A stretch of 64,000 nt of DNA, taken from Sheuella amnicola. GTDB taxonomy: Bacteria; Pseudomonadota; Gammaproteobacteria; Burkholderiales; Burkholderiaceae_B. This document shows, one piece after another, positions 1-64,000 of the stretch. Made by a program: the position numbers and the translations under genes. The DNA lies in contig NZ_JAAGRN010000002.1 in assembly GCF_010499255.1 (NCBI RefSeq), positions 186,001 through 250,000 of the forward strand, in the 5' to 3' direction. The notes beneath the pieces are model-generated. The model was not told where the DNA came from and did not search any database. It saw only the letters and a program-made list of their open reading frames with translations. Numbering within the stretch: position 1 is the first letter of the stretch; every line of letters starts with the position of its first letter.

Positions 1-460
1 GCGCCTCCGGATCATTGGCAATGGCAGCATGAATTTGCGCACATTCACGCTGGAACCGACGCAATACAGCATTGACCAACCCTTTGTAATTAATCAATGC
101 TCGCTGTAACTGCGTTGCCTGAACGCTCTGGTCTACCAGTGCATGCGGGGTGTAGACCGGCGCCATCGAGTCAAGCTTATTCCGATCCTCCTGCATCGCC
201 ACATCGAGCAAAAGCAAAGACAACCCGATCAAAGCCCCCACAACCGGACTAGAGGGCTCACGCTGGACAAGCAATCGGCGTATCGCAATCGCTTCACCCC
301 AATGACGCATGGCATAAAAGGCCAGTGCCTGCGCTGAAGGCCGAAGATCGGCGGGAGTTTCACTCAAAGTCTCGGTCAGCGACTGACCGTTTTCAACAGC
401 GGCAATGGCCCGGGCGGCGGCCAACAGGCTTTGGGATAGGGTAGGCGATACTTGATTCAT
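1..460 (-). CDS. rsmB: 16S rRNA m5C967 methyltransferase RsmB, N-terminal part (runs off the window)
   Basis: RsmB methylates C967 of 16S rRNA. Only the N-terminal NusB-like RNA-binding domain (about 153 residues) is inside the window; the catalytic methyltransferase domain lies beyond position 1. The reading was made by hand from the ATG at 460-458. It contains the diagnostic stretch VDQSVQATQLQRALINYKGL followed by VNAVLRRF, typical of the RsmB NusB domain. It is divergent from rimO with about 120 bp between them. The start gives MNQVSPTLSQSLLAAARAI and no better upstream start was seen. Family identity is confident; full-length integrity cannot be judged. Confidence 0.85.
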   Translation of the reverse strand, partial: MNQVSPTLSQSLLAAARAIAAVENGQSLTETLSETPADLRPSAQALAFYAMRHWGEAIAIRRLLVQREPSSPVVGALIGLSLLLLDVAMQEDRNKLDSMAPVYTPHALVDQSVQATQLQRALINYKGLVNAVLRRFQRECAQIHAAIANDPEA

Positions 461-582
461 ACCCTGATTGTAGGGTCTTGGCGCTGGACGCGGGAAGGCA
501 AATTGCGGGAATCCGGTTCAATATGGGCTCCAAGCTAAAATAGCGGTCTATTTTTCGCGGGTTTTATCCCCCAGGTGCCATC

Positions 583-1899
583 ATGTCCTCCCCAAAAGTC
601 GGTTTTGTCAGTCTCGGATGTCCCAAAGCTCTCGTAGATTCCGAACGCATCCTTACACAGCTACGCACTGAGGGTTACCAAATCGTGCCCGACTACGACA
701 ATGCGGACGTCGTTGTTGTCAATACCTGCGGCTTTATCGATAGCGCCAAAGCTGAATCGCTCGACGCAATCGGTGAAGCCATTGCAGAAAACGGCAAGGT
801 CATTGTTACGGGTTGCATGGGCGTGGAAGAGTCCGCCATTCGCAATGTTCATCCGAGTGTACTGGCGGTCACAGGACCTCAACAGTATGAGCAGGTCGTA
901 CGCGCCGTCCACGAAGCCGCCCCGCCGAGCAAAGAACATAATCCTTTACTGGACCTGGTTCCTCCGCAAGGAATCAAACTCACTCCACGCCATTACGCCT
1001 ATCTGAAAATCTCGGAAGGATGTAACCATCGTTGCAGTTTTTGCATTATTCCCTCCCTGCGCGGCGATCTGGTCAGCCGTCCTGTCGGAGATGTTCTTGA
1101 CGAAGCGCAACGACTGGCGCGTGCCGGCGTCAAGGAATTACTGGTGATTTCGCAAGACACAAGCGCTTATGGCGTAGACGTCAAATTTCGCAGCGGTTTC
1201 TGGAACGGTCGCCCGGTCAAAACGCGCATGACCGAACTATGCGACGCATTGTCTGAACTGGGAATCTGGGTTCGTCTGCATTATGTTTATCCTTATCCTC
1301 ATGTCGACGAAGTCATCCCCATGATGACTGAAGGAAAGATTCTTCCCTACCTGGACATCCCGTTTCAGCACGCCAGCCCCCGCATACTTAAGGCAATGAA
1401 ACGTCCCGCCTTTGAAGATAAAACACTTGCGCGCATTCAGGCATGGCGTGCGCAGTGCCCGGACTTGACCTTGCGGTCAACTTTCATCGTCGGGTTTCCG
1501 GGCGAAACCGAAAGCGACTTTCAATATCTGCTGGACTGGATGACAGAAGCACAGCTTGATCGTGTCGGCTGTTTTCAATATTCCGCCGTCGAGGGCGCTG
1601 CGGCCAATGCTCTTGAAGGCGCCGTCCCCGAAGAGGTTAAGCAAGAGCGATGGGATCGCTTCATGGCTCACCAACAAGCCATTTCCACTGCCCGTCTTGC
1701 CCGTCGCGTCGGCAAAGAAATCGATGTATTGATCGACGAAGTCAACGAAGATGGCGCCATCGGCAGATCAAGCGCGGATGCCCCGGAAATCGACGGCAAT
1801 GTTTACGTCGATAGCGAAGACTCGCTCAAGCCCGGCGACATGGTCCGAGTTCGCGTAACCGATTCGGACGAATACGACCTTTGGGCAGACAAAATCTAA
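583..1899 (+). CDS. rimO: Ribosomal protein uS12 Asp89 methylthiotransferase RimO
   Basis: A radical-SAM methylthiotransferase that adds a methylthio group to Asp89 (E. coli numbering) of ribosomal protein S12. The 438-residue length fits the family. Seen in sequence: the N-terminal UPF0004 domain ([16 protein letters not shown]) with its cluster-binding cysteines, including Cys49 in VVNTCGF and the Cys in VTGCMG; then the radical-SAM CxxxCxxC motif in [16 protein letters not shown]; then a C-terminal TRAM-type region ending [18 protein letters not shown]. The Asp/Gly context and the PSLRG segment favour RimO over MiaB. The start ATG follows a weak AGGTG. It stands alone between rsmB (divergent) and fmt. 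Confidence 0.95.
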
Positions 1900-1940
1900 T
1901 TTTTCTATAGGCGCGTCACTTGAACCAGGATGCAACAGCT

Positions 1941-2888
1941 ATGCGGGTCGGGTTTGCCGGCACGCCGGAATTTTCCCGTATTGCCCTGCGGGCGATTATC
2001 GATGCGGGCTATCACGTTCCGCTTGTACTGACTCAGCCGGATCGTCCGGCCGGCAGAGGCCTTAAGCTGACGCCAAGCCCCGTAAAACAATTAGCGATTG
2101 AACACAAAATACCGATCGCCCAGCCTCGCAGTCTGCGACTGGACGGAAAGTATCCCGAAGAGGCTCACGCGGGTCAGGAAGCACTGAAAATCGCCAATTT
2201 GGATGTGCTGGTCGTTGCGGCCTATGGCCTGATTCTGCCTCAATGGGTGCTTGAGACCCCGCGCTATGGTTGCCTGAATATTCATGCCAGCCTTTTGCCG
2301 CGTTGGCGAGGTGCGGCCCCGATTCAACGCGCAATCGAAGCCGGCGATGCCGCGACAGGCATCACCATTATGCAGATGGATATCGGCTTGGATACGGGCG
2401 ACATGCTGCTTGTTGAATCACTGCCGATTACACAGACAGACACCGCTGCTACGCTGCACGACAAACTCGCGGCACAAGGCGCCCGATTGATTGTCGATGC
2501 GTTGAAGGCCCTGCCTCGCAACCTTTTGCAGCGGATCCCACAACCCGCAGAAGGCGTCACCTATGCTGCCAAGCTCGACAAAGCTGAGGCCGCGCTTGAC
2601 TTGCTTCAGCCTGCCTCGATATTGGCCAGACGGATCCGGGCATTCAATCCGGCACCCGGAACAACCATCATGCTGCCCGGCATTGCAGACCCCGTCAAAG
2701 TCTGGCGTGCGGAGCTTTTGGATGAGAAGAGCTCGTCCACCGAACCCGGAAAAGTGCTATCGATTTCACAACAAGGAATCGACATCACGTGCAATCCGGG
2801 GACGCTTCGCTTGACCGAGCTTCAACGGGCGGGAGGTAAAAGACAATCTGTCGAAATCTTCGTGCAAGGATGGTCGCCTAACACTTGA
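1941..2888 (+). CDS. fmt: Methionyl-tRNA formyltransferase
   Basis: Formylates the initiator Met-tRNA using 10-formyl-tetrahydrofolate. The protein begins [19 protein letters not shown] and carries the conserved folate/catalytic segment [20 protein letters not shown] and the downstream [14 protein letters not shown]-terminal OB-fold-like domain follows, with the usual 'A.KL.K.EA' linker seen as [14 protein letters not shown]. An in-frame TTG at 1920 would extend it by seven residues; the ATG at 1941 is preferred because the family starts at this point and an AGGA lies at about the right distance. 315 residues is normal. In many proteobacteria fmt sits beside def; here def is nearby but on the opposite strand. 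Confidence 0.95.
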
Positions 2889-2902
2889 GGGGAATCGCGC
2901 AA

Positions 2903-3220
2903 CTAAATGCCGTCGATATCCTTGATTGTCGGCGGCAGATCACGACGCTCCCGAATCTTCATCAACATGATGATGCCCGACAAAACCACAGTAATGACAT
3001 TGGCAATCACAACCGGAAACGAGCGGATCAGCAAACCATACGCCAGCCAAAAACAGACTCCCAGCGTAAATAATACGTACATGGCCAATGAAATCGACTG
3101 CGTATCGCGAGTCCTGATGACTTTGAAGGTTTGAGGAAAAAAGGCCACGGTCGTTAACGTAGCTCCAACGTAACCCACCACCTCGACAAGCAACGCAAAG
3201 TCCTGCTCAGACACGCTCAT
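2903..3220 (-). CDS. SemiSWEET-like PQ-loop membrane protein
   Basis: A small three-helix membrane protein of about 105 residues. It resembles bacterial SemiSWEET sugar transporters: helix 1 [20 protein letters not shown] with the PQ motif in [19 protein letters not shown], helix 2 [18 protein letters not shown], and helix 3 [17 protein letters not shown]. SemiSWEETs dimerise to move sugars, but the substrate here is unknown. The ATG at 3220 and a GTG at 3226 are both possible starts. Either overlaps the 3' end of def by 14-20 nt, so the gene is probably translated together with def. Confidence 0.8.
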
Positions 3221-3719
3221 GCTCACGTTGCTCTTTACGCAACTTCGTTTTCAGGCGCGTCTGTTTCAGCATCGATAAATGCTGAACAAACACCAAACCA
3301 TTCAGATGATCTATTTCGTGCTGCACGCAAACCGCCAACAGGCCGTCCGCATCGAACTCGAAAGGCTCGCCATCCAGATTCAAGGCGCGCACCCGCACTT
3401 CTGAAGGCCGCTTCACCTCATCGTATACGCCAGGGACGGACAAACAACCCTCTTCATAAGTTTTGACATCATCACTAAAGGAAATAATTTCGGGATTGAT
3501 CAACACCATCAACCCTTCCTTGTCTTCGCTCACGTCAATCACAACGACTCTTTCGTGCACATCGACCTGGGTGGCGGCCAACCCTACGCCCGGAGCGTCG
3601 TACATGGTTTCGATCATGTCGGCCACCAATCGGCGGATACGATCATCTACCTTAGCCACGGGCTTGGCAACCTTGTGCAGTCGCTTATCGGGATAGTGAA
3701 GAATATTGAGTAATGCCAT
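3207..3719 (-). CDS. def: Peptide deformylase
   Basis: Removes the N-formyl group from nascent proteins; an Fe2+/Zn2+ metalloenzyme. All three signature motifs are present: GVGLAATQV (motif 1), EGCLSVPG with the metal Cys (motif 2), and QHEIDHLNG, the HExxH with catalytic Glu (motif 3). The open frame extends upstream to 3830, but [18 protein letters not shown] at 3719 is the canonical N-terminus, giving 170 residues. The preceding 37 codons have no family similarity. The downstream SemiSWEET-like gene overlaps its end. Confidence 0.95.
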
Positions 3720-3800
3720 GAAATGAGTTCGCCAAAACCAAATACCGCACCGAACGCCGGCGCGAATCAAGAATAAATCACAGTTTAATTTAATAGTTCG

Positions 3801-3815
3801 CTGATTTCTAATCAG
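3801..3815. promoter_or_regulatory. Small perfect palindrome in the def/dprA intergenic region
   Basis: CTGATT-TCT-AATCAG (6-bp arms, 3-nt spacer) lies in the roughly 200-bp AT-rich region between the divergent def and dprA genes. It could be an operator for either gene. No regulator was identified, and short palindromes of this kind also occur by chance. Confidence 0.3.
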
Positions 3816-3921
3816 ATTTTCAATTTGCACGGATTACCTATACTCACTCCCCCGCTCGAATGCGTGGATCGTTTCATCCCGACTCCAATCTTGGGATTGT
3901 TGTGCGTGGCACACTTCCGGC

Positions 3922-5055
3922 ATGACAATCACCTCTGTTTACGACTCCATTCATGCCTGGATCCGATTCAATTTCGAGCCCGGCTTGGGACTCTCCAAAA
4001 AACACCACATACTGTCGCTATTTCACGATCCCCTTGCGATATATCGGGCAACGCACGACGAACTGCGCGCAAAACTGCCCCTATCGATTGCTGAGCAATT
4101 CATGCGACCACCGATGGTCAATCACGCAAAACTGATCCAGAGTGCGTTGCAGTGGGCGACACAATCCGGGCATCAACTTCTCACCCCTGATCACCAAAAT
4201 TATCCCTGCCTGCTTAAGGAAATGCCTGATGCACCCCTTTTACTGTTCGCCCTGGGGGACCTGAGTCGCCTGGAAACTGACGCGATTGCAATCGTTGGAT
4301 CGCGCAATGCCACGGTAGATGGCTGTGAAAACGCCAAAGATTTTGCGCGATTCCTTTCGAATCAAGGAATTTGCATCATCAGCGGGCTAGCGTACGGGAT
4401 CGATGCCGCAGCGCACGAAGGTGCATTAACAGGCCAAATTGATTCAGGCGGGACGATTGCCGTCCTTGGAACAGGAATAGACATTATCTATCCCGCTTCC
4501 CACAAGGAGCTTGCCGCCAATATTCTGATGCAAAACGGATTGCTTTTATCCGAACTACCTCCCGGCGCGCCTCCCTTGCCCGCCCACTTTCCGCGCCGCA
4601 ATCGGATCGTCGCAGGCTTATCAAGAGGCGTTCTTGTTGTCGAAGCCGCGCTAAAAAGCGGATCACTCATTACAGCCCGCCTAGCTAACGAAATGGGGAG
4701 GGAAGTTTTTGCCCTCCCCGGCTCGATTCATGCGCCACTCTCGCGCGGTCCACACTCACTCATCCAGCAAGGGGCCAAACTCGTAGAAACTGGTTCGGAC
4801 ATTTTGTCCGAATTCGGATTTACGAACCATACAACCTCGCCTAAAAAGGAAAAAAAACGTCAGCAGTCCGTTCAGCCTCCTTCATCCCCTCTTTGGCAGG
4901 CAATCGGCTACGATCCGATCACTGAAGAGACGCTTGCCATGCGTGTCAATATGCTTCCGGGATTGATGCAAACCGAATTGCTTACACTTGAGCTTGGTGG
5001 TCATATCATCAGAGGCGCGAACGGGACACTGCAACGTGCCCGAACAAAGGCTTAA
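3922..5055 (+). CDS. dprA: DNA-processing protein DprA (Smf)
   Basis: DprA loads RecA onto incoming single-stranded DNA during natural transformation. The 377-residue protein has an N-terminal SAM-like helical region, then the Rossmann-type DprA core: AIVGSRNATVDGCENAKDFA, CIISGLAYGIDAAAHEGAL, GGTIAVLGTGIDIIYP, HFPRRNRIVAGLSRGVLVVE, and ALPGSIHAPLSRG. A C-terminal winged-helix-like segment (about residues 310-377) follows a Lys/Ser/Pro-rich linker. The ATG at 3922 has a poor Shine-Dalgarno, so the start is less certain than the identity. Its presence suggests at least an ancestral capacity for DNA uptake. Confidence 0.93.
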   Translation: MTITSVYDSIHAWIRFNFEPGLGLSKKHHILSLFHDPLAIYRATHDELRAKLPLSIAEQFMRPPMVNHAKLIQSALQWATQSGHQLLTPDHQNYPCLLKEMPDAPLLLFALGDLSRLETDAIAIVGSRNATVDGCENAKDFARFLSNQGICIISGLAYGIDAAAHEGALTGQIDSGGTIAVLGTGIDIIYPASHKELAANILMQNGLLLSELPPGAPPLPAHFPRRNRIVAGLSRGVLVVEAALKSGSLITARLANEMGREVFALPGSIHAPLSRGPHSLIQQGAKLVETGSDILSEFGFTNHTTSPKKEKKRQQSVQPPSSPLWQAIGYDPITEETLAMRVNMLPGLMQTELLTLELGGHIIRGANGTLQRARTKA

Positions 5056-5115
5056 GATAGAGATATCTCTAGTGCGTGTTAGTGCGCCATACCGATTTTC
5101 TGTGGAGTCTTCATC

Positions 5116-6027
5116 ATGGCATTACCCAGTTTTGTGAAAATTGTCGAAGTTTCACCCCGCGACGGACTTCAAAACGAAAAAGAACTGATCTCGACCGACG
5201 TCAAGGTCGAGCTTGTCAACCGCTTGAGTGATGCGGGCTTTCTGAATGTCGAAGCCACTGCCTTTGTTTCGCCCAAATGGACGCCGCAAATGGCTGATGC
5301 AGCCGATGTCATGGCTCGCATCCGTCGCAGACCTGGGACGATTTATTCTGTGTTGACTCCGAACATGAAGGGTTTCGAAGCCGCACTCGCCGCTGGCGCA
5401 GATGAAGTTGTTATTTTCGGTGCCGCCAGTGAAGCTTTTTCACAGAAGAACATCAACTGCTCAATCGCGGAATCCATCGACCGGTTCGAACCTGTCGCGC
5501 AGGCGGCGCGTCAAGCAGGCATTCGATTGCGTGGCGCGCTCAGTTGCACGCTTGGCTGTCCTTATCAGGGCGAGGTGCCGATCTCATCCGTCGTGGACGT
5601 AGCCAAACGATTCGCCGCCATGGGGTGCGATGAAATCGACATCGCCGATACGATCGGTGTGGGCACCCCGCAACGCACACGTCAGGTTATGCAAGCCGTC
5701 GCCGAAATCATCGATATCAGTAAAATTTCAGGCCATTTCCATGACACATATGGGCAATCCCTCGCCAATATTCTGGCCGCCATGGAAGTCGGAGTCTCGA
5801 TTTTTCACACATCCGTCGCAGGACTAGGCGGTTGCCCCTACGCAAAAGGCGCTTCGGGCAACGTTGCAACGGAAGATGTCCTGTTCATGCTGCGAGGGAT
5901 GGGCATTGAAACCGGTATCGATTTCGATGCGGTCGTGGACATTGGACAATGGATCGCAGGCCACCTCAAGCGCCCCGGTGGTAGTCGCGCGGGCAATGCC
6001 ATCGCCGCAAACAAAGCGAACCGTTAA
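5116..6027 (+). CDS. Hydroxymethylglutaryl-CoA lyase
   Basis: Cleaves HMG-CoA to acetoacetate and acetyl-CoA, the last step of leucine degradation. The 303-residue TIM-barrel protein opens with EVSPRDGLQNEK, the active-site Arg/Asp motif. It carries the metal-binding HFHDTYGQSLAN histidines and the signature loop AGLGGCPYAKGASGNVATED with the catalytic Cys. A GGAG precedes the ATG. None of the other leucine-degradation genes (liu/mcc) are adjacent, so it is an isolated copy. A related HMGL-like lyase with another acyl-CoA substrate is possible. Confidence 0.9.
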   Translation: MALPSFVKIVEVSPRDGLQNEKELISTDVKVELVNRLSDAGFLNVEATAFVSPKWTPQMADAADVMARIRRRPGTIYSVLTPNMKGFEAALAAGADEVVIFGAASEAFSQKNINCSIAESIDRFEPVAQAARQAGIRLRGALSCTLGCPYQGEVPISSVVDVAKRFAAMGCDEIDIADTIGVGTPQRTRQVMQAVAEIIDISKISGHFHDTYGQSLANILAAMEVGVSIFHTSVAGLGGCPYAKGASGNVATEDVLFMLRGMGIETGIDFDAVVDIGQWIAGHLKRPGGSRAGNAIAANKANR

Positions 6028-6062
6028 AAGTGGCTTCGTTTTCATTTAATAGGAAGCAAACT

Positions 6063-6533
6063 GTGGCGCACCAATTAAAGAAATGGTTATTTGCCACCGG
6101 CATTGTTTTGGCCATTTGCGGTCCTACATGCAATGCCCTGGCGGCGGATTGCTTCGCAACAGTCGAAAGCGACGATGCGCTGCGATTCACCCCAAGCCAT
6201 ATTGAGGTGCCGGCAAGTTGTCAGGATTTCACCATCAAACTGACTCACGTCGGTCGGCTACCTAAAGCAGCGATGGGACACAACTGGGTATTAGTCAAAT
6301 CCAGCGACCTGGAAGGGGTGGCACGAACAGGCATGCTTGCTGGAGCTGCCCATGAATACATCGATCCGACAGATCGTCGCGTCATTGCACATAGCGGACT
6401 GATCGGTAGCGGAGGGAGCACCTCAGTCACTTTTGCCGTCAATAAATTGCAGGTTGGTCAAAGCTATGCATTCCTATGCACCTTTGCCGGACACTCGCCA
6501 ATCATGCAAGGCACCGTCAGCCTGAAACCTTGA
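6063..6533 (+). CDS. Azurin-type periplasmic blue copper protein
   Basis: A type-1 copper electron carrier. The predicted precursor of about 156 residues starts with the signal peptide MAHQLKKWLFATGIVLAICG, cleaved near CNALA-ADC. Copper ligands can be placed: His in AMGHNW, then Cys, His and Met in FLCTFAGHSPIM. The azurin disulfide cysteines are present in ADCFATV and PASCQDF. The GTG at 6063, six nucleotides after AGGAAG, is preferred over the GTG at 6030, which would put extra residues ahead of the signal peptide. The PCuAC copper chaperone follows 16 nt later, so the pair is likely co-transcribed and copper related. Confidence 0.9.
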   Translation: MAHQLKKWLFATGIVLAICGPTCNALAADCFATVESDDALRFTPSHIEVPASCQDFTIKLTHVGRLPKAAMGHNWVLVKSSDLEGVARTGMLAGAAHEYIDPTDRRVIAHSGLIGSGGSTSVTFAVNKLQVGQSYAFLCTFAGHSPIMQGTVSLKP

Positions 6534-6549
6534 TTTACTGGAGATTTAG

Positions 6550-7065
6550 ATGAAGCTTATTCGTACTTTCTTGACATCCGCCTTGTTGTTGGGCCTAGGG
6601 GCACAACAAGCCTGGTCAGCCGATTTCACGCTTGGTCCGATCGAAATGAATGACCCATGGATCCGGGCATCCGTACCCGGTCAGACGAATGGTGCAGGCT
6701 ATATACAATTCAAATCTACCGGGGCTGCTGCGGATAAATTGATTTCCGCTCAATCCGAAGCCGCAACAACCGTTGAGCTTCATACGGTCATCACTGAAAA
6801 TGGCGTTGCAAAAATGCAGCAAGTGCCTGAAATCATCATCCCGTCGAACGGAAGCGTCAATTTGGCACCCGGCGGGTATCACATTATGTTTTTAAAGTTG
6901 ACGGCGCCCTTCAAGCAGGACAGCACCATTCCTGTCGTTCTTAAATTCGAAAAGGCAGGGGAAATCCGCGTGAACTTCACCGTCAAACCGTCAACCTACA
7001 ATCCCGGCAAGTCGGGCAATAACGCGGATAGTCATATGGGTCACAGCGGTGGCATGAAGCACTAG
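6550..7065 (+). CDS. Periplasmic copper chaperone PCuAC (DUF461)
   Basis: PCuAC proteins carry Cu(I) in the periplasm and deliver it to cytochrome oxidase, directly or through Sco. The protein has a signal peptide (MKLIRTFLTSALLLGLGAQQ, cleaved near AWSA). The PCuAC copper motif H-x(n)-M-x(n)-HxM is visible as VELHTV, VAKMQQV and GGYHIMFL. The C-terminus is also rich in metal-binding residues (SHMGHSGGMKH). An SD (GGAG) precedes the ATG. It follows the azurin gene at a 16-nt gap. It may matter here because a Sco protein is encoded in this window while ctaG was not found in the cox cluster. Confidence 0.88.
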   Translation: MKLIRTFLTSALLLGLGAQQAWSADFTLGPIEMNDPWIRASVPGQTNGAGYIQFKSTGAAADKLISAQSEAATTVELHTVITENGVAKMQQVPEIIIPSNGSVNLAPGGYHIMFLKLTAPFKQDSTIPVVLKFEKAGEIRVNFTVKPSTYNPGKSGNNADSHMGHSGGMKH

Positions 7066-7075
7066 CCTTACGATC

Positions 7076-7786
7076 TCAGGGGTTGGGGCGCGAACCAAAA
7101 ATAGCCGACCCGACCCTGATTTCCGTCGACCCCTCTTCAATCGCCAGCTCGAAATCCGAACTCATCCCCATCGACAATCGATCAAGAGAAATTCCCTCAA
7201 TCGCCTCTTCCCTGGCTTTATCCCTCAAGGCTCTAAGCTGAGCGAAACAACTTCTAACGGCGCGAGCATCGGAAGACAAAATTGCCAGTGTCATCAATCC
7301 CTGCACTCGCAATGTCTGAAACTGCTTCAATTCGCGTAAAAAAGGAATCAGCTCGGACATTTCCAGGCCGGACTTGGTTTCTTCGGGAGAGGTTTTAACC
7401 TGAACCAACACATCAATCGCTCGACCTTCCGACTGAAGCCGACGATCGAGTGCCTGTGCCAATTCCAGACGATCAAGGGACTGCAGTTCATGCGCAAGTC
7501 GAGCCACATCTTTCGCCTTATTCGTCTGCACCTGGCCGATCACAACCCATTGCAATCCGCAGTCGACAAGTAAAGGCGCTTTTTGGGCAATTTCCTGCGT
7601 GCGATTTTCGCCAAATCGCTTGTAACCTAGCGCAACAGCCTCGCGAATCGAGTGCTCACCAAAAGTCTTACTGACCGGCAATAAGGTCACTTCATCGGGT
7701 TGACGGCCAGCACGCACGCAAGCGGCCGCAATGCGGATACGGATGGCGGCAATACGATCTGCCATGGTGTCTTGATTTGAACTCAT
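7076..7786 (-). CDS. yggS: Pyridoxal phosphate homeostasis protein YggS/PLPBP
   Basis: A PLP-binding protein without a known catalytic reaction that buffers the cellular PLP pool. The 236-residue alanine-racemase-type barrel has the PLP lysine in LLPVSKTFG and the conserved FGENRTQE, VIGQVQTNKAKDVA and LSMGMSSDFELAIEEGSTEI segments. The last of these holds the phosphate-binding GMSxD motif. The start ATG lies six bases after GGAG. It is convergent with the PCuAC gene and divergent from tcuA. Confidence 0.93.
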   Translation of the reverse strand: MSSNQDTMADRIAAIRIRIAAACVRAGRQPDEVTLLPVSKTFGEHSIREAVALGYKRFGENRTQEIAQKAPLLVDCGLQWVVIGQVQTNKAKDVARLAHELQSLDRLELAQALDRRLQSEGRAIDVLVQVKTSPEETKSGLEMSELIPFLRELKQFQTLRVQGLMTLAILSSDARAVRSCFAQLRALRDKAREEAIEGISLDRLSMGMSSDFELAIEEGSTEIRVGSAIFGSRPNP

Positions 7787-7903
7787 GCTTCGCTCCGAAA
7801 ACTTCTCGATCTAACGTGATCTTACATCTTCTATCGGTCGGCGATCTGGCGTCAGGGCTGCATCTCCGCTATGATCGACGCAGTCTAATATTGAGGCATA
7901 GTC

Positions 7904-9319
7904 ATGTGGGATGTAATCGTAGTCGGGGGCGGCAATGCGGCCTTGTGTGGCGCACTTATGGCAAGGGAAGCCGGTGCCAGCGTCTTGCTTTTGGAAGCAT
8001 CGCCGAAGGAGTGGCGCGGCGGCAATTCGCAACACACTCGCAATCTACGATGCATGCACGACGCACCGCAAGATGTTCTGGTTGATGCTTACCCCGAAGA
8101 AGAATACTGGCAGGATCTATTGAAGGTCACTGGAGGACAAACCAACGAACAACTCGCACGCATGGTGATCCGCGAATCATCGACATGTCGCGACTGGATG
8201 CGCAAGCATGGTGTGCGGTTTCAACCCCCGCTATCGGGAACATTGCACGTGGCGCGTACCAACGCATTTTTCATGGGTGGCGGCAAAGCACTGATAAATG
8301 CGTACTATCAGAGCGCCGAGAAACTCGGTGTCGATATTCTTTATGACTCGCCTGTGGACAACCTTGAAATCAAGGATGGTAAGTTTATCGCAGCCCTTGT
8401 GGGAGACAAACGATACGCTGGTCGCGCCTGCATTCTAGGGTGTGGTGGTTTCGAATCCAATCGGGATTGGCTCAAAGAAGCATGGGGGCAGAACGAGCGC
8501 GGCGAATGGCCGGCTGAAAACTTCCTGATTCGCGGCACCCGTTACAACATGGGAACCGTACTCAAGGTCATGATGCGTGAAGGCGCGGATACCATGGGTG
8601 ATCAAACCCAAGCACACTGCGTCGCGATCGATGCACGCGCTCCTCTCTATGACGGCGGAATTGCCACCCGCCTGGACTGTGTGTCGCTGGGTGTTGTGGT
8701 GAACTGCAACGCTGAGCGATTCTATGACGAAGGCGAAGACTTTTGGCCTAAACGCTACGCTTTGTGGGGTCGTCTGGTCGCACTGCAACCCAAACAAATC
8801 GCTTACACAATCATTGATGCCAAGTCGGTCGGACGCTTCATGCCACCCGTATTCAAGGGCGAAAAGGCGCAAACGCTTGAAGAGCTTGCTCGCAAACTCG
8901 GACTGGACGAGAACCAATTCGTTAAAACAATTTCCGACTTCAATGCGGCATGTCGCGTGGGCACTTTCGATCATACGATTCAAGACGATTGCCACACGGA
9001 AGGAGTCACGCCTGAAAAGACCCACTGGGCTCGTCCGATCGACACCGCGCCATTTTATGGTTATGCGTTGCGACCGGGCATTACCTTCACCTATTTTGGT
9101 TTGACGACCGACGAAAAGGCAAGCGTGTTTTTTGGAGGCAAGGCGAGTCCGAATATGTTCGCTGCCGGTGAAATCAGCGCCGGCAATGTCTTAGGAAAGG
9201 GATATACCGCCGGAGTCGGAATGTCGATCGGCACTGCTTTCGGTCGCATCGCCGGCACACAAGCCGCACGGGCAGCCAATAAAATCAAACACGAAGGAGC
9301 GCAGCATGCAGCCGCTTGA
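7904..9319 (+). CDS. tcuA: FAD-dependent tricarballylate dehydrogenase-like protein TcuA
   Basis: In Salmonella TcuA oxidises tricarballylate to cis-aconitate and passes electrons to TcuB. This 471-residue flavoprotein opens with the dinucleotide-binding motif [18 protein letters not shown] and ends with the FAD-pocket segment [21 protein letters not shown], as in fumarate-reductase/succinate-dehydrogenase flavoproteins. The [13 protein letters not shown] segment matches my memory of the TcuA family. Its stop overlaps tcuB by 14 nt, indicating translational coupling. The true substrate could be another tricarboxylate or dicarboxylate. Confidence 0.85.
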
Positions 9320-10505
9320 GTCACTCGCGCGTGAGGCGCAAAATCTGGTGGGTGCAACCGAACACTCGATCTCTTGGCATAAAAAAGGCATCACCGCGAA
9401 CGAAGCAGAGGTAGCGCGTGAGCTTCAAATCTGTAATGCATGTCGATATTGTGAAGGATTTTGCGCAGTATTCCCCGCAATGGCGAGAAGACTTGAATTC
9501 GACAATAAGGCCGATCTCAACTATCTGGCTAATCTTTGTCACAACTGCGGCGCCTGTCTGCACGCATGTCAATACGCGCCCCCCCATGAGTTTGCCGTCA
9601 ATATTCCGCAAGCCATGGCCAAGGTCCGGATGGAAACCTATACCGACTTTGCCTGGCCGGCATCGCTTGGCAAACTGTACAAGAACAATGGCCTGACCCT
9701 GTCGCTTGCGACAGCCTTTGGCTTGGTGCTGTTTCTAGTGTTAACGATTTTATCGACTGGCAACCTCTTATCCGAAGGCCAAGCCCAACCTCTGAACGGA
9801 AACTTCTACGCCATCTTTCCGCATAACACACTGGCCTTGATGTTTGGCGCAGTATTCGGTTTCGCAATTCTGGCTCTTGGAATCGGCGTGCGAAGATTCT
9901 GGAAAGAAATCACCCCCGGAAAAGCCACAGGCGAAACCATGAGTGAAGCTGCGCACGATGCACTCAAGCTCAAATATCTGGATGGTGGTCATGGCGAGGG
10001 TTGCAATGACGAAGATGACCGTTTCACGCTGCGTCGCCGTCGCTTTCATCACCTGACCTTCTATGGTTTCATGCTGTGTTTTGCAGCAACATCCGTCGCC
10101 ACAATCTACCACTATATATTCGATTGGCAAGCGCCTTACGCCTACACAAGCTTGCCTGTCATTCTCGGGACAGTTGGCGGCATTGGCCTGCTGATCGGTC
10201 CTGCAGGCTTGCTTTGGTTGAATATGAATCGTGCACCGCTACATGGAGATGCTGCGCAAAAGCCGATGGATCGTGGCTTCATCGCTTTGCTCTTTTTAAC
10301 TAGCCTGACCGGGTTGATCCTGATGATTTGGCGCTCTACGGGCATCATGCCACTGATGCTCGCCATTCACCTGGGCATCGTCATGGCTTTATTCCTCACG
10401 CTACCATACGGTAAGTTTGCGCACGGCATTTATCGTTGTGCCGCACTCTTAAAGTGGTCGATCGAAAAAAGACAGCCTAATAATTTGGGATTGGGTTCGG
10501 ATTAA
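9306..10505 (+). CDS. tcuB: Iron-sulfur and membrane electron-transfer protein TcuB
   Basis: Partner of TcuA that re-oxidises its FADH2 into the quinone pool. The N-terminal half has two cysteine clusters for Fe-S centres: [17 protein letters not shown] and [13 protein letters not shown]. From about residue 120 there are six or so hydrophobic helices (for example [19 protein letters not shown] and [18 protein letters not shown]) with histidines that could ligate heme. The 399-residue length agrees with the family. It overlaps tcuA and is followed after about 20 nt by a Bug binding protein, so the three are probably one transcript. Confidence 0.87.
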
Positions 10506-10526
10506 TTTCACTTGGAGACTCGCATC

Positions 10527-11504
10527 ATGCGTCAGTCATTTATTTGCCGCGTGATGTTCGCCGCGGCTTCGTTTTTCGCTGCAACGGCTCAAGGGCAAGA
10601 CTTTCCGGCCCGACCAATCACGATCATCGTCCCCCACTCTGCTGGCGGCACTTCGGATATTCTTGCCCGCACCATTGCCGCGGAAGCTTCCAAATCCCTG
10701 AAGCAGCAAATCATCGTCGAAAACAAAGGCGGTGCCAACGGAACAATTGCCGCAAAGCAGGTGGTTGCAGCTGCACCGGATGGATACACCCTTTTACTGG
10801 CTACGGCGAGTACGCACGGCATTAATCCATCTCTTTACTCCAATCTGCCCTACAACGCCGTCAAGGATTTCAAACCCATCACTTTGCTTGCAACCGTTCC
10901 GAATGTGCTGGTTGTGGGTCGGGCACTCAAAGACAAAGTGAACAATCTTCAAGAGCTTTTGACCTACATTCGGTCGCAGGGCGACAAAGCCAACATGAGC
11001 TCGTCGGGTGCAGGAACTCCCGGACACCTTGCTGGCGAAATGATGAAATCTGCAACTAAAGTTCAATTTACCCATGTCCCATACAAGGGCGGCAATCCTG
11101 CACAAGCAGACTTGGTGGGAGGACAAGTTGATTTCATGTTCGCGACCATTCCCGGAGCAATCGGCTTGATACACGCAGGCACGCTAAAACCCCTTGCAGT
11201 GACGTCCCCGCAGCGATCGCCTGCGTTACCTGACGTGCCCACCATGGTGGAGCAAGGCCTACCCGGCTTTCAAGCCTTGTCCTGGCATGGCATTCTTGCG
11301 CCGGCAAATACCCCCGATGCCACGGTTGCAATTTTGAACAAAGCTTTTACTGACGCCTTGCAATCGCCAGAAGTTAAAACAAGACTTGCAAAAGAAGGTG
11401 CCGCAGCAGCAGATCTGAATACCGAAGCCTTTAGAGACTTCATCGCTAAAGAGGTTTCGAACTGGTCGCAAGCCGTTAAAAATTCCGGAGCGACAGCAAA
11501 CTGA
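10527..11504 (+). CDS. Bug-family (TctC) tripartite tricarboxylate receptor
   Basis: Periplasmic substrate-binding protein of about 325 residues. A signal peptide (MRQSFICRVMFAAASFFAAT) is followed by the family hallmarks: FPARPITIIVPHSAGGTSDI, IIVENKGGANGTIAAKQV, AAPDGYTLLLAT, FTHVPYKGGNPAQADLVGG and TLKPLAVTSPQRSPALPDVPT. The ATG at 10527, eight bases after GGAGA, is preferred to a TTG at 10512. No TctA/TctB membrane partners are in the window; orphan Bug receptors are common in Burkholderiales. Its place after tcuAB suggests it binds the substrate of TcuA, for example tricarballylate or citrate. Confidence 0.9.
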   Translation: MRQSFICRVMFAAASFFAATAQGQDFPARPITIIVPHSAGGTSDILARTIAAEASKSLKQQIIVENKGGANGTIAAKQVVAAAPDGYTLLLATASTHGINPSLYSNLPYNAVKDFKPITLLATVPNVLVVGRALKDKVNNLQELLTYIRSQGDKANMSSSGAGTPGHLAGEMMKSATKVQFTHVPYKGGNPAQADLVGGQVDFMFATIPGAIGLIHAGTLKPLAVTSPQRSPALPDVPTMVEQGLPGFQALSWHGILAPANTPDATVAILNKAFTDALQSPEVKTRLAKEGAAAADLNTEAFRDFIAKEVSNWSQAVKNSGATAN

Positions 11505-11566
11505 TATTTCTTCAAGTCTTCTTCAGAATAAACAAAATCATAAAATAATCCACACTTAGGCAGCGC

Positions 11567-12790
11567 ATGAAAACCGGACCTCTTACACATATCAAAGTTT
11601 TAGATCTAAGTCGCGTATTGGCCGGCCCCTGGGCAGGACAAATATTGGCTGATCTTGGCGCAACCGTGATCAAGGTCGAACGGCCTGGGGCGGGCGATGA
11701 TACGCGTGTCTGGGGACCTCCGTTTTTAAAAGACGAACAAGGCAATGAAACGCGAGAAGCTTGTTATTTTTTAGCGGCAAATCGAGGAAAAGAATCCATC
11801 ACCGTCGATATTAGCCAACCGCAAGGACAAGACATCATTCGCAAACTTGCCGCCCAAGCGGACATTGTCCTTGAAAACTATAAGGTCGGAACGCTCGAGC
11901 GCTACAACCTTAGTTATGAAGATCTGAAAACGGTGAATCCGGCGCTCATCTATTGTTCCGTTACAGGGTTTGGCCAGTCCGGACCTCTCGCTGAACTACC
12001 CGCATATGACTTCATGATTCAGGCGATGGGTGGTTTGATGAGCGTAACGGGCGAGCGGGACGGACAACCCGGAGCCGGCCCCCAAAAGGTTGGCATGCCC
12101 ATCATGGATCTCATGACCGGCATGTGGGCGGCGGTAGGCGTACTTGCCGCACTTGCTAGACGAAACGAAACTGGTCAAGGTGAATACATCGACCTGGCCA
12201 TGCTTGACGTCATGGTTGCCACCATTGCCAACCAAGGCATGAACTATCTGGTTTCCGGCAAAACCCCTCAGCGCATGGGCAACAAACATCCGAACATTCA
12301 ACCTCAGGATGTATTTGACTGCACAGATGGAAAAATGGTGCTTGCAGTCGGTAACGATGGACAATTTGGTGGGTTTTGCAAAGCGATGGGACATCCCGAG
12401 GTTGCTCAGGACGAACGATTTGCGACTAATAGGGCCCGCGTAATCAACCTACCGGCACTAATGGAATTCGTATCGGGCGAAATCGGAAAACGCAGCCGCA
12501 AAGAGTGCATAGATGCTTTGCGCAGGCATGGCGTGCCTTGTGGTCCAATCAACACCATCCCCGAAATTCTTGCGGATCCGCAAATTGTTCATCGCAAAAT
12601 GTTGCGCTACTTGCCTCATCCCACTGCGGGCAAGGTTCCGCAAATCGTTAGTCCACTCAACTTTCAGCAAGCGCCCCTTACTTTTGAGCAAGCTCCGCCC
12701 CTCTTAGGTGCGAGTACGGAAAAAGTCCTCAAAGAAATCGGCATCACACCACAACAATATGCAGCACTGCTGGCAAGCGGCGTAGTGTAG
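11567..12790 (+). CDS. CaiB/BaiF (class III) CoA-transferase
   Basis: A family III CoA-transferase of 407 residues. It shows the N-terminal HIKVLDLSRVLAGPWAGQIL and ADLGATVIKVERPGAGDD, the NRGKESITVD segment, and the catalytic Asp in VGMPIMDLMTGMWAA. These enzymes move CoA between carboxylic acids, often from succinyl-CoA or formyl-CoA. It lies 62 nt after the Bug gene in the same direction, so it is probably part of the tcuAB cluster and may activate the substrate or product. Which acid is used cannot be told from sequence. Confidence 0.88.
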   Translation: MKTGPLTHIKVLDLSRVLAGPWAGQILADLGATVIKVERPGAGDDTRVWGPPFLKDEQGNETREACYFLAANRGKESITVDISQPQGQDIIRKLAAQADIVLENYKVGTLERYNLSYEDLKTVNPALIYCSVTGFGQSGPLAELPAYDFMIQAMGGLMSVTGERDGQPGAGPQKVGMPIMDLMTGMWAAVGVLAALARRNETGQGEYIDLAMLDVMVATIANQGMNYLVSGKTPQRMGNKHPNIQPQDVFDCTDGKMVLAVGNDGQFGGFCKAMGHPEVAQDERFATNRARVINLPALMEFVSGEIGKRSRKECIDALRRHGVPCGPINTIPEILADPQIVHRKMLRYLPHPTAGKVPQIVSPLNFQQAPLTFEQAPPLLGASTEKVLKEIGITPQQYAALLASGVV

Positions 12791-12795
12791 GCACT

Positions 12796-13752
12796 TCAAT
12801 CACGCCCAAACATTCTCTTGACGCCCAGCACCTGCTGGGCGATAAAGCTCTGGCCGTAATCGTGCCCCCCTTTTTCGGGAACCTGATCATGAATCCCGGT
12901 TGGCGGATAATCGGTTTCAAACCGCGCTGTCTTGAAGAGAATGTCCCACAGCGGAAATAAAACCGCAAAATTGTGTCCGTGCGCAGGCCCAGCTGTCGAT
13001 TCATCATAAGCGATCGAATGATGAAATCGATGGAACATGGGGCCAACAAGTAGGCGCGATCCAAGTCTGCCAAAACTGAAGCGAACGTTGGCATGGGAAA
13101 AGCTTTCCACTAGCTGAGTAAACAAGACAATCAAAACAAATTGTGCCGGTTGCACGCCAATTAATTGGGAAAGAACAATCAACAAAACATCCCGCAGGAG
13201 TCCGTCAAGCAAATGCACCCGACTATCGCTCCACATGGTCATCTGACGCTGACTGTGATGCACCGAATGCAATCCCCAGAACCATTTGTAACGATGCTGA
13301 GCGCGGTGGTAGGCATACTCGAACAAATCGAATGCCAAAAGATAAATCACCAGGCTAACCCAGGCAGTATCAGTGACACCCGGCCAAATACCATCCAGTT
13401 GAAAAGGCTCAAACCCCCATATTCTGGTCAGCCCGAAAAAACTTTCCAGAATAGGTCTCACCAGAAAGAACAAGGCTATGCGAAAGATTCCGAGTCGATA
13501 AATGACGGTATACAGGATATCAATTCGAACTTGGCGCCGATCGACAATCGGCTCAACCGGACGCCATCGTTGCAGGCTACCCACCACCACCACAAGCAGA
13601 ATGATTTGCAACACACCGATCAAAAACCACATCGTACCCGTATAGGCATCCTCGATCACGCTGCTCAGGCCCGCGTGAAAAAGAAACGGCTGAACAATAG
13701 TTTCGAAAAGCCATTGCTGTACATCATCAAAAAGATCGATCAAGCTATTCAT
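12796..13752 (-). CDS. Sterol desaturase / fatty acid hydroxylase family membrane protein
   Basis: An integral-membrane di-iron oxygenase-like protein of 318 residues. The histidine clusters of the superfamily are visible: HRAQHRYKW, HSVHHSQRQM and FHRFHHSIAYDE. About four to six hydrophobic segments precede and separate them. The substrate (a fatty acid, hopanoid or other lipid) is unknown. Its start overlaps the end of the upstream deacetylase gene by 8 nt, so the two are translationally coupled. It is convergent with the CoA-transferase gene. Confidence 0.85.
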   Translation of the reverse strand: MNSLIDLFDDVQQWLFETIVQPFLFHAGLSSVIEDAYTGTMWFLIGVLQIILLVVVVGSLQRWRPVEPIVDRRQVRIDILYTVIYRLGIFRIALFFLVRPILESFFGLTRIWGFEPFQLDGIWPGVTDTAWVSLVIYLLAFDLFEYAYHRAQHRYKWFWGLHSVHHSQRQMTMWSDSRVHLLDGLLRDVLLIVLSQLIGVQPAQFVLIVLFTQLVESFSHANVRFSFGRLGSRLLVGPMFHRFHHSIAYDESTAGPAHGHNFAVLFPLWDILFKTARFETDYPPTGIHDQVPEKGGHDYGQSFIAQQVLGVKRMFGRD

Positions 13753-14611
13753 CGTTAAGGGTTGGATAGTGGGTTAAATCAGAATCTTGAGGAATCGAGT
13801 ATTGCACTTGCCCGAAAGGTCTCTCGACAGTCGTCATACGCGCCTGAATCCAGTCGCGATAAGCAGGATGCGCTTCAAGCGTTGCGAAACAGAATCCCTT
13901 TTTCTTGAGACCCTCGATCAGCGGTTCGAGCACAGCCGGCGCCCACGGATCTTTGCGCGACCATATGCCCAGATGCGCCATCAAAATATCACCCGGGCGA
14001 ATATCACGTAATGCTCGCTCCAGCAAAACAGCATTTGGGTAACGATCACTGGATAACTCATCGCCTAAAAAACCTGCAGGTGCCCATGCTGCGTGGGCAT
14101 AACCGCAACTTGCCGCTGTTTGTAAAAGAGCGGAGGACGTCTTGCCTCCCGGCGCCCTGAATATCGGTAGCATTATGCGACCGGTCATTTCCTGAAATCG
14201 ATCAGCCACGCGCGCAAGTTCGGCACAATACTCTTGAGATGTCCATTCCCGTACACGCTTGGCATCAGGACCACTCGTCGGTCTCATTTGAAAACGACCA
14301 TTGCTCGAATCCGAGATCCAGTAAACATGATCATATGTGTGAGAGGCAAAAGCATGACCACCTTGAGCAAGTTCTTTCCACCAAGGTGCCCAAACATCAT
14401 CCAGACTTGTACCGCCGCTAAGCGTCTGCTCATTGGCCAGAAAAAATGTCGCCGGCACCTGATGACGCATCAGGACTTCGGAAACTAGGGGCGCAACCCC
14501 CATGTGGCCGGTATCGAAGGTCAGATAAACAGGTTGAGTGCATTGGGCGAAAACATTTGCCGAAAATGCGGACAAACATGCCGCCCATAAGAATCTACTG
14601 GCGGTTCGCAT
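13745..14611 (-). CDS. Exported polysaccharide deacetylase (NodB) family protein
   Basis: About 288 residues with a signal peptide (MRTASRFLWAACLSAFSANV, then FAQ). The NodB fold is recognisable: YLTFDTGHMG in place of the usual TFDDG, the metal-binding HxxxH as FASHTYDHVYW, and IFRAPGGKTSS for the RxPxG motif. The second Asp of the DD pair is Thr, so metal coordination may be altered; from memory this variant recurs in related burkholderial proteins. The open frame begins at 14650, but the signal peptide supports the ATG at 14611. It overlaps the upstream beta-propeller gene by 17 nt. Confidence 0.8.
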   Translation of the reverse strand: MRTASRFLWAACLSAFSANVFAQCTQPVYLTFDTGHMGVAPLVSEVLMRHQVPATFFLANEQTLSGGTSLDDVWAPWWKELAQGGHAFASHTYDHVYWISDSSNGRFQMRPTSGPDAKRVREWTSQEYCAELARVADRFQEMTGRIMLPIFRAPGGKTSSALLQTAASCGYAHAAWAPAGFLGDELSSDRYPNAVLLERALRDIRPGDILMAHLGIWSRKDPWAPAVLEPLIEGLKKKGFCFATLEAHPAYRDWIQARMTTVERPFGQVQYSIPQDSDLTHYPTLNDE

Positions 14612-15599
14612 GATCAAGTGACCATACCCCATGCGGCGACTTACCGACATTCACTTTCTTAACCATTTCTTTCGTATTGATGTCGATCGCCACGAGTTTG
14701 CCGGCCCAACGCGTAGTCACAAGCAACGTCTTGCCATCATTGAGCATTTCCATGCAATCAGGTCCGGCAAGTGTCTTGTACGTGTCGACGACTTTCATCG
14801 TCGTGTAGTCGATACGGCTGATCTTGTTCGAACCGCGATCACTTACGAAAACGTGTTTGCCGTCCCCCTGGGAGCGAAACGCATGCGCACCTGGATTTGT
14901 CAGAATGGTTTTGACCAGCTTGCCTTTTTCTCCGGTCACATCGAAAACCTGTACGCCGTTCTCTCCAGTCAGCCCGACAAGCAAATGCTTATCGTCCGGG
15001 GTGAGATAAACATCGGCAGGAGTCTTGCCCGTAGGAATCACCCATTTCACTGTCTGCGTCGGCAAATCAATCGCCATCAACTCATCGCTGTCCTGCACCG
15101 AGATATAAGCCGTTTTACTTTTAGTATCGATGTTGATATGGCTGGGCGTCTTGCCTGTTTGAATACGCTTGACCAACTTCAGGTCAATATCCATACCTTT
15201 ACGCTCCCAGCGATAGATATCGACGTGATTCAAGCGGTTTGCCGCCGTCACAAACCATTTCATATCGGGAGAGAAACGCAAATGATAAGGATCGGCGATG
15301 TTGGGAATCGTCTTCTGAACCTCAGTTGTGCGAGGGTCGATCAGCGTAATTGAATTACTGGTCGCATTTGCAACCATGACGGATTGACCGTCAGGAGTGA
15401 GATACAAGTGATGCGGTTCTTTTCCGACCGGAATCCGCTTGATCTCCTTGAACGTTTTCGGATCAATGACACTGACATCGGCATTCAATGAATTCAAAAC
15501 AAAAATCGGTGACGCCGCAAAAGCTGTGGTGATCGAGAATAAACCACAGACTGAAAGAATAGCGTGAACAGCGCGTTGGATGAACTGAGTTGATTTCAA
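14595..15599 (-). CDS. Exported YncE-like beta-propeller protein (YVTN/lactonase-type repeats)
   Basis: A secreted propeller protein of about 334 residues. Repeats of the form 'xVSVIDPKTFKEIKRIPVGKE', 'HHLYLTPDGQSVMVANATS' and 'TPADVYLTPDDKHLLVGLTG' recur about every 42 residues and should form seven blades. I chose the TTG at 15599 because it gives a clean signal peptide (MKSTQFIQRAVHAILSVCGL, ending TAFAA) and follows AGGCAGG; the frame is open back to 15674. No enzymatic residues can be assigned. It heads a tightly overlapping three-gene operon with the deacetylase and the hydroxylase, suggesting envelope modification. Confidence 0.78.
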   Translation of the reverse strand: MKSTQFIQRAVHAILSVCGLFSITTAFAASPIFVLNSLNADVSVIDPKTFKEIKRIPVGKEPHHLYLTPDGQSVMVANATSNSITLIDPRTTEVQKTIPNIADPYHLRFSPDMKWFVTAANRLNHVDIYRWERKGMDIDLKLVKRIQTGKTPSHINIDTKSKTAYISVQDSDELMAIDLPTQTVKWVIPTGKTPADVYLTPDDKHLLVGLTGENGVQVFDVTGEKGKLVKTILTNPGAHAFRSQGDGKHVFVSDRGSNKISRIDYTTMKVVDTYKTLAGPDCMEMLNDGKTLLVTTRWAGKLVAIDINTKEMVKKVNVGKSPHGVWSLDHANRQ

Positions 15600-15804
15600 G
15601 ATTGCCTGCCTGAAGATATGAAAGCTGCAGCGAGCTTTTCGCACGCTCTGGAATAAGTCCTTATTTTCGCACAAACCCCTGAAAATTCCTTGATTTCGTG
15701 TTATGCGCTAACTTTAAGAGGATCGTTGCATTTTAAGGAGTGAATATCACTAAAATTAGGCAACTAAGCAGTAATTTCTTAGCATTATTCGATTAGGATT
15801 TGTC

Positions 15805-16272
15805 ATGCGCACGCTGGACCGTACCGACCTGAAAATTCTTGATGTATTGCAACGAGAGGGTCGGCTATCGATGACGGAACTTGCCGAACGCGTCAATCTT
15901 TCTGCGACACCCTGCTCCGAACGCGTTAGACGTATGGAGCGCGAAGGCGTCATCATGGGGTATTACGCGCGCGTCAATCCGGCCGCTCTCGGAAAGAATT
16001 TGTTGGTGTTCCTTGAAATCAAACTATCTTCAAAAGATGGCGACGTGTTCGAAAAGGTCAAAAAAGAGCTCGAATATGTTCCTGAAGTGATGGAGTGTCA
16101 TCTCGTTTCCGGAGATTTTGATTATCTGATCAAGGCTCGTCTGCCCGAAATGAATCGATACCGACAGTTGCTGGGGGAAATCCTCAAGCGCATGCCTGCT
16201 TCGGCAGAATCCCGCAGTTATATCGTGATGGAAGAAATCAAGGAAACGCTTTACCTTCCAGTTGACCGTTGA
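15805..16272 (+). CDS. Lrp/AsnC family transcriptional regulator
   Basis: 155 residues, Lrp-like. An N-terminal HTH (DRTDLKILDVLQREGRLSMT, ELAERVNLSATPCSERVRRM) is followed by a RAM ligand-binding domain (VPEVMECHLVSGDFDYLIKA). The upstream AT-rich region contains a CTAAG-N9-CTTAG inverted repeat at 15764-15782 that could be its own operator. It is divergent from the beta-propeller operon and its stop abuts that of the convergent MocR gene, with no bases between. The target amino acid is unknown. Confidence 0.92.
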   Translation: MRTLDRTDLKILDVLQREGRLSMTELAERVNLSATPCSERVRRMEREGVIMGYYARVNPAALGKNLLVFLEIKLSSKDGDVFEKVKKELEYVPEVMECHLVSGDFDYLIKARLPEMNRYRQLLGEILKRMPASAESRSYIVMEEIKETLYLPVDR

Positions 16273-17685
16273 TTAATTTCGCAACGTACGGACAAAATCC
16301 CATAATCGCGGATTGTCTGAAGTGCCTACATTGAAGCGGAACCAGCTCGACTCTTGATCATTCGGACGGAAGTATGATCCCGGTGCAAGCCAGATTCCGT
16401 GATTAAGTGCGCGCGTAGCGACATGAGCGCTCTGACTCGGCTCTATCGGCAGACGCCCCCACAGAAAAAGGCCAGCTCCCGGGGCGTGAAACAATTCGAC
16501 TCCAGCTTCATGCATACTAGCCGATACACGCTGATGCGCATCAGCTAGCTTGCTTTTCAAAAATGTCGCGTGCTTGTCGTAATGCCCCTCAAGCAAAATA
16601 TTGGACACGATGCGCTCGGCAACTTCAGAAGAGGTCAATCCAACAGCCATTTTTGTGCGCGCAAGTTCGGCAAGAATAATAGGGTTGGCAGCGATGTAGC
16701 CCACACGCAAAGTCGGGGCGATGGATTTTGAAAACCCCGAAATATAAATCACGCGATCAAGACTATCGAGCGAAGCCAGAATGGGGGCGCCTTCAGGAGC
16801 AAGCTCGCGATATATATCGTCTTCGATTACCCAGACTCCATATTTATGGGTCATTGAAAGCAATCGAAAAGCTGCTTCATAAGATAGCGAAGTACCGGAG
16901 GGATTTTGTAATGCCGTGTTCACAAACATCGCCTTGGGGCGTTCTTGCTTGATCACTTGCTCCAATTGATCAGGATCGTGCCCCTCGAGTGTTCGTGCAA
17001 TACCGATCACTTTTAGACCCGCCAACCTCAAAATCTGGAGTAGATTACAGTAGCAGGGGTCTTCGACCAGCACAGTATCTCCGGGTCTAAGCAAAGTGCG
17101 CACGACCAAATCAAGTGCCTGCGTTGCGCCCTGGGTCAGAAGAATATTCGAATGCTCTGCCGGGATGATATTTCGTCTCAAAATTTGCGCAACTTGGTCG
17201 CGCAACGATCCCATTCCGAACGGATGCCCATAGCCTCCAAATCGCGACCCGGGTAAACGTCCAAGCGCACGCATGGCGTGCTTTAAATCGCTTTCATCGA
17301 TCCATTCGCCCGGGATCCAGCCACAACCCGCTTTGATCGGAACCGAGTGGTCCGCGAAAACATCGGACAGTAGCCAGGCCGCATTCAACGCAGGGGCGAT
17401 CCACCTGAGTGCCTGATTCGTACTGGCGTATCTGACATCGGCGACGCGGTAGCCAGAACCTGGTCGGGACACAATCCGACCCGAGGCCACAAGTCGCTGA
17501 TACGCATCAGCCACAGTGTAAGGACTGAGCGCCTTCGCCCGGGCAAGCGCACGAACAGAAGGAAGAGGGTCTCCAGCGCGTAAAACACGATCCCTGATCG
17601 CCTGTTCGATTGCATGCATCACCTGCACCACCAAAGGCAGGCTTGCTTGACGATCACATTCGAAAGCCAGACGGGTAAGTGGCAT
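16273..17685 (-). CDS. MocR/PdxR-type regulator (GntR HTH fused to aminotransferase fold)
   Basis: 470 residues. The N-terminal winged helix of the GntR family (LRAGDPLPSVRALARAKALS, then PYTVADAYQRLVASGRIVSR) is fused to a type-I aminotransferase-like domain that binds PLP as effector. The presumed Schiff-base Lys is in YISGFSKSIAPTLRVGYIA, and Asn/Asp contacts are seen in NTALQNPSGTS and WVIEDDIYRE. The ATG at 17685 is used rather than the TTG one codon upstream. It is divergent from an omega-amino-acid aminotransferase and separated by a repeat-rich operator region. By analogy with GabR and TauR it probably controls that gene and itself. Confidence 0.92.
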   Translation of the reverse strand: MPLTRLAFECDRQASLPLVVQVMHAIEQAIRDRVLRAGDPLPSVRALARAKALSPYTVADAYQRLVASGRIVSRPGSGYRVADVRYASTNQALRWIAPALNAAWLLSDVFADHSVPIKAGCGWIPGEWIDESDLKHAMRALGRLPGSRFGGYGHPFGMGSLRDQVAQILRRNIIPAEHSNILLTQGATQALDLVVRTLLRPGDTVLVEDPCYCNLLQILRLAGLKVIGIARTLEGHDPDQLEQVIKQERPKAMFVNTALQNPSGTSLSYEAAFRLLSMTHKYGVWVIEDDIYRELAPEGAPILASLDSLDRVIYISGFSKSIAPTLRVGYIAANPIILAELARTKMAVGLTSSEVAERIVSNILLEGHYDKHATFLKSKLADAHQRVSASMHEAGVELFHAPGAGLFLWGRLPIEPSQSAHVATRALNHGIWLAPGSYFRPNDQESSWFRFNVGTSDNPRLWDFVRTLRN

Positions 17686-17700
17686 CAAAATTTCCAGCTG

Positions 17701-17782
17701 CAGTACAGTTAATTAAAAACCCAATACAGTTTGCCACAAAACACCAGTACGGTTAATCATTTTCTAGCAAAACTGTACTGGC
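17701..17782. promoter_or_regulatory. Repeated CAGTACaGTTaAT operator between mocR-type gene and aminotransferase
   Basis: The same motif occurs four times. CAGTACAGTTAAT is at 17701, AATACAGTTTG at 17723, CCAGTACGGTTAAT at 17744 and the reverse complement AAAACTGTACTGGC at 17769-17782. Three copies are direct and one is inverted. MocR/GabR-family regulators bind directly repeated sites of this kind, and the region separates the two divergent start codons. This is inference from position and repetition. Confidence 0.75.
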
Positions 17783-17840
17783 ACATTCTTTTGGCATAGG
17801 GTTACATTGAGGCATCGACCCCTTACATTGGAGCCTCGTC

Positions 17841-19187
17841 ATGAATGCCTTGACCGAAAAAGTCAGCTTGTCCACGGATTTGGACATGAGTAATTACTGG
17901 ATGCCTTTCACTGCCAATAAACAGTTCAAGGCGGCTCCCCGCCTACTGACAGGGGCAAAGGGCATGTACTACACATCCCACGATAATCGTCAAATCATTG
18001 ATGGTTGTGCCGGCCTTTGGTGTGTCAACGCCGGACACGGTCGCGAAGAAATTATCGAGGCTGTACACAAGCAAATGACCGAGATGGATTACGCGCCGTC
18101 GTTTCAGATGGGTCACCCAATGGCTTTCGAAGCAGCTAGCAAAGTAGCGGCTGTCATGCCTGCCGGTCTGGACCGCATATTCTTTGCGAACTCGGGTTCT
18201 GAGGCAGTCGACACGGCGTTAAAGATCGCGCTTGCATATCATCGTGCACGTGGCGAGGGTCAACGCACTCGTCTGATCGGTCGCGAGCGTGGATACAACG
18301 GTGTGGGCTTTGGCGGAATCTCAGTGGGGGGTATTTCTCCAAACCGCAAAGCGTTTTCCGGCAATCTGTTATCGAATGTCGACCACCTTCCTCACACTTT
18401 CAATCTCGAGCATGCCGCCTACAGCAAAGGTCAACCCGCATGGGGCGAGCATCTGGCCGACGAACTTGAGCGCATCGTCGCATTGCACGATGCTTCGACA
18501 ATCGCTGCGGTCATTGTTGAACCGGTTGCCGGGTCCACGGGTGTTCTCATTCCTCCAAAAGGATATCTGCAGCGCTTGCGCAATATTTGCACCAAATACG
18601 GCATTTTGTTGATTTTTGACGAAGTGATCACTGGCTTCGGACGCTTGGGCAAAGCAACCGCCAGCGAATACTTTGGTGTCACTCCCGACATGATCACCAT
18701 GGCTAAGGCAATCAACAATGCGGCCATTCCGATGTCGGCTGTTGCCGCCAATCACCAGATTCACGACACGATCATCAATGCCGGCCCCGGCAATGCAATC
18801 GAGTTGTTCCACGGCTATACCTACTCTGCACACCCGGCTGCGACCGCTGCTTGCGTTGCGACACAGGACATATACCGCAAGGAAGGTTTGTTCGAGCGCG
18901 CCAATAAATTGGCGCCAAAATTCGAGACCGAAATCCACAAATTGCGTGGTGAGCCGCATGTCAAAGATATTCGTAATCTGGGACTGATGGGTGCGGTTGA
19001 GTTGAATTCGCGCGATGGTGCACCGGGTGCTCGTGCATACGATGTGTTCGTGAAGTGCTACCAGAAAGGTTTAATGGCGCGCTTTACCGGCGACATTCTT
19101 GCTTTCTCGCCCCCATTGATCGTCAGCGAAGGACAAATCGAAGAAATCTTCGGGATCGTCAAGGCGGCCTTGCACGAAACAGCTTAA
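17841..19187 (+). CDS. Omega-amino acid (beta-alanine):pyruvate aminotransferase
   Basis: A class III PLP aminotransferase of 448 residues. It transfers the amino group of beta-alanine or related omega-amino acids or amines to pyruvate. Features: the N-terminal YWMPFTANKQFKAAPRLL typical of beta-alanine:pyruvate transaminases; FANSGSEAVDTALKIA for cofactor phosphate binding; LLIFDEVITGFGRLG with the PLP-pyridine Asp; and the Schiff-base Lys in MITMAKAINNAAIPMSAV. An SD-like GGAG precedes the ATG. It is divergent from, and probably controlled by, the MocR-type regulator through the operator at 17701-17782. A strong terminator follows. Confidence 0.92.
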   Translation: MNALTEKVSLSTDLDMSNYWMPFTANKQFKAAPRLLTGAKGMYYTSHDNRQIIDGCAGLWCVNAGHGREEIIEAVHKQMTEMDYAPSFQMGHPMAFEAASKVAAVMPAGLDRIFFANSGSEAVDTALKIALAYHRARGEGQRTRLIGRERGYNGVGFGGISVGGISPNRKAFSGNLLSNVDHLPHTFNLEHAAYSKGQPAWGEHLADELERIVALHDASTIAAVIVEPVAGSTGVLIPPKGYLQRLRNICTKYGILLIFDEVITGFGRLGKATASEYFGVTPDMITMAKAINNAAIPMSAVAANHQIHDTIINAGPGNAIELFHGYTYSAHPAATAACVATQDIYRKEGLFERANKLAPKFETEIHKLRGEPHVKDIRNLGLMGAVELNSRDGAPGARAYDVFVKCYQKGLMARFTGDILAFSPPLIVSEGQIEEIFGIVKAALHETA

Positions 19188-19236
19188 TTGCGGCGTGATG
19201 CGTATTCAACGCATCACAAACCAGTTACGAAAGCGG

Positions 19237-19267
19237 CCCGGGGATTTTTAAATCCCCGGGCTTTTTT
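19237..19267 (+). terminator. Intrinsic terminator after the aminotransferase gene
   Basis: CCCGGGGATTT and AAATCCCCGGG form an 11-bp perfect stem with a two-base TT spacer (in practice a slightly shorter stem with a larger loop), followed by CTTTTTT. It sits about 50 nt past the stop. Confidence 0.92.
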
Positions 19268-19272
19268 AATGA

Positions 19273-20262
19273 TCACTGGATTTGAATGTTGGCATCCTTG
19301 ATTAGTTTTTTCCACTTGTCCGACTCAGCCTGAATCATGTTTCCGAACGCTTGCGGCGTACTCGAAACAATATCAACACCTTGATCATTCAGCTTTTTTC
19401 GAATGACAGGATCCGCGAGTGATTGCTGCATCGCCAAGTTCAATTTTTGAACGATTTCACTGTCCATGCCGGCCGGACCAACAAAGCCGTACCACGTAGA
19501 CATGTCATAGCCTGGCACACCCGATTCCGCGATAGTAGGAATATTGGGCGCGGCGGCCGAGCGTTTGGCCGTTGTCACACCTAAAGCACGTAATTTCCCG
19601 GCTTCGATCATCGGTATCAAACTCGGCAAATTCGGAAACATCAGCGAAACTGCTCCCGATAGCAAATCCGGTAATGCCGCACTGGTTCCTTTGTAGGGAA
19701 TATGCGTGAACTTAACCCCCGTGTCTTGCATGAAAAGCTCGGCAGACAAATGGACCGAACTACCGAAGCCGGACGAACCCACATTCAATTTTCCTGGATG
19801 TGCGCGCGCATACGCAATTAATTCAGCAATCGTTTTGAATGGCGAATTCGGAGGAACCACTAAAACATTCGGAGCACTGAGCACTTGCCCGATTGGTGTG
19901 AAATCCCTCACTGGATCATATTTGGCAGACTGATATAAATACGGGTTAACGGCATGTCCGATTGATGTAAAAAAAATCGTATAACCATCAGGCAAGGATC
20001 GTGCAACGGATTCGGTTGCCAGGTTGCCATTGGCTCCTGTACGGTTTTCTACTACGATCGTCTGATGCAAGCGCTCTCCCATCGCTTGCGCCATGATGCG
20101 TCCCACGGTATCAGCTGTGCCACCTGCAGTAAAGCCGACAACCATTTTGATTGGCTTGTCCGGATAAGCGGCAAGAGCGCCCCGCAACGGCAACCCCGTA
20201 CATAAAACCGTTAGCATAAGGATGGCCAGGGGTCGTAACAGTCGCGGCAGTGTTGATAGCAT
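19273..20262 (-). CDS. Bug-family (TctC) tripartite tricarboxylate receptor
   Basis: Second orphan Bug receptor in the window, about 329 residues. It has a signal peptide (MLSTLPRLLRPLAILMLTVL, ending RGALA) and then YPDKPIKMVVGFTAGGTADT, TIVVENRTGANGNLATESVA, FTHIPYKGTSAALPDLLSGA and LRALGVTTAKRSAAAPNIPT. The ATG at 20262 follows GGAG, better than the frame start at 20286. It is divergent from a gamma-glutamyltransferase/CoA-transferase pair. A palindrome lies in the shared upstream region, so co-regulation is plausible. The ligand is unknown. Confidence 0.9.
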   Translation of the reverse strand: MLSTLPRLLRPLAILMLTVLCTGLPLRGALAAYPDKPIKMVVGFTAGGTADTVGRIMAQAMGERLHQTIVVENRTGANGNLATESVARSLPDGYTIFFTSIGHAVNPYLYQSAKYDPVRDFTPIGQVLSAPNVLVVPPNSPFKTIAELIAYARAHPGKLNVGSSGFGSSVHLSAELFMQDTGVKFTHIPYKGTSAALPDLLSGAVSLMFPNLPSLIPMIEAGKLRALGVTTAKRSAAAPNIPTIAESGVPGYDMSTWYGFVGPAGMDSEIVQKLNLAMQQSLADPVIRKKLNDQGVDIVSSTPQAFGNMIQAESDKWKKLIKDANIQIQ

Positions 20263-20340
20263 GATGGTCTCCGGTTCAAAGTTCATCTAATTCGACGAAA
20301 TCGCTATTTTTATTGCTGCCGATCTTTACACACCTTCTTT

Positions 20341-20363
20341 TCCCTTGCAACAACGTCAAGGGA
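20341..20363. promoter_or_regulatory. TCCCTTG-N9-CAAGGGA inverted repeat between divergent bug and ggt genes
   Basis: Seven-base perfect arms with a nine-base spacer lie in the 160-bp region between the two divergent start codons. The geometry suits a dimeric repressor. No adjacent regulator gene was found. Confidence 0.5.
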
Positions 20364-20424
20364 TGCACGGATGGCCGCCGAGGTCTATGATAGTGCGTTC
20401 ACAAATCGTAGGAAATTCCATTCA

Positions 20425-22026
20425 ATGAACTGGCAACTCCCTTATCCTTCCGGCCGTCAACCCGTCTTGGGCCGCAATGTCGTTTCAACATCTCAACCCT
20501 TAGCCGCTCAAGCAGGCGCTGCGATCTTCGAGCGCGGCGGCAACGCTATTGACGCAGCGATTGCCACTGCCATCACCTTGACTGTTGTCGAACCCACCAT
20601 GAACGGCATTGGCGGGGATGGATTTTCTTTGATCTGGGACGGCAAAAAACTGCACGGCTTGAATGCTTGCGGCCGTGCACCCGCTGCATGGTCTCCCGAG
20701 CGATTCAAAGGCATGGACAAAATGCCTGGTCGTGGATGGGAATCCGTCACGGTGCCCGGCGCGGTATCGCAGTGGGTGGCCTTATCTAAAAAATTCGGTA
20801 AATTACCATTCGCTGAATTGTTTAAAGACGCGATTCGTCATGCGCGCGAAGGCTTTCCGGTCAGCCCCGTCATTGCTCGCCAGTGGGCTAATGCTGCCGC
20901 AGAATTGTCTGCATATCCCGGATTTAGCGAGGCGTTTTTACCGAATGGTCGCGCTCCGGCGGTCGGCGAAATTTGGAAATTTCCCGAACAGGCTGACACG
21001 CTTGAAGCAATCGCCAATACAAACGGCGAAGCTTTCTATCGGGGCGCCTTAGCCAAAAAAATCGCCGCATTTGCAGCTGAACATGGTGCAGCCATGACAG
21101 AAGCGGATCTAGCTGCACATCAAGCCGATTGGGTGGAACCTATATCGACGAATTTCCGCGGTTATGACATTCACGAAATCCCCCCGAACGGTCAAGGCAT
21201 CACCGCATTGCTCGCATTGAATATCATCAATGCTTTACCTTACGATCAGACCAAACCGGGTTCGGCCGAGCGAATGCATCTCGAGATTGAAGCCATGCGC
21301 TGCGCATTCGCAGATTTGTTTGCGCATGTTGCCGACCCTGCACATATGAAAGTCAGTGTTCAAGACATTCTCAGTCCGGCATACGCCAAAGAACGCGCAA
21401 AATTGATCAACCCTGCAAAAGCCGGACAGTACGGTCCGGGCCAACCGCCCTCGGGCGGCACAGTCTACTTGTGTGCCGCAGATGCGGAAGGAAACATGAT
21501 TTCCTTCATTCAATCCAACTACCATGGCTTTGGTTCAGGAGTTGTTGTCCCCGGCACCGGCATTTCATTGCAGAACAGAGGTTCGGGTTTTGTAACGACG
21601 CCCGGACATCCCAATCTGGTTGGTGGCGGCAAACGCCCCATGCATACGATCATTCCCGCGTTCATGACACGCAATGGCAAAGCCGAAATGGCATTCGGTG
21701 TCATGGGTGGCAATATGCAAGCTCAAGGTCATATGCAAATGGTATTGCGCAATGTCGTCGAGCAGCACAACCCCCAAGCGTGCTCAGACGCACCCCGCTG
21801 GCGCGTGAACGACGCAGGAGAGCTGACACTGGAACATGCCGTCGATCAGGAAATCGTCAAGGGCCTGATCGCAATGGGCCACACACCCAAGATCATGCCC
21901 CCGGATAGTCTTGACTTTGGCAGCGCACAACTGATTCAACGACTGGATGCACAAGAGGCAAAAATCCCCTCGGCCTATGTTGCGGGATCCGATCATCGCC
22001 GCGATGGCAATGCAGTTGTACGCTGA
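20425..22026 (+). CDS. Gamma-glutamyltransferase family protein (Ntn hydrolase)
   Basis: About 533 residues, no signal peptide, so probably cytoplasmic, unlike classical periplasmic GGT. The N-terminal half has RNVVSTSQPLAAQAGAAIFE, RGGNAIDAAIATAITLTVVE and GIGGDGFSLIWDG, all typical of the superfamily. The maturation/catalytic Thr is predicted in SGGTVYLCAADAEGNMISFI, which would give an N-terminal Thr nucleophile on the small subunit. The glycine loop GGGKRPMHTIIPAF is also present. The ATG at 20425 is used; the open frame begins at 20371. The downstream CoA-transferase starts 15 nt after the stop, implying one pathway. The natural substrate need not be a glutathione derivative. Confidence 0.85.
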   Translation: MNWQLPYPSGRQPVLGRNVVSTSQPLAAQAGAAIFERGGNAIDAAIATAITLTVVEPTMNGIGGDGFSLIWDGKKLHGLNACGRAPAAWSPERFKGMDKMPGRGWESVTVPGAVSQWVALSKKFGKLPFAELFKDAIRHAREGFPVSPVIARQWANAAAELSAYPGFSEAFLPNGRAPAVGEIWKFPEQADTLEAIANTNGEAFYRGALAKKIAAFAAEHGAAMTEADLAAHQADWVEPISTNFRGYDIHEIPPNGQGITALLALNIINALPYDQTKPGSAERMHLEIEAMRCAFADLFAHVADPAHMKVSVQDILSPAYAKERAKLINPAKAGQYGPGQPPSGGTVYLCAADAEGNMISFIQSNYHGFGSGVVVPGTGISLQNRGSGFVTTPGHPNLVGGGKRPMHTIIPAFMTRNGKAEMAFGVMGGNMQAQGHMQMVLRNVVEQHNPQACSDAPRWRVNDAGELTLEHAVDQEIVKGLIAMGHTPKIMPPDSLDFGSAQLIQRLDAQEAKIPSAYVAGSDHRRDGNAVVR

Positions 22027-22041
22027 ACGTTGAATTTGCCC

Positions 22042-23256
22042 ATGACTACACCATCCAATCCTTTCGCCTCGATGCCCTTAACCGGCCTGAAAGTTGTCGA
22101 AATGGGTCAGTTGATCGCCGGCCCTTTCGCTGCAAAAACCTTGGGCGACTTTGGTGCCGACATCATCAAAATCGAACCGCCCGGAGCAGGAGACCCTTTG
22201 CGTAAATGGCGCCTGCTTAAAGACGGCACATCGGTTTGGTGGCAAGTTCAGTCGCGCAATAAGCAATCTGTCGCGCTTGATCTGAAAGCCCCCGAAGCCC
22301 AGGAAATCGTGCGCAAGTTATGTGCCGAGGCGGATGTTCTGATAGAGAACTTTCGCCCTGGTGCGATGGAAGGCTGGGGGCTTGGGCCTGAGACGCTTCT
22401 TAAAATCAATCCAAAGCTGATCATGCTTAGGATTAGCGGATATGGCCAAACCGGACCGTATCGGGACAAGCCCGGTTTTGGAGTGGTGGCTGAAGCCATG
22501 GGTGGGTTGCGACATCTCACTGCAGAGCCTGGCCGCACTCCCGTGCGCGTCGGAATCAGTATCGGTGACACGCTAGCCTCTTTGCATGGCGTGATCGGCA
22601 TCATGCTGGCACTACAGGAAAGGCAACGCAGCGGGCAAGGCCAAGTCATTGATGTTGCGCTACATGAAGCTGTTTTCAATTGCATGGAAAGTCTCTTGCC
22701 TGAATACAGCGCGTTTGATGTCGTGCGCGAGCCCGCAGGCAGTGCCCTGCCGGGCATCGCGCCGAGCAATGCCTATCGCTGTAAAGACGGCGCATATGCA
22801 TTGATCGCCGGCAATGGCGATAGCATCTTCAAACGTCTTTGCAAGGCCATGAATCGGGATGATCTTGGCAATGACCCGACACTTGCGGACAACACGGGCC
22901 GTGTCGCACGAATCGAAGAAATCGATTCAGCCATTAACGCATGGACTATCCGACATAGTGTCGATGAAATCATGGCTGCACTCGATGAAGCAAAAGTCCC
23001 GGCCGGCAAAATCTACACCATTGCGGACATCGCTAAAGATCCTCATTACTTGGCACGCGATATGATTCAGCACGTCACGATGTCAGATGGCACTAAACTT
23101 GCCGTACCGGGAATTGTGCCCAAGCTATCTCGCACACCTGGACAGTTCCGACGCAACGCGCCAACGATCGGTCAGGATACCGATACCGTCTTGCGCGAAG
23201 CCGGTTTAACTGAAGAGCAAATCTCTATATTGCGCAGCAAGGGGGTTGTAGCTTAA
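22042..23256 (+). CDS. CaiB/BaiF (class III) CoA-transferase
   Basis: 404 residues. The N-terminus has GLKVVEMGQLIAGPFAAKTL, then GDFGADIIKIEPPGAGDPLR and NKQSVALDLKAPEAQEIV; the catalytic Asp is in VGISIGDTLASLHG. Translation could also begin at an upstream TTG (22030) or an internal Met. It follows the GGT-like gene closely and is likely co-transcribed with it. Its stop overlaps the stop of the convergent GMC oxidoreductase gene within TTAA. The acyl substrate is unknown; it is a paralogue, not a copy, of the gene at 11567. Confidence 0.87.
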   Translation: MTTPSNPFASMPLTGLKVVEMGQLIAGPFAAKTLGDFGADIIKIEPPGAGDPLRKWRLLKDGTSVWWQVQSRNKQSVALDLKAPEAQEIVRKLCAEADVLIENFRPGAMEGWGLGPETLLKINPKLIMLRISGYGQTGPYRDKPGFGVVAEAMGGLRHLTAEPGRTPVRVGISIGDTLASLHGVIGIMLALQERQRSGQGQVIDVALHEAVFNCMESLLPEYSAFDVVREPAGSALPGIAPSNAYRCKDGAYALIAGNGDSIFKRLCKAMNRDDLGNDPTLADNTGRVARIEEIDSAINAWTIRHSVDEIMAALDEAKVPAGKIYTIADIAKDPHYLARDMIQHVTMSDGTKLAVPGIVPKLSRTPGQFRRNAPTIGQDTDTVLREAGLTEEQISILRSKGVVA

Positions 23257-24887
23257 TCGCCTTTCAGAATCATCGCGGCCGCTTTTTCCGCGATCATCAT
23301 TGTCGAAGCGTTTGTATTAGCCGAAACAATATTGGGCATGATGGATGCGTCAACAACGCGTAGCCCCTGTAACCCATGGACTCGCAGTTGCGCATCCACC
23401 ACGTTTCGAGAATCGGATGCGGGCCCCATGCGCGCTGATCCATTCAAGTGATACGCCGAAACTCCATATTTTCTGATGTAATCCATCAGTTCATCCTCGC
23501 GTTCGACTTGCACGCCAGGCATGGACTCTCCTAGCGAGTATTTTGCAAGAGGTTGGGTTCTGAGTAGCTGTCGCGCCAACCTTACGCCATCAAGCAACAC
23601 ACGGCGATCATTTTCGTGGTCAAGGTAATTCGGTTGAATGATTGGAGCATCAAAAGGATCCCTGGATTGGGCATGAACGTAGCCCATGCTTTCGGGGCGA
23701 TGCTGCCATACTCCGCAAGTCATTCCAGGATACTTGTCCAGCATGCCGACATAACCCTCACGATAACTGGCTGCAGTAAAGACACCCTGCAAATCCGGAC
23801 GAGTCAATCCCGCCCTCGATTGCCAGAAAAAATGCACCACGGATGGACTCAACGCAAGAATGCTCGGCTTTTTGAATAACCATCGGCCGATCTGCCCCCA
23901 GAGTCTGGGGGCACGGGCCAATTCATTGATCGTAGTGATTCCTTTCACTTTGGCAACAACGCGAAGCGAAAAGTGATCCTTCAGATTGTTTCCGACCCCG
24001 GCCATATCTCGAAACACGGGAATGCCTAATTTATTCAAAACAGCAGCGGGTCCGACACCCGATAACTGTAAAAGTTTAGGCGTATTCAATGCGCCAGCCG
24101 ATAAAATCACTTCGCGTCTTGCGCGAACCACATGAACCGGTCCGCCTCTGCCACCACGAACGTACTGAACACCCACGGCACGCGTGCCTTCAAACAAAAT
24201 CTGTGAGGCATGCGATTTCGTGAATACGTTCAAATTGGGACGTGAACGCACAGGCTTGAGAAAACTGCGAGCCGCACTCATTCTGTATCCGCGGTAAATG
24301 TTTCTCTGAAAATAACCGACACCTGCCTGAGATGCCCCGTTATAGTCGGGATTGCGTGGAATACCCAACTCCTGAGCACCTTCTATGAATGCCTCATTGA
24401 TCGGATGTATCCAATCCACATTGGTGATCGGCATCGGACCGCTACGTCCCCGATACGCATCGTCACCTTCTCCGATTTTTGTTTCAGTCGCCTTGAAATA
24501 AGGAAGCACATCCTTGTAACTCCAGCCGGGATTTCCGGCCGACGCCCAATCATCAAAATCCTCGGCTTGACCACGGTTATAGACCAAGCCGTTAATTGCG
24601 GTCGAACCCCCCAGCGTTCGGCCCTGGGGAACCGGAATCCTTCGCCCACCTGTATGTTCAGTGGGTTCTGTCGTAAATGGAAAGGTGAAATTCGGATCAA
24701 ATACTTTTTTGATGTATCCAGCAGGCATATGCAAAAACGGATGCCAATCAGAAGGGCCAGCTTCAAGAAGACAAACCGTAACTGACGGATCGGCGCTTAA
24801 TCGATTCGCGAGAATGGAACCCGCGGCGCCACTGCCAACAATTACATAATCAAATTGGCCTTGTTCAATGCCTGCTGCACTACTCAT
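23253..24887 (-). CDS. GMC-family FAD-dependent alcohol/choline dehydrogenase
   Basis: 544 residues. The FAD-binding motif DYVIVGSGAAGSILANRLS is at the N-terminus. GMC signature 1 is PQGRTLGGSTAINGLVYNRG, and signature 2 is GALNTPKLLQLSGVG. The C-terminal catalytic His/Asn region reads YHLNGSARMG and ends DASIMPNIVSANTNASTMMIAEKAA. It oxidises a primary alcohol; choline, glycol and alkanol dehydrogenases all look similar. It is the last gene of the liv operon and overlaps livF by 4 nt, linking substrate uptake to oxidation. Confidence 0.87.
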   Translation of the reverse strand: MSSAAGIEQGQFDYVIVGSGAAGSILANRLSADPSVTVCLLEAGPSDWHPFLHMPAGYIKKVFDPNFTFPFTTEPTEHTGGRRIPVPQGRTLGGSTAINGLVYNRGQAEDFDDWASAGNPGWSYKDVLPYFKATETKIGEGDDAYRGRSGPMPITNVDWIHPINEAFIEGAQELGIPRNPDYNGASQAGVGYFQRNIYRGYRMSAARSFLKPVRSRPNLNVFTKSHASQILFEGTRAVGVQYVRGGRGGPVHVVRARREVILSAGALNTPKLLQLSGVGPAAVLNKLGIPVFRDMAGVGNNLKDHFSLRVVAKVKGITTINELARAPRLWGQIGRWLFKKPSILALSPSVVHFFWQSRAGLTRPDLQGVFTAASYREGYVGMLDKYPGMTCGVWQHRPESMGYVHAQSRDPFDAPIIQPNYLDHENDRRVLLDGVRLARQLLRTQPLAKYSLGESMPGVQVEREDELMDYIRKYGVSAYHLNGSARMGPASDSRNVVDAQLRVHGLQGLRVVDASIMPNIVSANTNASTMMIAEKAAAMILKGD

Positions 24888-25612
24888 CCGTGATCCCCTA
24901 AATAAGCTGCGCGCACTTTTGGATTGCGTCGCAATTCCGAACCTTTACCTTCAAGCGTAATGCGTCCCGTCTCTAGCACGTAAGCACGATCGGATACAGC
25001 CAAGGCTTGATTGGCCATTTGCTCCACTAACAAAATTGTGACTCCGCGCTCTTTTAGCATTCTAATGACAGAGAAAATCTCTTTAACAATCAGCGGCGCT
25101 AAACCAAGAGATGGCTCGTCAAGCAATAACAAACGTGGCCGCGACATCAATGCCCGCGCAATGGCCAGCATCTGCTGCTCGCCACCCGACATTGTTCCGG
25201 CCATTTGATTCTGTCTTTCCCGCAGCCTCGGAAAAATCGTGAACTGTTCTTCAATATCCGAATCAATGTCCGTTTGAGTGTCTTTACGATGATAAGCACC
25301 CAGTAACAGGTTATCCAGAACAGATTGATCCGGAAATACCTGTCGCCCCTCCGGCGACTGTGCAATCCCCAAAGGCAAGCGCAAATGCCCGGGCATGGAC
25401 GTGATGTCCCGCTCGTCGAACATCACGTGGCCGGCCGCTGCGGGCTCCAGGCCCGAGATGGTCTTCATCAATGTGCTTTTGCCGGCGCCATTGCCGCCGA
25501 TAATCGTAACAATCTCACCCTGATCGACGTGCAACGAAATCCCTTTGATCGCGTCGATGGCACCGTAACGCACCTCCAATCGATCGACCTTCAGCAATGT
25601 ACGATTACTCAT
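24884..25612 (-). CDS. livF: Branched-chain amino acid-type ABC transporter ATPase LivF
   Basis: 242 residues. Walker A IIGGNGAGKSTLMKTISG, signature TMSGGEQQMLAIARALM and Walker B LLLLDEPSLGLAPLIV are all intact. The start at 25612 follows AGGAG and overlaps the livMG stop by 8 nt. It pairs with the LivG half of the fused permease/ATPase to energise uptake. Despite the name, HAAT-family systems import many substrates besides branched-chain amino acids, and the flanking dehydrogenases hint at an alcohol or amide. Confidence 0.92.
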   Translation of the reverse strand: MSNRTLLKVDRLEVRYGAIDAIKGISLHVDQGEIVTIIGGNGAGKSTLMKTISGLEPAAAGHVMFDERDITSMPGHLRLPLGIAQSPEGRQVFPDQSVLDNLLLGAYHRKDTQTDIDSDIEEQFTIFPRLRERQNQMAGTMSGGEQQMLAIARALMSRPRLLLLDEPSLGLAPLIVKEIFSVIRMLKERGVTILLVEQMANQALAVSDRAYVLETGRITLEGKGSELRRNPKVRAAYLGDHG

Positions 25613-27458
25613 GCTTTGCTCCTGCGCGCGCGGCATCAATTGCTTGTTCATCCATCGCATCAAGATCCGCCATATCTTCATCATCCCCAAGATAAGCGGC
25701 AATCACGCGTGGATTGTTCTGAACTTCGGTCGGAGTACCTTCGGCAATTTTTTCACCATAATCCAGAACGATGACATGATCGGAAATCGCCATGACCAGA
25801 TCCATGTGATGCTCGATCAATAAAATCGTGATGCCTAGATCGCGAATGCGAGAAATCACTTCGATCAGATCCTGCGTTTCCTGAGGATTTAACCCGGCAG
25901 CCGGCTCATCAAGCAACAGCAATCGGGGATGTGTCGCAAGCGCACGAGCAATTTCCAGTCTTCGCTGCAGCCCGTAAGCAAGGCTACCAGCCAGTTCGTT
26001 CGCCTTTTCGCGCAACCCGACAAAATCCAGCACCTGTAGGGCCTCGGTTGTCGTCAAACGCTCCTCACGACGTGCGGCGGGAGTACCAAGCAGGCAACTT
26101 AAAAATCCCGAATCCAATCTGGAATGAAGGCCAACCTGAACGTTCTCAAGAACACTCATATTGCCGAACAGCTTCAGATTCTGAAACGTTCGTGCAAGAC
26201 CCAAGCTGCAAATTTTATTTGCGGGTAATCCTGAAATTGTTCGCCCATTAAACTCGAACGATCCGCTATCTGGTGCAATGACGCCGGACAAAATATTCAG
26301 AAGCGTCGTCTTTCCGGCACCATTGGGTCCGATTAGCGAATGAATATGGCCTGTCTTGATATCAATGCTGACCCGATTTGTTGGAATCACGCCTCCATAG
26401 GCTTTATAAAGATTTTCGGCTTTCAACAAAGGGCGGTCAGGTGCCGCGACTTCGTCCGCACGCAAACGCCACGGCTGCGGATTTTGTTCAAACATCCTGG
26501 GGGCAAACAGCTTGGGCATGACTCTACGCGCAACTGTACGCAACATACCTGAGAGGCCATCCGGCATCACATACAGCGCAAACAAAAGCAGTGCGCCATA
26601 AGTAAAGTGCTGCAAATGCGGCCATCGTGCCAAAAATGCATCAAGCAAAGTCAGCACGATTGCACCCAGGATCGGTCCGTAGATCGAACTTCCTCCAAAA
26701 AGCACAATCAACAGAAAGAAAATCGACAAACCGAAGGTGATGAAATCCGAGCTGATATATTGGTTTTGCTGCGCAATCAGCGCACCGGCCAATCCGCACG
26801 TTACGGCACTGATAACAAAGGCCAATACTTTAAAGCGGTAAACACTGACGCCCACGCTCTCGGCTGCGACTTCGGCAGTGTTAACCGCCCTGAATGCGCG
26901 ACCATACTTACCCATGACCAGTGCTCGAATGGATAAATGCGCAAGAATCCCCAACGTCGCGGCAAACCAAACCCATTCTTTCGGACCTAGACGCACCCCA
27001 CCGAAAAGCATGGGTGGAACCACACCATATATACCGGCTTGTCCGCCAAAAACGTCTTGCCATTCGGATACGATTTTTTCAACCACGATGCCGAAGGCAA
27101 TCGTCACCATTGCCAACGCGGGTCCTTTAACACGCAGCGCTGGCAAGGCAATCACCACACCAAAAAAACCGGCCACCACGCCACTTGCGATGAAAGCTGC
27201 CCATGGATTCCAACCTGCTTTCGTTGTCAGCAAAGCCACCGTATAGGCGCCTACCGCAAACAATCCTGCATGACCAAGAGACTTCTGTCCGGTGAATCCA
27301 ACCAAAACATTCAATCCCGAAGCGGCAAGATAATTCACTCCGATCAGAAACATCACCTTGAGATAAAAGCCATTCGTCGTGGTCAATGGCAGCAATACAA
27401 CTGCAGCAATGACGCACAACAGCCCGATGAAATGCGCTTTATTGTTTTTTTCAAGCAT
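25605..27458 (-). CDS. Fused LivM permease - LivG ATPase
   Basis: 617 residues. The first about 320 residues are a LivM-type permease with about nine to ten membrane helices and the loop GLNVLVGFTGQKSLGHAGLF. A linker (about 320-345) joins it to a complete LivG ATPase with Walker A LIGPNGAGKTTLLNILSG, signature LAYGLQRRLEIARALA and Walker B LLLLDEPAAGLNPQET. The frame runs through without a break, so this is a real fusion as read, not a frameshift. Its ATG shares one base with the livH stop. Fused LivMG proteins are known in some HAAT transporters. Confidence 0.92.
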   Translation of the reverse strand: MLEKNNKAHFIGLLCVIAAVVLLPLTTTNGFYLKVMFLIGVNYLAASGLNVLVGFTGQKSLGHAGLFAVGAYTVALLTTKAGWNPWAAFIASGVVAGFFGVVIALPALRVKGPALAMVTIAFGIVVEKIVSEWQDVFGGQAGIYGVVPPMLFGGVRLGPKEWVWFAATLGILAHLSIRALVMGKYGRAFRAVNTAEVAAESVGVSVYRFKVLAFVISAVTCGLAGALIAQQNQYISSDFITFGLSIFFLLIVLFGGSSIYGPILGAIVLTLLDAFLARWPHLQHFTYGALLLFALYVMPDGLSGMLRTVARRVMPKLFAPRMFEQNPQPWRLRADEVAAPDRPLLKAENLYKAYGGVIPTNRVSIDIKTGHIHSLIGPNGAGKTTLLNILSGVIAPDSGSFEFNGRTISGLPANKICSLGLARTFQNLKLFGNMSVLENVQVGLHSRLDSGFLSCLLGTPAARREERLTTTEALQVLDFVGLREKANELAGSLAYGLQRRLEIARALATHPRLLLLDEPAAGLNPQETQDLIEVISRIRDLGITILLIEHHMDLVMAISDHVIVLDYGEKIAEGTPTEVQNNPRVIAAYLGDDEDMADLDAMDEQAIDAARAGAKHE

Positions 27459-28375
27459 CACACTTTCTCCACATGACGCTGTCCCAGCAAGCCTTCCGGC
27501 TTTACAACCAACACGATAATGATCAGGATGAAAATGCTGATTTCACGCAACTCTGCCTGCCACAATCCGACAAGCGCCTCGAGAAGTCCAAGCAAAAACC
27601 CACCCAGCATGCACCCTCTCGGATTATTCAGTCCGCCGACAATCGCTGCCGAAAACGCCTTGAGTGCGATCGTCAAACCCATGAATACGGATGCAGTCGT
27701 GATCGGTGCAACAAGCATGCCGGCCATTCCTGCCAAACTGGAGCTGAGTACGAAAGCGAAAATCACGATCGCCATAACGTTGATCCCCATCAGGGTCGCC
27801 GCATTGCGGCTATGTGCAACTGCACGCACCGCCTTGCCCAATTTTGTTTTACGCAAAACAAGATCTAGACAAAACATCGTCAGAATACTTGCGATCAAAA
27901 CTAGAATTTCCTGTGGGACGATGCCGGCTCCGCCAATGCGGATGACATCATTACCTAATGGTGAAGGCAATACAATCGGCGTAGGTCCCCAGATAGCCAA
28001 CGCGGTATTTTGAATAATGATGCCAAAACCGATCGTACTCATCACCCACGCCATTCCGACCATGCCTACGAATGGTCGTACTGCAGTGAAATATAGCAAC
28101 ACCCCGAATATTCCCAGAATGACAATACTCGCGATCAATCCAATGCCATAACGCGCCAGGGTCACATCAGTGACACTAAGTGCTTCGGTGATATCCTTAC
28201 CCGACAACAATAAAACGGCAGACACGCCAATCAGAGTACCAACTGCCAGAAACTCCCCTTGACCGAAATTGAATGTTTTAGTGGTCGTATGGGTAATATT
28301 GAATCCCAGCGCGACTAAAGCATAAATTCCACCCAAGGCCAAGCCACTGAAGACGGCCTGCAATATTGCAACCAT
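27458..28375 (-). CDS. livH: Branched-chain amino acid-type ABC permease LivH
   Basis: About 305 residues and eight or so hydrophobic helices. It begins MVAILQAVFSGLALGGIYAL and carries the family EAA-like loop RKTKLGKAVRAVAHSRNAAT, then LMGIN. GLNNPRGCMLGGFLLGL near the C-terminus is also typical. The ATG at 28375, preceded by an AAGGAAAGAAG purine run, is preferred to the frame start at 28396. A hairpin terminator lies between it and livK, so it is probably expressed at a lower level than the binding protein. Confidence 0.92.
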   Translation of the reverse strand: MVAILQAVFSGLALGGIYALVALGFNITHTTTKTFNFGQGEFLAVGTLIGVSAVLLLSGKDITEALSVTDVTLARYGIGLIASIVILGIFGVLLYFTAVRPFVGMVGMAWVMSTIGFGIIIQNTALAIWGPTPIVLPSPLGNDVIRIGGAGIVPQEILVLIASILTMFCLDLVLRKTKLGKAVRAVAHSRNAATLMGINVMAIVIFAFVLSSSLAGMAGMLVAPITTASVFMGLTIALKAFSAAIVGGLNNPRGCMLGGFLLGLLEALVGLWQAELREISIFILIIIVLVVKPEGLLGQRHVEKV

Positions 28376-28395
28376 TTCTTCTTTCCTTACATACA

Positions 28396-28425
28396 AAAAG
28401 CCTTCCTGCGGGCAGAAAGGCTTTT
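28396..28425 (-). terminator. Intrinsic (partial) terminator between livK and livH
   Basis: AAAAGCCTT-c-CTGC pairs with GCAG-a-AAGGCTTTT with one internal mismatch, and on the minus strand ends in a CTTTTTG tract. It sits 14 nt after the livK stop and 20 nt before the livH start. Such hairpins let binding-protein mRNA exceed permease mRNA. Confidence 0.8.
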
Positions 28426-28438
28426 CAGACTTTGATGA

Positions 28439-29632
28439 TTAACGCTTCAAATCAGCTGGCGTGATGGACTTGATGACATCATCCTGGAAACGAACGATCT
28501 TGCCGTCCTCTGTCCATTTGGCAAGATAAAAATCGTCCACACTCAAACCTTCATGTTTCTCTTTGGTGAATGGTTTGTTGTAGGTTTTGATGATCCCTTG
28601 AACTCCCGACAGATCCTCAAGCGCAGCCGCGACTTTTGCACCATCCGTAGACTTCGCTTTAGTGATGGCCGCCGCCATCAACATGACGGCATCATAGGAT
28701 TGGGCCGCGCACGCGAACGTTGTCATGGTCGGAAAATTCTTGCGAACGCGTTCACCCAAGGCCTTGGCTCGTTCGTTGCTATCTTCGGTCGTCGAAGCGG
28801 CGATAATCAAGTTAGGCGCAAGCTTGGGACCCGTCATACGGTAATACAAAGAGCTCAGGTTGCCCCACGTTCCGAGAGTAATCGGGTTGTAATTAATTTT
28901 CTCCATACTCTTGACGACGTTTGCCGCACCATCAGCGATCGCATAAATAATCACAGCATCCGCACCGGCATTTTTAATCTTGGTCAACTGCGATGTGATG
29001 TCGGTATCTTTTGGCCCGAATTTTTCAACCAGAACCGGTTTAATACCGTGCAAGGCCAATACCTCGACTGCATCCTTGATTCCTGCCTGACCATAACCGG
29101 TCGAGTCGGCGATCACGGCGATCTTTTTATTCTTGGATGCCTTCACAGCATAAGCTGCCAACAAAGCAACCTGCTCCCGATCCACCATCGAAACACGGAA
29201 CATGTAATTCTGCGGCTCTTTGGCGTAGCGTGTCGTGATCTCCGTCGCTGTCGCGGTTGAACCGATCACCGGGATTTTTGCAGCTTGCGGGATATGCAGC
29301 CAAGCCAAAGCATTACCGGAGTTTGCAGGCCCAACCACACCGACCACTTTCTCGTTATCGATTAGTTCGGTCATGTTCTGAATCGACTTGGGCGGCGTAC
29401 CCAAATCGTCCCGAATAACCGGAACAACTTTACGTCCGAGCAGTCCGCCGTTTTTGTTGATATCCTCGATCGCTGCTTCAAAGCCCCAGCGTGCGGCTTG
29501 TCCCAGTTCTGCCACCGCAGTGCCGGACATATCCCCGTTATAAGCAATCTTGATATCCTGAGCCTTGGCGACGCCTGCCGTCAAAGCAGAACCGAGCGCA
29601 AGGGCAACGGCCATTCGTTTAAATAATTTCAT
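28439..29632 (-). CDS. HAAT-family periplasmic substrate-binding protein (LivK-like)
   Basis: 397 residues with signal peptide MKLFKRMAVALALGSALTAG, cleaved after AKA. The mature protein reads IKIAYNGDMSGTAVAELGQA, VGVVGPANSGNALAWLHIPQ, IGSTATATEITTRYAKEPQN and VIADSTGYGQAGIKDAVEVL, the periplasmic-binding-protein type I fold used by LivK-type receptors. The start follows AGGAG. It is the first transporter gene of the operon and lies downstream of a GMC oxidoreductase with a perfect palindrome between them. The ligand cannot be assigned. Confidence 0.9.
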   Translation of the reverse strand: MKLFKRMAVALALGSALTAGVAKAQDIKIAYNGDMSGTAVAELGQAARWGFEAAIEDINKNGGLLGRKVVPVIRDDLGTPPKSIQNMTELIDNEKVVGVVGPANSGNALAWLHIPQAAKIPVIGSTATATEITTRYAKEPQNYMFRVSMVDREQVALLAAYAVKASKNKKIAVIADSTGYGQAGIKDAVEVLALHGIKPVLVEKFGPKDTDITSQLTKIKNAGADAVIIYAIADGAANVVKSMEKINYNPITLGTWGNLSSLYYRMTGPKLAPNLIIAASTTEDSNERAKALGERVRKNFPTMTTFACAAQSYDAVMLMAAAITKAKSTDGAKVAAALEDLSGVQGIIKTYNKPFTKEKHEGLSVDDFYLAKWTEDGKIVRFQDDVIKSITPADLKR

Positions 29633-29675
29633 GTACTTGTCTCCTGAAATGTGGTTTACCCACTGTAAATTTCCG

Positions 29676-29689
29676 ACGGTTTAAACCGT
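29676..29689. promoter_or_regulatory. Perfect 14-bp palindrome ACGGTTTAAACCGT upstream of livK
   Basis: Located 44 nt upstream of the livK start, in the 109-bp gap after the GMC oxidoreductase gene. It is a candidate operator for the transporter genes; no regulator gene is adjacent. Confidence 0.5.
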
Positions 29690-29741
29690 TCTGGTGTATG
29701 AAAATATATTTACTTGTCCATCATACAGTTCAAAAATCCGC

Positions 29742-31373
29742 TTAAACAGATTCTGCAGCCAAAGGCGGGTTTCCCCTGATCATATCGGCCGCTTTTTCAG
29801 CAATCATCATCGTAGGCGCACCTGTATTGCCGGATGTCATCAGAGGAATGACAGAAGCATCCACTACACGCAACCCCTCCAATCCGTGAACCCGCAATTG
29901 CGCATCGACGACCGCCCCGTGAGCCGGACTTTTGCCCATCCTGCACGTCCCCATGAAATGCCAGGCTGTACCGCCTCGCTGTCGCGCGCAATCAAGCAGC
30001 TCTTCATCGCTGACTGCCGATGCCGGCGGAAAATCATCCACCTCGCAATAAGGTGCCAAGGGCGAAGCATGCAGCAATTTTCTAGCCATGCGCAGTCCAT
30101 CAACGACAACCTGCCGATCAACCGGGTCGGACAAATAATTGGGCTGGATCAATGGCAAGTCGAAGGGATGGCTCGAGCGCAAACGGACATAACCGGAACT
30201 TTCAGGGCGCAATTGATAAAACCCTAGCGTCATTCCGGCAAAATCATCCAGCTTTCCAGCAATTCCTGCCGCATAACTTCCGGGTGAAAAGTGAAACTGC
30301 AAGTCTGGTCTTGTGATCTCGGGTCGCGAAGATGCAAATGCAAATGAAACAGACGGGCTAATTGCCATCAAGCTCGGCCTGCCTGTTGCCCATTTCAGAA
30401 TTTGGCCCAGCAGCTTGATACCTCGAGCGGTTTGATTAAGCGTCTCAATCCCCTTAACCTTGACAACCGAGCGCACCATAAAGTGGTCATGAAAATTTTC
30501 ACCCACGCCGGGTAGTTCGTGAAAAACCGCAATTCCGTTTTCCTTGAGCAAAGCCGACGGCCCGATTCCCGATAACTGAAGGAGTTTTGGCGTATTGGCC
30601 GCACCTGCGCAAAGTATCACTTCACGCCTTGCCTTCATGGCATGGATGGGGGAATCCGGAGAAGTCTGAAACCTTAAACCGACAGCTCGCTTGCCATCAA
30701 ACTCTAGCTTTGTGACGTGCGCATTTGTTCGTATCTCAAGATTATTTATTGATCGAGCCGGCTTCAAAAACGCCTTAGCAGCGCTGTAACGACGACCGCG
30801 ATAAATCCACCGCTGATAGTATCCAGCGCCATATTGGCTGCCTGCGTTGTAATCGATGTGCGAAGGCAATCCGATCTGCGCAGCGCTCTCGATAAACGCG
30901 TCACATAATGGATGTCGCCAATCGCAATCAGTGATAGGTAATAGACCGTCACTACCTCTATATTTGGGATCATGCGTGCCGACTCGCCTTTCTGTTCGCT
31001 TGAAGTAAGGCAATATTTCGGCATAAGACCAACCGGGATTGCCCAAAGCAGACCAGTCGTCATAGTCCTGAGCTTGGCCACGGGTATAGTTGAAGCCATT
31101 AATTGAACTAGACCCGCCAAGCGTGCGGCCGGTTCGTGTCACCACATTGCGGCCGTTCGTACCTTCACTTGGCTCGGTCTGAAAATCCCATGTATAGGCA
31201 GGATCATGCCCAACCTTGATGAACCCCGCGGGAATATGAATAAATGGGTTTCGGTCCGAGGGGCCCGCCTCAAGCAGGCAAACCGACACCTTCGGGTCTT
31301 CCGACAACCGATTTGCGAGCAAACAGCCGGCGGCACCTGCGCCGACGATAATATAGTCGTATGTCCCCATCAT
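29742..31373 (-). CDS. GMC-family FAD-dependent alcohol/choline dehydrogenase
   Basis: 543 residues, a paralogue of the GMC enzyme at 23253. The N-terminus is DYIIVGAGAAGCLLANRLSE; GMC signature 1 is RTGRTLGGSSSINGFNYTRG; signature 2 is GAANTPKLLQLSGIG. The catalytic region is AWHFMGTCRMG, and the C-terminus is DASVIPLMTSGNTGAPTMMI. The two enzymes differ enough to suggest different substrates or sequential roles. It is the first gene of the minus-strand run leading to livK, with two consecutive Met codons at its start. Confidence 0.87.
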   Translation of the reverse strand: MMGTYDYIIVGAGAAGCLLANRLSEDPKVSVCLLEAGPSDRNPFIHIPAGFIKVGHDPAYTWDFQTEPSEGTNGRNVVTRTGRTLGGSSSINGFNYTRGQAQDYDDWSALGNPGWSYAEILPYFKRTERRVGTHDPKYRGSDGLLPITDCDWRHPLCDAFIESAAQIGLPSHIDYNAGSQYGAGYYQRWIYRGRRYSAAKAFLKPARSINNLEIRTNAHVTKLEFDGKRAVGLRFQTSPDSPIHAMKARREVILCAGAANTPKLLQLSGIGPSALLKENGIAVFHELPGVGENFHDHFMVRSVVKVKGIETLNQTARGIKLLGQILKWATGRPSLMAISPSVSFAFASSRPEITRPDLQFHFSPGSYAAGIAGKLDDFAGMTLGFYQLRPESSGYVRLRSSHPFDLPLIQPNYLSDPVDRQVVVDGLRMARKLLHASPLAPYCEVDDFPPASAVSDEELLDCARQRGGTAWHFMGTCRMGKSPAHGAVVDAQLRVHGLEGLRVVDASVIPLMTSGNTGAPTMMIAEKAADMIRGNPPLAAESV

Positions 31374-31509
31374 GCCTTTTATCTGTGTCGACCAGCCAGT
31401 TCCAGCTGCACACTTCGCACGTTATTAAAATCTGTTTAATTCAGTTTTTACTTTGAAGATGCCTGTAGCGCAAGAGACTTCAACAACGCATACCGGGAAA
31501 TGACTCCGA

Positions 31510-32001
31510 ATGGCCAAGAAACCCCATATTAGCGAGACGCCAGCAACAGCCCTACTCAAGGCCAACAAGATTATCTTTACCGAGCACCCCTATGAATATC
31601 TTGAGCGCGGGGGTGCACAGCATAGCGCCGAAGTTTTAGGACTCAATCCGTACGCTGTCATTAAGACACTGATAATGCAAGACGAAAAAACCATGCCGCT
31701 CATTGTGTTAATGCATGGCAACCGTAGCGTTTCGACCAAAAACCTTGCGCGACAAATTGGCGCAAAAAGTATTGAACCCTGTAAACCCGATGTCGCCAAT
31801 CGACACAGTGGCTATCTGGTGGGCGGAACATCCCCCTTCGGCACTCGTAAAAAAATGCCCGTTTATATCGAAAGCGATATCCTTACGCTGGAACGGATTT
31901 GGATCAATGGCGGACGCAGAGGCTATCTCGTTGGAATTCATCCCGAGGTTTGCGTTCAGCTACTTCAGGCCACACCGGTAAGCTGCGCCCTGCCTCTCTA
32001 G
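31510..32001 (+). CDS. ybaK: Cys-tRNA(Pro)/Cys-tRNA deacylase YbaK/EbsC
   Basis: A trans-editing enzyme that hydrolyses mischarged Cys-tRNA(Pro). The 163-residue protein shows the YbaK pattern: TPATALLKANKIIFTEHPYE, then the catalytic/structural Lys in LNPYAVIKTLIMQ, VLMHGNRSVSTKNLARQIGA, and GYLVGGTSPFGTRKKMPVYI with the conserved GGxSPxG loop. It is divergent from the GMC oxidoreductase. Confidence 0.92.
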   Translation: MAKKPHISETPATALLKANKIIFTEHPYEYLERGGAQHSAEVLGLNPYAVIKTLIMQDEKTMPLIVLMHGNRSVSTKNLARQIGAKSIEPCKPDVANRHSGYLVGGTSPFGTRKKMPVYIESDILTLERIWINGGRRGYLVGIHPEVCVQLLQATPVSCALPL

Positions 32002-32088
32002 TCAAAGCGGAATTTCGCAACTTGTTGAACCCTTGTCTTTACAATATTGCTTCGCATAAACAAAAGTCCTTCGACCTGAAAATTTTCC

Positions 32089-32682
32089 ATGTCCAAATCA
32101 AATCTTACCCAATCCAAAATCAATTCAGAAGTGCAACGCTTGCTTGAAAAGTACGATTGCAACTACAAGTTTCATGAAGTCCGCGCGGCATTCATGGGCG
32201 CCATTGCCAGCCCATATGTCGTTGATCCGGTTTTCGAGTTGAATGCGCTATGGGACGGCGAATTTCCCGAACTGGACTCGACACAAGCAATCGACGAAGT
32301 TCGACAGATTTTTTTAGAAGATTTTTGGAATCTGCTGGCCGAGCACGCCGATGAAGCTGCTGATCGACCTTTTGAATTGACATCGCTTGCAGCCCCTGCA
32401 ACCTTGACTGAACTCAAGGCTCAAGCTCAATTACGTGGTGAGGAGCTTGACGCATTCATGGATGCTTTTTATCAGGATCAGGAAAACGTCGAACTCAGCG
32501 ATGAAGTCGCCGAAAGCGTCGACATCATTGAAGAATTGATCGGCATGTGCTCCGAACTCATGAATATGGATCCGGACACCTCCTTATCACCCGACGAACT
32601 TAAAGAACTCGCAGGCAACATGAACAAGATGCGTGACATGGCCGAGATTGAATTGAATAATATTATTTTGAGTTGTGCTTGA
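32089..32682 (+). CDS. Hypothetical acidic protein, possibly UPF0149 (YgfB/YecA)-like
   Basis: 197 residues, helix-rich and strongly acidic (for example VELSDEVAESVDIIEELIGM). The segment AAFMGAIASPYVVDPVFELN is reminiscent of the 'FxGxL.AL.....P..W' pattern of UPF0149 proteins. This is a resemblance only; no C-terminal SEC-C metal motif is present. The start ATG lies in a good position after ybaK (87-nt gap), possibly in one transcript. The function is not known to me. Confidence 0.6.
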   Translation: MSKSNLTQSKINSEVQRLLEKYDCNYKFHEVRAAFMGAIASPYVVDPVFELNALWDGEFPELDSTQAIDEVRQIFLEDFWNLLAEHADEAADRPFELTSLAAPATLTELKAQAQLRGEELDAFMDAFYQDQENVELSDEVAESVDIIEELIGMCSELMNMDPDTSLSPDELKELAGNMNKMRDMAEIELNNIILSCA

Positions 32683-32684
32683 TC

Positions 32685-33170
32685 TCAGGAGTTAATACCA
32701 GTGCTGCGTTTCATGTATTGGGTGCGAGCGCTTTTGTAGTATTGCGTCATGCTAACTAGCACGGATATAGACCAGCCAAAAGCCACCATTCCGCTTAAGG
32801 CGATGACTACCATCACCAAATCCCAACTTTGAGGCAAAGGATTGGTGCCAAAACCCACAGTTGTGTAGGCACTACCTGCGAAAACCATCGCATGATGCGA
32901 ATTGCTGATCAACCCCGTCAGATTTAGTGCAATGCCCCAAATATAAATCTCAAGCAAATGCGAAAGTGTCAAAACAAATGACATGACATAAAACGCCGGG
33001 CGAGCCAAGGAAAAGCGACGTGCCTGAACAAGACTATCAATAATTTTTTCATACCAGTTTTCAGTGATGTACATGTAAAGAGCATGAACAACCAAAATCA
33101 GGAATAAAACCGCACCCGCGAATACGAGTGCCTCGAGATTAAAGACGGCTTCGGAAGAATTATTCGGCAT
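32685..33170 (-). CDS. Small two-helix potassium-channel-type protein
   Basis: 161 residues of the ion-channel (Ion_trans_2) type. There are hydrophobic segments near residues 15-33 and 58-80, then the pore helix and selectivity filter in GSAYTTVGFGTNPLPQSW (TVGFG, a variant of TVGYG), then the inner helix DLVMVVIALSGMVAFGWSIS. No RCK or cyclic-nucleotide domain follows, so gating is unclear. It is convergent with the hypothetical gene at 32089 and just downstream of the nitrilase gene. Confidence 0.8.
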   Translation of the reverse strand: MPNNSSEAVFNLEALVFAGAVLFLILVVHALYMYITENWYEKIIDSLVQARRFSLARPAFYVMSFVLTLSHLLEIYIWGIALNLTGLISNSHHAMVFAGSAYTTVGFGTNPLPQSWDLVMVVIALSGMVAFGWSISVLVSMTQYYKSARTQYMKRSTGINS

Positions 33171-33194
33171 TGATTTCGCTCGCTATCCAATGAT

Positions 33195-35039
33195 CTACTG
33201 CTTGTATGCCGCCCAGGCGTTCACGTCAAACCCGGGTGTTGCGATCCATTGCGCTAACGCCTTGGATGCGAGTGGAAAGGTTAGCGGTGCTGCCAGATCC
33301 GCCCGACGACCGCCAATTAGTTTTGTCTGATTCATCCACCAAGCAGGATCACCTAACGTCTTAAAGGACAAAGCCACGATTTCAGGATTATCAACTGACG
33401 CGATAGCGGGAGTCTCAACAGCATCGATCGGATTGATCGTGAAAATACCGCTTGAGCCCATGAAGCCATTCCCGACCGGATTTGCAACCACCGTATAAGC
33501 TTGCGAGGTCTTAGCCACTGCATACCAGAAAACCATCGTATTAGAAGCGTAAGGATGTTTGAACAAACCAACGGCATCCTGTAATTGACCACCATACTGA
33601 CCGGACCAACTTGAAGGGATTGCAATGATGTCTGCCCTTCTGACACTTAACACCCCGGAAGCTTCGGGATAACGTACGTCCTCGTTAAGTAGCAATCCGA
33701 CTTTGCCGATGCCAGTATCGAACACTGGCAAATCATCCCCCGGCGTTAAAAATTCGAGTGTATTTTCATCGAGATGAGTCTGACGGTACTGACCAATCAA
33801 CTTTCCATCCGGACCGATCAAGGATGCAGTGTGATAGTAATGATCACCGTCCTTTTCGATAAAACTCACCACCACATGGGCGGTCAAACGCCCTGCGAAA
33901 TCTGTCGCGACTTGAGTGCTTCGGCCAAGCTTGTTTTCAGCAACGGCCTGATAATTTGATTGATCTACCGGTCCGCAAAATGAAAACGCCGGAAACACGA
34001 CCAGATTCGTTCCTTTGGTGCTTGCCTGCAGGGATTGAACTTGAGTGTTGCTACGAGCCAGATTGCCTTCAAAATCATTTTTTTCGATCTGGTACTGAAG
34101 CGCGGCGGCATTCACGGCATGACTGATTTTTGAGGCCGCTCCATCTGTCGGCGCTCGATAAAAAGCCAGATCGCCATAAAGCTCGGGGCGTCGTCTTTGA
34201 AAAGTTTTTTTCTGGGCGTTATTGAATTTGGCAGGATCAAGTTCTGCATAAATGATCGCATTGCTGTTACCCATGGTGTAACTGGTATTGGTAGTCGACG
34301 CATGGGCAACGCGCTCTCCAGTTGCTTGCCATATCGAAGCCGCTCCGCCATATGTCACCGACACGCCTGTTGTCGGATTCGACTCCGCATTGCTTCTGTC
34401 GGCTGCGACCATGGCCAGGCCATTCCAGGCACATTGATGCTGTACCGCGGCGATTGTGGAATGATTTCCTGCCGATTCGGCTAGCTGCGGCAATACACGA
34501 TCCGATGAACAAATGTAGGCGATGATATCGGCTTGCTTCAATGCCGCTACCCGGGCAGGTTCGTAATATGTATCGTCATAGCAGATAATCATCGTGATAT
34601 TGCCAAGTTCGGTTTCAAACACCGGATAACCGGTATTGCCTGGAACGAACCACAAAATATCCGATGGATTCAATCCATTCTTGCGATACTTGCCGATGTA
34701 CCCTTTGGGTCCGATCAGCGCGCCCGTGTTGTATGTCAATTGAGTATCGTGATCGATCTCAGCGATTCCAATGGCGATATAACAATTGAACTTCGCACAA
34801 ACGTCTTCCAGGGCTGTAGTTGTCTTGCCTGGCACAGTATCCATAAATGGCAAAAACTGGTTGCGATCTTTATAGATGTACCCTGACACGGCAGCTTCGG
34901 GCAACACGATCAATTTTGCGCCATTGCTTGCGGCTTCAGTCGCGATCTTTACCGCTCCGACTATATTTTGATCAAGCTCCATGAAAACCGCATTGAATTC
35001 AATGGCCGCTACTTTAAAAGGTGTTGTTACACGGGTCAT
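33195..35039 (-). CDS. Tandem carbon-nitrogen hydrolase (nitrilase superfamily) with a degenerate second domain
   Basis: About 614 residues made of two nitrilase folds. The first (about 1-310) has an intact Glu-Lys-Cys triad: Glu48 in LIVLPEAAVSG, Lys120 in GKYRKNGL, and Cys153 in TMIICYDDTYYEPAR. The second (about 330-614) aligns at the same points but reads VVFPAFSFCG (Glu to Ala), GQYRQTHL (Lys to Gln) and GLLLNEDVRYPE (Cys to Asn), so it should be inactive. The ATG at 35039 is eight bases after AAGGA and preferred over 35048. It is 11 nt after the TRIC-like gene's stop. The amide or nitrile substrate is unknown. Confidence 0.88.
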   Translation of the reverse strand: MTRVTTPFKVAAIEFNAVFMELDQNIVGAVKIATEAASNGAKLIVLPEAAVSGYIYKDRNQFLPFMDTVPGKTTTALEDVCAKFNCYIAIGIAEIDHDTQLTYNTGALIGPKGYIGKYRKNGLNPSDILWFVPGNTGYPVFETELGNITMIICYDDTYYEPARVAALKQADIIAYICSSDRVLPQLAESAGNHSTIAAVQHQCAWNGLAMVAADRSNAESNPTTGVSVTYGGAASIWQATGERVAHASTTNTSYTMGNSNAIIYAELDPAKFNNAQKKTFQRRRPELYGDLAFYRAPTDGAASKISHAVNAAALQYQIEKNDFEGNLARSNTQVQSLQASTKGTNLVVFPAFSFCGPVDQSNYQAVAENKLGRSTQVATDFAGRLTAHVVVSFIEKDGDHYYHTASLIGPDGKLIGQYRQTHLDENTLEFLTPGDDLPVFDTGIGKVGLLLNEDVRYPEASGVLSVRRADIIAIPSSWSGQYGGQLQDAVGLFKHPYASNTMVFWYAVAKTSQAYTVVANPVGNGFMGSSGIFTINPIDAVETPAIASVDNPEIVALSFKTLGDPAWWMNQTKLIGGRRADLAAPLTFPLASKALAQWIATPGFDVNAWAAYKQ

Positions 35040-35050
35040 GCCAATCATCC

Positions 35051-35704
35051 TTAGCTATTTTTGCTTTCATTAGGCCAATAGGGCGAAGGCCAGTCTTTAG
35101 TCACGCTTAAAACTCGCAGCGATGTTGTCACGATGATCGACAACACTAAGCCTGCATAAAAATTAATGAATATGCTACCAATCAAATAACATATCGTACC
35201 GACTGTTAACGCAGCCCCGAACCAATGTGCTTGCTTACCGACCGTAGTTCGCTCTTGTGCGATCCAATCCGCAATCATGCCGCCAAAAGACGCAGTGACC
35301 ACACCGCAAAAGAGCGCCGAAATAATTGGAGCATGGAAAACAAGTGCTTTTTGGGCGCCAATTGAAATGAGCAAACCAACGGCAAGTCCATGAAGCAACA
35401 AATTCGGAATCTGCTGTTTCACAAGCTTGTAAAAAAATAATGCGCCAATGACCGCCGCAAACAACATCGCCGGAAGGTAGTACCACGTGAATATGGCAAC
35501 GGGCTTTAGATTAAGCATGATGTCCCGACATAAACCTCCACCAACGCCCACCATAATGCCGGACAGCATTGTTCCGTATATCGGGATGTTTCGCGAGCGT
35601 GCAACTGCCGCACCATAAAGCGCAGTTGTCATCATCGCCAACAATTCCAACCATACCGGCAAGGCTTCAGCTTGCGAAACAGCAAGGTTCAGAGAAAAAT
35701 TCAT
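35051..35704 (-). CDS. UPF0126/TRIC-type membrane channel protein
   Basis: 217 residues with seven predicted helices and an internal duplication. The glycine-rich motif SGIMVGVGGGLCRDIML in the first half and CGVVTASFGGMIADWIA in the second match the paired repeats of the UPF0126 family. Structurally these are prokaryotic TRIC trimeric cation channels. It is upstream of the tandem nitrilase gene on the same strand with an 11-nt gap, so they are probably co-transcribed. A link between channel and hydrolase is unproven. Confidence 0.85.
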   Translation of the reverse strand: MNFSLNLAVSQAEALPVWLELLAMMTTALYGAAVARSRNIPIYGTMLSGIMVGVGGGLCRDIMLNLKPVAIFTWYYLPAMLFAAVIGALFFYKLVKQQIPNLLLHGLAVGLLISIGAQKALVFHAPIISALFCGVVTASFGGMIADWIAQERTTVGKQAHWFGAALTVGTICYLIGSIFINFYAGLVLSIIVTTSLRVLSVTKDWPSPYWPNESKNS

Positions 35705-35802
35705 GGGATATATTTAACTAAGTTTATCTATGTCACACCGATGGTGCTGTTAGCAGCAATGCGTAGTTTAATAGTTTGGCATTCAACTCGGCAAAATACA
35801 TT

Positions 35803-36639
35803 ATGCGTATTCAACTTCTCTCGGACCTGCACCTTGAGTGCGAGCCAGATCTTATGCCACAAGCAGCCGCCAATATCGATGTGCTGGTTCTCGCAGGCGA
35901 CATCGGATCATATCAAGCCGGTTCATTGCTGAAAGGTGACGATTTCGGTTTAACAAGGTTTTCACCGCTTCGCTCCGATTCACCCTGGCCCCGTGTTCTT
36001 TATCTTCCGGGCAATCATGAATTCGATTCACTGGATTACGAAAAGACCTACGCACACCTTCGCGATACTTGTACTAGATTAGGAATTGATTGGCTTGAAA
36101 GCGAAATCATCACAATCGGCCCTATTCGCTTTATCGGCTCAACCTTATGGAGCGACTTCGAGTCGCTTGCCCGACAAGAGTCAACCATGACCCTTCAGAT
36201 GCGCGCACTCGAAAAAGCCTATCGCGCAGCAAATTTCTATTTGCAAAAACACACAACCTATCGAAATGGCGAACCCATGCTAGCCGAGGACATTCGTCAA
36301 CTAGGCCTTACGGCTCAGGCATGGCTTAAATCGGCACTGGAAACCCCTTTTAATGGCACAACCATTGCGGTGACTCATTTTGCACCGATCCTCGAAAGCG
36401 CCGATCCGCGTTACGGGCTCACTCCAGGTACGGCAGGATTTTGCAATGCACTCGATCATTTGCTACCTTTGGCCAAATTATGGCTGCATGGACATCTGCA
36501 TTGCACTAATGATTACATCGTAAATGGCCATCATAATGGACGCGATTGGTCTTGTAGAGTGGCAGCAAATCCAAGAGGCTACGCGGACAAGCAGGAACAA
36601 CGGTCTTTTCAGGAAGCCTTTGTCATAGAAGTGAACTAA
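35803..36639 (+). CDS. Calcineurin-like metallophosphoesterase
   Basis: About 278 residues. Motifs of the two-metal phosphoesterase fold are present: MRIQLLSDLHLE (DxH), LVLAGDIGSY (GD), YLPGNHEFDS (GNHE), AVTHFAPILE (H) and WLHGHLHCTNDY (GHxH). This type acts on phosphodiesters or phosphoproteins; the substrate is not predictable. The ATG at 35803 begins the canonical N-terminus, while the frame is open from 35776. It is convergent with the LysR gene. Confidence 0.88.
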   Translation: MRIQLLSDLHLECEPDLMPQAAANIDVLVLAGDIGSYQAGSLLKGDDFGLTRFSPLRSDSPWPRVLYLPGNHEFDSLDYEKTYAHLRDTCTRLGIDWLESEIITIGPIRFIGSTLWSDFESLARQESTMTLQMRALEKAYRAANFYLQKHTTYRNGEPMLAEDIRQLGLTAQAWLKSALETPFNGTTIAVTHFAPILESADPRYGLTPGTAGFCNALDHLLPLAKLWLHGHLHCTNDYIVNGHHNGRDWSCRVAANPRGYADKQEQRSFQEAFVIEVN

Positions 36640-36669
36640 GTGAATTTGAATCTGGTGAAACAATCAATT

Positions 36670-37551
36670 TTATTTTTTGGGTACGCTTTGGAAAATCGCA
36701 ACGATCAGATCTGCCAATTGTTTTACCGGTTCGCTTAAGTGACGACTTGTACGATGTACCAATCCGACTTCGCGATAAAAAGTGTGCTCGCCTAAATTGA
36801 TGGCCCGCACAGAAGCCGGCCATCGGCGATATGTTGCAGTTTGCGGCACTAACGCAACGCCGACTCCATTGGCGACCAGTTTCACGATAGCTTCAAGCTC
36901 ATCGACTTCACACACCTCGTGAAGAGGAAAATGCATATTCCGCAAAAACCGATCAACCAATCGACCGCCAAAAGACGAACGGTCATAGCGGATAAATGGG
37001 AGTGTAGACAAGATCTCGGACCAATCATGTCCTTTTGTTTTTCCGGGAACAAGTAATCTGAAGGGTTCTCTTGTCAGAGTTGTCCATCGCAAATCGTTTT
37101 GTAAAGAGAATGGCGATCGCAATGTGATCGCAAGATCAAGCTCGCCCGCATCAACCTGATTAATCAAGTCGAGCGAAAGTCCAGGAACAACATGAGTTCG
37201 ACACTTTGGACTTTGCCGATGAAACTTGGCCAGAGCATCAGGCAATAGCGATCTTTGCGCAGATGCGATGGAGCCGATTTTGACCAGGACAGGGGAAGCG
37301 AGATCGACCGATGCCGACCCTAGATTGTTATAAAGACGAATCAAGTCTCGGGCCTGCGCAAGTATCTGACGTCCGGCACTATTGAGTCTGGCGGTCCTGC
37401 CTTTGCGCTCGAAAATAACAAATCCGAGCTCTCCTTCAAGTCTTTGCATCTGTGCGCTGACAGCCGCCTGCGTCAAACCAATTTTCGCACCCGCGGCGGC
37501 AAACGTACCCTCTTGGGCAACAGCGATCAGCGTTTTAAGCTCGCGGATCAT
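36670..37551 (-). CDS. LysR-family transcriptional regulator
   Basis: 293 residues. The N-terminal winged HTH is MIRELKTLIAVAQEGTFAAA, then AKIGLTQAAVSAQMQRLEGE. The C-terminal effector domain includes PVLVKIGSIASAQRSLLPDA. It is divergent from an aminotransferase/RraA-like pair, separated by 96 bp that hold a long AT palindrome. It probably regulates that pair. Confidence 0.93.
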   Translation of the reverse strand: MIRELKTLIAVAQEGTFAAAGAKIGLTQAAVSAQMQRLEGELGFVIFERKGRTARLNSAGRQILAQARDLIRLYNNLGSASVDLASPVLVKIGSIASAQRSLLPDALAKFHRQSPKCRTHVVPGLSLDLINQVDAGELDLAITLRSPFSLQNDLRWTTLTREPFRLLVPGKTKGHDWSEILSTLPFIRYDRSSFGGRLVDRFLRNMHFPLHEVCEVDELEAIVKLVANGVGVALVPQTATYRRWPASVRAINLGEHTFYREVGLVHRTSRHLSEPVKQLADLIVAIFQSVPKK

Positions 37552-37577
37552 TGATAAATTCCTTTTATTAATATGAC

Positions 37578-37600
37578 AAAAATATATTGATTATATTTTT
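37578..37600. promoter_or_regulatory. AAAAATATA-TTGAT-TATATTTTT palindrome, candidate LysR operator
   Basis: Perfect 9-bp arms with a 5-nt spacer lie between the divergent lysR-type gene and the aminotransferase gene. The centre fits the T-N11-A pattern used by LysR proteins. It lies 27 nt upstream of the lysR start and 48 nt upstream of the aminotransferase start. Confidence 0.65.
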
Positions 37601-37647
37601 CAATTGGCTGAGGTACGATAAGTGAACGTTAACTTAGGACACTCGAC

Positions 37648-38850
37648 ATGGCACTGCTCGGTCACATTCTTCAAGCTGTAAAACCATCTTCAACTATCGC
37701 TGTTACCAAACTAGCTGCAGATATGCGTCGAAACGGCGTGGACGTCATCGGACTCTCGCAAGGCGAACCCGACTTTCCCACCCCTGACCATATCAATGCA
37801 GCAGCCAAGGCAGCCATCGATAAGGGTCAAACAAAGTACACCGATGTGGATGGCACGCTCGAACTTAAAGAAGCCATCGTGCGCAAGTTTCAGCGTGAAA
37901 ACAACCTCACCTACAAGACATCGGAGATCAGCGTAGGCACAGGCGGCAAGCAGGTACTCTTCAATGCATTGCTCGCTACGATGGATCCAGGTGATGAAGT
38001 CATTATTCCCGCCCCGTACTGGGTGTCATATCCTGATATGGTGCGCATGGCAGGCGGGACTCCAGTCGAAGTTGTCTGCTCCGAAGAGCAGAACTTTAAG
38101 ATCACTGCCGAACAACTGAATCGCGCCATCACTCCACGCACAAAATGGCTCATTCTGAATTCACCCAGCAACCCAACAGGCGCGGGCTACACGACCGAAG
38201 AATTGCGTCAAATCGGTAACACATTGTTGGCACACCCTCATGTTTACGTCATGACGGACGACATGTATGAACATCTTCGTTACGATGGATGGGAGTTTTC
38301 AACAATCGCAGCCGTCGTCCCGGAGCTGAAAGACCGCACCCTGACCGTCAATGGCGTATCAAAAGCCTACTCGATGACAGGATGGCGGATAGGTTACGCC
38401 GGCGGCCCACAGCCTCTGATCGCTGCGATGGCGACGATTCAATCGCAAAGCACAAGCAACCCGTGTTCAATTGCCCAGGCCGCCGCGGTTGCCGCTCTGG
38501 ATGGCCCTTTGGATTTTCTGGCATCACGCAACGAAGTATTCCTGCAACGCCGCAATCTTTGCCTGGAAGCATTCAACAGCACGCCCGGCCTCAAGTGCCA
38601 AACGCCTCAGGGCGCGTTTTACTTATTCCCTTCATGCTCGGGACTTTTCGGCAAAAAAACACCTGACGGTAAAACGCTGAACAATGACGCAGATGTTTGC
38701 CGCTTCCTGATCGAGCAAGCGCATGTCGCAGTCGTGCCCGGCAGTGCTTTCGGTCTTGAAGGCTATTTCCGCATTTCGTTTGCGACATCGACCGAGCGAC
38801 TGACCGATGCCTGCCAGCGCATCAAGAAAGCTTGTAGCCAGTTAGTCTAA
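37648..38850 (+). CDS. Class I aminotransferase (aspartate aminotransferase-like)
   Basis: 400 residues, PLP-dependent fold type I, subgroup I-gamma like bacterial aspartate/prephenate aminotransferases. It shows VIGLSQGEPDFPTPDHINAA, PYWVSYPDMVRMAGGTPVEV, LNSPSNPTGAGYT, the Schiff-base Lys in TVNGVSKAYSMTGWRIGYA, and FRISFATSTERL with the C-terminal carboxylate-binding Arg. It is followed by an RraA-like gene 62 nt later and controlled, by position, by the divergent LysR. This context suggests a catabolic role rather than general aspartate synthesis. Confidence 0.9.
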   Translation: MALLGHILQAVKPSSTIAVTKLAADMRRNGVDVIGLSQGEPDFPTPDHINAAAKAAIDKGQTKYTDVDGTLELKEAIVRKFQRENNLTYKTSEISVGTGGKQVLFNALLATMDPGDEVIIPAPYWVSYPDMVRMAGGTPVEVVCSEEQNFKITAEQLNRAITPRTKWLILNSPSNPTGAGYTTEELRQIGNTLLAHPHVYVMTDDMYEHLRYDGWEFSTIAAVVPELKDRTLTVNGVSKAYSMTGWRIGYAGGPQPLIAAMATIQSQSTSNPCSIAQAAAVAALDGPLDFLASRNEVFLQRRNLCLEAFNSTPGLKCQTPQGAFYLFPSCSGLFGKKTPDGKTLNNDADVCRFLIEQAHVAVVPGSAFGLEGYFRISFATSTERLTDACQRIKKACSQLV

Positions 38851-38912
38851 AGTCGTCTCAACCGATTCGTTTTCCTTGATTACATACGATTCACATTCAT
38901 CGGAGATTTCAC

Positions 38913-39629
38913 ATGAGTTCAGCTCAACAGGACGCCGCAGCGTTCAAGGCTTTGGAAGGCGTCACAACGGCAACTTTGACAACCATTCTTTTGAAAAAGG
39001 GGTTACGCAACGTCTGGATTCGAGGTGCCCAGCCTATCACCCCAAGCGCAAACAAGCGCATTGTCGGGCGTGCGTTCACCGCTCGCTTTATTCCTGCGCG
39101 TGAAGATCTGGCAACACCGGAATCCTGGAGCTCGCCCAAATCCACGCGTGCCGCGATCGAAGACATGCCTGCCGGATGCATCGCTGTGGTTGATGCCAAT
39201 GGTGTTAAAGACGCAGGATTCTGGGGCGATATTCTGTGCGCACGCATGGCAAAACGCGGCGTGGCTGCGCTCGTCAGTGATGGCGTCATTCGTGATCGCG
39301 CAGGTGTTCTGTCGACGGGATTGGCAATTTGGGCAAGTGGTGCTGCCGCTCCCCCATCCGTTGCCGGTCTGACTTTTGTCGATTGGCAGCAACCGATTGG
39401 CTGCGGTGGTGTTGCGATTTTTCCGAATGATGTGATTGTCGCGGATCAAGACGGTGCGGTCGTCATTCCTGCCAACCTGCTCAATGACGTGGTTGAGCTA
39501 GCTGTCGAACAAGAGCGCCTTGAAGGCTGGATCATGGACGAAGTGAATGCCGGTGCCGCCTTGCCGGGTCTATACCCTGCCAACGCCGAAAATAAAGCGC
39601 GTTATGAAGCTTTCAAGGCCGGTAAATAA
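38913..39629 (+). CDS. RraA-like / HMG-aldolase family protein
   Basis: 238 residues of the RraA/dimethylmenaquinone-methyltransferase-like family. The key loop GFWGDILCARMAKRGVAALV followed by SDGVIRDRAG contains the Gly-Asp and Arg-Asp residues used by 4-hydroxy-4-methyl-2-oxoglutarate aldolases to bind metal and pyruvate. True RraA regulators lack the catalytic Asp, so an aldolase or oxaloacetate-decarboxylase activity is possible. GGAG precedes the ATG. It forms a probable operon with the upstream aminotransferase. Confidence 0.85.
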   Translation: MSSAQQDAAAFKALEGVTTATLTTILLKKGLRNVWIRGAQPITPSANKRIVGRAFTARFIPAREDLATPESWSSPKSTRAAIEDMPAGCIAVVDANGVKDAGFWGDILCARMAKRGVAALVSDGVIRDRAGVLSTGLAIWASGAAAPPSVAGLTFVDWQQPIGCGGVAIFPNDVIVADQDGAVVIPANLLNDVVELAVEQERLEGWIMDEVNAGAALPGLYPANAENKARYEAFKAGK

Positions 39630-39667
39630 ATACAGCCTAACCGAAAAGCATCACAATCACTTCAGTG

Positions 39668-39726
39668 CCAACGCCTCCTGATGAATAATGTTGCCTCATA
39701 AGTTCGCATGATTGTCGAGGCGTTGG
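39668..39726. repeat. Long-loop inverted repeat CCAACGCCTC / GAGGCGTTGG
   Basis: Ten-base perfect arms (39668-39677 and 39717-39726) are separated by 39 nt in the 119-bp gap between the convergent RraA-like and GST genes. No T-run follows, so it is not a standard terminator. It could be an mRNA 3' structure or a relic of a mobile sequence. Confidence 0.5.
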
Positions 39727-39748
39727 ACACTTTACGTGATATTTCAGT

Positions 39749-40345
39749 TTACGGCGCAGTGGATGCAAATGACGGTCGCTTGGATAGCTCATCAAACCAT
39801 TTTGCAAGCTTGGGATGACCGGCACGCCAATCGAAATCAGACAATAGTCCGGCAAATCCCAGCGTGCAAACCATCACGATCTGCACCATATTGAGCGGAC
39901 CATTAAAAATCGGCTGACCAATCTCCGTTTCCCACAAATCCAGCATTCGTTTTGCGCGATCGGTCTCATGCAAAACAATAGTCGGAGATTGCTCATTAAG
40001 AGGCCGTCTTTTTTCGCGCACCAGCACGGCCAAACCATCAAGCATGCTCCTGACAAGCGCCTCTAATCGACGCGCTTCCCACACCTGGTCTGCAGGAAAA
40101 GCAAATACAGGATTGTTATCGAGTTGATCAAGGTAGGCACAGATCAGCGCAGAGTCCTCCAGGCCGACGCCATCATCACGAATCAGATAGGGAACCCTGC
40201 CTGATGGATTGATGTCGTAATAAGGACTGCCAGTCTGGCGCGTCTTGGCTTGCAGAATCTCAACGCGGTCCGTCAACCCCTTCTCCAATACGACAACTCG
40301 TACGATGCGAGCGTAAGGGGATCCTGTGGTTATGTAGAGTTGCAT
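39749..40345 (-). CDS. Glutathione S-transferase family protein
   Basis: 198 residues. The N-terminal thioredoxin-fold domain (MQLYITTGSPYARIVRVVVL) has a Ser near the usual catalytic position and the cis-Pro loop GRVPYLIRDDG followed by LEDSALICAYLD, the glutathione-binding ED-S motif. A helical C-terminal domain ends with DWRAGHPKLAKWFDELSKRP. It lies 24 nt after the acr3 stop on the same strand and may be co-expressed with it. Confidence 0.88.
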   Translation of the reverse strand: MQLYITTGSPYARIVRVVVLEKGLTDRVEILQAKTRQTGSPYYDINPSGRVPYLIRDDGVGLEDSALICAYLDQLDNNPVFAFPADQVWEARRLEALVRSMLDGLAVLVREKRRPLNEQSPTIVLHETDRAKRMLDLWETEIGQPIFNGPLNMVQIVMVCTLGFAGLLSDFDWRAGHPKLAKWFDELSKRPSFASTAP

Positions 40346-40369
40346 GGCTTGTACTCTTTAACAGTTAGG

Positions 40370-41413
40370 TTATGAAACAAAAAACCGCTTCTTGAACCAC
40401 AATGCTACCGACACAAGCCCGACCATAATGGGCACCTCGACAAGAGGGCCGATGACAGCGGCGAAGGCGGCTCCCGAGTTGATACCAAATACACCAATGG
40501 CTACTGCAATCGCCAGTTCGAAATTATTGCTCGCAGCCGTGAAGGACAAGGTACAGCATCGCTTGTAATCAATTCCGAGCTTTCCCGTAAAAACAAAAGT
40601 AACAAGAAACATCAACAGAAAATAAATCAAAAGCGGGACAGCAATCGTCAACACATCCATGGGGATCGTGACTATCAGCTTCCCCTTCAAGCTGAACATC
40701 ACCACAATTGTGAATAGCAACGCGATTAACGTGATCTTTCCGATCTTCGGTACAAACTGCTCGTGATACCACTGCTTCGTAACGAATTTGAGCATCACGA
40801 ATCTTGTCATAAAACCCGCAATACAAGGTATTCCAAGGTAGATGAAAACACTTTGAGCAATCTGACCAATCGTTATTTCGACTGCCGATCCACTCAAGCC
40901 GAAATACGGCGGAAGAACCGTCAGGAAGAAATACGCATATATACTGAAAAATAGCACTTGAAATACTGCATTGAAGGCGACCAAACCAGCAGCATATTCT
41001 GTCGAGCCCTTCGCTATGTCATTCCAAACTATTACCATTGCGATACATGGCGCCAAGCCGATCAAGATCAGTCCGGCCATGTATTCAGGCTGATTGGGCA
41101 CAAATATGATCGCAAGAAAGAACATCAAAGTCGGAGCCACGACCCAGTTCATCAGCATAGCCAACACAAAAACTCTCTTGTCCCGAAACACATCCGGAAG
41201 ATCCTCGTATCTCACCTTGGCAAAAGGCGGATACATCATCAAGATCAAACCCAATGCGATTGGGAGATTCGTCGTTCCTGCCTGAAATGAATTGATGAAT
41301 GCTTCAGACTCGGGAAGGAAATATCCCAGTCCGACACCCACTGCCATGGCCGAAAAAATCCATAGCGTTAGATATCGATCTAGAAAGGATAGCTTATTTG
41401 TTATTGCACTCAT
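40370..41413 (-). CDS. acr3: Acr3-type arsenite efflux permease
   Basis: 347 residues and about ten membrane helices, extruding As(III) by proton exchange. The family Cys in [14 protein letters not shown] and the motif [20 protein letters not shown] are present, as is the N-terminal [20 protein letters not shown]. No arsR or arsC is adjacent, which is unusual. Only 24 bases separate its ATG from a stray glmS 3'-end sequence that marks the left border of the mobile element. It has therefore either lost its own promoter or is read from an upstream promoter. It may itself be a passenger of an older insertion. Confidence 0.88.
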
Positions 41414-41437
41414 ACCTTAACCAGTCCCATCACGAAA

Positions 41438-41455
41438 CTACTCCACCGTAACGGA
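41438..41455 (-). other. Displaced glmS 3' end (attL-like): codons Ser-Val-Thr-Val-Glu-stop
   Basis: Read on the minus strand these 18 bases are TCC GTT ACG GTG GAG TAG. The true glmS end at 51126-51109 is AGT GTT ACC GTT GAG TAA. Six of 18 bases differ and every difference is synonymous, so this is a genuine glmS tail from another allele or species, not chance similarity. Codons upstream of the Ser (Q-P-D-H) do not match GlmS, which places the element junction just before it. Confidence 0.85.
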
Positions 41456-41794
41456 GTGGTCTGGCTGGGGGGTAATTCTGAACCCGTTCATTCTTTCACT
41501 CCTCCTCTGATTAGCTACGTCGTAAGGCTTAGACACAAGGGTCTAAGGCTCGGCTCGTACACAGAATACCAGACGACTCTCTCGGACGAAGTAATCAGGC
41601 TCAGAGACGTTGAAAAATTGACTTTTAAGGACATAGCTCAGCTCCTTATTTCCGAGGGCTGGAAGAGTCCAAGGGGGTTCTCTCTTGGACCTGAAAGCGT
41701 GTTCTCAATTTACAAAAAACGGAAGATCCGAGACGCCCGCCTGTTGTCATTACCAGAGATAGAAATCGCTGAAGTCACCGTCAAAGATAGATGA
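41456..41794 (+). CDS. Small HTH-like protein at the left end of the element
   Basis: 112 codons as read. The start is uncertain: the GTG at 41456 overlaps the left inverted repeat and no ATG lies inside the frame, which is open further upstream. The segment LTFKDIAQLLISEGWKSPRG followed by FSLGPESVFSIYKKRKIRDA resembles the DNA-binding 'Recombinase' region of large serine recombinases (Ile-Ala-x-x-Leu ... Gly ... Ser-x-x-Gly ... Val-x-x-Ile). It could be a recombination directionality factor or a regulator; this is a guess from location and shape. It may depend on the joined ends of the excised circle for its start. Confidence 0.5.
   Translation: MVWLGGNSEPVHSFTPPLISYVVRLRHKGLRLGSYTEYQTTLSDEVIRLRDVEKLTFKDIAQLLISEGWKSPRGFSLGPESVFSIYKKRKIRDARLLSLPEIEIAEVTVKDR
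41463..41477 (+). repeat. Left terminal inverted repeat GGCTGGGGGGTAATT
   Basis: Matches the reverse complement of 51091-51105 (GGCTAGGGGGTAATT) at 14 of 15 bases. It lies 7 nt inside the displaced glmS tail. The pair may be the two arms of the recombinase attP site, which are normally inverted repeats, or true transposon ends. Confidence 0.75.
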
Positions 41795-41843
41795 TGACTT
41801 CAGTCGACTTGATGCTACGACTGGACTTGACCCAGCGCCAGCC

Positions 41844-41999
41844 TCACATCTGACGAACAACGATGACGATGTCTTTAGAGTTCGGGACTTGGGAAAACAT
41901 GAACTCCTTGGACGGAGATTTCCTGATGATGTCCATCACCTTGTCCTTCACCATTCGTAATCCCGATTTCTCCGTTTGCTTCAGGGCTTCTTGACTCAT
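41844..41999 (-). CDS. Small unknown protein (51 aa) with a strong ribosome binding site
   Basis: Found by hand. It reads MSQEALKQTEKSGLRMVKDK, then VMDIIRKSPSKEFMFSQV, ending SKDIVIVVRQM. AAGGAG lies seven bases before the ATG, the best ribosome site nearby. It overlaps the 66-codon ORF at 41875-42075 in another frame. I think this is more likely the real product of this stretch than the tail of that ORF, because its composition is protein-like while the overlapping tail is repetitive (GEGQGDGHHQ). The function is unknown; it is downstream of and probably co-transcribed with the RHH gene. Confidence 0.5.
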   Translation of the reverse strand: MSQEALKQTEKSGLRMVKDKVMDIIRKSPSKEFMFSQVPNSKDIVIVVRQM

Positions 42000-42075
42000 C
42001 TTTTTTCTCCTTTTTTTTCTTAACAGGGTGGAGCTCTCTCCACTCCATGAACGACATTAGTTCTGGCTGTTCCAT
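41875..42075 (-). CDS. Small ORF translationally coupled to the RHH gene
   Basis: 66 codons. Its ATG overlaps the RHH stop (TGATG). The first half, MEQPELMSFMEWRELHPVKK, is followed by a Lys-rich run. The second half is low complexity and is overlapped in another frame by the 51-residue ORF with its own strong SD. The N-terminal half is plausibly translated; the C-terminal half is doubtful. The frame crosses an A8 run where slippage is conceivable. Confidence 0.4.
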   Translation of the reverse strand: MEQPELMSFMEWRELHPVKKKKEKKDESRSPEANGEIGITNGEGQGDGHHQEISVQGVHVFPSPEL

Positions 42076-42269
42076 CAGAACATCTCCTTTCTGACACGGG
42101 TGAAGTTCTCGGGGTTATTGAAGTGCTCGTTGTAAAAGCGCTTCAGAACGTACCTGATGATCTCGGAACGGTTGTATCCCAAGCGATCACACAGTCCGTC
42201 GAACTTGTTGACGAAGTCCTGTGTGGTTCTGATTCCCAGCATTTGGTTACGGTGGGTTCTTGTTGTCAT
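42075..42269 (-). CDS. Ribbon-helix-helix (CopG/Arc-type) DNA-binding protein
   Basis: 64 residues: MTTRTHRNQMLGIRTTQDFV then NKFDGLCDRLGYNRSEIIRY. The pattern is a short beta strand (QMLGIRTT), helix A (QDFVNKFDGLCDRLG) and a helix beginning NRSEIIRYVLKRFYNE, as in RHH regulators. A perfect palindrome AAAACGA-CTC-TCGTTTT lies 25 bp upstream of the start, between it and the divergent gene at 42352. It likely represses itself and that gene. It could also serve as an antitoxin-like or RDF partner; no toxin was recognised. Confidence 0.75.
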   Translation of the reverse strand: MTTRTHRNQMLGIRTTQDFVNKFDGLCDRLGYNRSEIIRYVLKRFYNEHFNNPENFTRVRKEMF

Positions 42270-42293
42270 GTGCTCCCTTCGTGGTGGATAAAT

Positions 42294-42310
42294 AAAACGA
42301 CTCTCGTTTT
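42294..42310. promoter_or_regulatory. Candidate RHH operator AAAACGA-CTC-TCGTTTT
   Basis: Seven-base perfect arms, three-base spacer, in the 82-bp region between the divergent RHH gene and the gene at 42352. This is the position expected for an autoregulatory operator. Confidence 0.65.
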
Positions 42311-42351
42311 CTATTTAGTAAACGGTGAAGTTAGTTAACTGGAGAACACGA

Positions 42352-42894
42352 ATGACCAAAGCCCTTTATGTGACGGGAAAAATGTACGAAGCGAACACAG
42401 TCAGCATCACAGACTCTGAACTCGCAGCGCTTGTATCGGGTGAACAAAGTGATGATGACTTCTGGGAAAACCTACAGGAGCTACACGATCAACTTATGGG
42501 TGATTCCGAAGTGAACGGCTTCCGTGTGACCGATGGACTCCCAAGGTTCCGAGCTTCGGTCGATGACGAGGAGATCGCTTTCGATGACTTGGACGTCGAC
42601 TACAGTGAATCAAAGAACACCCAAAGAGTGACTCCTAAACTCGGCGCCCATGTTCTGGTGTTTGAAAAGTGGAGCGAACGAGGAACGTTGACCTGTGAAC
42701 TCAAACATGGGTTGGACAAAAAGAAGCTAGATCTATCAGCTACCGCTTTCACGCTTCCAACGGGTGAAGTCCGATACGTCGTAGAGCCCTACTACGAAGA
42801 CCACGACTTCGTTTTCGGTGATAGCTGGACGGAAGTGACCCGAACCTACATCGTCACGACCGACAGCTTCATCATCGAGCTCAACCGAGCCTAG
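42352..42894 (+). CDS. Unknown protein of the element (180 aa)
   Basis: Starts MTKALYVTGKMYEANTVSIT at the ATG seven bases after GGAG; the frame is open from 42325. It is acidic (for example VDDEEIAFDDLDVDYSESKN), with beta-rich character in the C-terminal half (GEVRYVVEPYYEDHDFVFGD). No signal peptide, membrane helix or known motif was seen. It is divergent from the RHH gene and shares its operator region. I do not recognise the family. Confidence 0.65.
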   Translation: MTKALYVTGKMYEANTVSITDSELAALVSGEQSDDDFWENLQELHDQLMGDSEVNGFRVTDGLPRFRASVDDEEIAFDDLDVDYSESKNTQRVTPKLGAHVLVFEKWSERGTLTCELKHGLDKKKLDLSATAFTLPTGEVRYVVEPYYEDHDFVFGDSWTEVTRTYIVTTDSFIIELNRA

Positions 42895-42997
42895 ACACCG
42901 TAGCAAAAGGTCTAAGACCGATTGATGAACACACAAAACACTGTTTTAGGTAGCTATCGTGAAAGTCACGATTTTTTACGTTCGTAATTTTCAGGGC

Positions 42998-43576
42998 TTA
43001 CATCAGCTCGCTCATCGTCTTTTCCTTCAACATGTAGTTGAACCAAGCTTCCTTGTGATCCAGTCTTAACGGTTCGATCAAGAACGTGGAAACCTTGGAA
43101 AGCGACTTCAAATCCTTCACCAGTCGTGGATCTAGCTCACCAGTTTCAACGTTGTAGAACTTGTGTAAAACCCGATTAGGGATTGGAAGAATTCCGTGAA
43201 TGTGATGGGGAGACTGGTTGTTGGAGATCTTCTTGAAAAAGCTGGTTTGGTCGTACTCGTAGACGTAGAAGTCCGTGATCGGTAGAACCTTGTCCCAGTA
43301 ATTAGTCAACCGACAGAGCCTTTTCCTAATCTTGGTCAGAACCTTCTTGTTGTATTCGTACTTGGTAGCCAGCTTCATTCCTTGACCAGTTTCTAGCGGG
43401 ACTAGGTTCTTAAAGGCTACGGTTATCGTGAATACAGTCCAGTCAGGGTTAGATGTAATCCACTCCAGTTCTTGTAACTTCAGATTTCGATCAGTCGATA
43501 GGGACTTTCTAACAATCTCTTGTCCGTACCTTTGGTTATGGAACGTGTCTTTTAGTTGGTTAGTATTTGTAATCAT
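42998..43576 (-). CDS. Putative HUH/Rep-like endonuclease of the element
   Basis: 192 residues. Three Rep-type motifs occur in the right order. Motif I is TVFTITVAF (about 47-55). Motif II is SPHHIHGILPI with the HUH pair His125/His127. A YxxK motif III is seen as NYMLKE with Tyr181 and Lys184. The spacing is longer than in the smallest viral Reps but within what such domains show. This points to a rolling-circle replication or single-strand nicking enzyme. The hairpin-rich region just upstream (43609-43693) could be its origin. The evidence is motif-level; a basic protein with a chance HxH is the alternative. Confidence 0.5.
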   Translation of the reverse strand: MITNTNQLKDTFHNQRYGQEIVRKSLSTDRNLKLQELEWITSNPDWTVFTITVAFKNLVPLETGQGMKLATKYEYNKKVLTKIRKRLCRLTNYWDKVLPITDFYVYEYDQTSFFKKISNNQSPHHIHGILPIPNRVLHKFYNVETGELDPRLVKDLKSLSKVSTFLIEPLRLDHKEAWFNYMLKEKTMSELM

Positions 43577-43608
43577 TGTTTACTTTCTTTTAGACGTACT
43601 AAGGATTA

Positions 43609-43693
43609 CCGACCTCTCTAAAAGTCGGTATTGAAATAGCGAGTAAGCTATCAACGGCTTTACATTCACCAAGAACGCTCTCGTATAGCGTTC
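43609..43693. repeat. Cluster of three small hairpins upstream of the HUH-like gene
   Basis: In 85 bases: CCGAC-N10-GTCGG (43609-43628), TAGC-N6-GCTA (43637-43650) and GAACGCT-N7-AGCGTTC (43673-43693). Rolling-circle origins and single-strand origins commonly show such hairpins next to rep genes. The region also contains one copy of the TAAGCTATcAACGGCTTTAC motif repeated at 45103. Function is inferred. Confidence 0.5.
43644..43663 (+). repeat. Intergenic repeat copy 1, TAAGCTATCAACGGCTTTAC
   Basis: Matches 45103-45123 (TAAGCTATTAACGGGCTTTAC) with one substitution and one inserted G. Both copies lie upstream of gene starts within the element. Confidence 0.6.
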
Positions 43694-43717
43694 GTAAAAC
43701 TATTTATAAAAAACAAA

Positions 43718-43737
43718 AAACCACCCGAAGGTGGTTT
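43718..43737 (-). terminator. Intrinsic terminator after the 43760 gene
   Basis: AAACCACC-CGAA-GGTGGTTT, followed on the minus strand by TTTTGTTTTTTAT. It lies 23 nt past the stop of the two-gene unknown operon. Confidence 0.85.
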
Positions 43738-43759
43738 GTAAAAACGTCCGTTTTAGGAC

Positions 43760-44365
43760 TTAGAACTTGAATCCCGAAAAGGACGAAATATCAAATGATC
43801 TTTTTGTCCCGAATTCCAGATTCTCTAGCTCCAATGGTTCTCTACCCACAAGTTTTTCCAACTCGGTCTGTAACATTTCTCTAGCCAAATCCCTCTTGGT
43901 TACTTTCGGTAAAGAACATTGACTCTTGTAATTGCTGGTTGACCAAACGGGACGTGGGATACCTACGGGACAAAGTTCGACTTCAACCCCAAAGCCCACA
44001 TCCCGATCAATCCATAATCTCAAGCTAGAGTCAGTGGTGACAACCTCCCTCAAATACTCAACAGCATTTTCAAGAATCGATTCAGCCTTGTGAAATGAAT
44101 TTCTAGCTTTGTAGCCGTCTCCCTTGAGCGATTGCTTATCACCTAAAGCGTAATAAATCAGACCACGTCTAACTCGCTCTGAGTATTCAACAATCTCTTT
44201 GGGTTTGTAAGTTCTGGACTTCAGTTCAAGCCCCCACTGCTTATCTAAGCTCCGAATACCTACCTCACCCAATACTCGTGTAAGTGATCCACGGGTTACA
44301 GATTGGTTTTTCTCTAGCCGATCAATGAGCGTCTTAATTCGTTTGATTTTCTTCAAGTTGTTCAC
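43760..44365 (-). CDS. Unknown protein of the element, second gene of a two-gene unit (201 aa)
   Basis: The GTG at 44365, about eight bases after AGGGAG, gives MNNLKKIKRIKTLIDRLEKN; the open frame continues to 44434. The protein is basic and helix-rich at the N-terminus, with SVTRGSLTRVLGEVGIRSLD resembling a helix-turn-helix. A middle segment has alternating charged helices (LSLKGDGYKARNSFHKAESI-like). No nuclease or toxin motif was recognised. It overlaps the upstream gene by 32 nt, which implies coupled synthesis and probably a joint function. A strong terminator follows. Confidence 0.65.
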   Translation of the reverse strand: MNNLKKIKRIKTLIDRLEKNQSVTRGSLTRVLGEVGIRSLDKQWGLELKSRTYKPKEIVEYSERVRRGLIYYALGDKQSLKGDGYKARNSFHKAESILENAVEYLREVVTTDSSLRLWIDRDVGFGVEVELCPVGIPRPVWSTSNYKSQCSLPKVTKRDLAREMLQTELEKLVGREPLELENLEFGTKRSFDISSFSGFKF

Positions 44366-44978
44366 GCTTAGGCTCCCTATAAAAACCATCCAAGTCAATC
44401 CGCTCGCTCTCATTCCAACAGAAGCAGATTTCAAAATTCATGTTGCTAGGCTCTAACTCCAACCCTAAGCTCATAGCCATTACGGGGATCCCTGACGGCT
44501 TCATTAGCTCTAGCTGAGATTCAGTGGTTGGAGTCAATCTAAACACTGTCCTTAATTTTTCTTCCGTCATATTTACATCGAACGTACGAGACAATGAGTC
44601 GCTCATTTTTTCGAGGATGAAGTCATGGATTGGTATTTCGATATTTCGAGGAAACATGATCTGTTCGAAATAAAAACCTCGTACATCTCGAACCAAAGTC
44701 ACCTTATAGCCTCGAAGAAAAGACTTCCAAGATTCAGCCTCGGTTTTCATAACCCCGAGATATTGTTTTAATTTGGAAATGATGTATCCGTCACGATACA
44801 TATAGCCAGCTTCATCAAACTCAACTGGCTGTACGTGGTTCACAAACTGACTAACCAACAGTTTTTGATAATCCTCCAACTTCAGCTCTGACTCGTTGAG
44901 TTTTATGTTTAGTTCACGGTAAGCCGAAGTAAAGTTTTTGATTAGACGGTCCGAAGGACTCATGGCTGTTTTTTTCAT
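44334..44978 (-). CDS. Unknown protein of the element, first gene of a two-gene unit (214 aa)
   Basis: Begins MKKTAMSPSDRLIKNFTSAY with GGAG five bases before the ATG. No membrane helix or signal peptide is visible. Features include FDEAGYMYRDGYIISKLKQY and VTLVRDVRGFYFEQIMFPRN; the C-terminus is charged. I do not recognise the family. The two-gene unit lies opposite in direction to the gene at 45207, and such paired unknown genes beside a restriction-modification system are candidates for accessory defence or element-maintenance functions. That role is only a hypothesis. Confidence 0.65.
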   Translation of the reverse strand: MKKTAMSPSDRLIKNFTSAYRELNIKLNESELKLEDYQKLLVSQFVNHVQPVEFDEAGYMYRDGYIISKLKQYLGVMKTEAESWKSFLRGYKVTLVRDVRGFYFEQIMFPRNIEIPIHDFILEKMSDSLSRTFDVNMTEEKLRTVFRLTPTTESQLELMKPSGIPVMAMSLGLELEPSNMNFEICFCWNESERIDLDGFYREPKREQLEENQTN

Positions 44979-45102
44979 AATAACTCCTTTAAGTAAATGA
45001 AAGATGAACTGTTAAGCAAATTGCTCGTTTTGTTCATGTTTCTATTAGACTCCTTTATCCAATAAACATCTCCACCGAGAATAAATGCGCCATTTGAATT
45101 GT

Positions 45103-45123
45103 TAAGCTATTAACGGGCTTTAC
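45103..45123 (+). repeat. Intergenic repeat copy 2, TAAGCTATTAACGGGCTTTAC
   Basis: Near-identical to 43644-43663. It lies in the 228-bp AT-rich gap between the divergent genes at 44978 and 45207. That gap otherwise holds promoters I cannot place exactly. Confidence 0.6.
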
Positions 45124-45206
45124 GACAAAAATCCGACAAAACCAACAAAACAAACAGTCGAAAATCGTCTATTTCAAGTGTTAAGGAATTGTGTTACATT
45201 GAAGAC

Positions 45207-45932
45207 ATGAGTCTCACCAAGAATTCACGACCACGACACTTCCCCTACCAACACCCAACTTTTGGTCGTGGGAAGAACGTTAAGGACGAGTCGGCTTGGA
45301 AAAAGACGATCTACTACGTCTGGTGGTCGTACCTGAAGCGGAACGAGGACTACTTGAAGACCTGTGAGTCCAGCGGTAAAGGCTCCCTGTCGAAGCTCTA
45401 CGAAGACTTTGGCGATGTAAGGGCTGACGACTTCAAGGCTTGGTGGACTGAAGACGGTCGTGGGGCTAAGTTGTTTTCGAACCCACCAGCCGAGGAAACG
45501 GTAAGACTTCTCTCCAAGAGCGAGGAAGCCCCTACAGACGGTGATCGTCTGTTAGTCAGCGTTCCCCTCAACCTTCCCAAAAAATTCATCCTCCAGCGCT
45601 TTAGAAGCCTTCTAGACCAGCATCACAAAGGTCAAAGAGGAAAGCGCTACGCTAAAACGAGTAAAGCCAAGTACCAATTCACGGGTCAACCGAACATCGA
45701 AGCTCTTACGACCGCTCTAAACGTGTGGGACAAGCGGATCGAACACCCAAAAATGAAGCTCTGGGAGCTAGGTCAATTCCTCCCTCTCAACAAGCATTTG
45801 TACGTTGACTACTTGAAGAGCGGGAAGCCGTTAGACACGGCTAGTAAAAAACTCATGGAAGCGACTGTTAGCCGATACCTAAAGAAAGCACGAGCTTCTG
45901 TAACGAACACATCTAAGGGGCTCTTCCCTTAA
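45207..45932 (+). CDS. Conserved hypothetical protein of the element (241 aa)
   Basis: Begins MSLTKNSRPRHFPYQHPTFG; a TTG at 45189 is an alternative start. The segment WWSYLKRNEDYLKTCESSGK followed by LYEDFGDVRADDFKAWWTED and GAKLFSNPP resembles a widespread uncharacterised family in proteobacterial mobile elements ('FGDV..DDF..WW...G..LF'). The C-terminal part is basic (HHKGQRGKRYAKTSKAKYQF), which would suit nucleic-acid binding. It precedes the restriction-modification genes by 48 nt and could be co-transcribed. The function is unknown. Confidence 0.7.
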   Translation: MSLTKNSRPRHFPYQHPTFGRGKNVKDESAWKKTIYYVWWSYLKRNEDYLKTCESSGKGSLSKLYEDFGDVRADDFKAWWTEDGRGAKLFSNPPAEETVRLLSKSEEAPTDGDRLLVSVPLNLPKKFILQRFRSLLDQHHKGQRGKRYAKTSKAKYQFTGQPNIEALTTALNVWDKRIEHPKMKLWELGQFLPLNKHLYVDYLKSGKPLDTASKKLMEATVSRYLKKARASVTNTSKGLFP

Positions 45933-45980
45933 CACCGTAAAAACAGACCAAACAAGATTAAAAATCAACTGAGAACTGAC

Positions 45981-46892
45981 ATGACAGCCCATTTCGACAA
46001 GCTACAAGCACTTAAAAACAACCCAAAATTACCTGAAGTCGACCGACCAAAGGTAATGGAGACATTTGATCGCTATCAAGACTGGCAAAAGCAAATGAAT
46101 GAGGCTAGCGGAACGACATTCGAAATAATTTCAACCCTCATTAAAGCAACCAATGAATATAAGAAATTTATTGAAGTTGAATTAATATTTGACTCGAAGG
46201 AAGATTTTTTATATCGCCAGAAAGGTCAGTTAAAACTTGACAACACCATTTTAGAAGAGTTTATGCCAAGACTGGTAGATGTAAGATTAGTTCCCGGCTT
46301 AGGCTCGGTGGCAAATCTCATTACTGGACCTCAGCAATGTTTTGCTGGTTTTTATGTTGGACCTATAACAAGCCCGCTGAATGACGGCGGCATTTTCGTA
46401 AAAACAAAAGATCAAGACTTTACTGTTGGGCGTCAACTCTTTCTTAAGGCGTCCACCTCTGAAAAATATGAATCGAATACATATGAATCCAAACTAAATA
46501 TTGGATATTTTGTTTCTGAAATCAAGACGAATTTAGATAAAACAATGTTCCAAGAAGCGGCAGCGACTGCTAGAGAGTTGAAGGCAACGGTAAAAGATTC
46601 TAGGTACGTTCTTTTGTGTGAGTGGTTGGACATGACTCCGATTGATACAAGAATGACAGATATTGACAATGTAATTCTATTAAGACAAGCCAAAAGACTT
46701 GCCTCAAATGTCAGATCTAATTTTTCATCTGTAGAAGGAAGAAAACAGTCAAGGTCAGAGTTCATTGACCATCTCGAGGCAAATCCACTAAGTCTCAAGT
46801 CCTTTGAGTTGATTGTTAATCTTTTGAATGAAGCGTTTCCAGTCATTACAGAGCTCAATGAGGACTCAGTTCTCCAGCAGGGCTATTTCTAA
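45981..46892 (+). CDS. Type II restriction endonuclease, Bpu10I-like
   Basis: 303 residues. Several blocks match my memory of the Bpu10I family: ELIFDSKEDFLYRQKGQLKL, DNTILEEFMP, KTKDQDFTVGRQLF and SEIKTNLDKTMFQEAAATAR. The last holds the E-x-K of the PD-(D/E)XK nuclease core (Glu/Lys in SEIK). CEWLDMTPIDTRMTDID follows. The methyltransferase gene starts 2 nt after its stop. Bpu10I itself is a two-subunit enzyme cutting CCTNAGC; only one subunit gene is seen here, so the recognition site may be different. The DNA is more AT-rich than the neighbouring element genes. Confidence 0.75.
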   Translation: MTAHFDKLQALKNNPKLPEVDRPKVMETFDRYQDWQKQMNEASGTTFEIISTLIKATNEYKKFIEVELIFDSKEDFLYRQKGQLKLDNTILEEFMPRLVDVRLVPGLGSVANLITGPQQCFAGFYVGPITSPLNDGGIFVKTKDQDFTVGRQLFLKASTSEKYESNTYESKLNIGYFVSEIKTNLDKTMFQEAAATARELKATVKDSRYVLLCEWLDMTPIDTRMTDIDNVILLRQAKRLASNVRSNFSSVEGRKQSRSEFIDHLEANPLSLKSFELIVNLLNEAFPVITELNEDSVLQQGYF

Positions 46893-46894
46893 TC

Positions 46895-48586
46895 ATGTCT
46901 TTGTCATTCATTGATTTGTTTGCTGGCTGTGGCGGATTTTCGCTTGGGTTAGAAAAAGCAGGACTAAGAGGGGTTCTTCATCTTGAGTTGGATGAATGGG
47001 CTTGTGAAACTCTTACTGCCAACTTTGATAAAGAGACCGTTCTTTGTGCCGACATCCGAAATATTCCAGATTCGTTTATAGAAAAATATAAAGGAGTTGA
47101 TGTAATTGTTGGCGGTCCACCTTGTCAAGGCTTTTCTGTCGCTGGCGGTAGTCAATTCGGAATACATGACCCAAGAAATGAGTTGGTGTTTTGGTATTTG
47201 AAGTGGGTTGAAATCATTCAGCCCAAAGTGGTTGTAATTGAAAACGTTCCGCAAATTTTCACAAAAAAAGATACTAGCGGCAAAACAGTTCTAGATATAG
47301 TCAAAGAGAAGTTGGTAAAATTTAACTATACAGTCACGCCTAAACTACTCACAGCTTCAGATTTCGGCGTTCCACAAAATAGGACTCGAGCATTTATATT
47401 TTGCTCCAAAGCTAATAGTGCCACGTTGGTTCCAGAGGTAACTCATTCCATTGAGAAGTCTTACAGCCTCTTTGAAGATAGGTCTACTCATCCTTATGTA
47501 ACAGTTGGGGATGCTTTGCTCGATTTGCCAAATATTGAGTCAGGCATGGGTAGTGATGATTTGATTCCCTATGAAAGCACCCCTGAATCCAATTATCAGA
47601 AAAAAATGAGAGAGGGCAGCAAAGGCGTTACCAACCATATCGCTATGAAGCACACGTCAAGGTTAATAGAAAGATTTAAGAATATTAAATCGGAGCAGTC
47701 TCTTAAGGATGTTTCATCAGAGTTCGGGCAAGTCAAAAAGAATAGTGGAGAAATCAATGAAAAACCATTTAAGTACAACAACTACCGACTGTCTTTGGAG
47801 AAGCCGTCGCTAACCATCCCCGCCTCCTTTCAATCACTCTTTATTCACCCTACATTACACAGAAACTTAACAGCACGTGAAGCTGCTCGTTTGATGTCGT
47901 TCCCTGATGCTTATGTATTCAGGGGTAAAAGAACAACGATGAGCTGGGAAAAGAACCTTTCTCAATACAACCAGATCGGCAATGCCGTTTGTCCGTTGGT
48001 AGCTGAAGCAATTGGGCGACAAGTTCTATCAGAGGTTAAGCCCTCTAAGAATGGAAAGTTTCCTACAGTATCTGAAGCGCTTGGAGCCGAACTGGTAAGT
48101 AAAGGTCAAAAGCCAAGCACTTTTTCCGATGTAAATCGTGAAGTTCTTACCAAGATGAGCAAATCTTTTTCTAAGGCTCATCCCGAATTCGAGTTAAAAA
48201 AATTCGAATCCAAATCCATTCCTATCGAGGCAATCCCACTAGCGATATTAATCGCCACCGAAAAGCAATGCTTGATCTGTTCGAGAGTACACCCGCCGTA
48301 TGGTGTTCATTCAAATGCTATTTCTTTTCTAATTGGAAAGGAAGATACGGAGAGTCTTTTAATCACGGAGAATGATCACGGCTTAGATTATCACTTACGT
48401 TCGTTATTGAATATAGAGCATCAAATTGGTCATTTTGTGGGTTCAGTATTGGGAGAGCTTGGGTATGGTGATCTTGGGCTTGTAGTTAATCCAAGAACGG
48501 GACGTATGGTTCGAGGCATCAGTAATGTAACTAGTCCCCGTTGGCTTGAAAAATTCAGGAAACAATTAGTTTTTCCCAGAAAATAG
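46895..48586 (+). CDS. DNA (cytosine-5) methyltransferase with a long C-terminal extension
   Basis: 563 residues. Canonical motifs: I FIDLFAGCGGFSLGLEKAG, IV GGPPCQGFSVAG with catalytic Cys77, VI VIENV (Glu116), VIII QNRTRAFIF, and X NQIGNAVCPLVAEAIG near 355-370. About 190 residues continue past motif X, where most C5 enzymes stop. That tail (for example CLICSRVHPPYGVHSNAISF and SLLNIEHQIGHFVGSVLGEL) has no motif I can name. It may help target recognition, bind the endonuclease or be a fused separate domain. The gene follows the endonuclease by 2 nt, forming a compact R-M unit. Confidence 0.92.
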   Translation: MSLSFIDLFAGCGGFSLGLEKAGLRGVLHLELDEWACETLTANFDKETVLCADIRNIPDSFIEKYKGVDVIVGGPPCQGFSVAGGSQFGIHDPRNELVFWYLKWVEIIQPKVVVIENVPQIFTKKDTSGKTVLDIVKEKLVKFNYTVTPKLLTASDFGVPQNRTRAFIFCSKANSATLVPEVTHSIEKSYSLFEDRSTHPYVTVGDALLDLPNIESGMGSDDLIPYESTPESNYQKKMREGSKGVTNHIAMKHTSRLIERFKNIKSEQSLKDVSSEFGQVKKNSGEINEKPFKYNNYRLSLEKPSLTIPASFQSLFIHPTLHRNLTAREAARLMSFPDAYVFRGKRTTMSWEKNLSQYNQIGNAVCPLVAEAIGRQVLSEVKPSKNGKFPTVSEALGAELVSKGQKPSTFSDVNREVLTKMSKSFSKAHPEFELKKFESKSIPIEAIPLAILIATEKQCLICSRVHPPYGVHSNAISFLIGKEDTESLLITENDHGLDYHLRSLLNIEHQIGHFVGSVLGELGYGDLGLVVNPRTGRMVRGISNVTSPRWLEKFRKQLVFPRK

Positions 48587-48608
48587 GAGTTCAGCCAATT
48601 ACTTCGAA

Positions 48609-48623
48609 CTACTCGACGGTAAC
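48609..48623 (-). other. Third glmS-tail sequence inside the element (Val-Thr-Val-Glu-stop)
   Basis: On the minus strand: GTT ACC GTC GAG TAG, preceded by GCT (Ala). It encodes the same V-T-V-E-stop as the glmS end with synonymous third-base changes, different from both other copies. The flank TTCGAA-CTACTC resembles ACGAAA-CTACTC of the left copy. It separates the R-M side from the recombinase module and may mark an older junction. Confidence 0.7.
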
Positions 48624-48630
48624 AGCAACT

Positions 48631-48652
48631 AAACCACGTTACAGCGTGGTTT
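48631..48652. repeat. Inverted repeat AAACCACG-N6-CGTGGTTT
   Basis: Eight-base perfect arms beside the internal glmS tail and after the methyltransferase gene. No T-tract follows, so termination is doubtful. It could be a recombinase-binding site. Confidence 0.55.
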
Positions 48653-48743
48653 ACGACCACTAAACATTAGCACGTAAAGATTTACTTTAATTCATGTTTC
48701 AAAGAGAATAGTTCTAAGAAATGAATGAATTAAGGAGTGTGAA

Positions 48744-49415
48744 ATGGCTGTTTACGGTTACTTGAGGGTCTCGACGCTGACCCAAGCGAAAGAAGGTGAA
48801 TCGCTCGAAGCCCAGCGCTTACAGGTCACTAGCTACGCTGTTTCTAAAGGGCTCCAGCTCCCCGAGGACAACGTTTACGTCGAAGCGGGTGTTAGCGGTG
48901 GCTCTGAGTTTCAAGAGCGTCCAGAGGGCTCTAAGCTCTTCCAAGTCCTAACCGAAGGGGACATGGTCGTGTTCCCTAAATTAGACCGAGCTTTCCGTAA
49001 CACTCGTAACGCTTTGAACGTTCTTCACGAGTTAAAGGCTAGAGGGGTTTCCGTCCACTTCATCGACCTTGGTGGTGACGTTACGGGTAACGGTGTAGGG
49101 GCTATCGTCTTTACTATCTTGTCGGCTTTCGCTACGTTCGAACGGGAGCGTATAGCTGCTCGTATCCGTGAGGTGAAGCAACTCAAGAAGGCTCAAGGGA
49201 AGTTCACTGGTGGAAAGCGAGCCTTCGGCTATGACGTTGTAGACGGGATTAAGATCCCCCGAGAAGACGAACAACAGGTGATTCGTGAGATGGTAGCTAT
49301 GAGAAAAGCGGGAGCTACCTATCGTGGGATCTCTGATTGGATGGCTCTTACCCAAGAGAGAAAAATGACGTTCATGGGGGTGAAGCGTGTGTTGGTTATG
49401 GAAGGTATGGCTTGA
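48744..49415 (+). CDS. Small serine recombinase (resolvase/invertase family)
   Basis: 223 residues. The catalytic domain starts AVYGYLRVSTLTQAKEG with nucleophile Ser10, then VVFPKLDRAFRNTRNALNVL (family D-R/LxR motif) and FATFERERIAARIREVKQ, the E-helix. A short C-terminal DNA-binding part (FGYDVVDGIKIPREDEQQVI ... TYRGISDWMALTQER) resembles a truncated 'Recombinase' domain. AAGGAG lies well before the ATG. Its stop overlaps the start of the large recombinase (TGATG). Two adjacent serine recombinases suggest division of labour between integration and excision, or a heteromeric recombinase. Confidence 0.9.
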   Translation: MAVYGYLRVSTLTQAKEGESLEAQRLQVTSYAVSKGLQLPEDNVYVEAGVSGGSEFQERPEGSKLFQVLTEGDMVVFPKLDRAFRNTRNALNVLHELKARGVSVHFIDLGGDVTGNGVGAIVFTILSAFATFERERIAARIREVKQLKKAQGKFTGGKRAFGYDVVDGIKIPREDEQQVIREMVAMRKAGATYRGISDWMALTQERKMTFMGVKRVLVMEGMA

Positions 49416-51091
49416 TGGCTAAATCAAAAGCGAAGTCACCAGAGAACACGCTTCACATCTACACAAGGGTTTCCACAGTCACACAAGCTGACAAGGGTAC
49501 TTCGCTCGATAGCCAACAACAGCTAGGGCTTAAGAAGGCTAAGGAACTCAAGTTTGACCACGAGATATGGAACGAGGGTGGAAAAAGCTCCCATCACGAC
49601 GACATTCAAGGTCGACCCAAACTCTATGAGCTCTTCCAAGCTATCAAAGCGGGGGATGTAAAACACATTTGGGTTTACGACCAGTCCCGTCTCTCTCGTA
49701 ACGATCAAGTAGCTTCGATTCTTCGTTACGAATTCAACAAGCAAGGCGTCACGCTCTACACGAAGGACGGAAAGTTTGACCTTTCTAGTCCGTCCGACAA
49801 GCTCTTGAAACAGATGTTGGACGCTGTCGCTGAGTTTGAAAACTCCGTGAGAGCCGAGCGATCACGTATCGGTAAGTTGATGAAGGTGAAAGCAGGTTTT
49901 TGGCATGGTGGTCCCCCCCCCTTCGGCTATGACCTTATTCACGGAAAGCTCGTCGAGAAGAAAGACGAAAGCAAGTGGGTCAAGCTCATCTTCAAACAAG
50001 CTCTAAAAGGTGTCCCTGTAGCCCAAATCAAAAGGGAGCTAGATTCGAACGGTGTACTCGCTAGACGTGGAGGGCTATGGACTCTCGGCTCGATCGAATC
50101 ACTCATGACGAACACCCACTACCTTGGTAGATACGTTTTTACAGATAGCGTTTCGGGTGAATCTGTTGAGGTTAAGTGTCCCGTGATTGTTGACGAGGTC
50201 ACGTGGAACTCCATCAACCTAGCCAGAAAGCGTAAAGCGAGCCGTAAAGATCAACAGAACGCTACGGTGAAGAACTTCTACCTCTTACGTGACTTCATGG
50301 TCTGTGGTCACTGTGGTCGGAAGATGGCTGGTCGAATCAAGCCCTCCAAGTCCGAGTACATGTACTACTGTCCCAACAAGGAACGGGTTTGGGCTAAAGA
50401 TGGTGAAAGTAAAACTCACTACCAACGGGGTACTGGCTGTGGCTTCGATCGAGCCATGAACATTCAGATCACCGATAAGCTGGTGTTCGACACGGTTGTT
50501 CAACTTCACAAAGACTCAAGCATCCTCAAAGAAGAAGTAAGGAAGCGAATCTTCGCTGAAAAGGGAATCAAACAGATCTCATCCGAAGCCGAAATGAAAG
50601 GCTACGAAAAGCAACATCGAATCCTTCAGAGAGAACTATCCAACCTTCAAGAGTCCATTGGTCATCTTGAAGCAAACCGTATCCTGAAGCGAATGGACGA
50701 CAAAGCGTTCAAGTCGGCTATGGATCGTCTGAACGAACAAGCCGACCTCTACAAAACCGACATCACGAACCTCCGTCTGAAGCTCCGTGGTGAAACAGAG
50801 AAGAAGGAATGGGTTGACTGGGTTGGTATGTTCGGTGAAGAGATCAAAGAGAAGGCTAAATTGACCGATGAACAGCGTCAGCTATACCTTCAGGGCTTGA
50901 TCGAAAAGATCGAGTGTCGGTTCCTTCCTAAAACCCGAGATCACGAGCTAGAAATCCACTTCAAACACCCCATCGTCGGGGACAAGCTCAAGTGGAACGA
51001 CCCCAAGGTGAAAGCCAAGGGTTACAAGCTCCTAGAAGGCTCTAAAACGACCCAAATACGGGTGGAAAAGAGGGACGGTAGGGGAAAGTAA
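49415..51091 (+). CDS. Large serine recombinase (integrase type)
   Basis: 558 residues from the ATG at 49415; the frame is open from 49337. Catalytic domain: HIYTRVSTVTQADKGTSLDS (Ser20), IWVYDQSRLSRNDQ, and FENSVRAERSRIGKLMKVKA. A Recombinase domain follows with RGGLWTLGSIESLMTNTHYL. A zinc ribbon has cysteines in VCGHCGRKMAGR, YYCPNK and TGCGF. A coiled-coil-like stretch runs from about 430 to 490. The gene's stop codon is the first base set of the right inverted repeat, so the enzyme lies at the very end of the element next to its target, glmS. It is the likely integrase. Confidence 0.93.
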   Translation: MAKSKAKSPENTLHIYTRVSTVTQADKGTSLDSQQQLGLKKAKELKFDHEIWNEGGKSSHHDDIQGRPKLYELFQAIKAGDVKHIWVYDQSRLSRNDQVASILRYEFNKQGVTLYTKDGKFDLSSPSDKLLKQMLDAVAEFENSVRAERSRIGKLMKVKAGFWHGGPPPFGYDLIHGKLVEKKDESKWVKLIFKQALKGVPVAQIKRELDSNGVLARRGGLWTLGSIESLMTNTHYLGRYVFTDSVSGESVEVKCPVIVDEVTWNSINLARKRKASRKDQQNATVKNFYLLRDFMVCGHCGRKMAGRIKPSKSEYMYYCPNKERVWAKDGESKTHYQRGTGCGFDRAMNIQITDKLVFDTVVQLHKDSSILKEEVRKRIFAEKGIKQISSEAEMKGYEKQHRILQRELSNLQESIGHLEANRILKRMDDKAFKSAMDRLNEQADLYKTDITNLRLKLRGETEKKEWVDWVGMFGEEIKEKAKLTDEQRQLYLQGLIEKIECRFLPKTRDHELEIHFKHPIVGDKLKWNDPKVKAKGYKLLEGSKTTQIRVEKRDGRGK

Positions 51092-51105
51092 ATTACCCCC
51101 TAGCC
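51091..51105 (-). repeat. Right terminal inverted repeat (AATTACCCCCTAGCC on the plus strand)
   Basis: Reverse complement GGCTAGGGGGTAATT matches the left copy at 41463-41477 with one mismatch. It ends 3 nt before the glmS stop codon complement. Confidence 0.75.
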
Positions 51106-51108
51106 ACC

Positions 51109-52941
51109 TTACTCAACGGTAACACTCTTGGCCAGATTCCTTGGCTTATCCACATCCGTTCCCCTGGCGCATGCCGTGTGATATGCCAGTAATTGCAATG
51201 GCACCGTATGCAAAATGGGAGACAAATATCCGTAATGCTCCGGCATGCGTATGACGTGAACACCTTCGCTGCTGACGATTTTCGTATCGTCATCCGCAAA
51301 AACATACAACTCTCCGCCGCGCGCACGCACCTCTTGCATGTTGGACTTCAACTTTTCTAGTAACACGTCATTGGGTGCGATCGTAATGACAGGCATTTCC
51401 TCGGTCACAAGCGCCAACGGACCGTGTTTCAATTCGCCTGCAGGATATGCCTCGGCATGGATATAACTAATCTCTTTAAGCTTTAACGCCCCTTCCAGCG
51501 CGATCGGATAATGCATGCCACGTCCTAAAAACAAAGCATTCTCTTTAGTCGCAAAGCGATCCGCCCATGCAATGATCTGCGGCTCAAGCGCCAGCACGGC
51601 GCTGATAGCAGCAGGCAAATGACGCAGGGCTTTTACCTGCTCAGCTTCCTGCTCATCCGTAATCCTATCGTGTACTTGCGCCAACGCGAGTGTCAACATG
51701 TACAAAGCCGTCAGCTGTGTCGTAAAGGCTTTTGTGGATGCCACACCGATTTCAACCCCTGCTCGCGTAATGTATGCAAGCTTGCACTCGCGCACCATCG
51801 CACTGGTCGAGACATTGCAAATCGTTAAGGTTTGTTCCATTCCCAGTGAGCGCGCATGCTTTAATGCGGCAAGGGTATCCGCAGTTTCACCCGACTGCGA
51901 TATCGTAACAACCAACGTATTGGGATTGGGTACGCTGTCGCGATACCTATACTCGCTGGCAATTTCTACCGATACGGGAATTTTCGCAATCGACTCAATC
52001 CAGTACTTTGCGGTCAATCCAGCGTAATAACTGGTGCCGCAAGCCAACACCAGCACGCGATCGATTTGCTTGAAGATTTTGTAAGCTGCGTCACCGAACA
52101 ATTCTGGGGTAACTGACTCGACATCCTCAAGCGTATCCGCAACCGCGCGCGGTTGTTCGAAAATTTCTTTTTGCATGAAGTGACGATACGGACCAAGCTC
52201 GGCTGCACCCGTATGCACATGCACCGTATGAATCTGACGCTCGATCCTTTTGCCGCCCGAGTCCATGATCCAGACATTACCAAGCTGCAAATCGGCTACA
52301 TCGCCATCCTCAAGGTAAATGATCTGATCTGTCGTTCCAGCCAAAGCCAGGGCATCGGATGCCAGAAAGTTTTCATTCTTTCCCCGTCCAATGACGAGTG
52401 GCGAACCTTGTCTTGCGGCCACGATGCGATGCGGTTCATCCCGACAAAACACTGCGATCGCATAGGCACCATGCAAGCGCTTGACGGCCTGCTGCACAGC
52501 GTCAAGCAAGTCGCCCTGATACAAATGGTGCACAAGATGGGCAATCACCTCTGTATCGGTCTGACTTTCGAATACGTAACCAACCCCCTGCAACTCACGC
52601 CGCAATTCTTCGTGATTCTCAATGATTCCATTGTGAACAAGCGCAATTGAAGGCTCGTTTCCGGTCAAGGAAGAAAAGTGAGGGTGTGCATTATGCGTAG
52701 CAGGCGCACCATGCGTTGCCCATCTCGTGTGGGCAATGCCCGTAAAGCCGGCAACACTGTCCTTTGCGATATGGTCAGCCAATTCGGCCACGCGCTCAGT
52801 GCTTCGCGCGCGACGTAAACTGCCATTGTCGTAGACAGCTACGCCGCATGAATCGTACCCGCGATACTCGAGCCGCTTGAGACCTTCCACGAGAATTGGG
52901 GTAATGTCCCGGGACGCCACCGCGCCGACGATGCCACACAT
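51109..52941 (-). CDS. glmS: Glutamine-fructose-6-phosphate aminotransferase (glucosamine-6-phosphate synthase)
   Basis: Makes glucosamine-6-phosphate for peptidoglycan and lipopolysaccharide. 610 residues after removal of the extra two N-terminal codons: the ATG at 52941, eight bases after AAGGAG, puts the catalytic Cys1 in MCGIVGAV. The glutaminase domain contains [18 protein letters not shown]. Two SIS domains follow, with CGTSYYAGL and [15 protein letters not shown]; the C-terminus is [11 protein letters not shown]. The gene is complete even though the mobile element begins 3 nt after its stop. Its 3' end is also the conserved target of Tn7, but this element is unrelated. glmU, the next pathway step but one, is also in the window. 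Confidence 0.95.
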
Positions 52942-52983
52942 AAGCAATCTCCTTATTTAGAAGACTATTTTGCACCGAACATC

Positions 52984-53064
52984 ATGAAATATTATTTCTA
53001 GAATATTTAATATATGAAATAAATAATAAATTTATCTATAAAATGAAATAAAATTTCATTTTAT
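52984..53064. promoter_or_regulatory. AT-rich Lrp-type operator array with a 27-bp perfect palindrome
   Basis: ATAAAATGAAAT-AAA-ATTTCATTTTAT at 53038-53064 has 12-bp perfect arms. A weaker site of the same geometry, GAAAT-ATT-ATTTC, is at 52986-52998. ATGAAAT also starts at 52984, 53014 and 53043, spaced 30 and 29 bp, about three helix turns. The array lies between the divergent glmS and lrp-type genes, as expected for an Lrp/AsnC regulator that wraps DNA. Confidence 0.75.
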
Positions 53065-53098
53065 TTGAGTTGCATCCATAAGCAATGCGTAGATTTCC

Positions 53099-53566
53099 AT
53101 GACAGACAATCAACTAGACGATCTAGATCTGCGAATACTGGATCAACTTCAGATCGACGCCAGCGTGACCAATCAAGCATTGGCCGAACGCGTCCACGCA
53201 TCGCCCCCTACGTGCATGCGCAGAGTGCGTCGCCTGAAAGCCATGGGCATCATAGAAAAACAGGTCGCCATCATCGCGCCCGCCAAAGTACGCAGTTCAC
53301 TGACCGCCATCATTGAAGTCACGCTCGACATTCAAAGCGCGGAACAACTCGAACTATTCGAAAAGCGCGTCGATAACGAGTCGGCCGTCTTGCAATGCTA
53401 TCGCGTATCAACCGGACCGGACTTCGTGCTCATTACTGAAGTCATGGACATGCCCGCTTACCATGCACTCGTTCATCGCGTGCTGACCGCCCAATCCAAT
53501 GTTCGCAATGTCAGGACGTTTTTTTCGGTTCACCGCAGCAAATTCGAAACTCGCATTGTTCTTTAA
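53099..53566 (+). CDS. Lrp/AsnC family transcriptional regulator
   Basis: 155 residues. The N-terminal HTH (LDDLDLRILDQLQIDASVTN, QALAERVHASPPTCMRRVRR) precedes the RAM domain (VLQCYRVSTGPDFVLITEVM). It is divergent from glmS with 157 bp between the start codons. A striking AT palindrome array sits there, probably its own operator, and it may also affect glmS transcription. It is not closely similar to the Lrp protein at 15805. Confidence 0.92.
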   Translation: MTDNQLDDLDLRILDQLQIDASVTNQALAERVHASPPTCMRRVRRLKAMGIIEKQVAIIAPAKVRSSLTAIIEVTLDIQSAEQLELFEKRVDNESAVLQCYRVSTGPDFVLITEVMDMPAYHALVHRVLTAQSNVRNVRTFFSVHRSKFETRIVL

Positions 53567-53597
53567 ATTAATACAGTTAGTCCTGTATGCAAATCAT

Positions 53598-54659
53598 TCA
53601 ATTTCTTGTGCTTGATAGTCCGGCATACACATCCAGATAGCGTTGTGTCATCCGTCCGACGTCATACTCCTGGATCACGTCCACATAAGCAGCTTCGGCC
53701 ATCGCCGCGGCGCGAGCAGGCTGGTCCAGCAAGGTAATGATCTGCTCGGCCATCGCTCTGGCATCCCCGACGGGACACATCAATCCGCGATTGTTCGCTA
53801 TTGTCTCTTTCAATCCACCAGCATCAGTGGCCACGACCGGGACTTTCTGCATCATCGCATCCAGCACGCTTGTTCCCAGCGCTTCAAAGCGGGAGGCCAT
53901 CACAAACACGGACAAGGCAGGATAAAGCTGCTCGACTCCCGTCTCGAAACCAAGAAGGCGGTAGCGGCCGGCCAAGTTCAAATCACGCAAACACTGTTGC
54001 GCGGCTTCTGATGCTTGACCGGATGCACCCCAATGCACGAACACTACATCATCGAATCGCTCACAGACCAAAGAGGCGGCACGAATCAGCGTTACAGGAT
54101 CTTTTTCGGGCGATAGGGCGGATGCAGTGCCCACGATGCGCACTCCCTGTAGCGATTGTTCTTCGATAAAAGCCTGAACACGCGCGTCATCTCCGACAAC
54201 AGCGGGAACCGCGCTCGGGATGACCAAAGTATCAATACCCATTGCACGCGGAGCAACCGCAGCGGCCTCGCTGATCGCGACCATTCTATCGACACGAGAC
54301 CATTTCTGACGGGTCACCCAGGGTTTGGAGCCTGAAGGAAAATTAGTTCTGCGCGTAAACACAACTGGACGGCGATGCGCCCATTTTGTTATGACTGCCC
54401 ACGTTGCGGCTTGGGCAGTTTGCGCATGCACAATATCGTAATGACGGCCATTACGCGCAAGCCACATTGGAAATCCGGGCGTATTGCCAACGCAATGGAC
54501 ACGCAAACCCTGCTCGCGTGCGCGCACAGCTAATACGCCATCACCATGCAATAACAACTCGACATCGTGACCGGCGTCTCGCATGCCCAATGCTGTCAGC
54601 AAAGTCTGCCGTTCGCCGCCACGCCAAGTACGCTCCGTATTGATTTGCAAAACCCGCAT
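53598..54659 (-). CDS. Glycosyltransferase family 4-type protein
   Basis: 353 residues, GT-B fold. The N-terminus MRVLQINTERTWRGGERQTL is typical of GT4 enzymes, with the donor-binding C-terminal half containing VGTASALSPEKDPVTLIRAA, EALGTSVLDAMMQKVPVVAT (the Ex7E-like region reads FEALGTSVLDAM) and DAGGLKETI. The acceptor is unknown; capsule, lipopolysaccharide or glycolipid are possible. The MFS pump gene ends 5 nt upstream, so it is the last gene of the glmU-MFS-GT group. Confidence 0.87.
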   Translation of the reverse strand: MRVLQINTERTWRGGERQTLLTALGMRDAGHDVELLLHGDGVLAVRAREQGLRVHCVGNTPGFPMWLARNGRHYDIVHAQTAQAATWAVITKWAHRRPVVFTRRTNFPSGSKPWVTRQKWSRVDRMVAISEAAAVAPRAMGIDTLVIPSAVPAVVGDDARVQAFIEEQSLQGVRIVGTASALSPEKDPVTLIRAASLVCERFDDVVFVHWGASGQASEAAQQCLRDLNLAGRYRLLGFETGVEQLYPALSVFVMASRFEALGTSVLDAMMQKVPVVATDAGGLKETIANNRGLMCPVGDARAMAEQIITLLDQPARAAAMAEAAYVDVIQEYDVGRMTQRYLDVYAGLSSTRN

Positions 54660-54664
54660 GGTGA

Positions 54665-56086
54665 TCAGCCCCCTGTTCTGGACACATCAGTCTGACGATG
54701 TCGGATCACATTCACCAACACAGCCAACGAGGCGAACGTCACGCCAACCGACAGGCCGAGCGTCGGCCCTGACGATACGCTCAAACTAAAAGCAGATGCA
54801 ACCATCGCGGCGCCAAAAGTCTGACCGAATACACGCGTCGTTGCCTGCAACCCCCCCAAAGCGCCCGCCCGATGTTTAGGTGCCGAACCGATAATCACAC
54901 GATTGTTAGGCGTCTGAAAAAAACCAAATCCCACTCCACCCAATACCATCGCCATCATCAGCCAGATGTCATTAATGCTTGCGGGAGCAAGCACGATCAC
55001 CAAAAGTCCGATAGCCATTGCGCCGGCCCCTACACCACACAGCGCCGCCACTGGGAACATGTTCGACAATCGACCGGCCACCATGGCAATCAATGCAGCT
55101 CCCAATGGCCAGCCAGCCATCAACATACCCACGGACGAAAGCGGACGACTCATCTCTTGTTGCAAATAAAAAGGTAATGACACGAACGTTGCCATCTGGG
55201 CGGAAAACGTACACAACGAAGCCGCAATCGCGAATCGCATCGCGGGTATCTGCAGCAGATCAACGGGAACCAACGGCGCAGGCTGTTGGTAACTTCGACG
55301 CACCAGCACGATCCCGGTCAAAATGCCAAACACAATTAAACATGCGGACTGCCAGACATAGGTCGATGAATAGTCGATTCCGACAATCAGCAAACCGACT
55401 GTCACCATGCTTAACATCGCTGAATTCCAATCGAAACGACCTTTGACAGGACTGACGTCGGGAAGATATTTCACGCCCAACAAAATAATCGCCCCGATCG
55501 GCAAGTTGATAAGAAAGATCCAGTGCCAATTGGAAATCGACAAAATAAATGTCCCGATGGTCGGCCCGATAACCGACATCAGGCCAACCATCATGGCATT
55601 CATCCCAATGCCGCGCGCCATATGCTTAGGAGGGTAAATATGCCGAACAAGCGCCCCAAACAAGCACATGATCGCCGAGCCGCCCAGCCCTTGCAAAACA
55701 CGACAGACTAGCAAGACAGGCAAAGAAGGCGCAAAAGAACTGGCCACCGAAGCGCAAATGAATAGGCTCAACCCATATCGGAATAAACGCTTGAAGCCGG
55801 TGCGCTCGCCAACCGCCGATAATGGTAACAACGTCATCACAAGCGTCAGGCCGTACGCATTGACGATCCAGACCACCGCTGCGGCGGAAACATCCATATC
55901 CTTTGCGATCGCAGGCAACGCAACGTTCGTCATCGACGAGTCCAGCACCGACATGCCGATACCAAAAAGCAATGTCAGCGATGCCCATAAGCGGCGACGC
56001 GAGTCCTGCAAACCTTCGGAATGTTCTGCAGATGGTTGATTAGTCTGTTCTGGTTGACTCAAGATTTTTTCACTGGTCGTTTCCAA
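54665..56086 (-). CDS. DHA2-family major facilitator multidrug efflux protein
   Basis: Up to 473 residues and 14 predicted helices. Helix 1 region [20 protein letters not shown] contains the DHA2 motif D1-like 'LDxTxVNVALP'. Motif A-type loop is seen as [20 protein letters not shown], and motif C as [14 protein letters not shown]. It resembles EmrB/QacA exporters. The only start upstream of helix 1 is a TTG at 56086, which overlaps the glmU 3' end by 28 nt; other TTG codons downstream are possible, so the N-terminus is uncertain. Confidence 0.85.
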
Positions 56087-57429
56087 CCGGTAATCGTAAT
56101 CTGTTTAGTTCTTGAAATTGTCAGTTGATCAGCCGGCGCATCCGCAGTCAAGGTCGTTCCGGCACCAAGCGTCGCACCTCGCCCAACACGCACGGGAGCA
56201 ACCAACTGGGTATCCGATCCGATGAACGCATCATCTTCAATCACTGTTCTGAATTTATTTACACCATCGTAATTGCAGGTGATCGTACCTGCGCCGATAT
56301 TCACGCGCGCTCCGACATCCGCATCACCCACATAGGCGAGATGATTGGCTTTACTCCCCTCGCCTAACATCGTGTTTTTCAGTTCAACGAAATTGCCCAC
56401 ATGAGTGCCGTTGCCAAGGCGCGCTCCGGGTCGCAACCGGGCATAAGGTCCAATCCTGGCCTGCTCCCCGACACTGGACTGCTCCAGATGGCTATAGGCC
56501 TCCACGTGGGTCCCGGCACCTAGTGTGACGTTTCGCAACACGCAGTGCGGCCCGATGCGCACACCATCGGCCAAAACGACCTTTCCTTCAAAAATGCAAC
56601 CCACGTCAATCATGACATCCCGACCGCACTCCAATTGACCACGCAAATCGAAGCGAGCCGGATCAACAATTGTGACCCCCGCCTCAAGCTGACGGCGGGC
56701 CAGCTCTGCCTGCCACAACCGCTCAAGCTCAGCTTGCTGAGCTCTACTGTTCACACCCAACGTTTCGAATTGGGCGCTCGGGTGCGCGGTATTAACCACC
56801 AAGCCATCTGCGACCGCCATCCCAATGATATCCGTCAGATAGTACTCGCCTTGCGCATTATTGTTATCCAATCGAGATAACCAACCTTTTAGCGCAGCTG
56901 TAGGCGCCGCGATAATCCCCGTATTCACCTCGTTAATCGAACGTTGCGCTTCGGTGGCATCTTTATGTTCGACAATCGCGCATACCTTGCCTGCAGCGTC
57001 GCGAACAATCCGGCCATAGCCGCTTGGATCTGGCAAAAATTCAGTCAATACAGCCAACCCGCCATCTCGTGACAGCAAGAGCTTGCGCAAAGTATCGGGT
57101 TGAACCAAAGGTACATCGCCATACAGAACAACCGTCACATCGTCGCGGCCATCTTCCTGCAAGAGCCCAACAGTTTGCTGCACTGCATGTCCCGTGCCAA
57201 GTTGCGGCTGCTGTAATGCAAATTTCAAATCTTTTTCCTGTGCATAGGCAGTCTTGACCTGATCCGCACCATGACCCACTACGATGACCACGTTGGCAGC
57301 ATCCAAAGCGCGCGCACTATCCAGAACATGCGACAGCATCGAACGTCCCGCAATCGGATGAAGCACTTTGGGTAAATTCGACTGCATCCGCTTACCCAAC
57401 CCGGCGGCCAGAATAACAATGTTCAACAT
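56059..57429 (-). CDS. glmU: Bifunctional GlcN-1-P acetyltransferase / GlcNAc-1-P uridylyltransferase
   Basis: Makes UDP-GlcNAc. 456 residues. The N-terminal pyrophosphorylase domain has [20 protein letters not shown] and [10 protein letters not shown], with [11 protein letters not shown]. The C-terminal left-handed beta helix has hexapeptide repeats ([20 protein letters not shown]) and the acetyltransferase motif [20 protein letters not shown], then [14 protein letters not shown]. It heads a minus-strand group with the MFS and glycosyltransferase genes and supplies sugar nucleotide in the same pathway as glmS. Confidence 0.95.
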
Positions 57430-57478
57430 AATTTATTTAATGTAAAAATTCGAGAAATAACTTAGGCACGTGGTTTTT

Positions 57479-58009
57479 CTAGGTGCTTTTTTTAGACGAT
57501 CGAGCACGTGGCGACGCGTTACCGGACTTGCCGGAAGTTTTGGCCGGAGTCTGGTCCGACTCGGTAGACACCCCTTTCGATATAGGCGCCATTGATGCCG
57601 CGGTTGCCGCCGCCACTTGGTTGAATTGTTGCTGCAACATGTCCCACCATGCTTGCGCAACGGGTGGAACATCTTGCTTGTCTTTTGCATCCGTTGCGCC
57701 CGCCACGAACGATTTCAGGGTTTGAATTGTCGCCAACTGAACCTCCATGCCTTGAATCGTACTCGTGAGCATGGAAAGATTAATTTTTAGCCAATTTTCT
57801 ACCGTTTTGAGCTCCGCAATTCGCTTTTCAAGATCTTCCGGGTTTAAAGTCGGCGCCATCGGCGAGGCTGCGGATGCAGAGGTCCCTCCTGTCATGCCGG
57901 AAAAGGCCTGACGCATCATTTCCATGCTCGCAAGCAGGGGGTTCGCCGCCTGTTCGCCCGTCTGGCCAAATCCAGGCAATACAAAGGGATTAGAAGCGGA
58001 TGTGCTCAT
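57479..58009 (-). CDS. phaM: PhaM-like polyhydroxyalkanoate granule regulatory protein
   Basis: 176 residues. PhaM binds PHA synthase, granules and the nucleoid in Ralstonia. The central helix pattern LNPEDLEKRIAELKTVENWL then TSTIQGMEVQLATIQTLKSF is the PhaM/phasin-like signature, and the C-terminus is a Lys/Ser/Pro/Ala-rich basic tail (KTSGKSGNASPRARSSKKST) as used for DNA binding. The ATG at 58009 follows AAGGA; the frame is open from 58030. It implies PHA storage in this organism. Confidence 0.83.
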   Translation of the reverse strand: MSTSASNPFVLPGFGQTGEQAANPLLASMEMMRQAFSGMTGGTSASAASPMAPTLNPEDLEKRIAELKTVENWLKINLSMLTSTIQGMEVQLATIQTLKSFVAGATDAKDKQDVPPVAQAWWDMLQQQFNQVAAATAASMAPISKGVSTESDQTPAKTSGKSGNASPRARSSKKST

Positions 58010-58072
58010 AACGGTGGTCCTTTTTGCCAATGTTGCCTATGATATTACTAGGATCGGTGGGACAATACACGC

Positions 58073-58291
58073 ATGCAGACTATTAGCTTAAACGAACTTG
58101 AAGCAGCCATTAATTACTGGCGCCAACACAATCCATCTGTCGGAGAGGAAATGCGCCTTTGCAAAGAGGCCTCTTCACTCGCGACACCCTATGCGCGAAT
58201 GATTATCGAACATCTCACCGAATTACCCCTAAACGAGTTATCCGATCGAGCCCGCGAAGCCTTAAGTGTCTGGCAAAAATCGAGGGGTTAA
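58073..58291 (+). CDS. DUF3717 family small protein
   Basis: 72 residues. MQTISLNELEAAINYWRQHN followed by RLCKEASSLATPYARMIIEH matches my memory of DUF3717, a burkholderial family with no known function. It overlaps the end of the convergent sco gene by 4 nt and is divergent from phaM. Confidence 0.8.
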   Translation: MQTISLNELEAAINYWRQHNPSVGEEMRLCKEASSLATPYARMIIEHLTELPLNELSDRAREALSVWQKSRG

Positions 58292-58893
58292 CGCAAGAGT
58301 TGCTCGATATCGTTCTTGATTGCCGCCACTCCGGCTTGATTACTCAGTAAGACTCGGGCTTCACCTCGAGTATCCAGCAGATAAAACATCGCGCTATGGT
58401 CCATGCTGTAGTCGCCGGATTTGCCTTTGGGAGACTTGGCGAAATAAGCCTTGAATGATGCGGCAGCTTTCTTGACCTGCTCAACTGTACCGGTCAATCC
58501 GATAAAACGGGAATCAAATCCGGTTACATAGGCTTTCATGACTTCCTGAGTATCGCGCTCAGGATCAACCGTGACCATAATGATCTGGACTCTATCCGCT
58601 TTCTCCCCAAGAAGTCGCATGACTTCCGTTAATTCGGCCAACGCGGAAGGACAAATATCGGGACATTGCGTGTATCCAAAAAAGATCAGCGTGACCTTGC
58701 CCTTGAAAATATCCGGGTTATAGGTTTTGCCATCCATGCCGACCAGGGTCCAACCTTGGCCAAGCTTAGTTCCCGTGATGTCGCTTCCTTTGAAATCAAG
58801 CTTCGAATCCTTGCACGAAGAAAGAAGCAACGTGACCGCCAGGGCTATACCACCCTTAAAAACCTTACGTCGGGCTAATTGCAATTCAAACAT
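58288..58893 (-). CDS. SCO1/SenC/PrrC copper chaperone
   Basis: About 201 residues. Helps build the CuA site of cytochrome c oxidase. It starts MFELQLARRKVFKGGIALAV with a lipoprotein-type lipobox LLLSSC. The thioredoxin fold has the copper-binding CxxxC in GYTQCPDICPSAL and the distal His in MDHSAMFYLLD. The longer frame to 59082 is only the 5' extension overlapping ctaB and is not used. It lies 11 nt after the ctaB stop in the cox gene cluster. Confidence 0.92.
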   Translation of the reverse strand: MFELQLARRKVFKGGIALAVTLLLSSCKDSKLDFKGSDITGTKLGQGWTLVGMDGKTYNPDIFKGKVTLIFFGYTQCPDICPSALAELTEVMRLLGEKADRVQIIMVTVDPERDTQEVMKAYVTGFDSRFIGLTGTVEQVKKAAASFKAYFAKSPKGKSGDYSMDHSAMFYLLDTRGEARVLLSNQAGVAAIKNDIEQLLR

Positions 58894-58904
58894 CCTTGTA
58901 TCGA

Positions 58905-59798
58905 TCAGCGACCAACAATAAGCCAATGATCCAGCAACAAGGCCAGAAACAGAAGCGAGAGATAAAGAATGGAAAAGCGGAATAATTTGCGTGCCAGCTC
59001 GTCGCTGTAATCCCTGTACAGTCGCCAAGCGTAGTAAACAAACATAAGTCCAAGCAGCAGTGCAGCCAGCAAATATAGCCAACCACTCATCTGAACGATA
59101 TAAGGAAAAATCGTGGTGGCAAGCAAAGCAACGCTGTAAAGCAGGATATGCAACCGGGTGAACTGTTGGCCATGTGTGACCGGCAACATGGGTAAGCCAG
59201 CTCGCGCATAATCATGGCTACGGTAAAGCGCAAGCGCCCAGAAATGAGGCGGAGTCCAGATAAAAATAATTAACACCAAAAGCCACGCCTCGGCGGGAAC
59301 GGAATCGGCGATCGCAGCCCAGCCAAGCGCCGGAGGCATCGCACCCGAAAGTCCACCGATCACAATGTTTTGCGGAGTGCGCGGCTTAAGAATCATGGTG
59401 TAAATCACGGCATATCCGACAAAAGTCGCAAAGGTCAGCCACATCGTCAGGGCGTTCACCCATCGATAGAGAATAACCATGCCCAATCCACCCAGCAAAC
59501 CGGAAAGAATCATCACTTGCGCTGTTGAAATCGTGCCTTGCGCTGTTGCACGCCTGGCAGTACGCAACATCCGGGCATCGATCTGCTGTTCGATCAGACA
59601 ATTCATCGCAAATGCGGCGGCTGCAAGCAACCAGATCCCTATCGTACCGGCCACCACTTTTTGTATGTCCGGCATGCCGGGGGTAGCCAAAAACATGCCG
59701 ATCACCGCGCAAAACACCGCGAGCTGGGTGACGCGGGGCTTTGTCAGAACGAGATACTGACGAAACAAACCGGGAGTGGTGGATGCAATACTGGACAT
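58905..59798 (-). CDS. ctaB: Protoheme IX farnesyltransferase (heme O synthase)
   Basis: 297 residues, a UbiA-family membrane enzyme with about eight to nine helices. It attaches farnesyl to heme B. The prenyl-diphosphate motif is [20 protein letters not shown] (N-x3-E/D-x3-D), and the second is in [18 protein letters not shown]. It lies 18 nt downstream of ctaA and feeds it with heme O. The neighbouring sco and ctaA confirm its role in aa3 oxidase biogenesis. Confidence 0.94.
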
Positions 59799-59816
59799 GG
59801 CTTTAATCTTGAAAAT

Positions 59817-60845
59817 CTAACGTGATTGTACCGACAAGCCGGGCAGGGATGCTCGACCAATCCTGACCAGAAGTGTGACCAGCGTCAACACCAATCCGGC
59901 AGCTCCCCCGTTGTGCAAAACAGCAATCACTAGTGGCCACTGGAAAAAGATTGTCGTCAGCCCGGTCAACAATTGCGCACCAAGCAAAATAAGCAACAAA
60001 TTGGATGGCCCCTGCAATCCACTCTGTGAACGCAATCGCACACCAAGGGTTACAAGATATGCGAATACAAGAAACGCGAAATTACGATGCACCCAATGTA
60101 TCGCCGTCAGGGCTGACTGTGAAATCATTTCACCACCCGGAAGCTCGCCAAGACCCCGTACGATTGAAAATCCGTTCTTCATGTCCATTTCGGGCAGCCA
60201 TTGTCCGTGGCACGTCGGAAAATCCATGCAAGCCAATGCCGCATAATTGGTACTCACCCAACCACCAAGGGCAATCTGTATAAATAACAAAACGAGCCCG
60301 AACGCCACCCATGGCTGCCAGCGTTTAGACACGAGCTGCACCTGTTGATGAACCTTCTCTCGTGCGGCTAGCCACGTCATCAGGCCCAACAGCAACATCC
60401 CGCCAAGCAAATGGCCTGTCACGACTGCAGGCATCAATTTATGTGTCACGGTCCAGGCGCCAAACGCACCTTGCACACAGACTGCAATCAGGGCAACAAA
60501 GGCCAACACCGGGGACTGGCCAAATTTCTCACGATATCGCCATGCCATCCAACTGATGCAGATAATGAGCAAGCCAAGCAATGCTCCGACATATCGGTGA
60601 ATCATCTCAATCCATGCCTTAGGCAAAGTGACAGGCCCATCAGGCATCACTTTGACGGCTTCTCTGATATCTTGTAGAGCACCTACTGGCGTAATATTCC
60701 CGTAGCATCCCGGCCAATCGGGGCATCCCAGCCCCGAATCCGTCAGGCGCACAAAAGCGCCGAACATGATCAGATCAAGCGTCAAAAACCAGGTCAAGAA
60801 CAGAATCTTGCGATAGCGCGCACGCACCTTGTCATCCATGGCCAT
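59817..60845 (-). CDS. ctaA: Heme A synthase
   Basis: 342 residues and about eight helices. Oxidises the heme O methyl group to the formyl of heme A. Conserved features include the RLTDSGLGCPDWPGCYG loop with its Cys pair and the His ligands in EMIHRYVGALLGL and TGHLLGGMLLLGL; further His are in IHWVHRNFAFLVF. It starts immediately after the stop of the upstream thioredoxin-like gene. Confidence 0.93.
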   Translation of the reverse strand: MAMDDKVRARYRKILFLTWFLTLDLIMFGAFVRLTDSGLGCPDWPGCYGNITPVGALQDIREAVKVMPDGPVTLPKAWIEMIHRYVGALLGLLIICISWMAWRYREKFGQSPVLAFVALIAVCVQGAFGAWTVTHKLMPAVVTGHLLGGMLLLGLMTWLAAREKVHQQVQLVSKRWQPWVAFGLVLLFIQIALGGWVSTNYAALACMDFPTCHGQWLPEMDMKNGFSIVRGLGELPGGEMISQSALTAIHWVHRNFAFLVFAYLVTLGVRLRSQSGLQGPSNLLLILLGAQLLTGLTTIFFQWPLVIAVLHNGGAAGLVLTLVTLLVRIGRASLPGLSVQSR

Positions 60846-61475
60846 TTACCCGACTCTGGAGTTGTAAACCAGCTTGCTGATATCTTTTCGCACTTTTTCC
60901 GGAATGGCATTCGCTGGATAATCCATGATCAAATTGCCAAGCGGATCGATAATCCACATTGGGTCTGCCAACGCTTGCCCTGCCGACACATCAGGTCCGG
61001 CATGTGTCGTTAAAAACTTGCGTAGCTGATCCGGATTCACCCGAACCATAACCGTACCTTTATAGGCATCAAGCACTTTTTCGGGGATTTGTGCATCATC
61101 GGTAATAAACCAGATCCGCATCAATCGCTCTACATTCTTACCCTGACTTGCATGCGAATTACGCAAAATGAACAATTTTCTCGCGCATGAATCCGGGCAA
61201 GCCCCTCCATCCGCGGTTGCAAGCAGCCATTTGCCTTTCAAAGTATTCAGGTCGAATGGTTGTCCATCCAGGGTCGTTAATTTGAGATCGTTGGCAGACG
61301 GCATCGGGCGCTGCGGCTCGATAAACTGTCCATAGGCCGCACTTCCGTCCGGTCGCCAATCGGGATTGAAATACATCAATACCGCTCCGATAACAGGCGC
61401 CAGACTCATCAGAAAGATCAACACCAGAGGAGTTCTGGATCTTGGTTTGTTGGTCATCTTGGGGTTCTGATTCAT
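60846..61475 (-). CDS. Membrane-anchored thioredoxin-fold cox accessory protein
   Basis: About 209 residues. An N-terminal membrane anchor (LVLIFLMSLAPVIGAVLMYF) is followed by a periplasmic domain. The CxxxC motif in ATADGGACPDSCARKLFIL is Sco-like, but no clear distal His ligand was found, so copper binding is uncertain. Proteins of this kind occupy the same place between SURF1 and CtaA in burkholderial cox clusters. It is probably a redox or assembly factor. Confidence 0.75.
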   Translation of the reverse strand: MNQNPKMTNKPRSRTPLVLIFLMSLAPVIGAVLMYFNPDWRPDGSAAYGQFIEPQRPMPSANDLKLTTLDGQPFDLNTLKGKWLLATADGGACPDSCARKLFILRNSHASQGKNVERLMRIWFITDDAQIPEKVLDAYKGTVMVRVNPDQLRKFLTTHAGPDVSAGQALADPMWIIDPLGNLIMDYPANAIPEKVRKDISKLVYNSRVG

Positions 61476-61508
61476 GGCAATTATCACTATTCAAACTTCT
61501 AAGAAAAA

Positions 61509-62318
61509 TTATTTTGCGGTTTTTAGCTTACGCAAAGTCTTATAGATTAATCCCAGAAGGACCAACCCTGCTATCGCAGCAAAACCAAACCACTGTATTG
61601 CGTAACCGATGTTCTTGTCCGAGTCGACAGAAGGGCCGGGCCATACTCGAGTCAGACCATCATCGACCTCATCTAGTTGCATTAAAACTACCGGAAGGAA
61701 CCTTAATCCGGTTCTATGACTTAATTCGTTCACATCCAGGTTTTGCACTCTGAGCAACGTTTCGGTCGTGGCGGGCGATTTCTCTTCACCGCCTATCGGC
61801 CAATTATCCGGCAAACCCTTTTCCGGTCGCGCAATGGGACTCCACAGCTCATAAAGTCTCGGCACCCTCAAAGATATCTCACCACTTACTTTTTGCATCC
61901 CGGGAGGTGCTTGAAAATTCTTCATCGGGGTTTGCATATTGCCGGGCAAGGTTGAAAGCGGTCTTGCCAACCAGCCTCGCAGTACGAGCAGCGCCCGACC
62001 ATCCTCGAGTTTAAGCGGGGTTGCCAGCCATAAGCCGGGCTTACCCTCAAGATTACGGTTATCCAATAACAGACTGTACTTGTTTAACCAAATGCCTTCA
62101 GCTTTCGCAGGACGCCATGGCAATAAATCCTTGTCATCAGTAGTGGCATCTAAGTTGACCGCCTCCCGACTTCTTCCTCGTTCGATTGCTTCGGCAATCA
62201 CACGTCTTTCATCTGCTCTGGATAACTGCCAGTTTCCCAGCGATATAAAGCCCGCTGTCAAAACGGCAAGCAAAATCATCGCAACTACATTGAGCATCTG
62301 CGTGTGCGATTTAGCCAT
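61509..62318 (-). CDS. SURF1 family cytochrome oxidase assembly protein
   Basis: 269 residues with two membrane helices, near residues 10-28 (VVAMILLAVLTAGFISLGNW) and near the C-terminus (YAIQWFGFAAIAGLVLLGLI), flanking a periplasmic domain. The motif GNWQLSRADERR is the SURF1 N-terminal signature and LLVLRGWLAR the internal one. SURF1 helps insert heme A into subunit I. Confidence 0.92.
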   Translation of the reverse strand: MAKSHTQMLNVVAMILLAVLTAGFISLGNWQLSRADERRVIAEAIERGRSREAVNLDATTDDKDLLPWRPAKAEGIWLNKYSLLLDNRNLEGKPGLWLATPLKLEDGRALLVLRGWLARPLSTLPGNMQTPMKNFQAPPGMQKVSGEISLRVPRLYELWSPIARPEKGLPDNWPIGGEEKSPATTETLLRVQNLDVNELSHRTGLRFLPVVLMQLDEVDDGLTRVWPGPSVDSDKNIGYAIQWFGFAAIAGLVLLGLIYKTLRKLKTAK

Positions 62319-62353
62319 GTCTGAGATAATTCCTTTTTTAGGCGGAGGGCCCG

Positions 62354-62554
62354 ATGCGTATCATTGTAGGACTGGCTTTCATCATTATCTTAGGTAGTCT
62401 GGCGTCGGCGCTGTTTTATCTCATGCGCGACAAGGGCGCCAGCAATAAAACCGTCAATGCCTTAACAGTCAGGATCGGTTTATCGGTCGTGCTGTTTTTG
62501 TTTCTGCTCTTTGCCCATTGGATGGGATGGATCGAAACAACCGGTTTTAAATGA
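62354..62554 (+). CDS. DUF2909 twin-transmembrane protein
   Basis: 66 residues with two helices, IIVGLAFIIILGSLASALFY and IGLSVVLFLFLLFAHWMGWI. This small family is found beside ctaE and surf1 in burkholderial cox clusters. It is the only gene on the plus strand in this part of the cluster. Its role is unknown. Confidence 0.85.
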   Translation: MRIIVGLAFIIILGSLASALFYLMRDKGASNKTVNALTVRIGLSVVLFLFLLFAHWMGWIETTGFK

Positions 62555-62580
62555 TTGATGTTTGTTGCCAATTAAAAGAA

Positions 62581-62610
62581 AAGGCCGGCATTTGAAGCCG
62601 GCCTTTTTTT
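62581..62610. terminator. Bidirectional terminator between DUF2909 and ctaE
   Basis: AAGGCCGGC-N7-GCCGGCCTT with a T7 tract on the plus side and an A-rich run on the other. It separates two convergent genes, ending both transcripts. Confidence 0.9.
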
Positions 62611-62633
62611 CTACGGTGCAAGACCGTCCGGCA

Positions 62634-63509
62634 TTAGAACCAATAAACGAAAAGGTACAGTCCGAGCCAGACAACGTCCACAAAGTGCCAGTACCAAGCG
62701 GCACCTTCAAAACCAAAGTGGTTATCGGCGGTAAAGTGGCCTTTCATTAGACGGACCAAGATAACGGCCAGCATGGTTGCACCCAGCAACACGTGAAAAC
62801 CGTGAAAGCCGGTGAGCAAGAAGAATAGCGAACCATATGCTCCTGAGCTGAACTTGAGGTTCAGTGCATGATAAGCATGGTAATACTCATATCCCTGACA
62901 AGCGACGAAGATGAAACCCAGAAGTATCGTGGCAAACAACCAGAACTTTGCTTTACCGCGGTGATCTTCACGCAAAGCGTGGTGCGAGATCGTCAGTGTT
63001 ACGCCAGAGGTCAACAGCAACGCCGTATTGATCGTCGGTAGCCAGAACGGTCCCATCGTTTGAAAAACTTCAACAACGCCGGCAGGACCGGTATTGGGCC
63101 AGACGGCAACAAACGTTGGCCATAGCAGTTGCTTGTGATCAAGATCGCCAAGCCAAGGTGTGGTCACAGAACGCGTATACCAAAGCGCACCGAAAAAGGC
63201 TGCAAAAAACATCACTTCGGAGAAGATGAACCAACTCATGCTCCAGCGATAAGAGACATCGATGCGCTTGCTGTTCAAGCCCGTCTCTTCTTCATGAATC
63301 GCATCACCGAACCAGTGGTACAACACAACAATCAGACCGACCAGACCGGCATAGACCGCCCACTTGGCAGGATCAATACCGTTCACCCAGGCTGATGCGC
63401 CAAGCATCACTACCAGGAGCGCAAAACTGGCGCGAACCGGGTGGGCGGAATCATTGGGCACGTAATAGTACGGAGCCTCTTTGCCTTGGATAGAGTGGGA
63501 TGCACTCAT
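62634..63509 (-). CDS. ctaE: Cytochrome c oxidase subunit III
   Basis: 291 residues. It starts MSASHSIQGKEAPYYYVPND at the ATG six bases after GGAGA; a further Met at 63521 is possible. Seven helices are visible, with WFIFSEVMFFAAFFGALWYT and LLTGFHGFHVLLGATMLAVI carrying typical subunit III residues. The C-terminus WYWHFVDVVWLGLYLFVYWF is the usual end. Confidence 0.95.
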   Translation of the reverse strand: MSASHSIQGKEAPYYYVPNDSAHPVRASFALLVVMLGASAWVNGIDPAKWAVYAGLVGLIVVLYHWFGDAIHEEETGLNSKRIDVSYRWSMSWFIFSEVMFFAAFFGALWYTRSVTTPWLGDLDHKQLLWPTFVAVWPNTGPAGVVEVFQTMGPFWLPTINTALLLTSGVTLTISHHALREDHRGKAKFWLFATILLGFIFVACQGYEYYHAYHALNLKFSSGAYGSLFFLLTGFHGFHVLLGATMLAVILVRLMKGHFTADNHFGFEGAAWYWHFVDVVWLGLYLFVYWF

Positions 63510-63545
63510 GTCATTCTCCATGCTGCAGATAGTTAATTACCGGTC

Positions 63546-63770
63546 TTAGCCGAAACTTGAGATCACCGCGCGGACGATCATGACAAGCCCGACCACAAAA
63601 ATTACACCAAACAATAAGCCGGCAATCACCAGATGTACCGGATTAAGTTTGGACATATCCTCCTGATACCCAGAACCTTTACGCACGCCGAACATGGCCC
63701 ACGCAATCGCCTTGAGTGTCTGAAAGAAATTCAGCTTTCGCTGACTCAACTCTTTAAGATCCTGACTCAT
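63546..63770 (-). CDS. DUF2970 family small membrane protein
   Basis: 74 residues. SQRKLNFFQTLKAIAWAMFG then VRKGSGYQEDMSKLNPVHLV and a C-terminal helix (VIAGLLFGVIFVVGLVMIVR). It belongs to the cox cluster of Burkholderiales, upstream of ctaE. In many relatives ctaG precedes it; here only 27 nt separate it from the small assembly protein gene. Confidence 0.87.
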   Translation of the reverse strand: MSQDLKELSQRKLNFFQTLKAIAWAMFGVRKGSGYQEDMSKLNPVHLVIAGLLFGVIFVVGLVMIVRAVISSFG

Positions 63771-63797
63771 TTTCACATCTAATCAAATGATCGGAAC

Positions 63798-63911
63798 TCA
63801 ACGTCCAATAAACTGCTTTGCAATGGTCCACCCGAACAACGCAAGAACAATCACCAGAAATACCAAACCTACGCGATTATTCTTACGCTTCTGTTCAGGA
63901 GTAGGGGCCAT
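63798..63911 (-). CDS. Cytochrome oxidase small assembly protein (37 aa)
   Basis: Found by hand between DUF2970 and ctaD. It reads MAPTPEQKRKNNRVGLVFLV, then IVLALFGWTIAKQFIGR: a short basic N-terminus and one membrane helix. Proteins of this size and shape sit after ctaD in related genomes and carry this name there. The ATG overlaps the spacing after the ctaD stop by 4 nt, consistent with coupling. Confidence 0.75.
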   Translation of the reverse strand: MAPTPEQKRKNNRVGLVFLVIVLALFGWTIAKQFIGR

Positions 63912-63915
63912 TTGA

Positions 63916-64000
63916 TTACTTTACCTCTGGAGGTGTGACAAACGTGTGGAATGGAGCCGGTGAAGGCACAGTCCACTCCAAACCTTCTGCTCCTTCCCAA
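63916..64000 (-). CDS. ctaD: Cytochrome c oxidase subunit I, C-terminal end (partial)
   Basis: Only the last 27 codons are inside the window, read by hand: ...WEGAEGLEWTVPSPAPFHTF then VTPPEVK-stop. The GAEGLEWT-PSP pattern is the conserved C-terminus of subunit I. The gene continues beyond position 64000. It is followed after 4 nt by the small assembly protein gene. Confidence 0.85.
   Translation of the reverse strand, partial: WEGAEGLEWTVPSPAPFHTFVTPPEVK

Follow-up and report, generated by a model that had tools for sequence, protein, structure and literature searches.

A genomic island at the 3′ end of glmS, probably integrated by a large serine recombinase

Tn7 is the textbook example of an element that targets the 3′ end of glmS, inserting at a characteristic distance from the gene and with a 5-bp target duplication; Tn7 and Tn7-like elements target the glmS end and leave the gene functional. 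The SCC elements of staphylococci, with their Ccr serine recombinases, occupy the 3′ end of another conserved housekeeping gene, rlmH, have a copy of the gene tail at the far end, stack in tandem, and carry variable cargo. The serine integrases of A118/LI, Bxb1 and phiC31 are three-domain proteins encoded by a single integrase gene that adjoins attP, and the attP is pseudo-palindromic, with two halves of ~25–28 bp around a central dinucleotide. The available text of Rutherford et al. (2013, PMC3783163) describes half-sites of 25 bp in which a zinc-ribbon motif occupies positions 16–24, efficient exchange only when the central dinucleotides are aligned in parallel, and, for other large serine recombinases (LSRs), an outer motif that is shifted 5 bp (a half-turn) inward in attB compared with attP. 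The catalogue of Durrant et al. (2022, PMC10083194) predicts target genes for thousands of LSRs, many of them site-specific; the words glmS and glucosamine are absent from the main text, and the supplements may list glmS-targeting LSRs. In a Methylophilaceae tycheposon, the range of the genomic island ends at glmS, but the accessible part of that paper (PMC10872708) describes a tyrosine recombinase and a tRNA-Met border, and unlike the island considered here it is not a serine recombinase element. Searches of the open-access literature yielded no serine-recombinase island at glmS/attTn7, and none is described in the accessible sections of the casposon paper, PMC10872708, PMC3401170 or PMC10083194.

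The window analyzed here is a 64,000-nucleotide stretch of Sheuella amnicola DNA. Beside glmS it contains a segment of 9,671 bp, core to core, with a GC content of 0.44 compared with 0.49 and 0.52 outside, and the segment has a single copy in the genome. From its sequence and that of its relatives, we consider it very probable that this is a genomic island integrated by an LSR, with the last glmS codons as attB. As for the A118/LI, Bxb1 and phiC31 integrases, the predicted integrase has three domains in one protein, its gene adjoins the predicted attP, and the attP is likewise pseudo-palindromic about a central dinucleotide, but the target is the 3′ end of glmS, and the nearest phage and plasmid homologues among the matches listed are ~25% identical or less. 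Among NCBIfam models, the LSR matches CcrB best (E 1.8e-27), with 96 bits against a cut-off of 900. The island shares with SCC the enzyme class, the choice of a conserved gene end, the distal tail copy, stacking, and variable cargo, but differs in falling below the CcrB cut-off, in using glmS instead of rlmH, in its host group, and in having no methicillin-resistance cargo.

A decayed Tn7-like transposon at attTn7 would also be positioned at the 3′ end of glmS, but the probability of this explanation is close to nil, and it was discarded. The ten ORFs scanned with Pfam, which do not include the shortest ones, gave no Tns or transposase match, in keeping with the initial annotation, which had seen no tnsABCD. 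The exchange point is within a Thr codon, with the ends inside the coding sequence instead of beyond the gene, the far end bears a copy of the tail, and the enzyme class is different. Furthermore, the ends and the LSR recur together in relatives. The earlier proposal of a glmS-targeting family separate from Tn7 is supported.

Tail copies, attachment sites and the exchange point

The features are compiled in Table 1. The minus strand encodes SVTVE* at 41438–41455 and at 51109–51126, with 6 of 18 bases different, all synonymous, and these are the only two such strings in the six-frame translation of the window. The initial annotation had these copies right in coordinates, strand and differences, as it had the 15-bp inverted repeats with one mismatch: GGCTGGGGGGTAATT (41463–41477) and AATTACCCCCTAGCC (51091–51105) are complementary at 14 of 15 positions. 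The repeats are indeed present at the ends, but probably as the outer arms of two attP halves and not as transposon ends. When the two ends are joined in silico, an imperfect palindrome is formed with its best even centre exactly at AC in five of five elements (complementary pairs of 28: window, 19; G022, 19; G1156, 22; G1096, 17; G083, 17), and AC was also the centre in the three of three elements scanned with odd centres included. As the symmetry of the joined ends about AC extends to the inner bases, we read the repeats as attP arms; a role as transposon ends was rejected on the same grounds. The symmetric parts of the window attP are AATTACCCCC and AGCCA, 13–28 bp from the core, and ACTC, 5–8 bp from the core, where the outer part is the inverted repeat of the initial annotation. 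In a shuffle test scoring 24 pairs, the observed maximum was reached by 24 of 1000 shuffles for the window, 0 for G022, 90 for G1096, 1 for G1156, and 19 for G083. The palindrome score is modest in single elements, and the weight lies in the agreement of the centre.

Table 1. Coordinates of the island, its predicted attachment sites and glmS in the window
Feature	Position	Strand	Remark
Distal glmS tail copy, TCCGTTACGGTGGAGTAG, SVTVE*	41438..41455	-	Core-outward part reads as displaced native tail, from empty-site comparison in G083 relatives
Distal core dinucleotide AC, glmS sense	41448..41449	-	
p112-side attP half-site (predicted), 28 nt	41450..41477	+	Holds left inverted repeat 41463–41477
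p112, small protein, predicted helix-turn-helix, putative start codon	41456..41794	+	First gene at this end in four complete elements
64-aa ribbon-helix-helix-like regulator	42075..42269	-	66% identical in G022
189-aa protein, no family match	42325..42894	+	
192-aa protein, PHHIHG motif	42998..43576	-	49% identical in G022
224-aa ORF, no family match	43760..44434	-	
214-aa ORF, no family match	44334..44978	-	
p247, conserved protein	45189..45932	+	In 4/4 complete elements; identity 52, 35, 23%
Bpu10I-type restriction endonuclease, cargo	45981..46892	+	Pfam PF09549, E 3e-72
C5-cytosine DNA methyltransferase, cargo	46895..48586	+	Pfam PF00145, E 1.8e-71; PADLOC MTase_II
Tail-like AVTVE*, weaker third sequence, inside element	48609..48626	-	Absent from the list of the initial annotation
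Small serine recombinase, 223 aa	48744..49415	+	Pfam PF00239, E 1.5e-32
LSR, 558 aa, predicted integrase	49415..51091	+	Resolvase, Recombinase and zinc-ribbon domains
LSR-side attP half-site (predicted), 28 nt	51091..51118	-	Holds right inverted repeat 51091–51105
Proximal core dinucleotide AC, in last Thr codon of glmS	51119..51120	-	
glmS, intact, target gene	51109..52947	-	Last bases element-borne

The two tails of G022 differ at the base just before AC (GTG vs GTT), and those of the window at the base just after it (C vs G), so that AC is the exchange point if both elements use one point. Inspection of glmS, by eye only, gave no clear outer motif shifted 5 bp inward. The tail-like AVTVE* inside the element was counted against the integration reading.

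In the proposed mechanism, LSR dimers would bind attP on a circular form of the island and attB in glmS, cut both sites at the 2-bp AC core in the last Thr codon, and religate them such that one attP half would end up on each side of the island. In the sequence, the LSR-side half-site next to glmS spells the wobble position of the last Thr codon and then Val-Glu-stop, by which the GlmS C-terminus is kept, and the native tail is left at the far end. Excision would need a directionality factor. We tentatively regard p112, which in the circle would sit just across attP from the LSR gene, as a candidate directionality or regulatory factor; the former role is a guess.

Gene content and the choice of integrase

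From the left, the gene order is p112, three short minus-strand ORFs including the ribbon-helix-helix-like one, the 189-aa and 192-aa ORFs, two ORFs without family match, p247, the endonuclease, the methyltransferase, the small recombinase, and the LSR. The predicted structure of p112 has a pLDDT of 77 and a best PDB match with E 0.72. The predicted 192-aa structure (pLDDT 60) has IS200/IS608-type transposases among its best matches, at E 0.24 and worse, and the protein is possibly, on weak grounds, an HUH replication protein. p247 has counterparts in three Bradyrhizobium plasmid records (~36%), near a recombinase family protein. No conjugation (type IV secretion) genes were seen among the window ORFs scanned.

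The LSR combines a Resolvase N-terminal, a Recombinase and a zinc-ribbon domain within a single protein, all above the Pfam cut-offs, and TLHIYTRVS and RLSRN are invariant in five of five aligned LSRs; we take the catalytic serine to be within these conserved motifs. The gene ends 18 bp before the outer edge of the glmS stop codon. Four complete elements are contained on one contig each, the window (9,671 bp), G022 (~15.3 kb), G1096 (~13.3 kb) and G1156 (~10.1 kb), and LSR, p112 and p247 are common to all four. The LSR is the likely integrase, because it is the sole recombinase that the four share.

The initial annotation correctly noted two serine recombinases, and the smaller one could in principle be the integrase with the LSR as accessory, or the two could form an obligate pair like CcrA/CcrB. 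The LSR ATG at 49415 overlaps the stop codon of the small recombinase gene (TGATG), both proteins occur in the window and in G022 (62% identity), and both are distantly similar to Ccr models. Among the four complete elements, however, the small recombinase, like the 192-aa protein, is present in the window and G022 only; tblastn gave none in G1096 and G1156, where the sole hits (28–29%) land on the LSR itself, and none was seen in the available part of G083. At the Pfam threshold applied, it also lacks a Recombinase and a zinc-ribbon domain, and we consider an integrase role of this protein, or an obligate pair, unlikely. A tyrosine recombinase as mover of the islands, with the LSR as cargo, is still more improbable. 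Small Phage_integrase genes (199–200 aa) do exist in G1096 and G1156, but no Phage_integrase match was obtained in the ten window ORFs or the ten G022 ORFs scanned, and a palindrome with a 2-bp centre fits serine integrases, as described in the accessible text of PMC3783163. Of the earlier reading, integration at glmS is retained, and of its two serine recombinases the LSR suffices to account for the family.

Recurrence in relatives and empty sites

With the window LSR as query at E 1e-40, matches were obtained in 4 of 32 genus genomes, and in the same four among 268 family genomes; at E 1e-60, matches were obtained in three of the 399 order genomes, and among the 369 class genomes in its own only. 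Against genome contigs the query gave two loci, one of which is G125. The G083 LSR identified three places in 2 of 98 genomes of its own family, and 1 of 245 genomes of the G125 family. Viral contigs gave no LSR match, nor did plasmids at E 1e-60. The distinct LSR places amount to ten: the window, G125, G006, L002 (Limnohabitans), G022, G083, G012, G1096-C33, G1096-C27 and G1156. At all ten, window included, the end on the LSR side bears a glmS tail or a copy of one; the last three were found later, as a test of this rule.

The tail on the LSR side is glmS itself in the window, G125 and G006, and glmS is located at the opposite element end, on one contig, in G022, G1096-C33 and G1156. Recombinase homologues next to glmS are therefore found, six of ten places sharing a contig with the gene, and a seventh, G083, having glmS on another contig whose end bears the matching arm. 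The link to glmS covers these seven places; the others are G012, where the readable glmS end has no arm, G1096-C27, and L002, where the tail reads SATVE* and forms a junction with a second, inverted LSR fragment. The LSR of G125 is broken into two pieces in different frames and cut by the contig end, and that of G006 is a C-terminal remnant of 143 residues without a distal copy.

Ten glmS genes could be read with an element end (window, G125, G006, G022, G003, G029, G083, G317, G1096 and G1156), and all ten occupied genes still end in KSVTVE*. The element-borne bases that follow AC have seven spellings (CGTTGAGTAA, GGTGGAGTAG, GGTGGAGTAA, AGTCGAGTAA, CGTCGAGTAA, AGTGGAGTAA and AGTGGAGTAG), which vary only at the wobble positions of Thr, Val and stop. 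Where the glmS end was readable, an element end was present at 4 of 19 same-genus loci and 1 of 11 loci of other families. Known glmS-side ends were condensed into a degenerate pattern, which misses those of G1096 and G1156. The pattern gave hits in 5 of 399 order genomes, always at the final Thr codon of glmS, compared with 0 of 399 for the reversed control; the G083 and G317 ends were new from this search.

Element-free relatives were available for the carrier G083. The gene flanking its distal copy is found in 12 of 13 genomes of its genus (E 0.001), and seven relative loci have a full glmS tail. Five of these have the flank gene directly after glmS and were used as empty sites, with G1025 (~0.4 kb between) and G235 (~1.3 kb between) left out. 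Before the core, the five sites match the glmS side of G083 at 50–54 of 63 positions, vs 20–25 of 63 for the distal copy. Beyond the core, the G083 distal flank aligns at 72–80% over 576–620 nt, and the start of the alignment varies between 8 nt before the core and 17 nt after it. Of the first 11 bases past the core, 7–11 match the distal copy and 7–8 the glmS side, with one tie. It follows from these matches that G083 retains its native tail as the distal copy, and that the bases on the glmS side came with the element. Together with the comparison of relatives, this supports the earlier claim of site-specific integration into glmS by an element that supplies a replacement tail. The flank of the G006 element starts 13 nt after glmS in G009, ~0.1 kb in G020, and ~0.95 kb in G005.

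The distal tail might otherwise be a chance sequence, or a glmS fragment left over from an earlier rearrangement. No empty site was found for the window itself, where the transporter region that flanks the island has essentially no DNA match in the genus, so the empty-site evidence pertains to G083 and not to the flank of the window, and G006 shows that such elements decay. However, both tail copies, with the same core, are present in the window, G022, G1096 and G1156, and the G083 comparison also speaks against a leftover fragment, which is therefore highly improbable.

Orientation, dual coding and cargo

Assuming LSR-mediated integration at glmS, the family is divided by orientation, as called from the sense of the LSR and the tail. 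In the window, G125, G006 and L002, the LSR is at the glmS-side end and points toward glmS, whereas in the six other places it occupies the opposite end, and p112, where visible, adjoins glmS. LSR identity to the window protein is 66–100% in the former group (four places) and 37–53% in the latter (six), with 41% for G1096-C27. Random orientation through a palindromic core was rejected, since AC is no palindrome and the orientation goes with the lineage of the LSR. V-E-stop is in every case encoded by the half that adjoins glmS, irrespective of the genes that follow; this half is the LSR-side one in the window lineage and the p112-side one elsewhere. Read along the coding strand of the LSR, the core of the window lineage would be GT rather than AC. 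Because attP is nearly symmetric and only the AC core sets direction, a lineage could have been turned round by an AC to GT swap in the circle, with re-adapted halves.

One attP half must, as predicted here, both bind the recombinase and spell Thr(wobble)-Val-Glu-stop of GlmS. On balance, we favour the interpretation that the recombination site of the family doubles as protein code, with the coding attP half always joined to glmS and the genes behind it reversed by lineage. Such a protein-coding half-site and lineage-dependent orientation set the family apart from A118/LI, Bxb1 and phiC31.

The cargo of the family is mostly anti-phage. The window carries a Bpu10I-type restriction-modification pair. 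G022 has a 1,490-aa helicase-nuclease that matches PDC-S37 (PADLOC E 6.7e-74), a gp45-like clamp, and an AAA clamp-loader-like protein. A type IIG restriction-modification system is present in G083, and an Mrr-like endonuclease, a type III-like methylase and a Res subunit in G1096; G1156 has a gene weakly matching REP_ORF2-G2P. In L002 and G1096-C27 (L094), an LSR end, a tail, and the end of a second element follow in direct sequence as tandem junctions. Stacking of this kind is possible because the distal tail copy keeps a near-complete target, and we infer that the stacked islands were probably inserted stepwise.

The island places an unrelated enzyme class on the gene end used by Tn7, and spares the gene differently, through an attachment site that re-encodes the end of the protein. 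This would constitute a natural case of one short DNA stretch selected as code and as recombination site, and it is directly testable, since the predictions of target, core and half-sites have single-base precision. The LSRs of the family may serve as integrases for a site that is present in most bacteria of the group, and in view of the varied restriction and defence cargo, the family may be a route for the spread of defence in these bacteria.

Reading frames ending in the tail copies

Short open reading frames that end in SVTVE and a stop codon are found in the window, where one runs into the distal tail (the copy at the end of the island far from glmS), and likewise in genomes G083 and G1021; they may be due to chance. 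In the complete element of G022, the frame of the large serine recombinase (LSR), the predicted integrase, itself crosses the attachment site, with SVTVE-stop as its end (locus L034, 14632–16365).

Features of the window and of related islands
Feature	Position	Strand	Remark
Short ORF MNGFRITPQPDHSVTVE plus stop	window, about 41438–41500	minus	ends in distal tail; preceded by AGGAGG-like stretch
Third tail-like sequence, AVTVE-stop	window, 48609–48626	minus	between methyltransferase and small recombinase
Protein of 148–155 aa	L045, 16101–16547; L093, 10725–11192; L095, 10378–10824		unknown family

Remnants and possible remnants of junctions

The internal AVTVE-stop sequence is possibly the scar of an earlier junction; a search with the same pattern found none in the other three complete elements. 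In G1021 (contig C115; L082, 3098–3522), a remnant junction joins an LSR end, SVTVE-stop and the start of p112, a small predicted helix-turn-helix protein. It lies approximately 8 kb downstream of glmS, past a copper-resistance-like gene cluster, and the glmS gene upstream of it is intact and element-free. G1156 has a second p112-like stretch immediately outside its distal tail copy (L095, 16614–16871), perhaps a remnant of another island.

Other genes and a shared upstream region

The 148–155-residue protein shows 48–76% conservation among elements without the small serine recombinase. The G022 island carries genes for a sliding clamp of phage type (gp45-like) and for an AAA protein resembling clamp loaders (L034, 5091–6405), an unusual content for an element only 15 kb long. 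Upstream of the small recombinase, CACGTTACAGCG and TTTACTTTAATTCAT are common to the window (48625–48744) and G022 (L034, 13790–13940), and this stretch is perhaps a conserved regulatory region.
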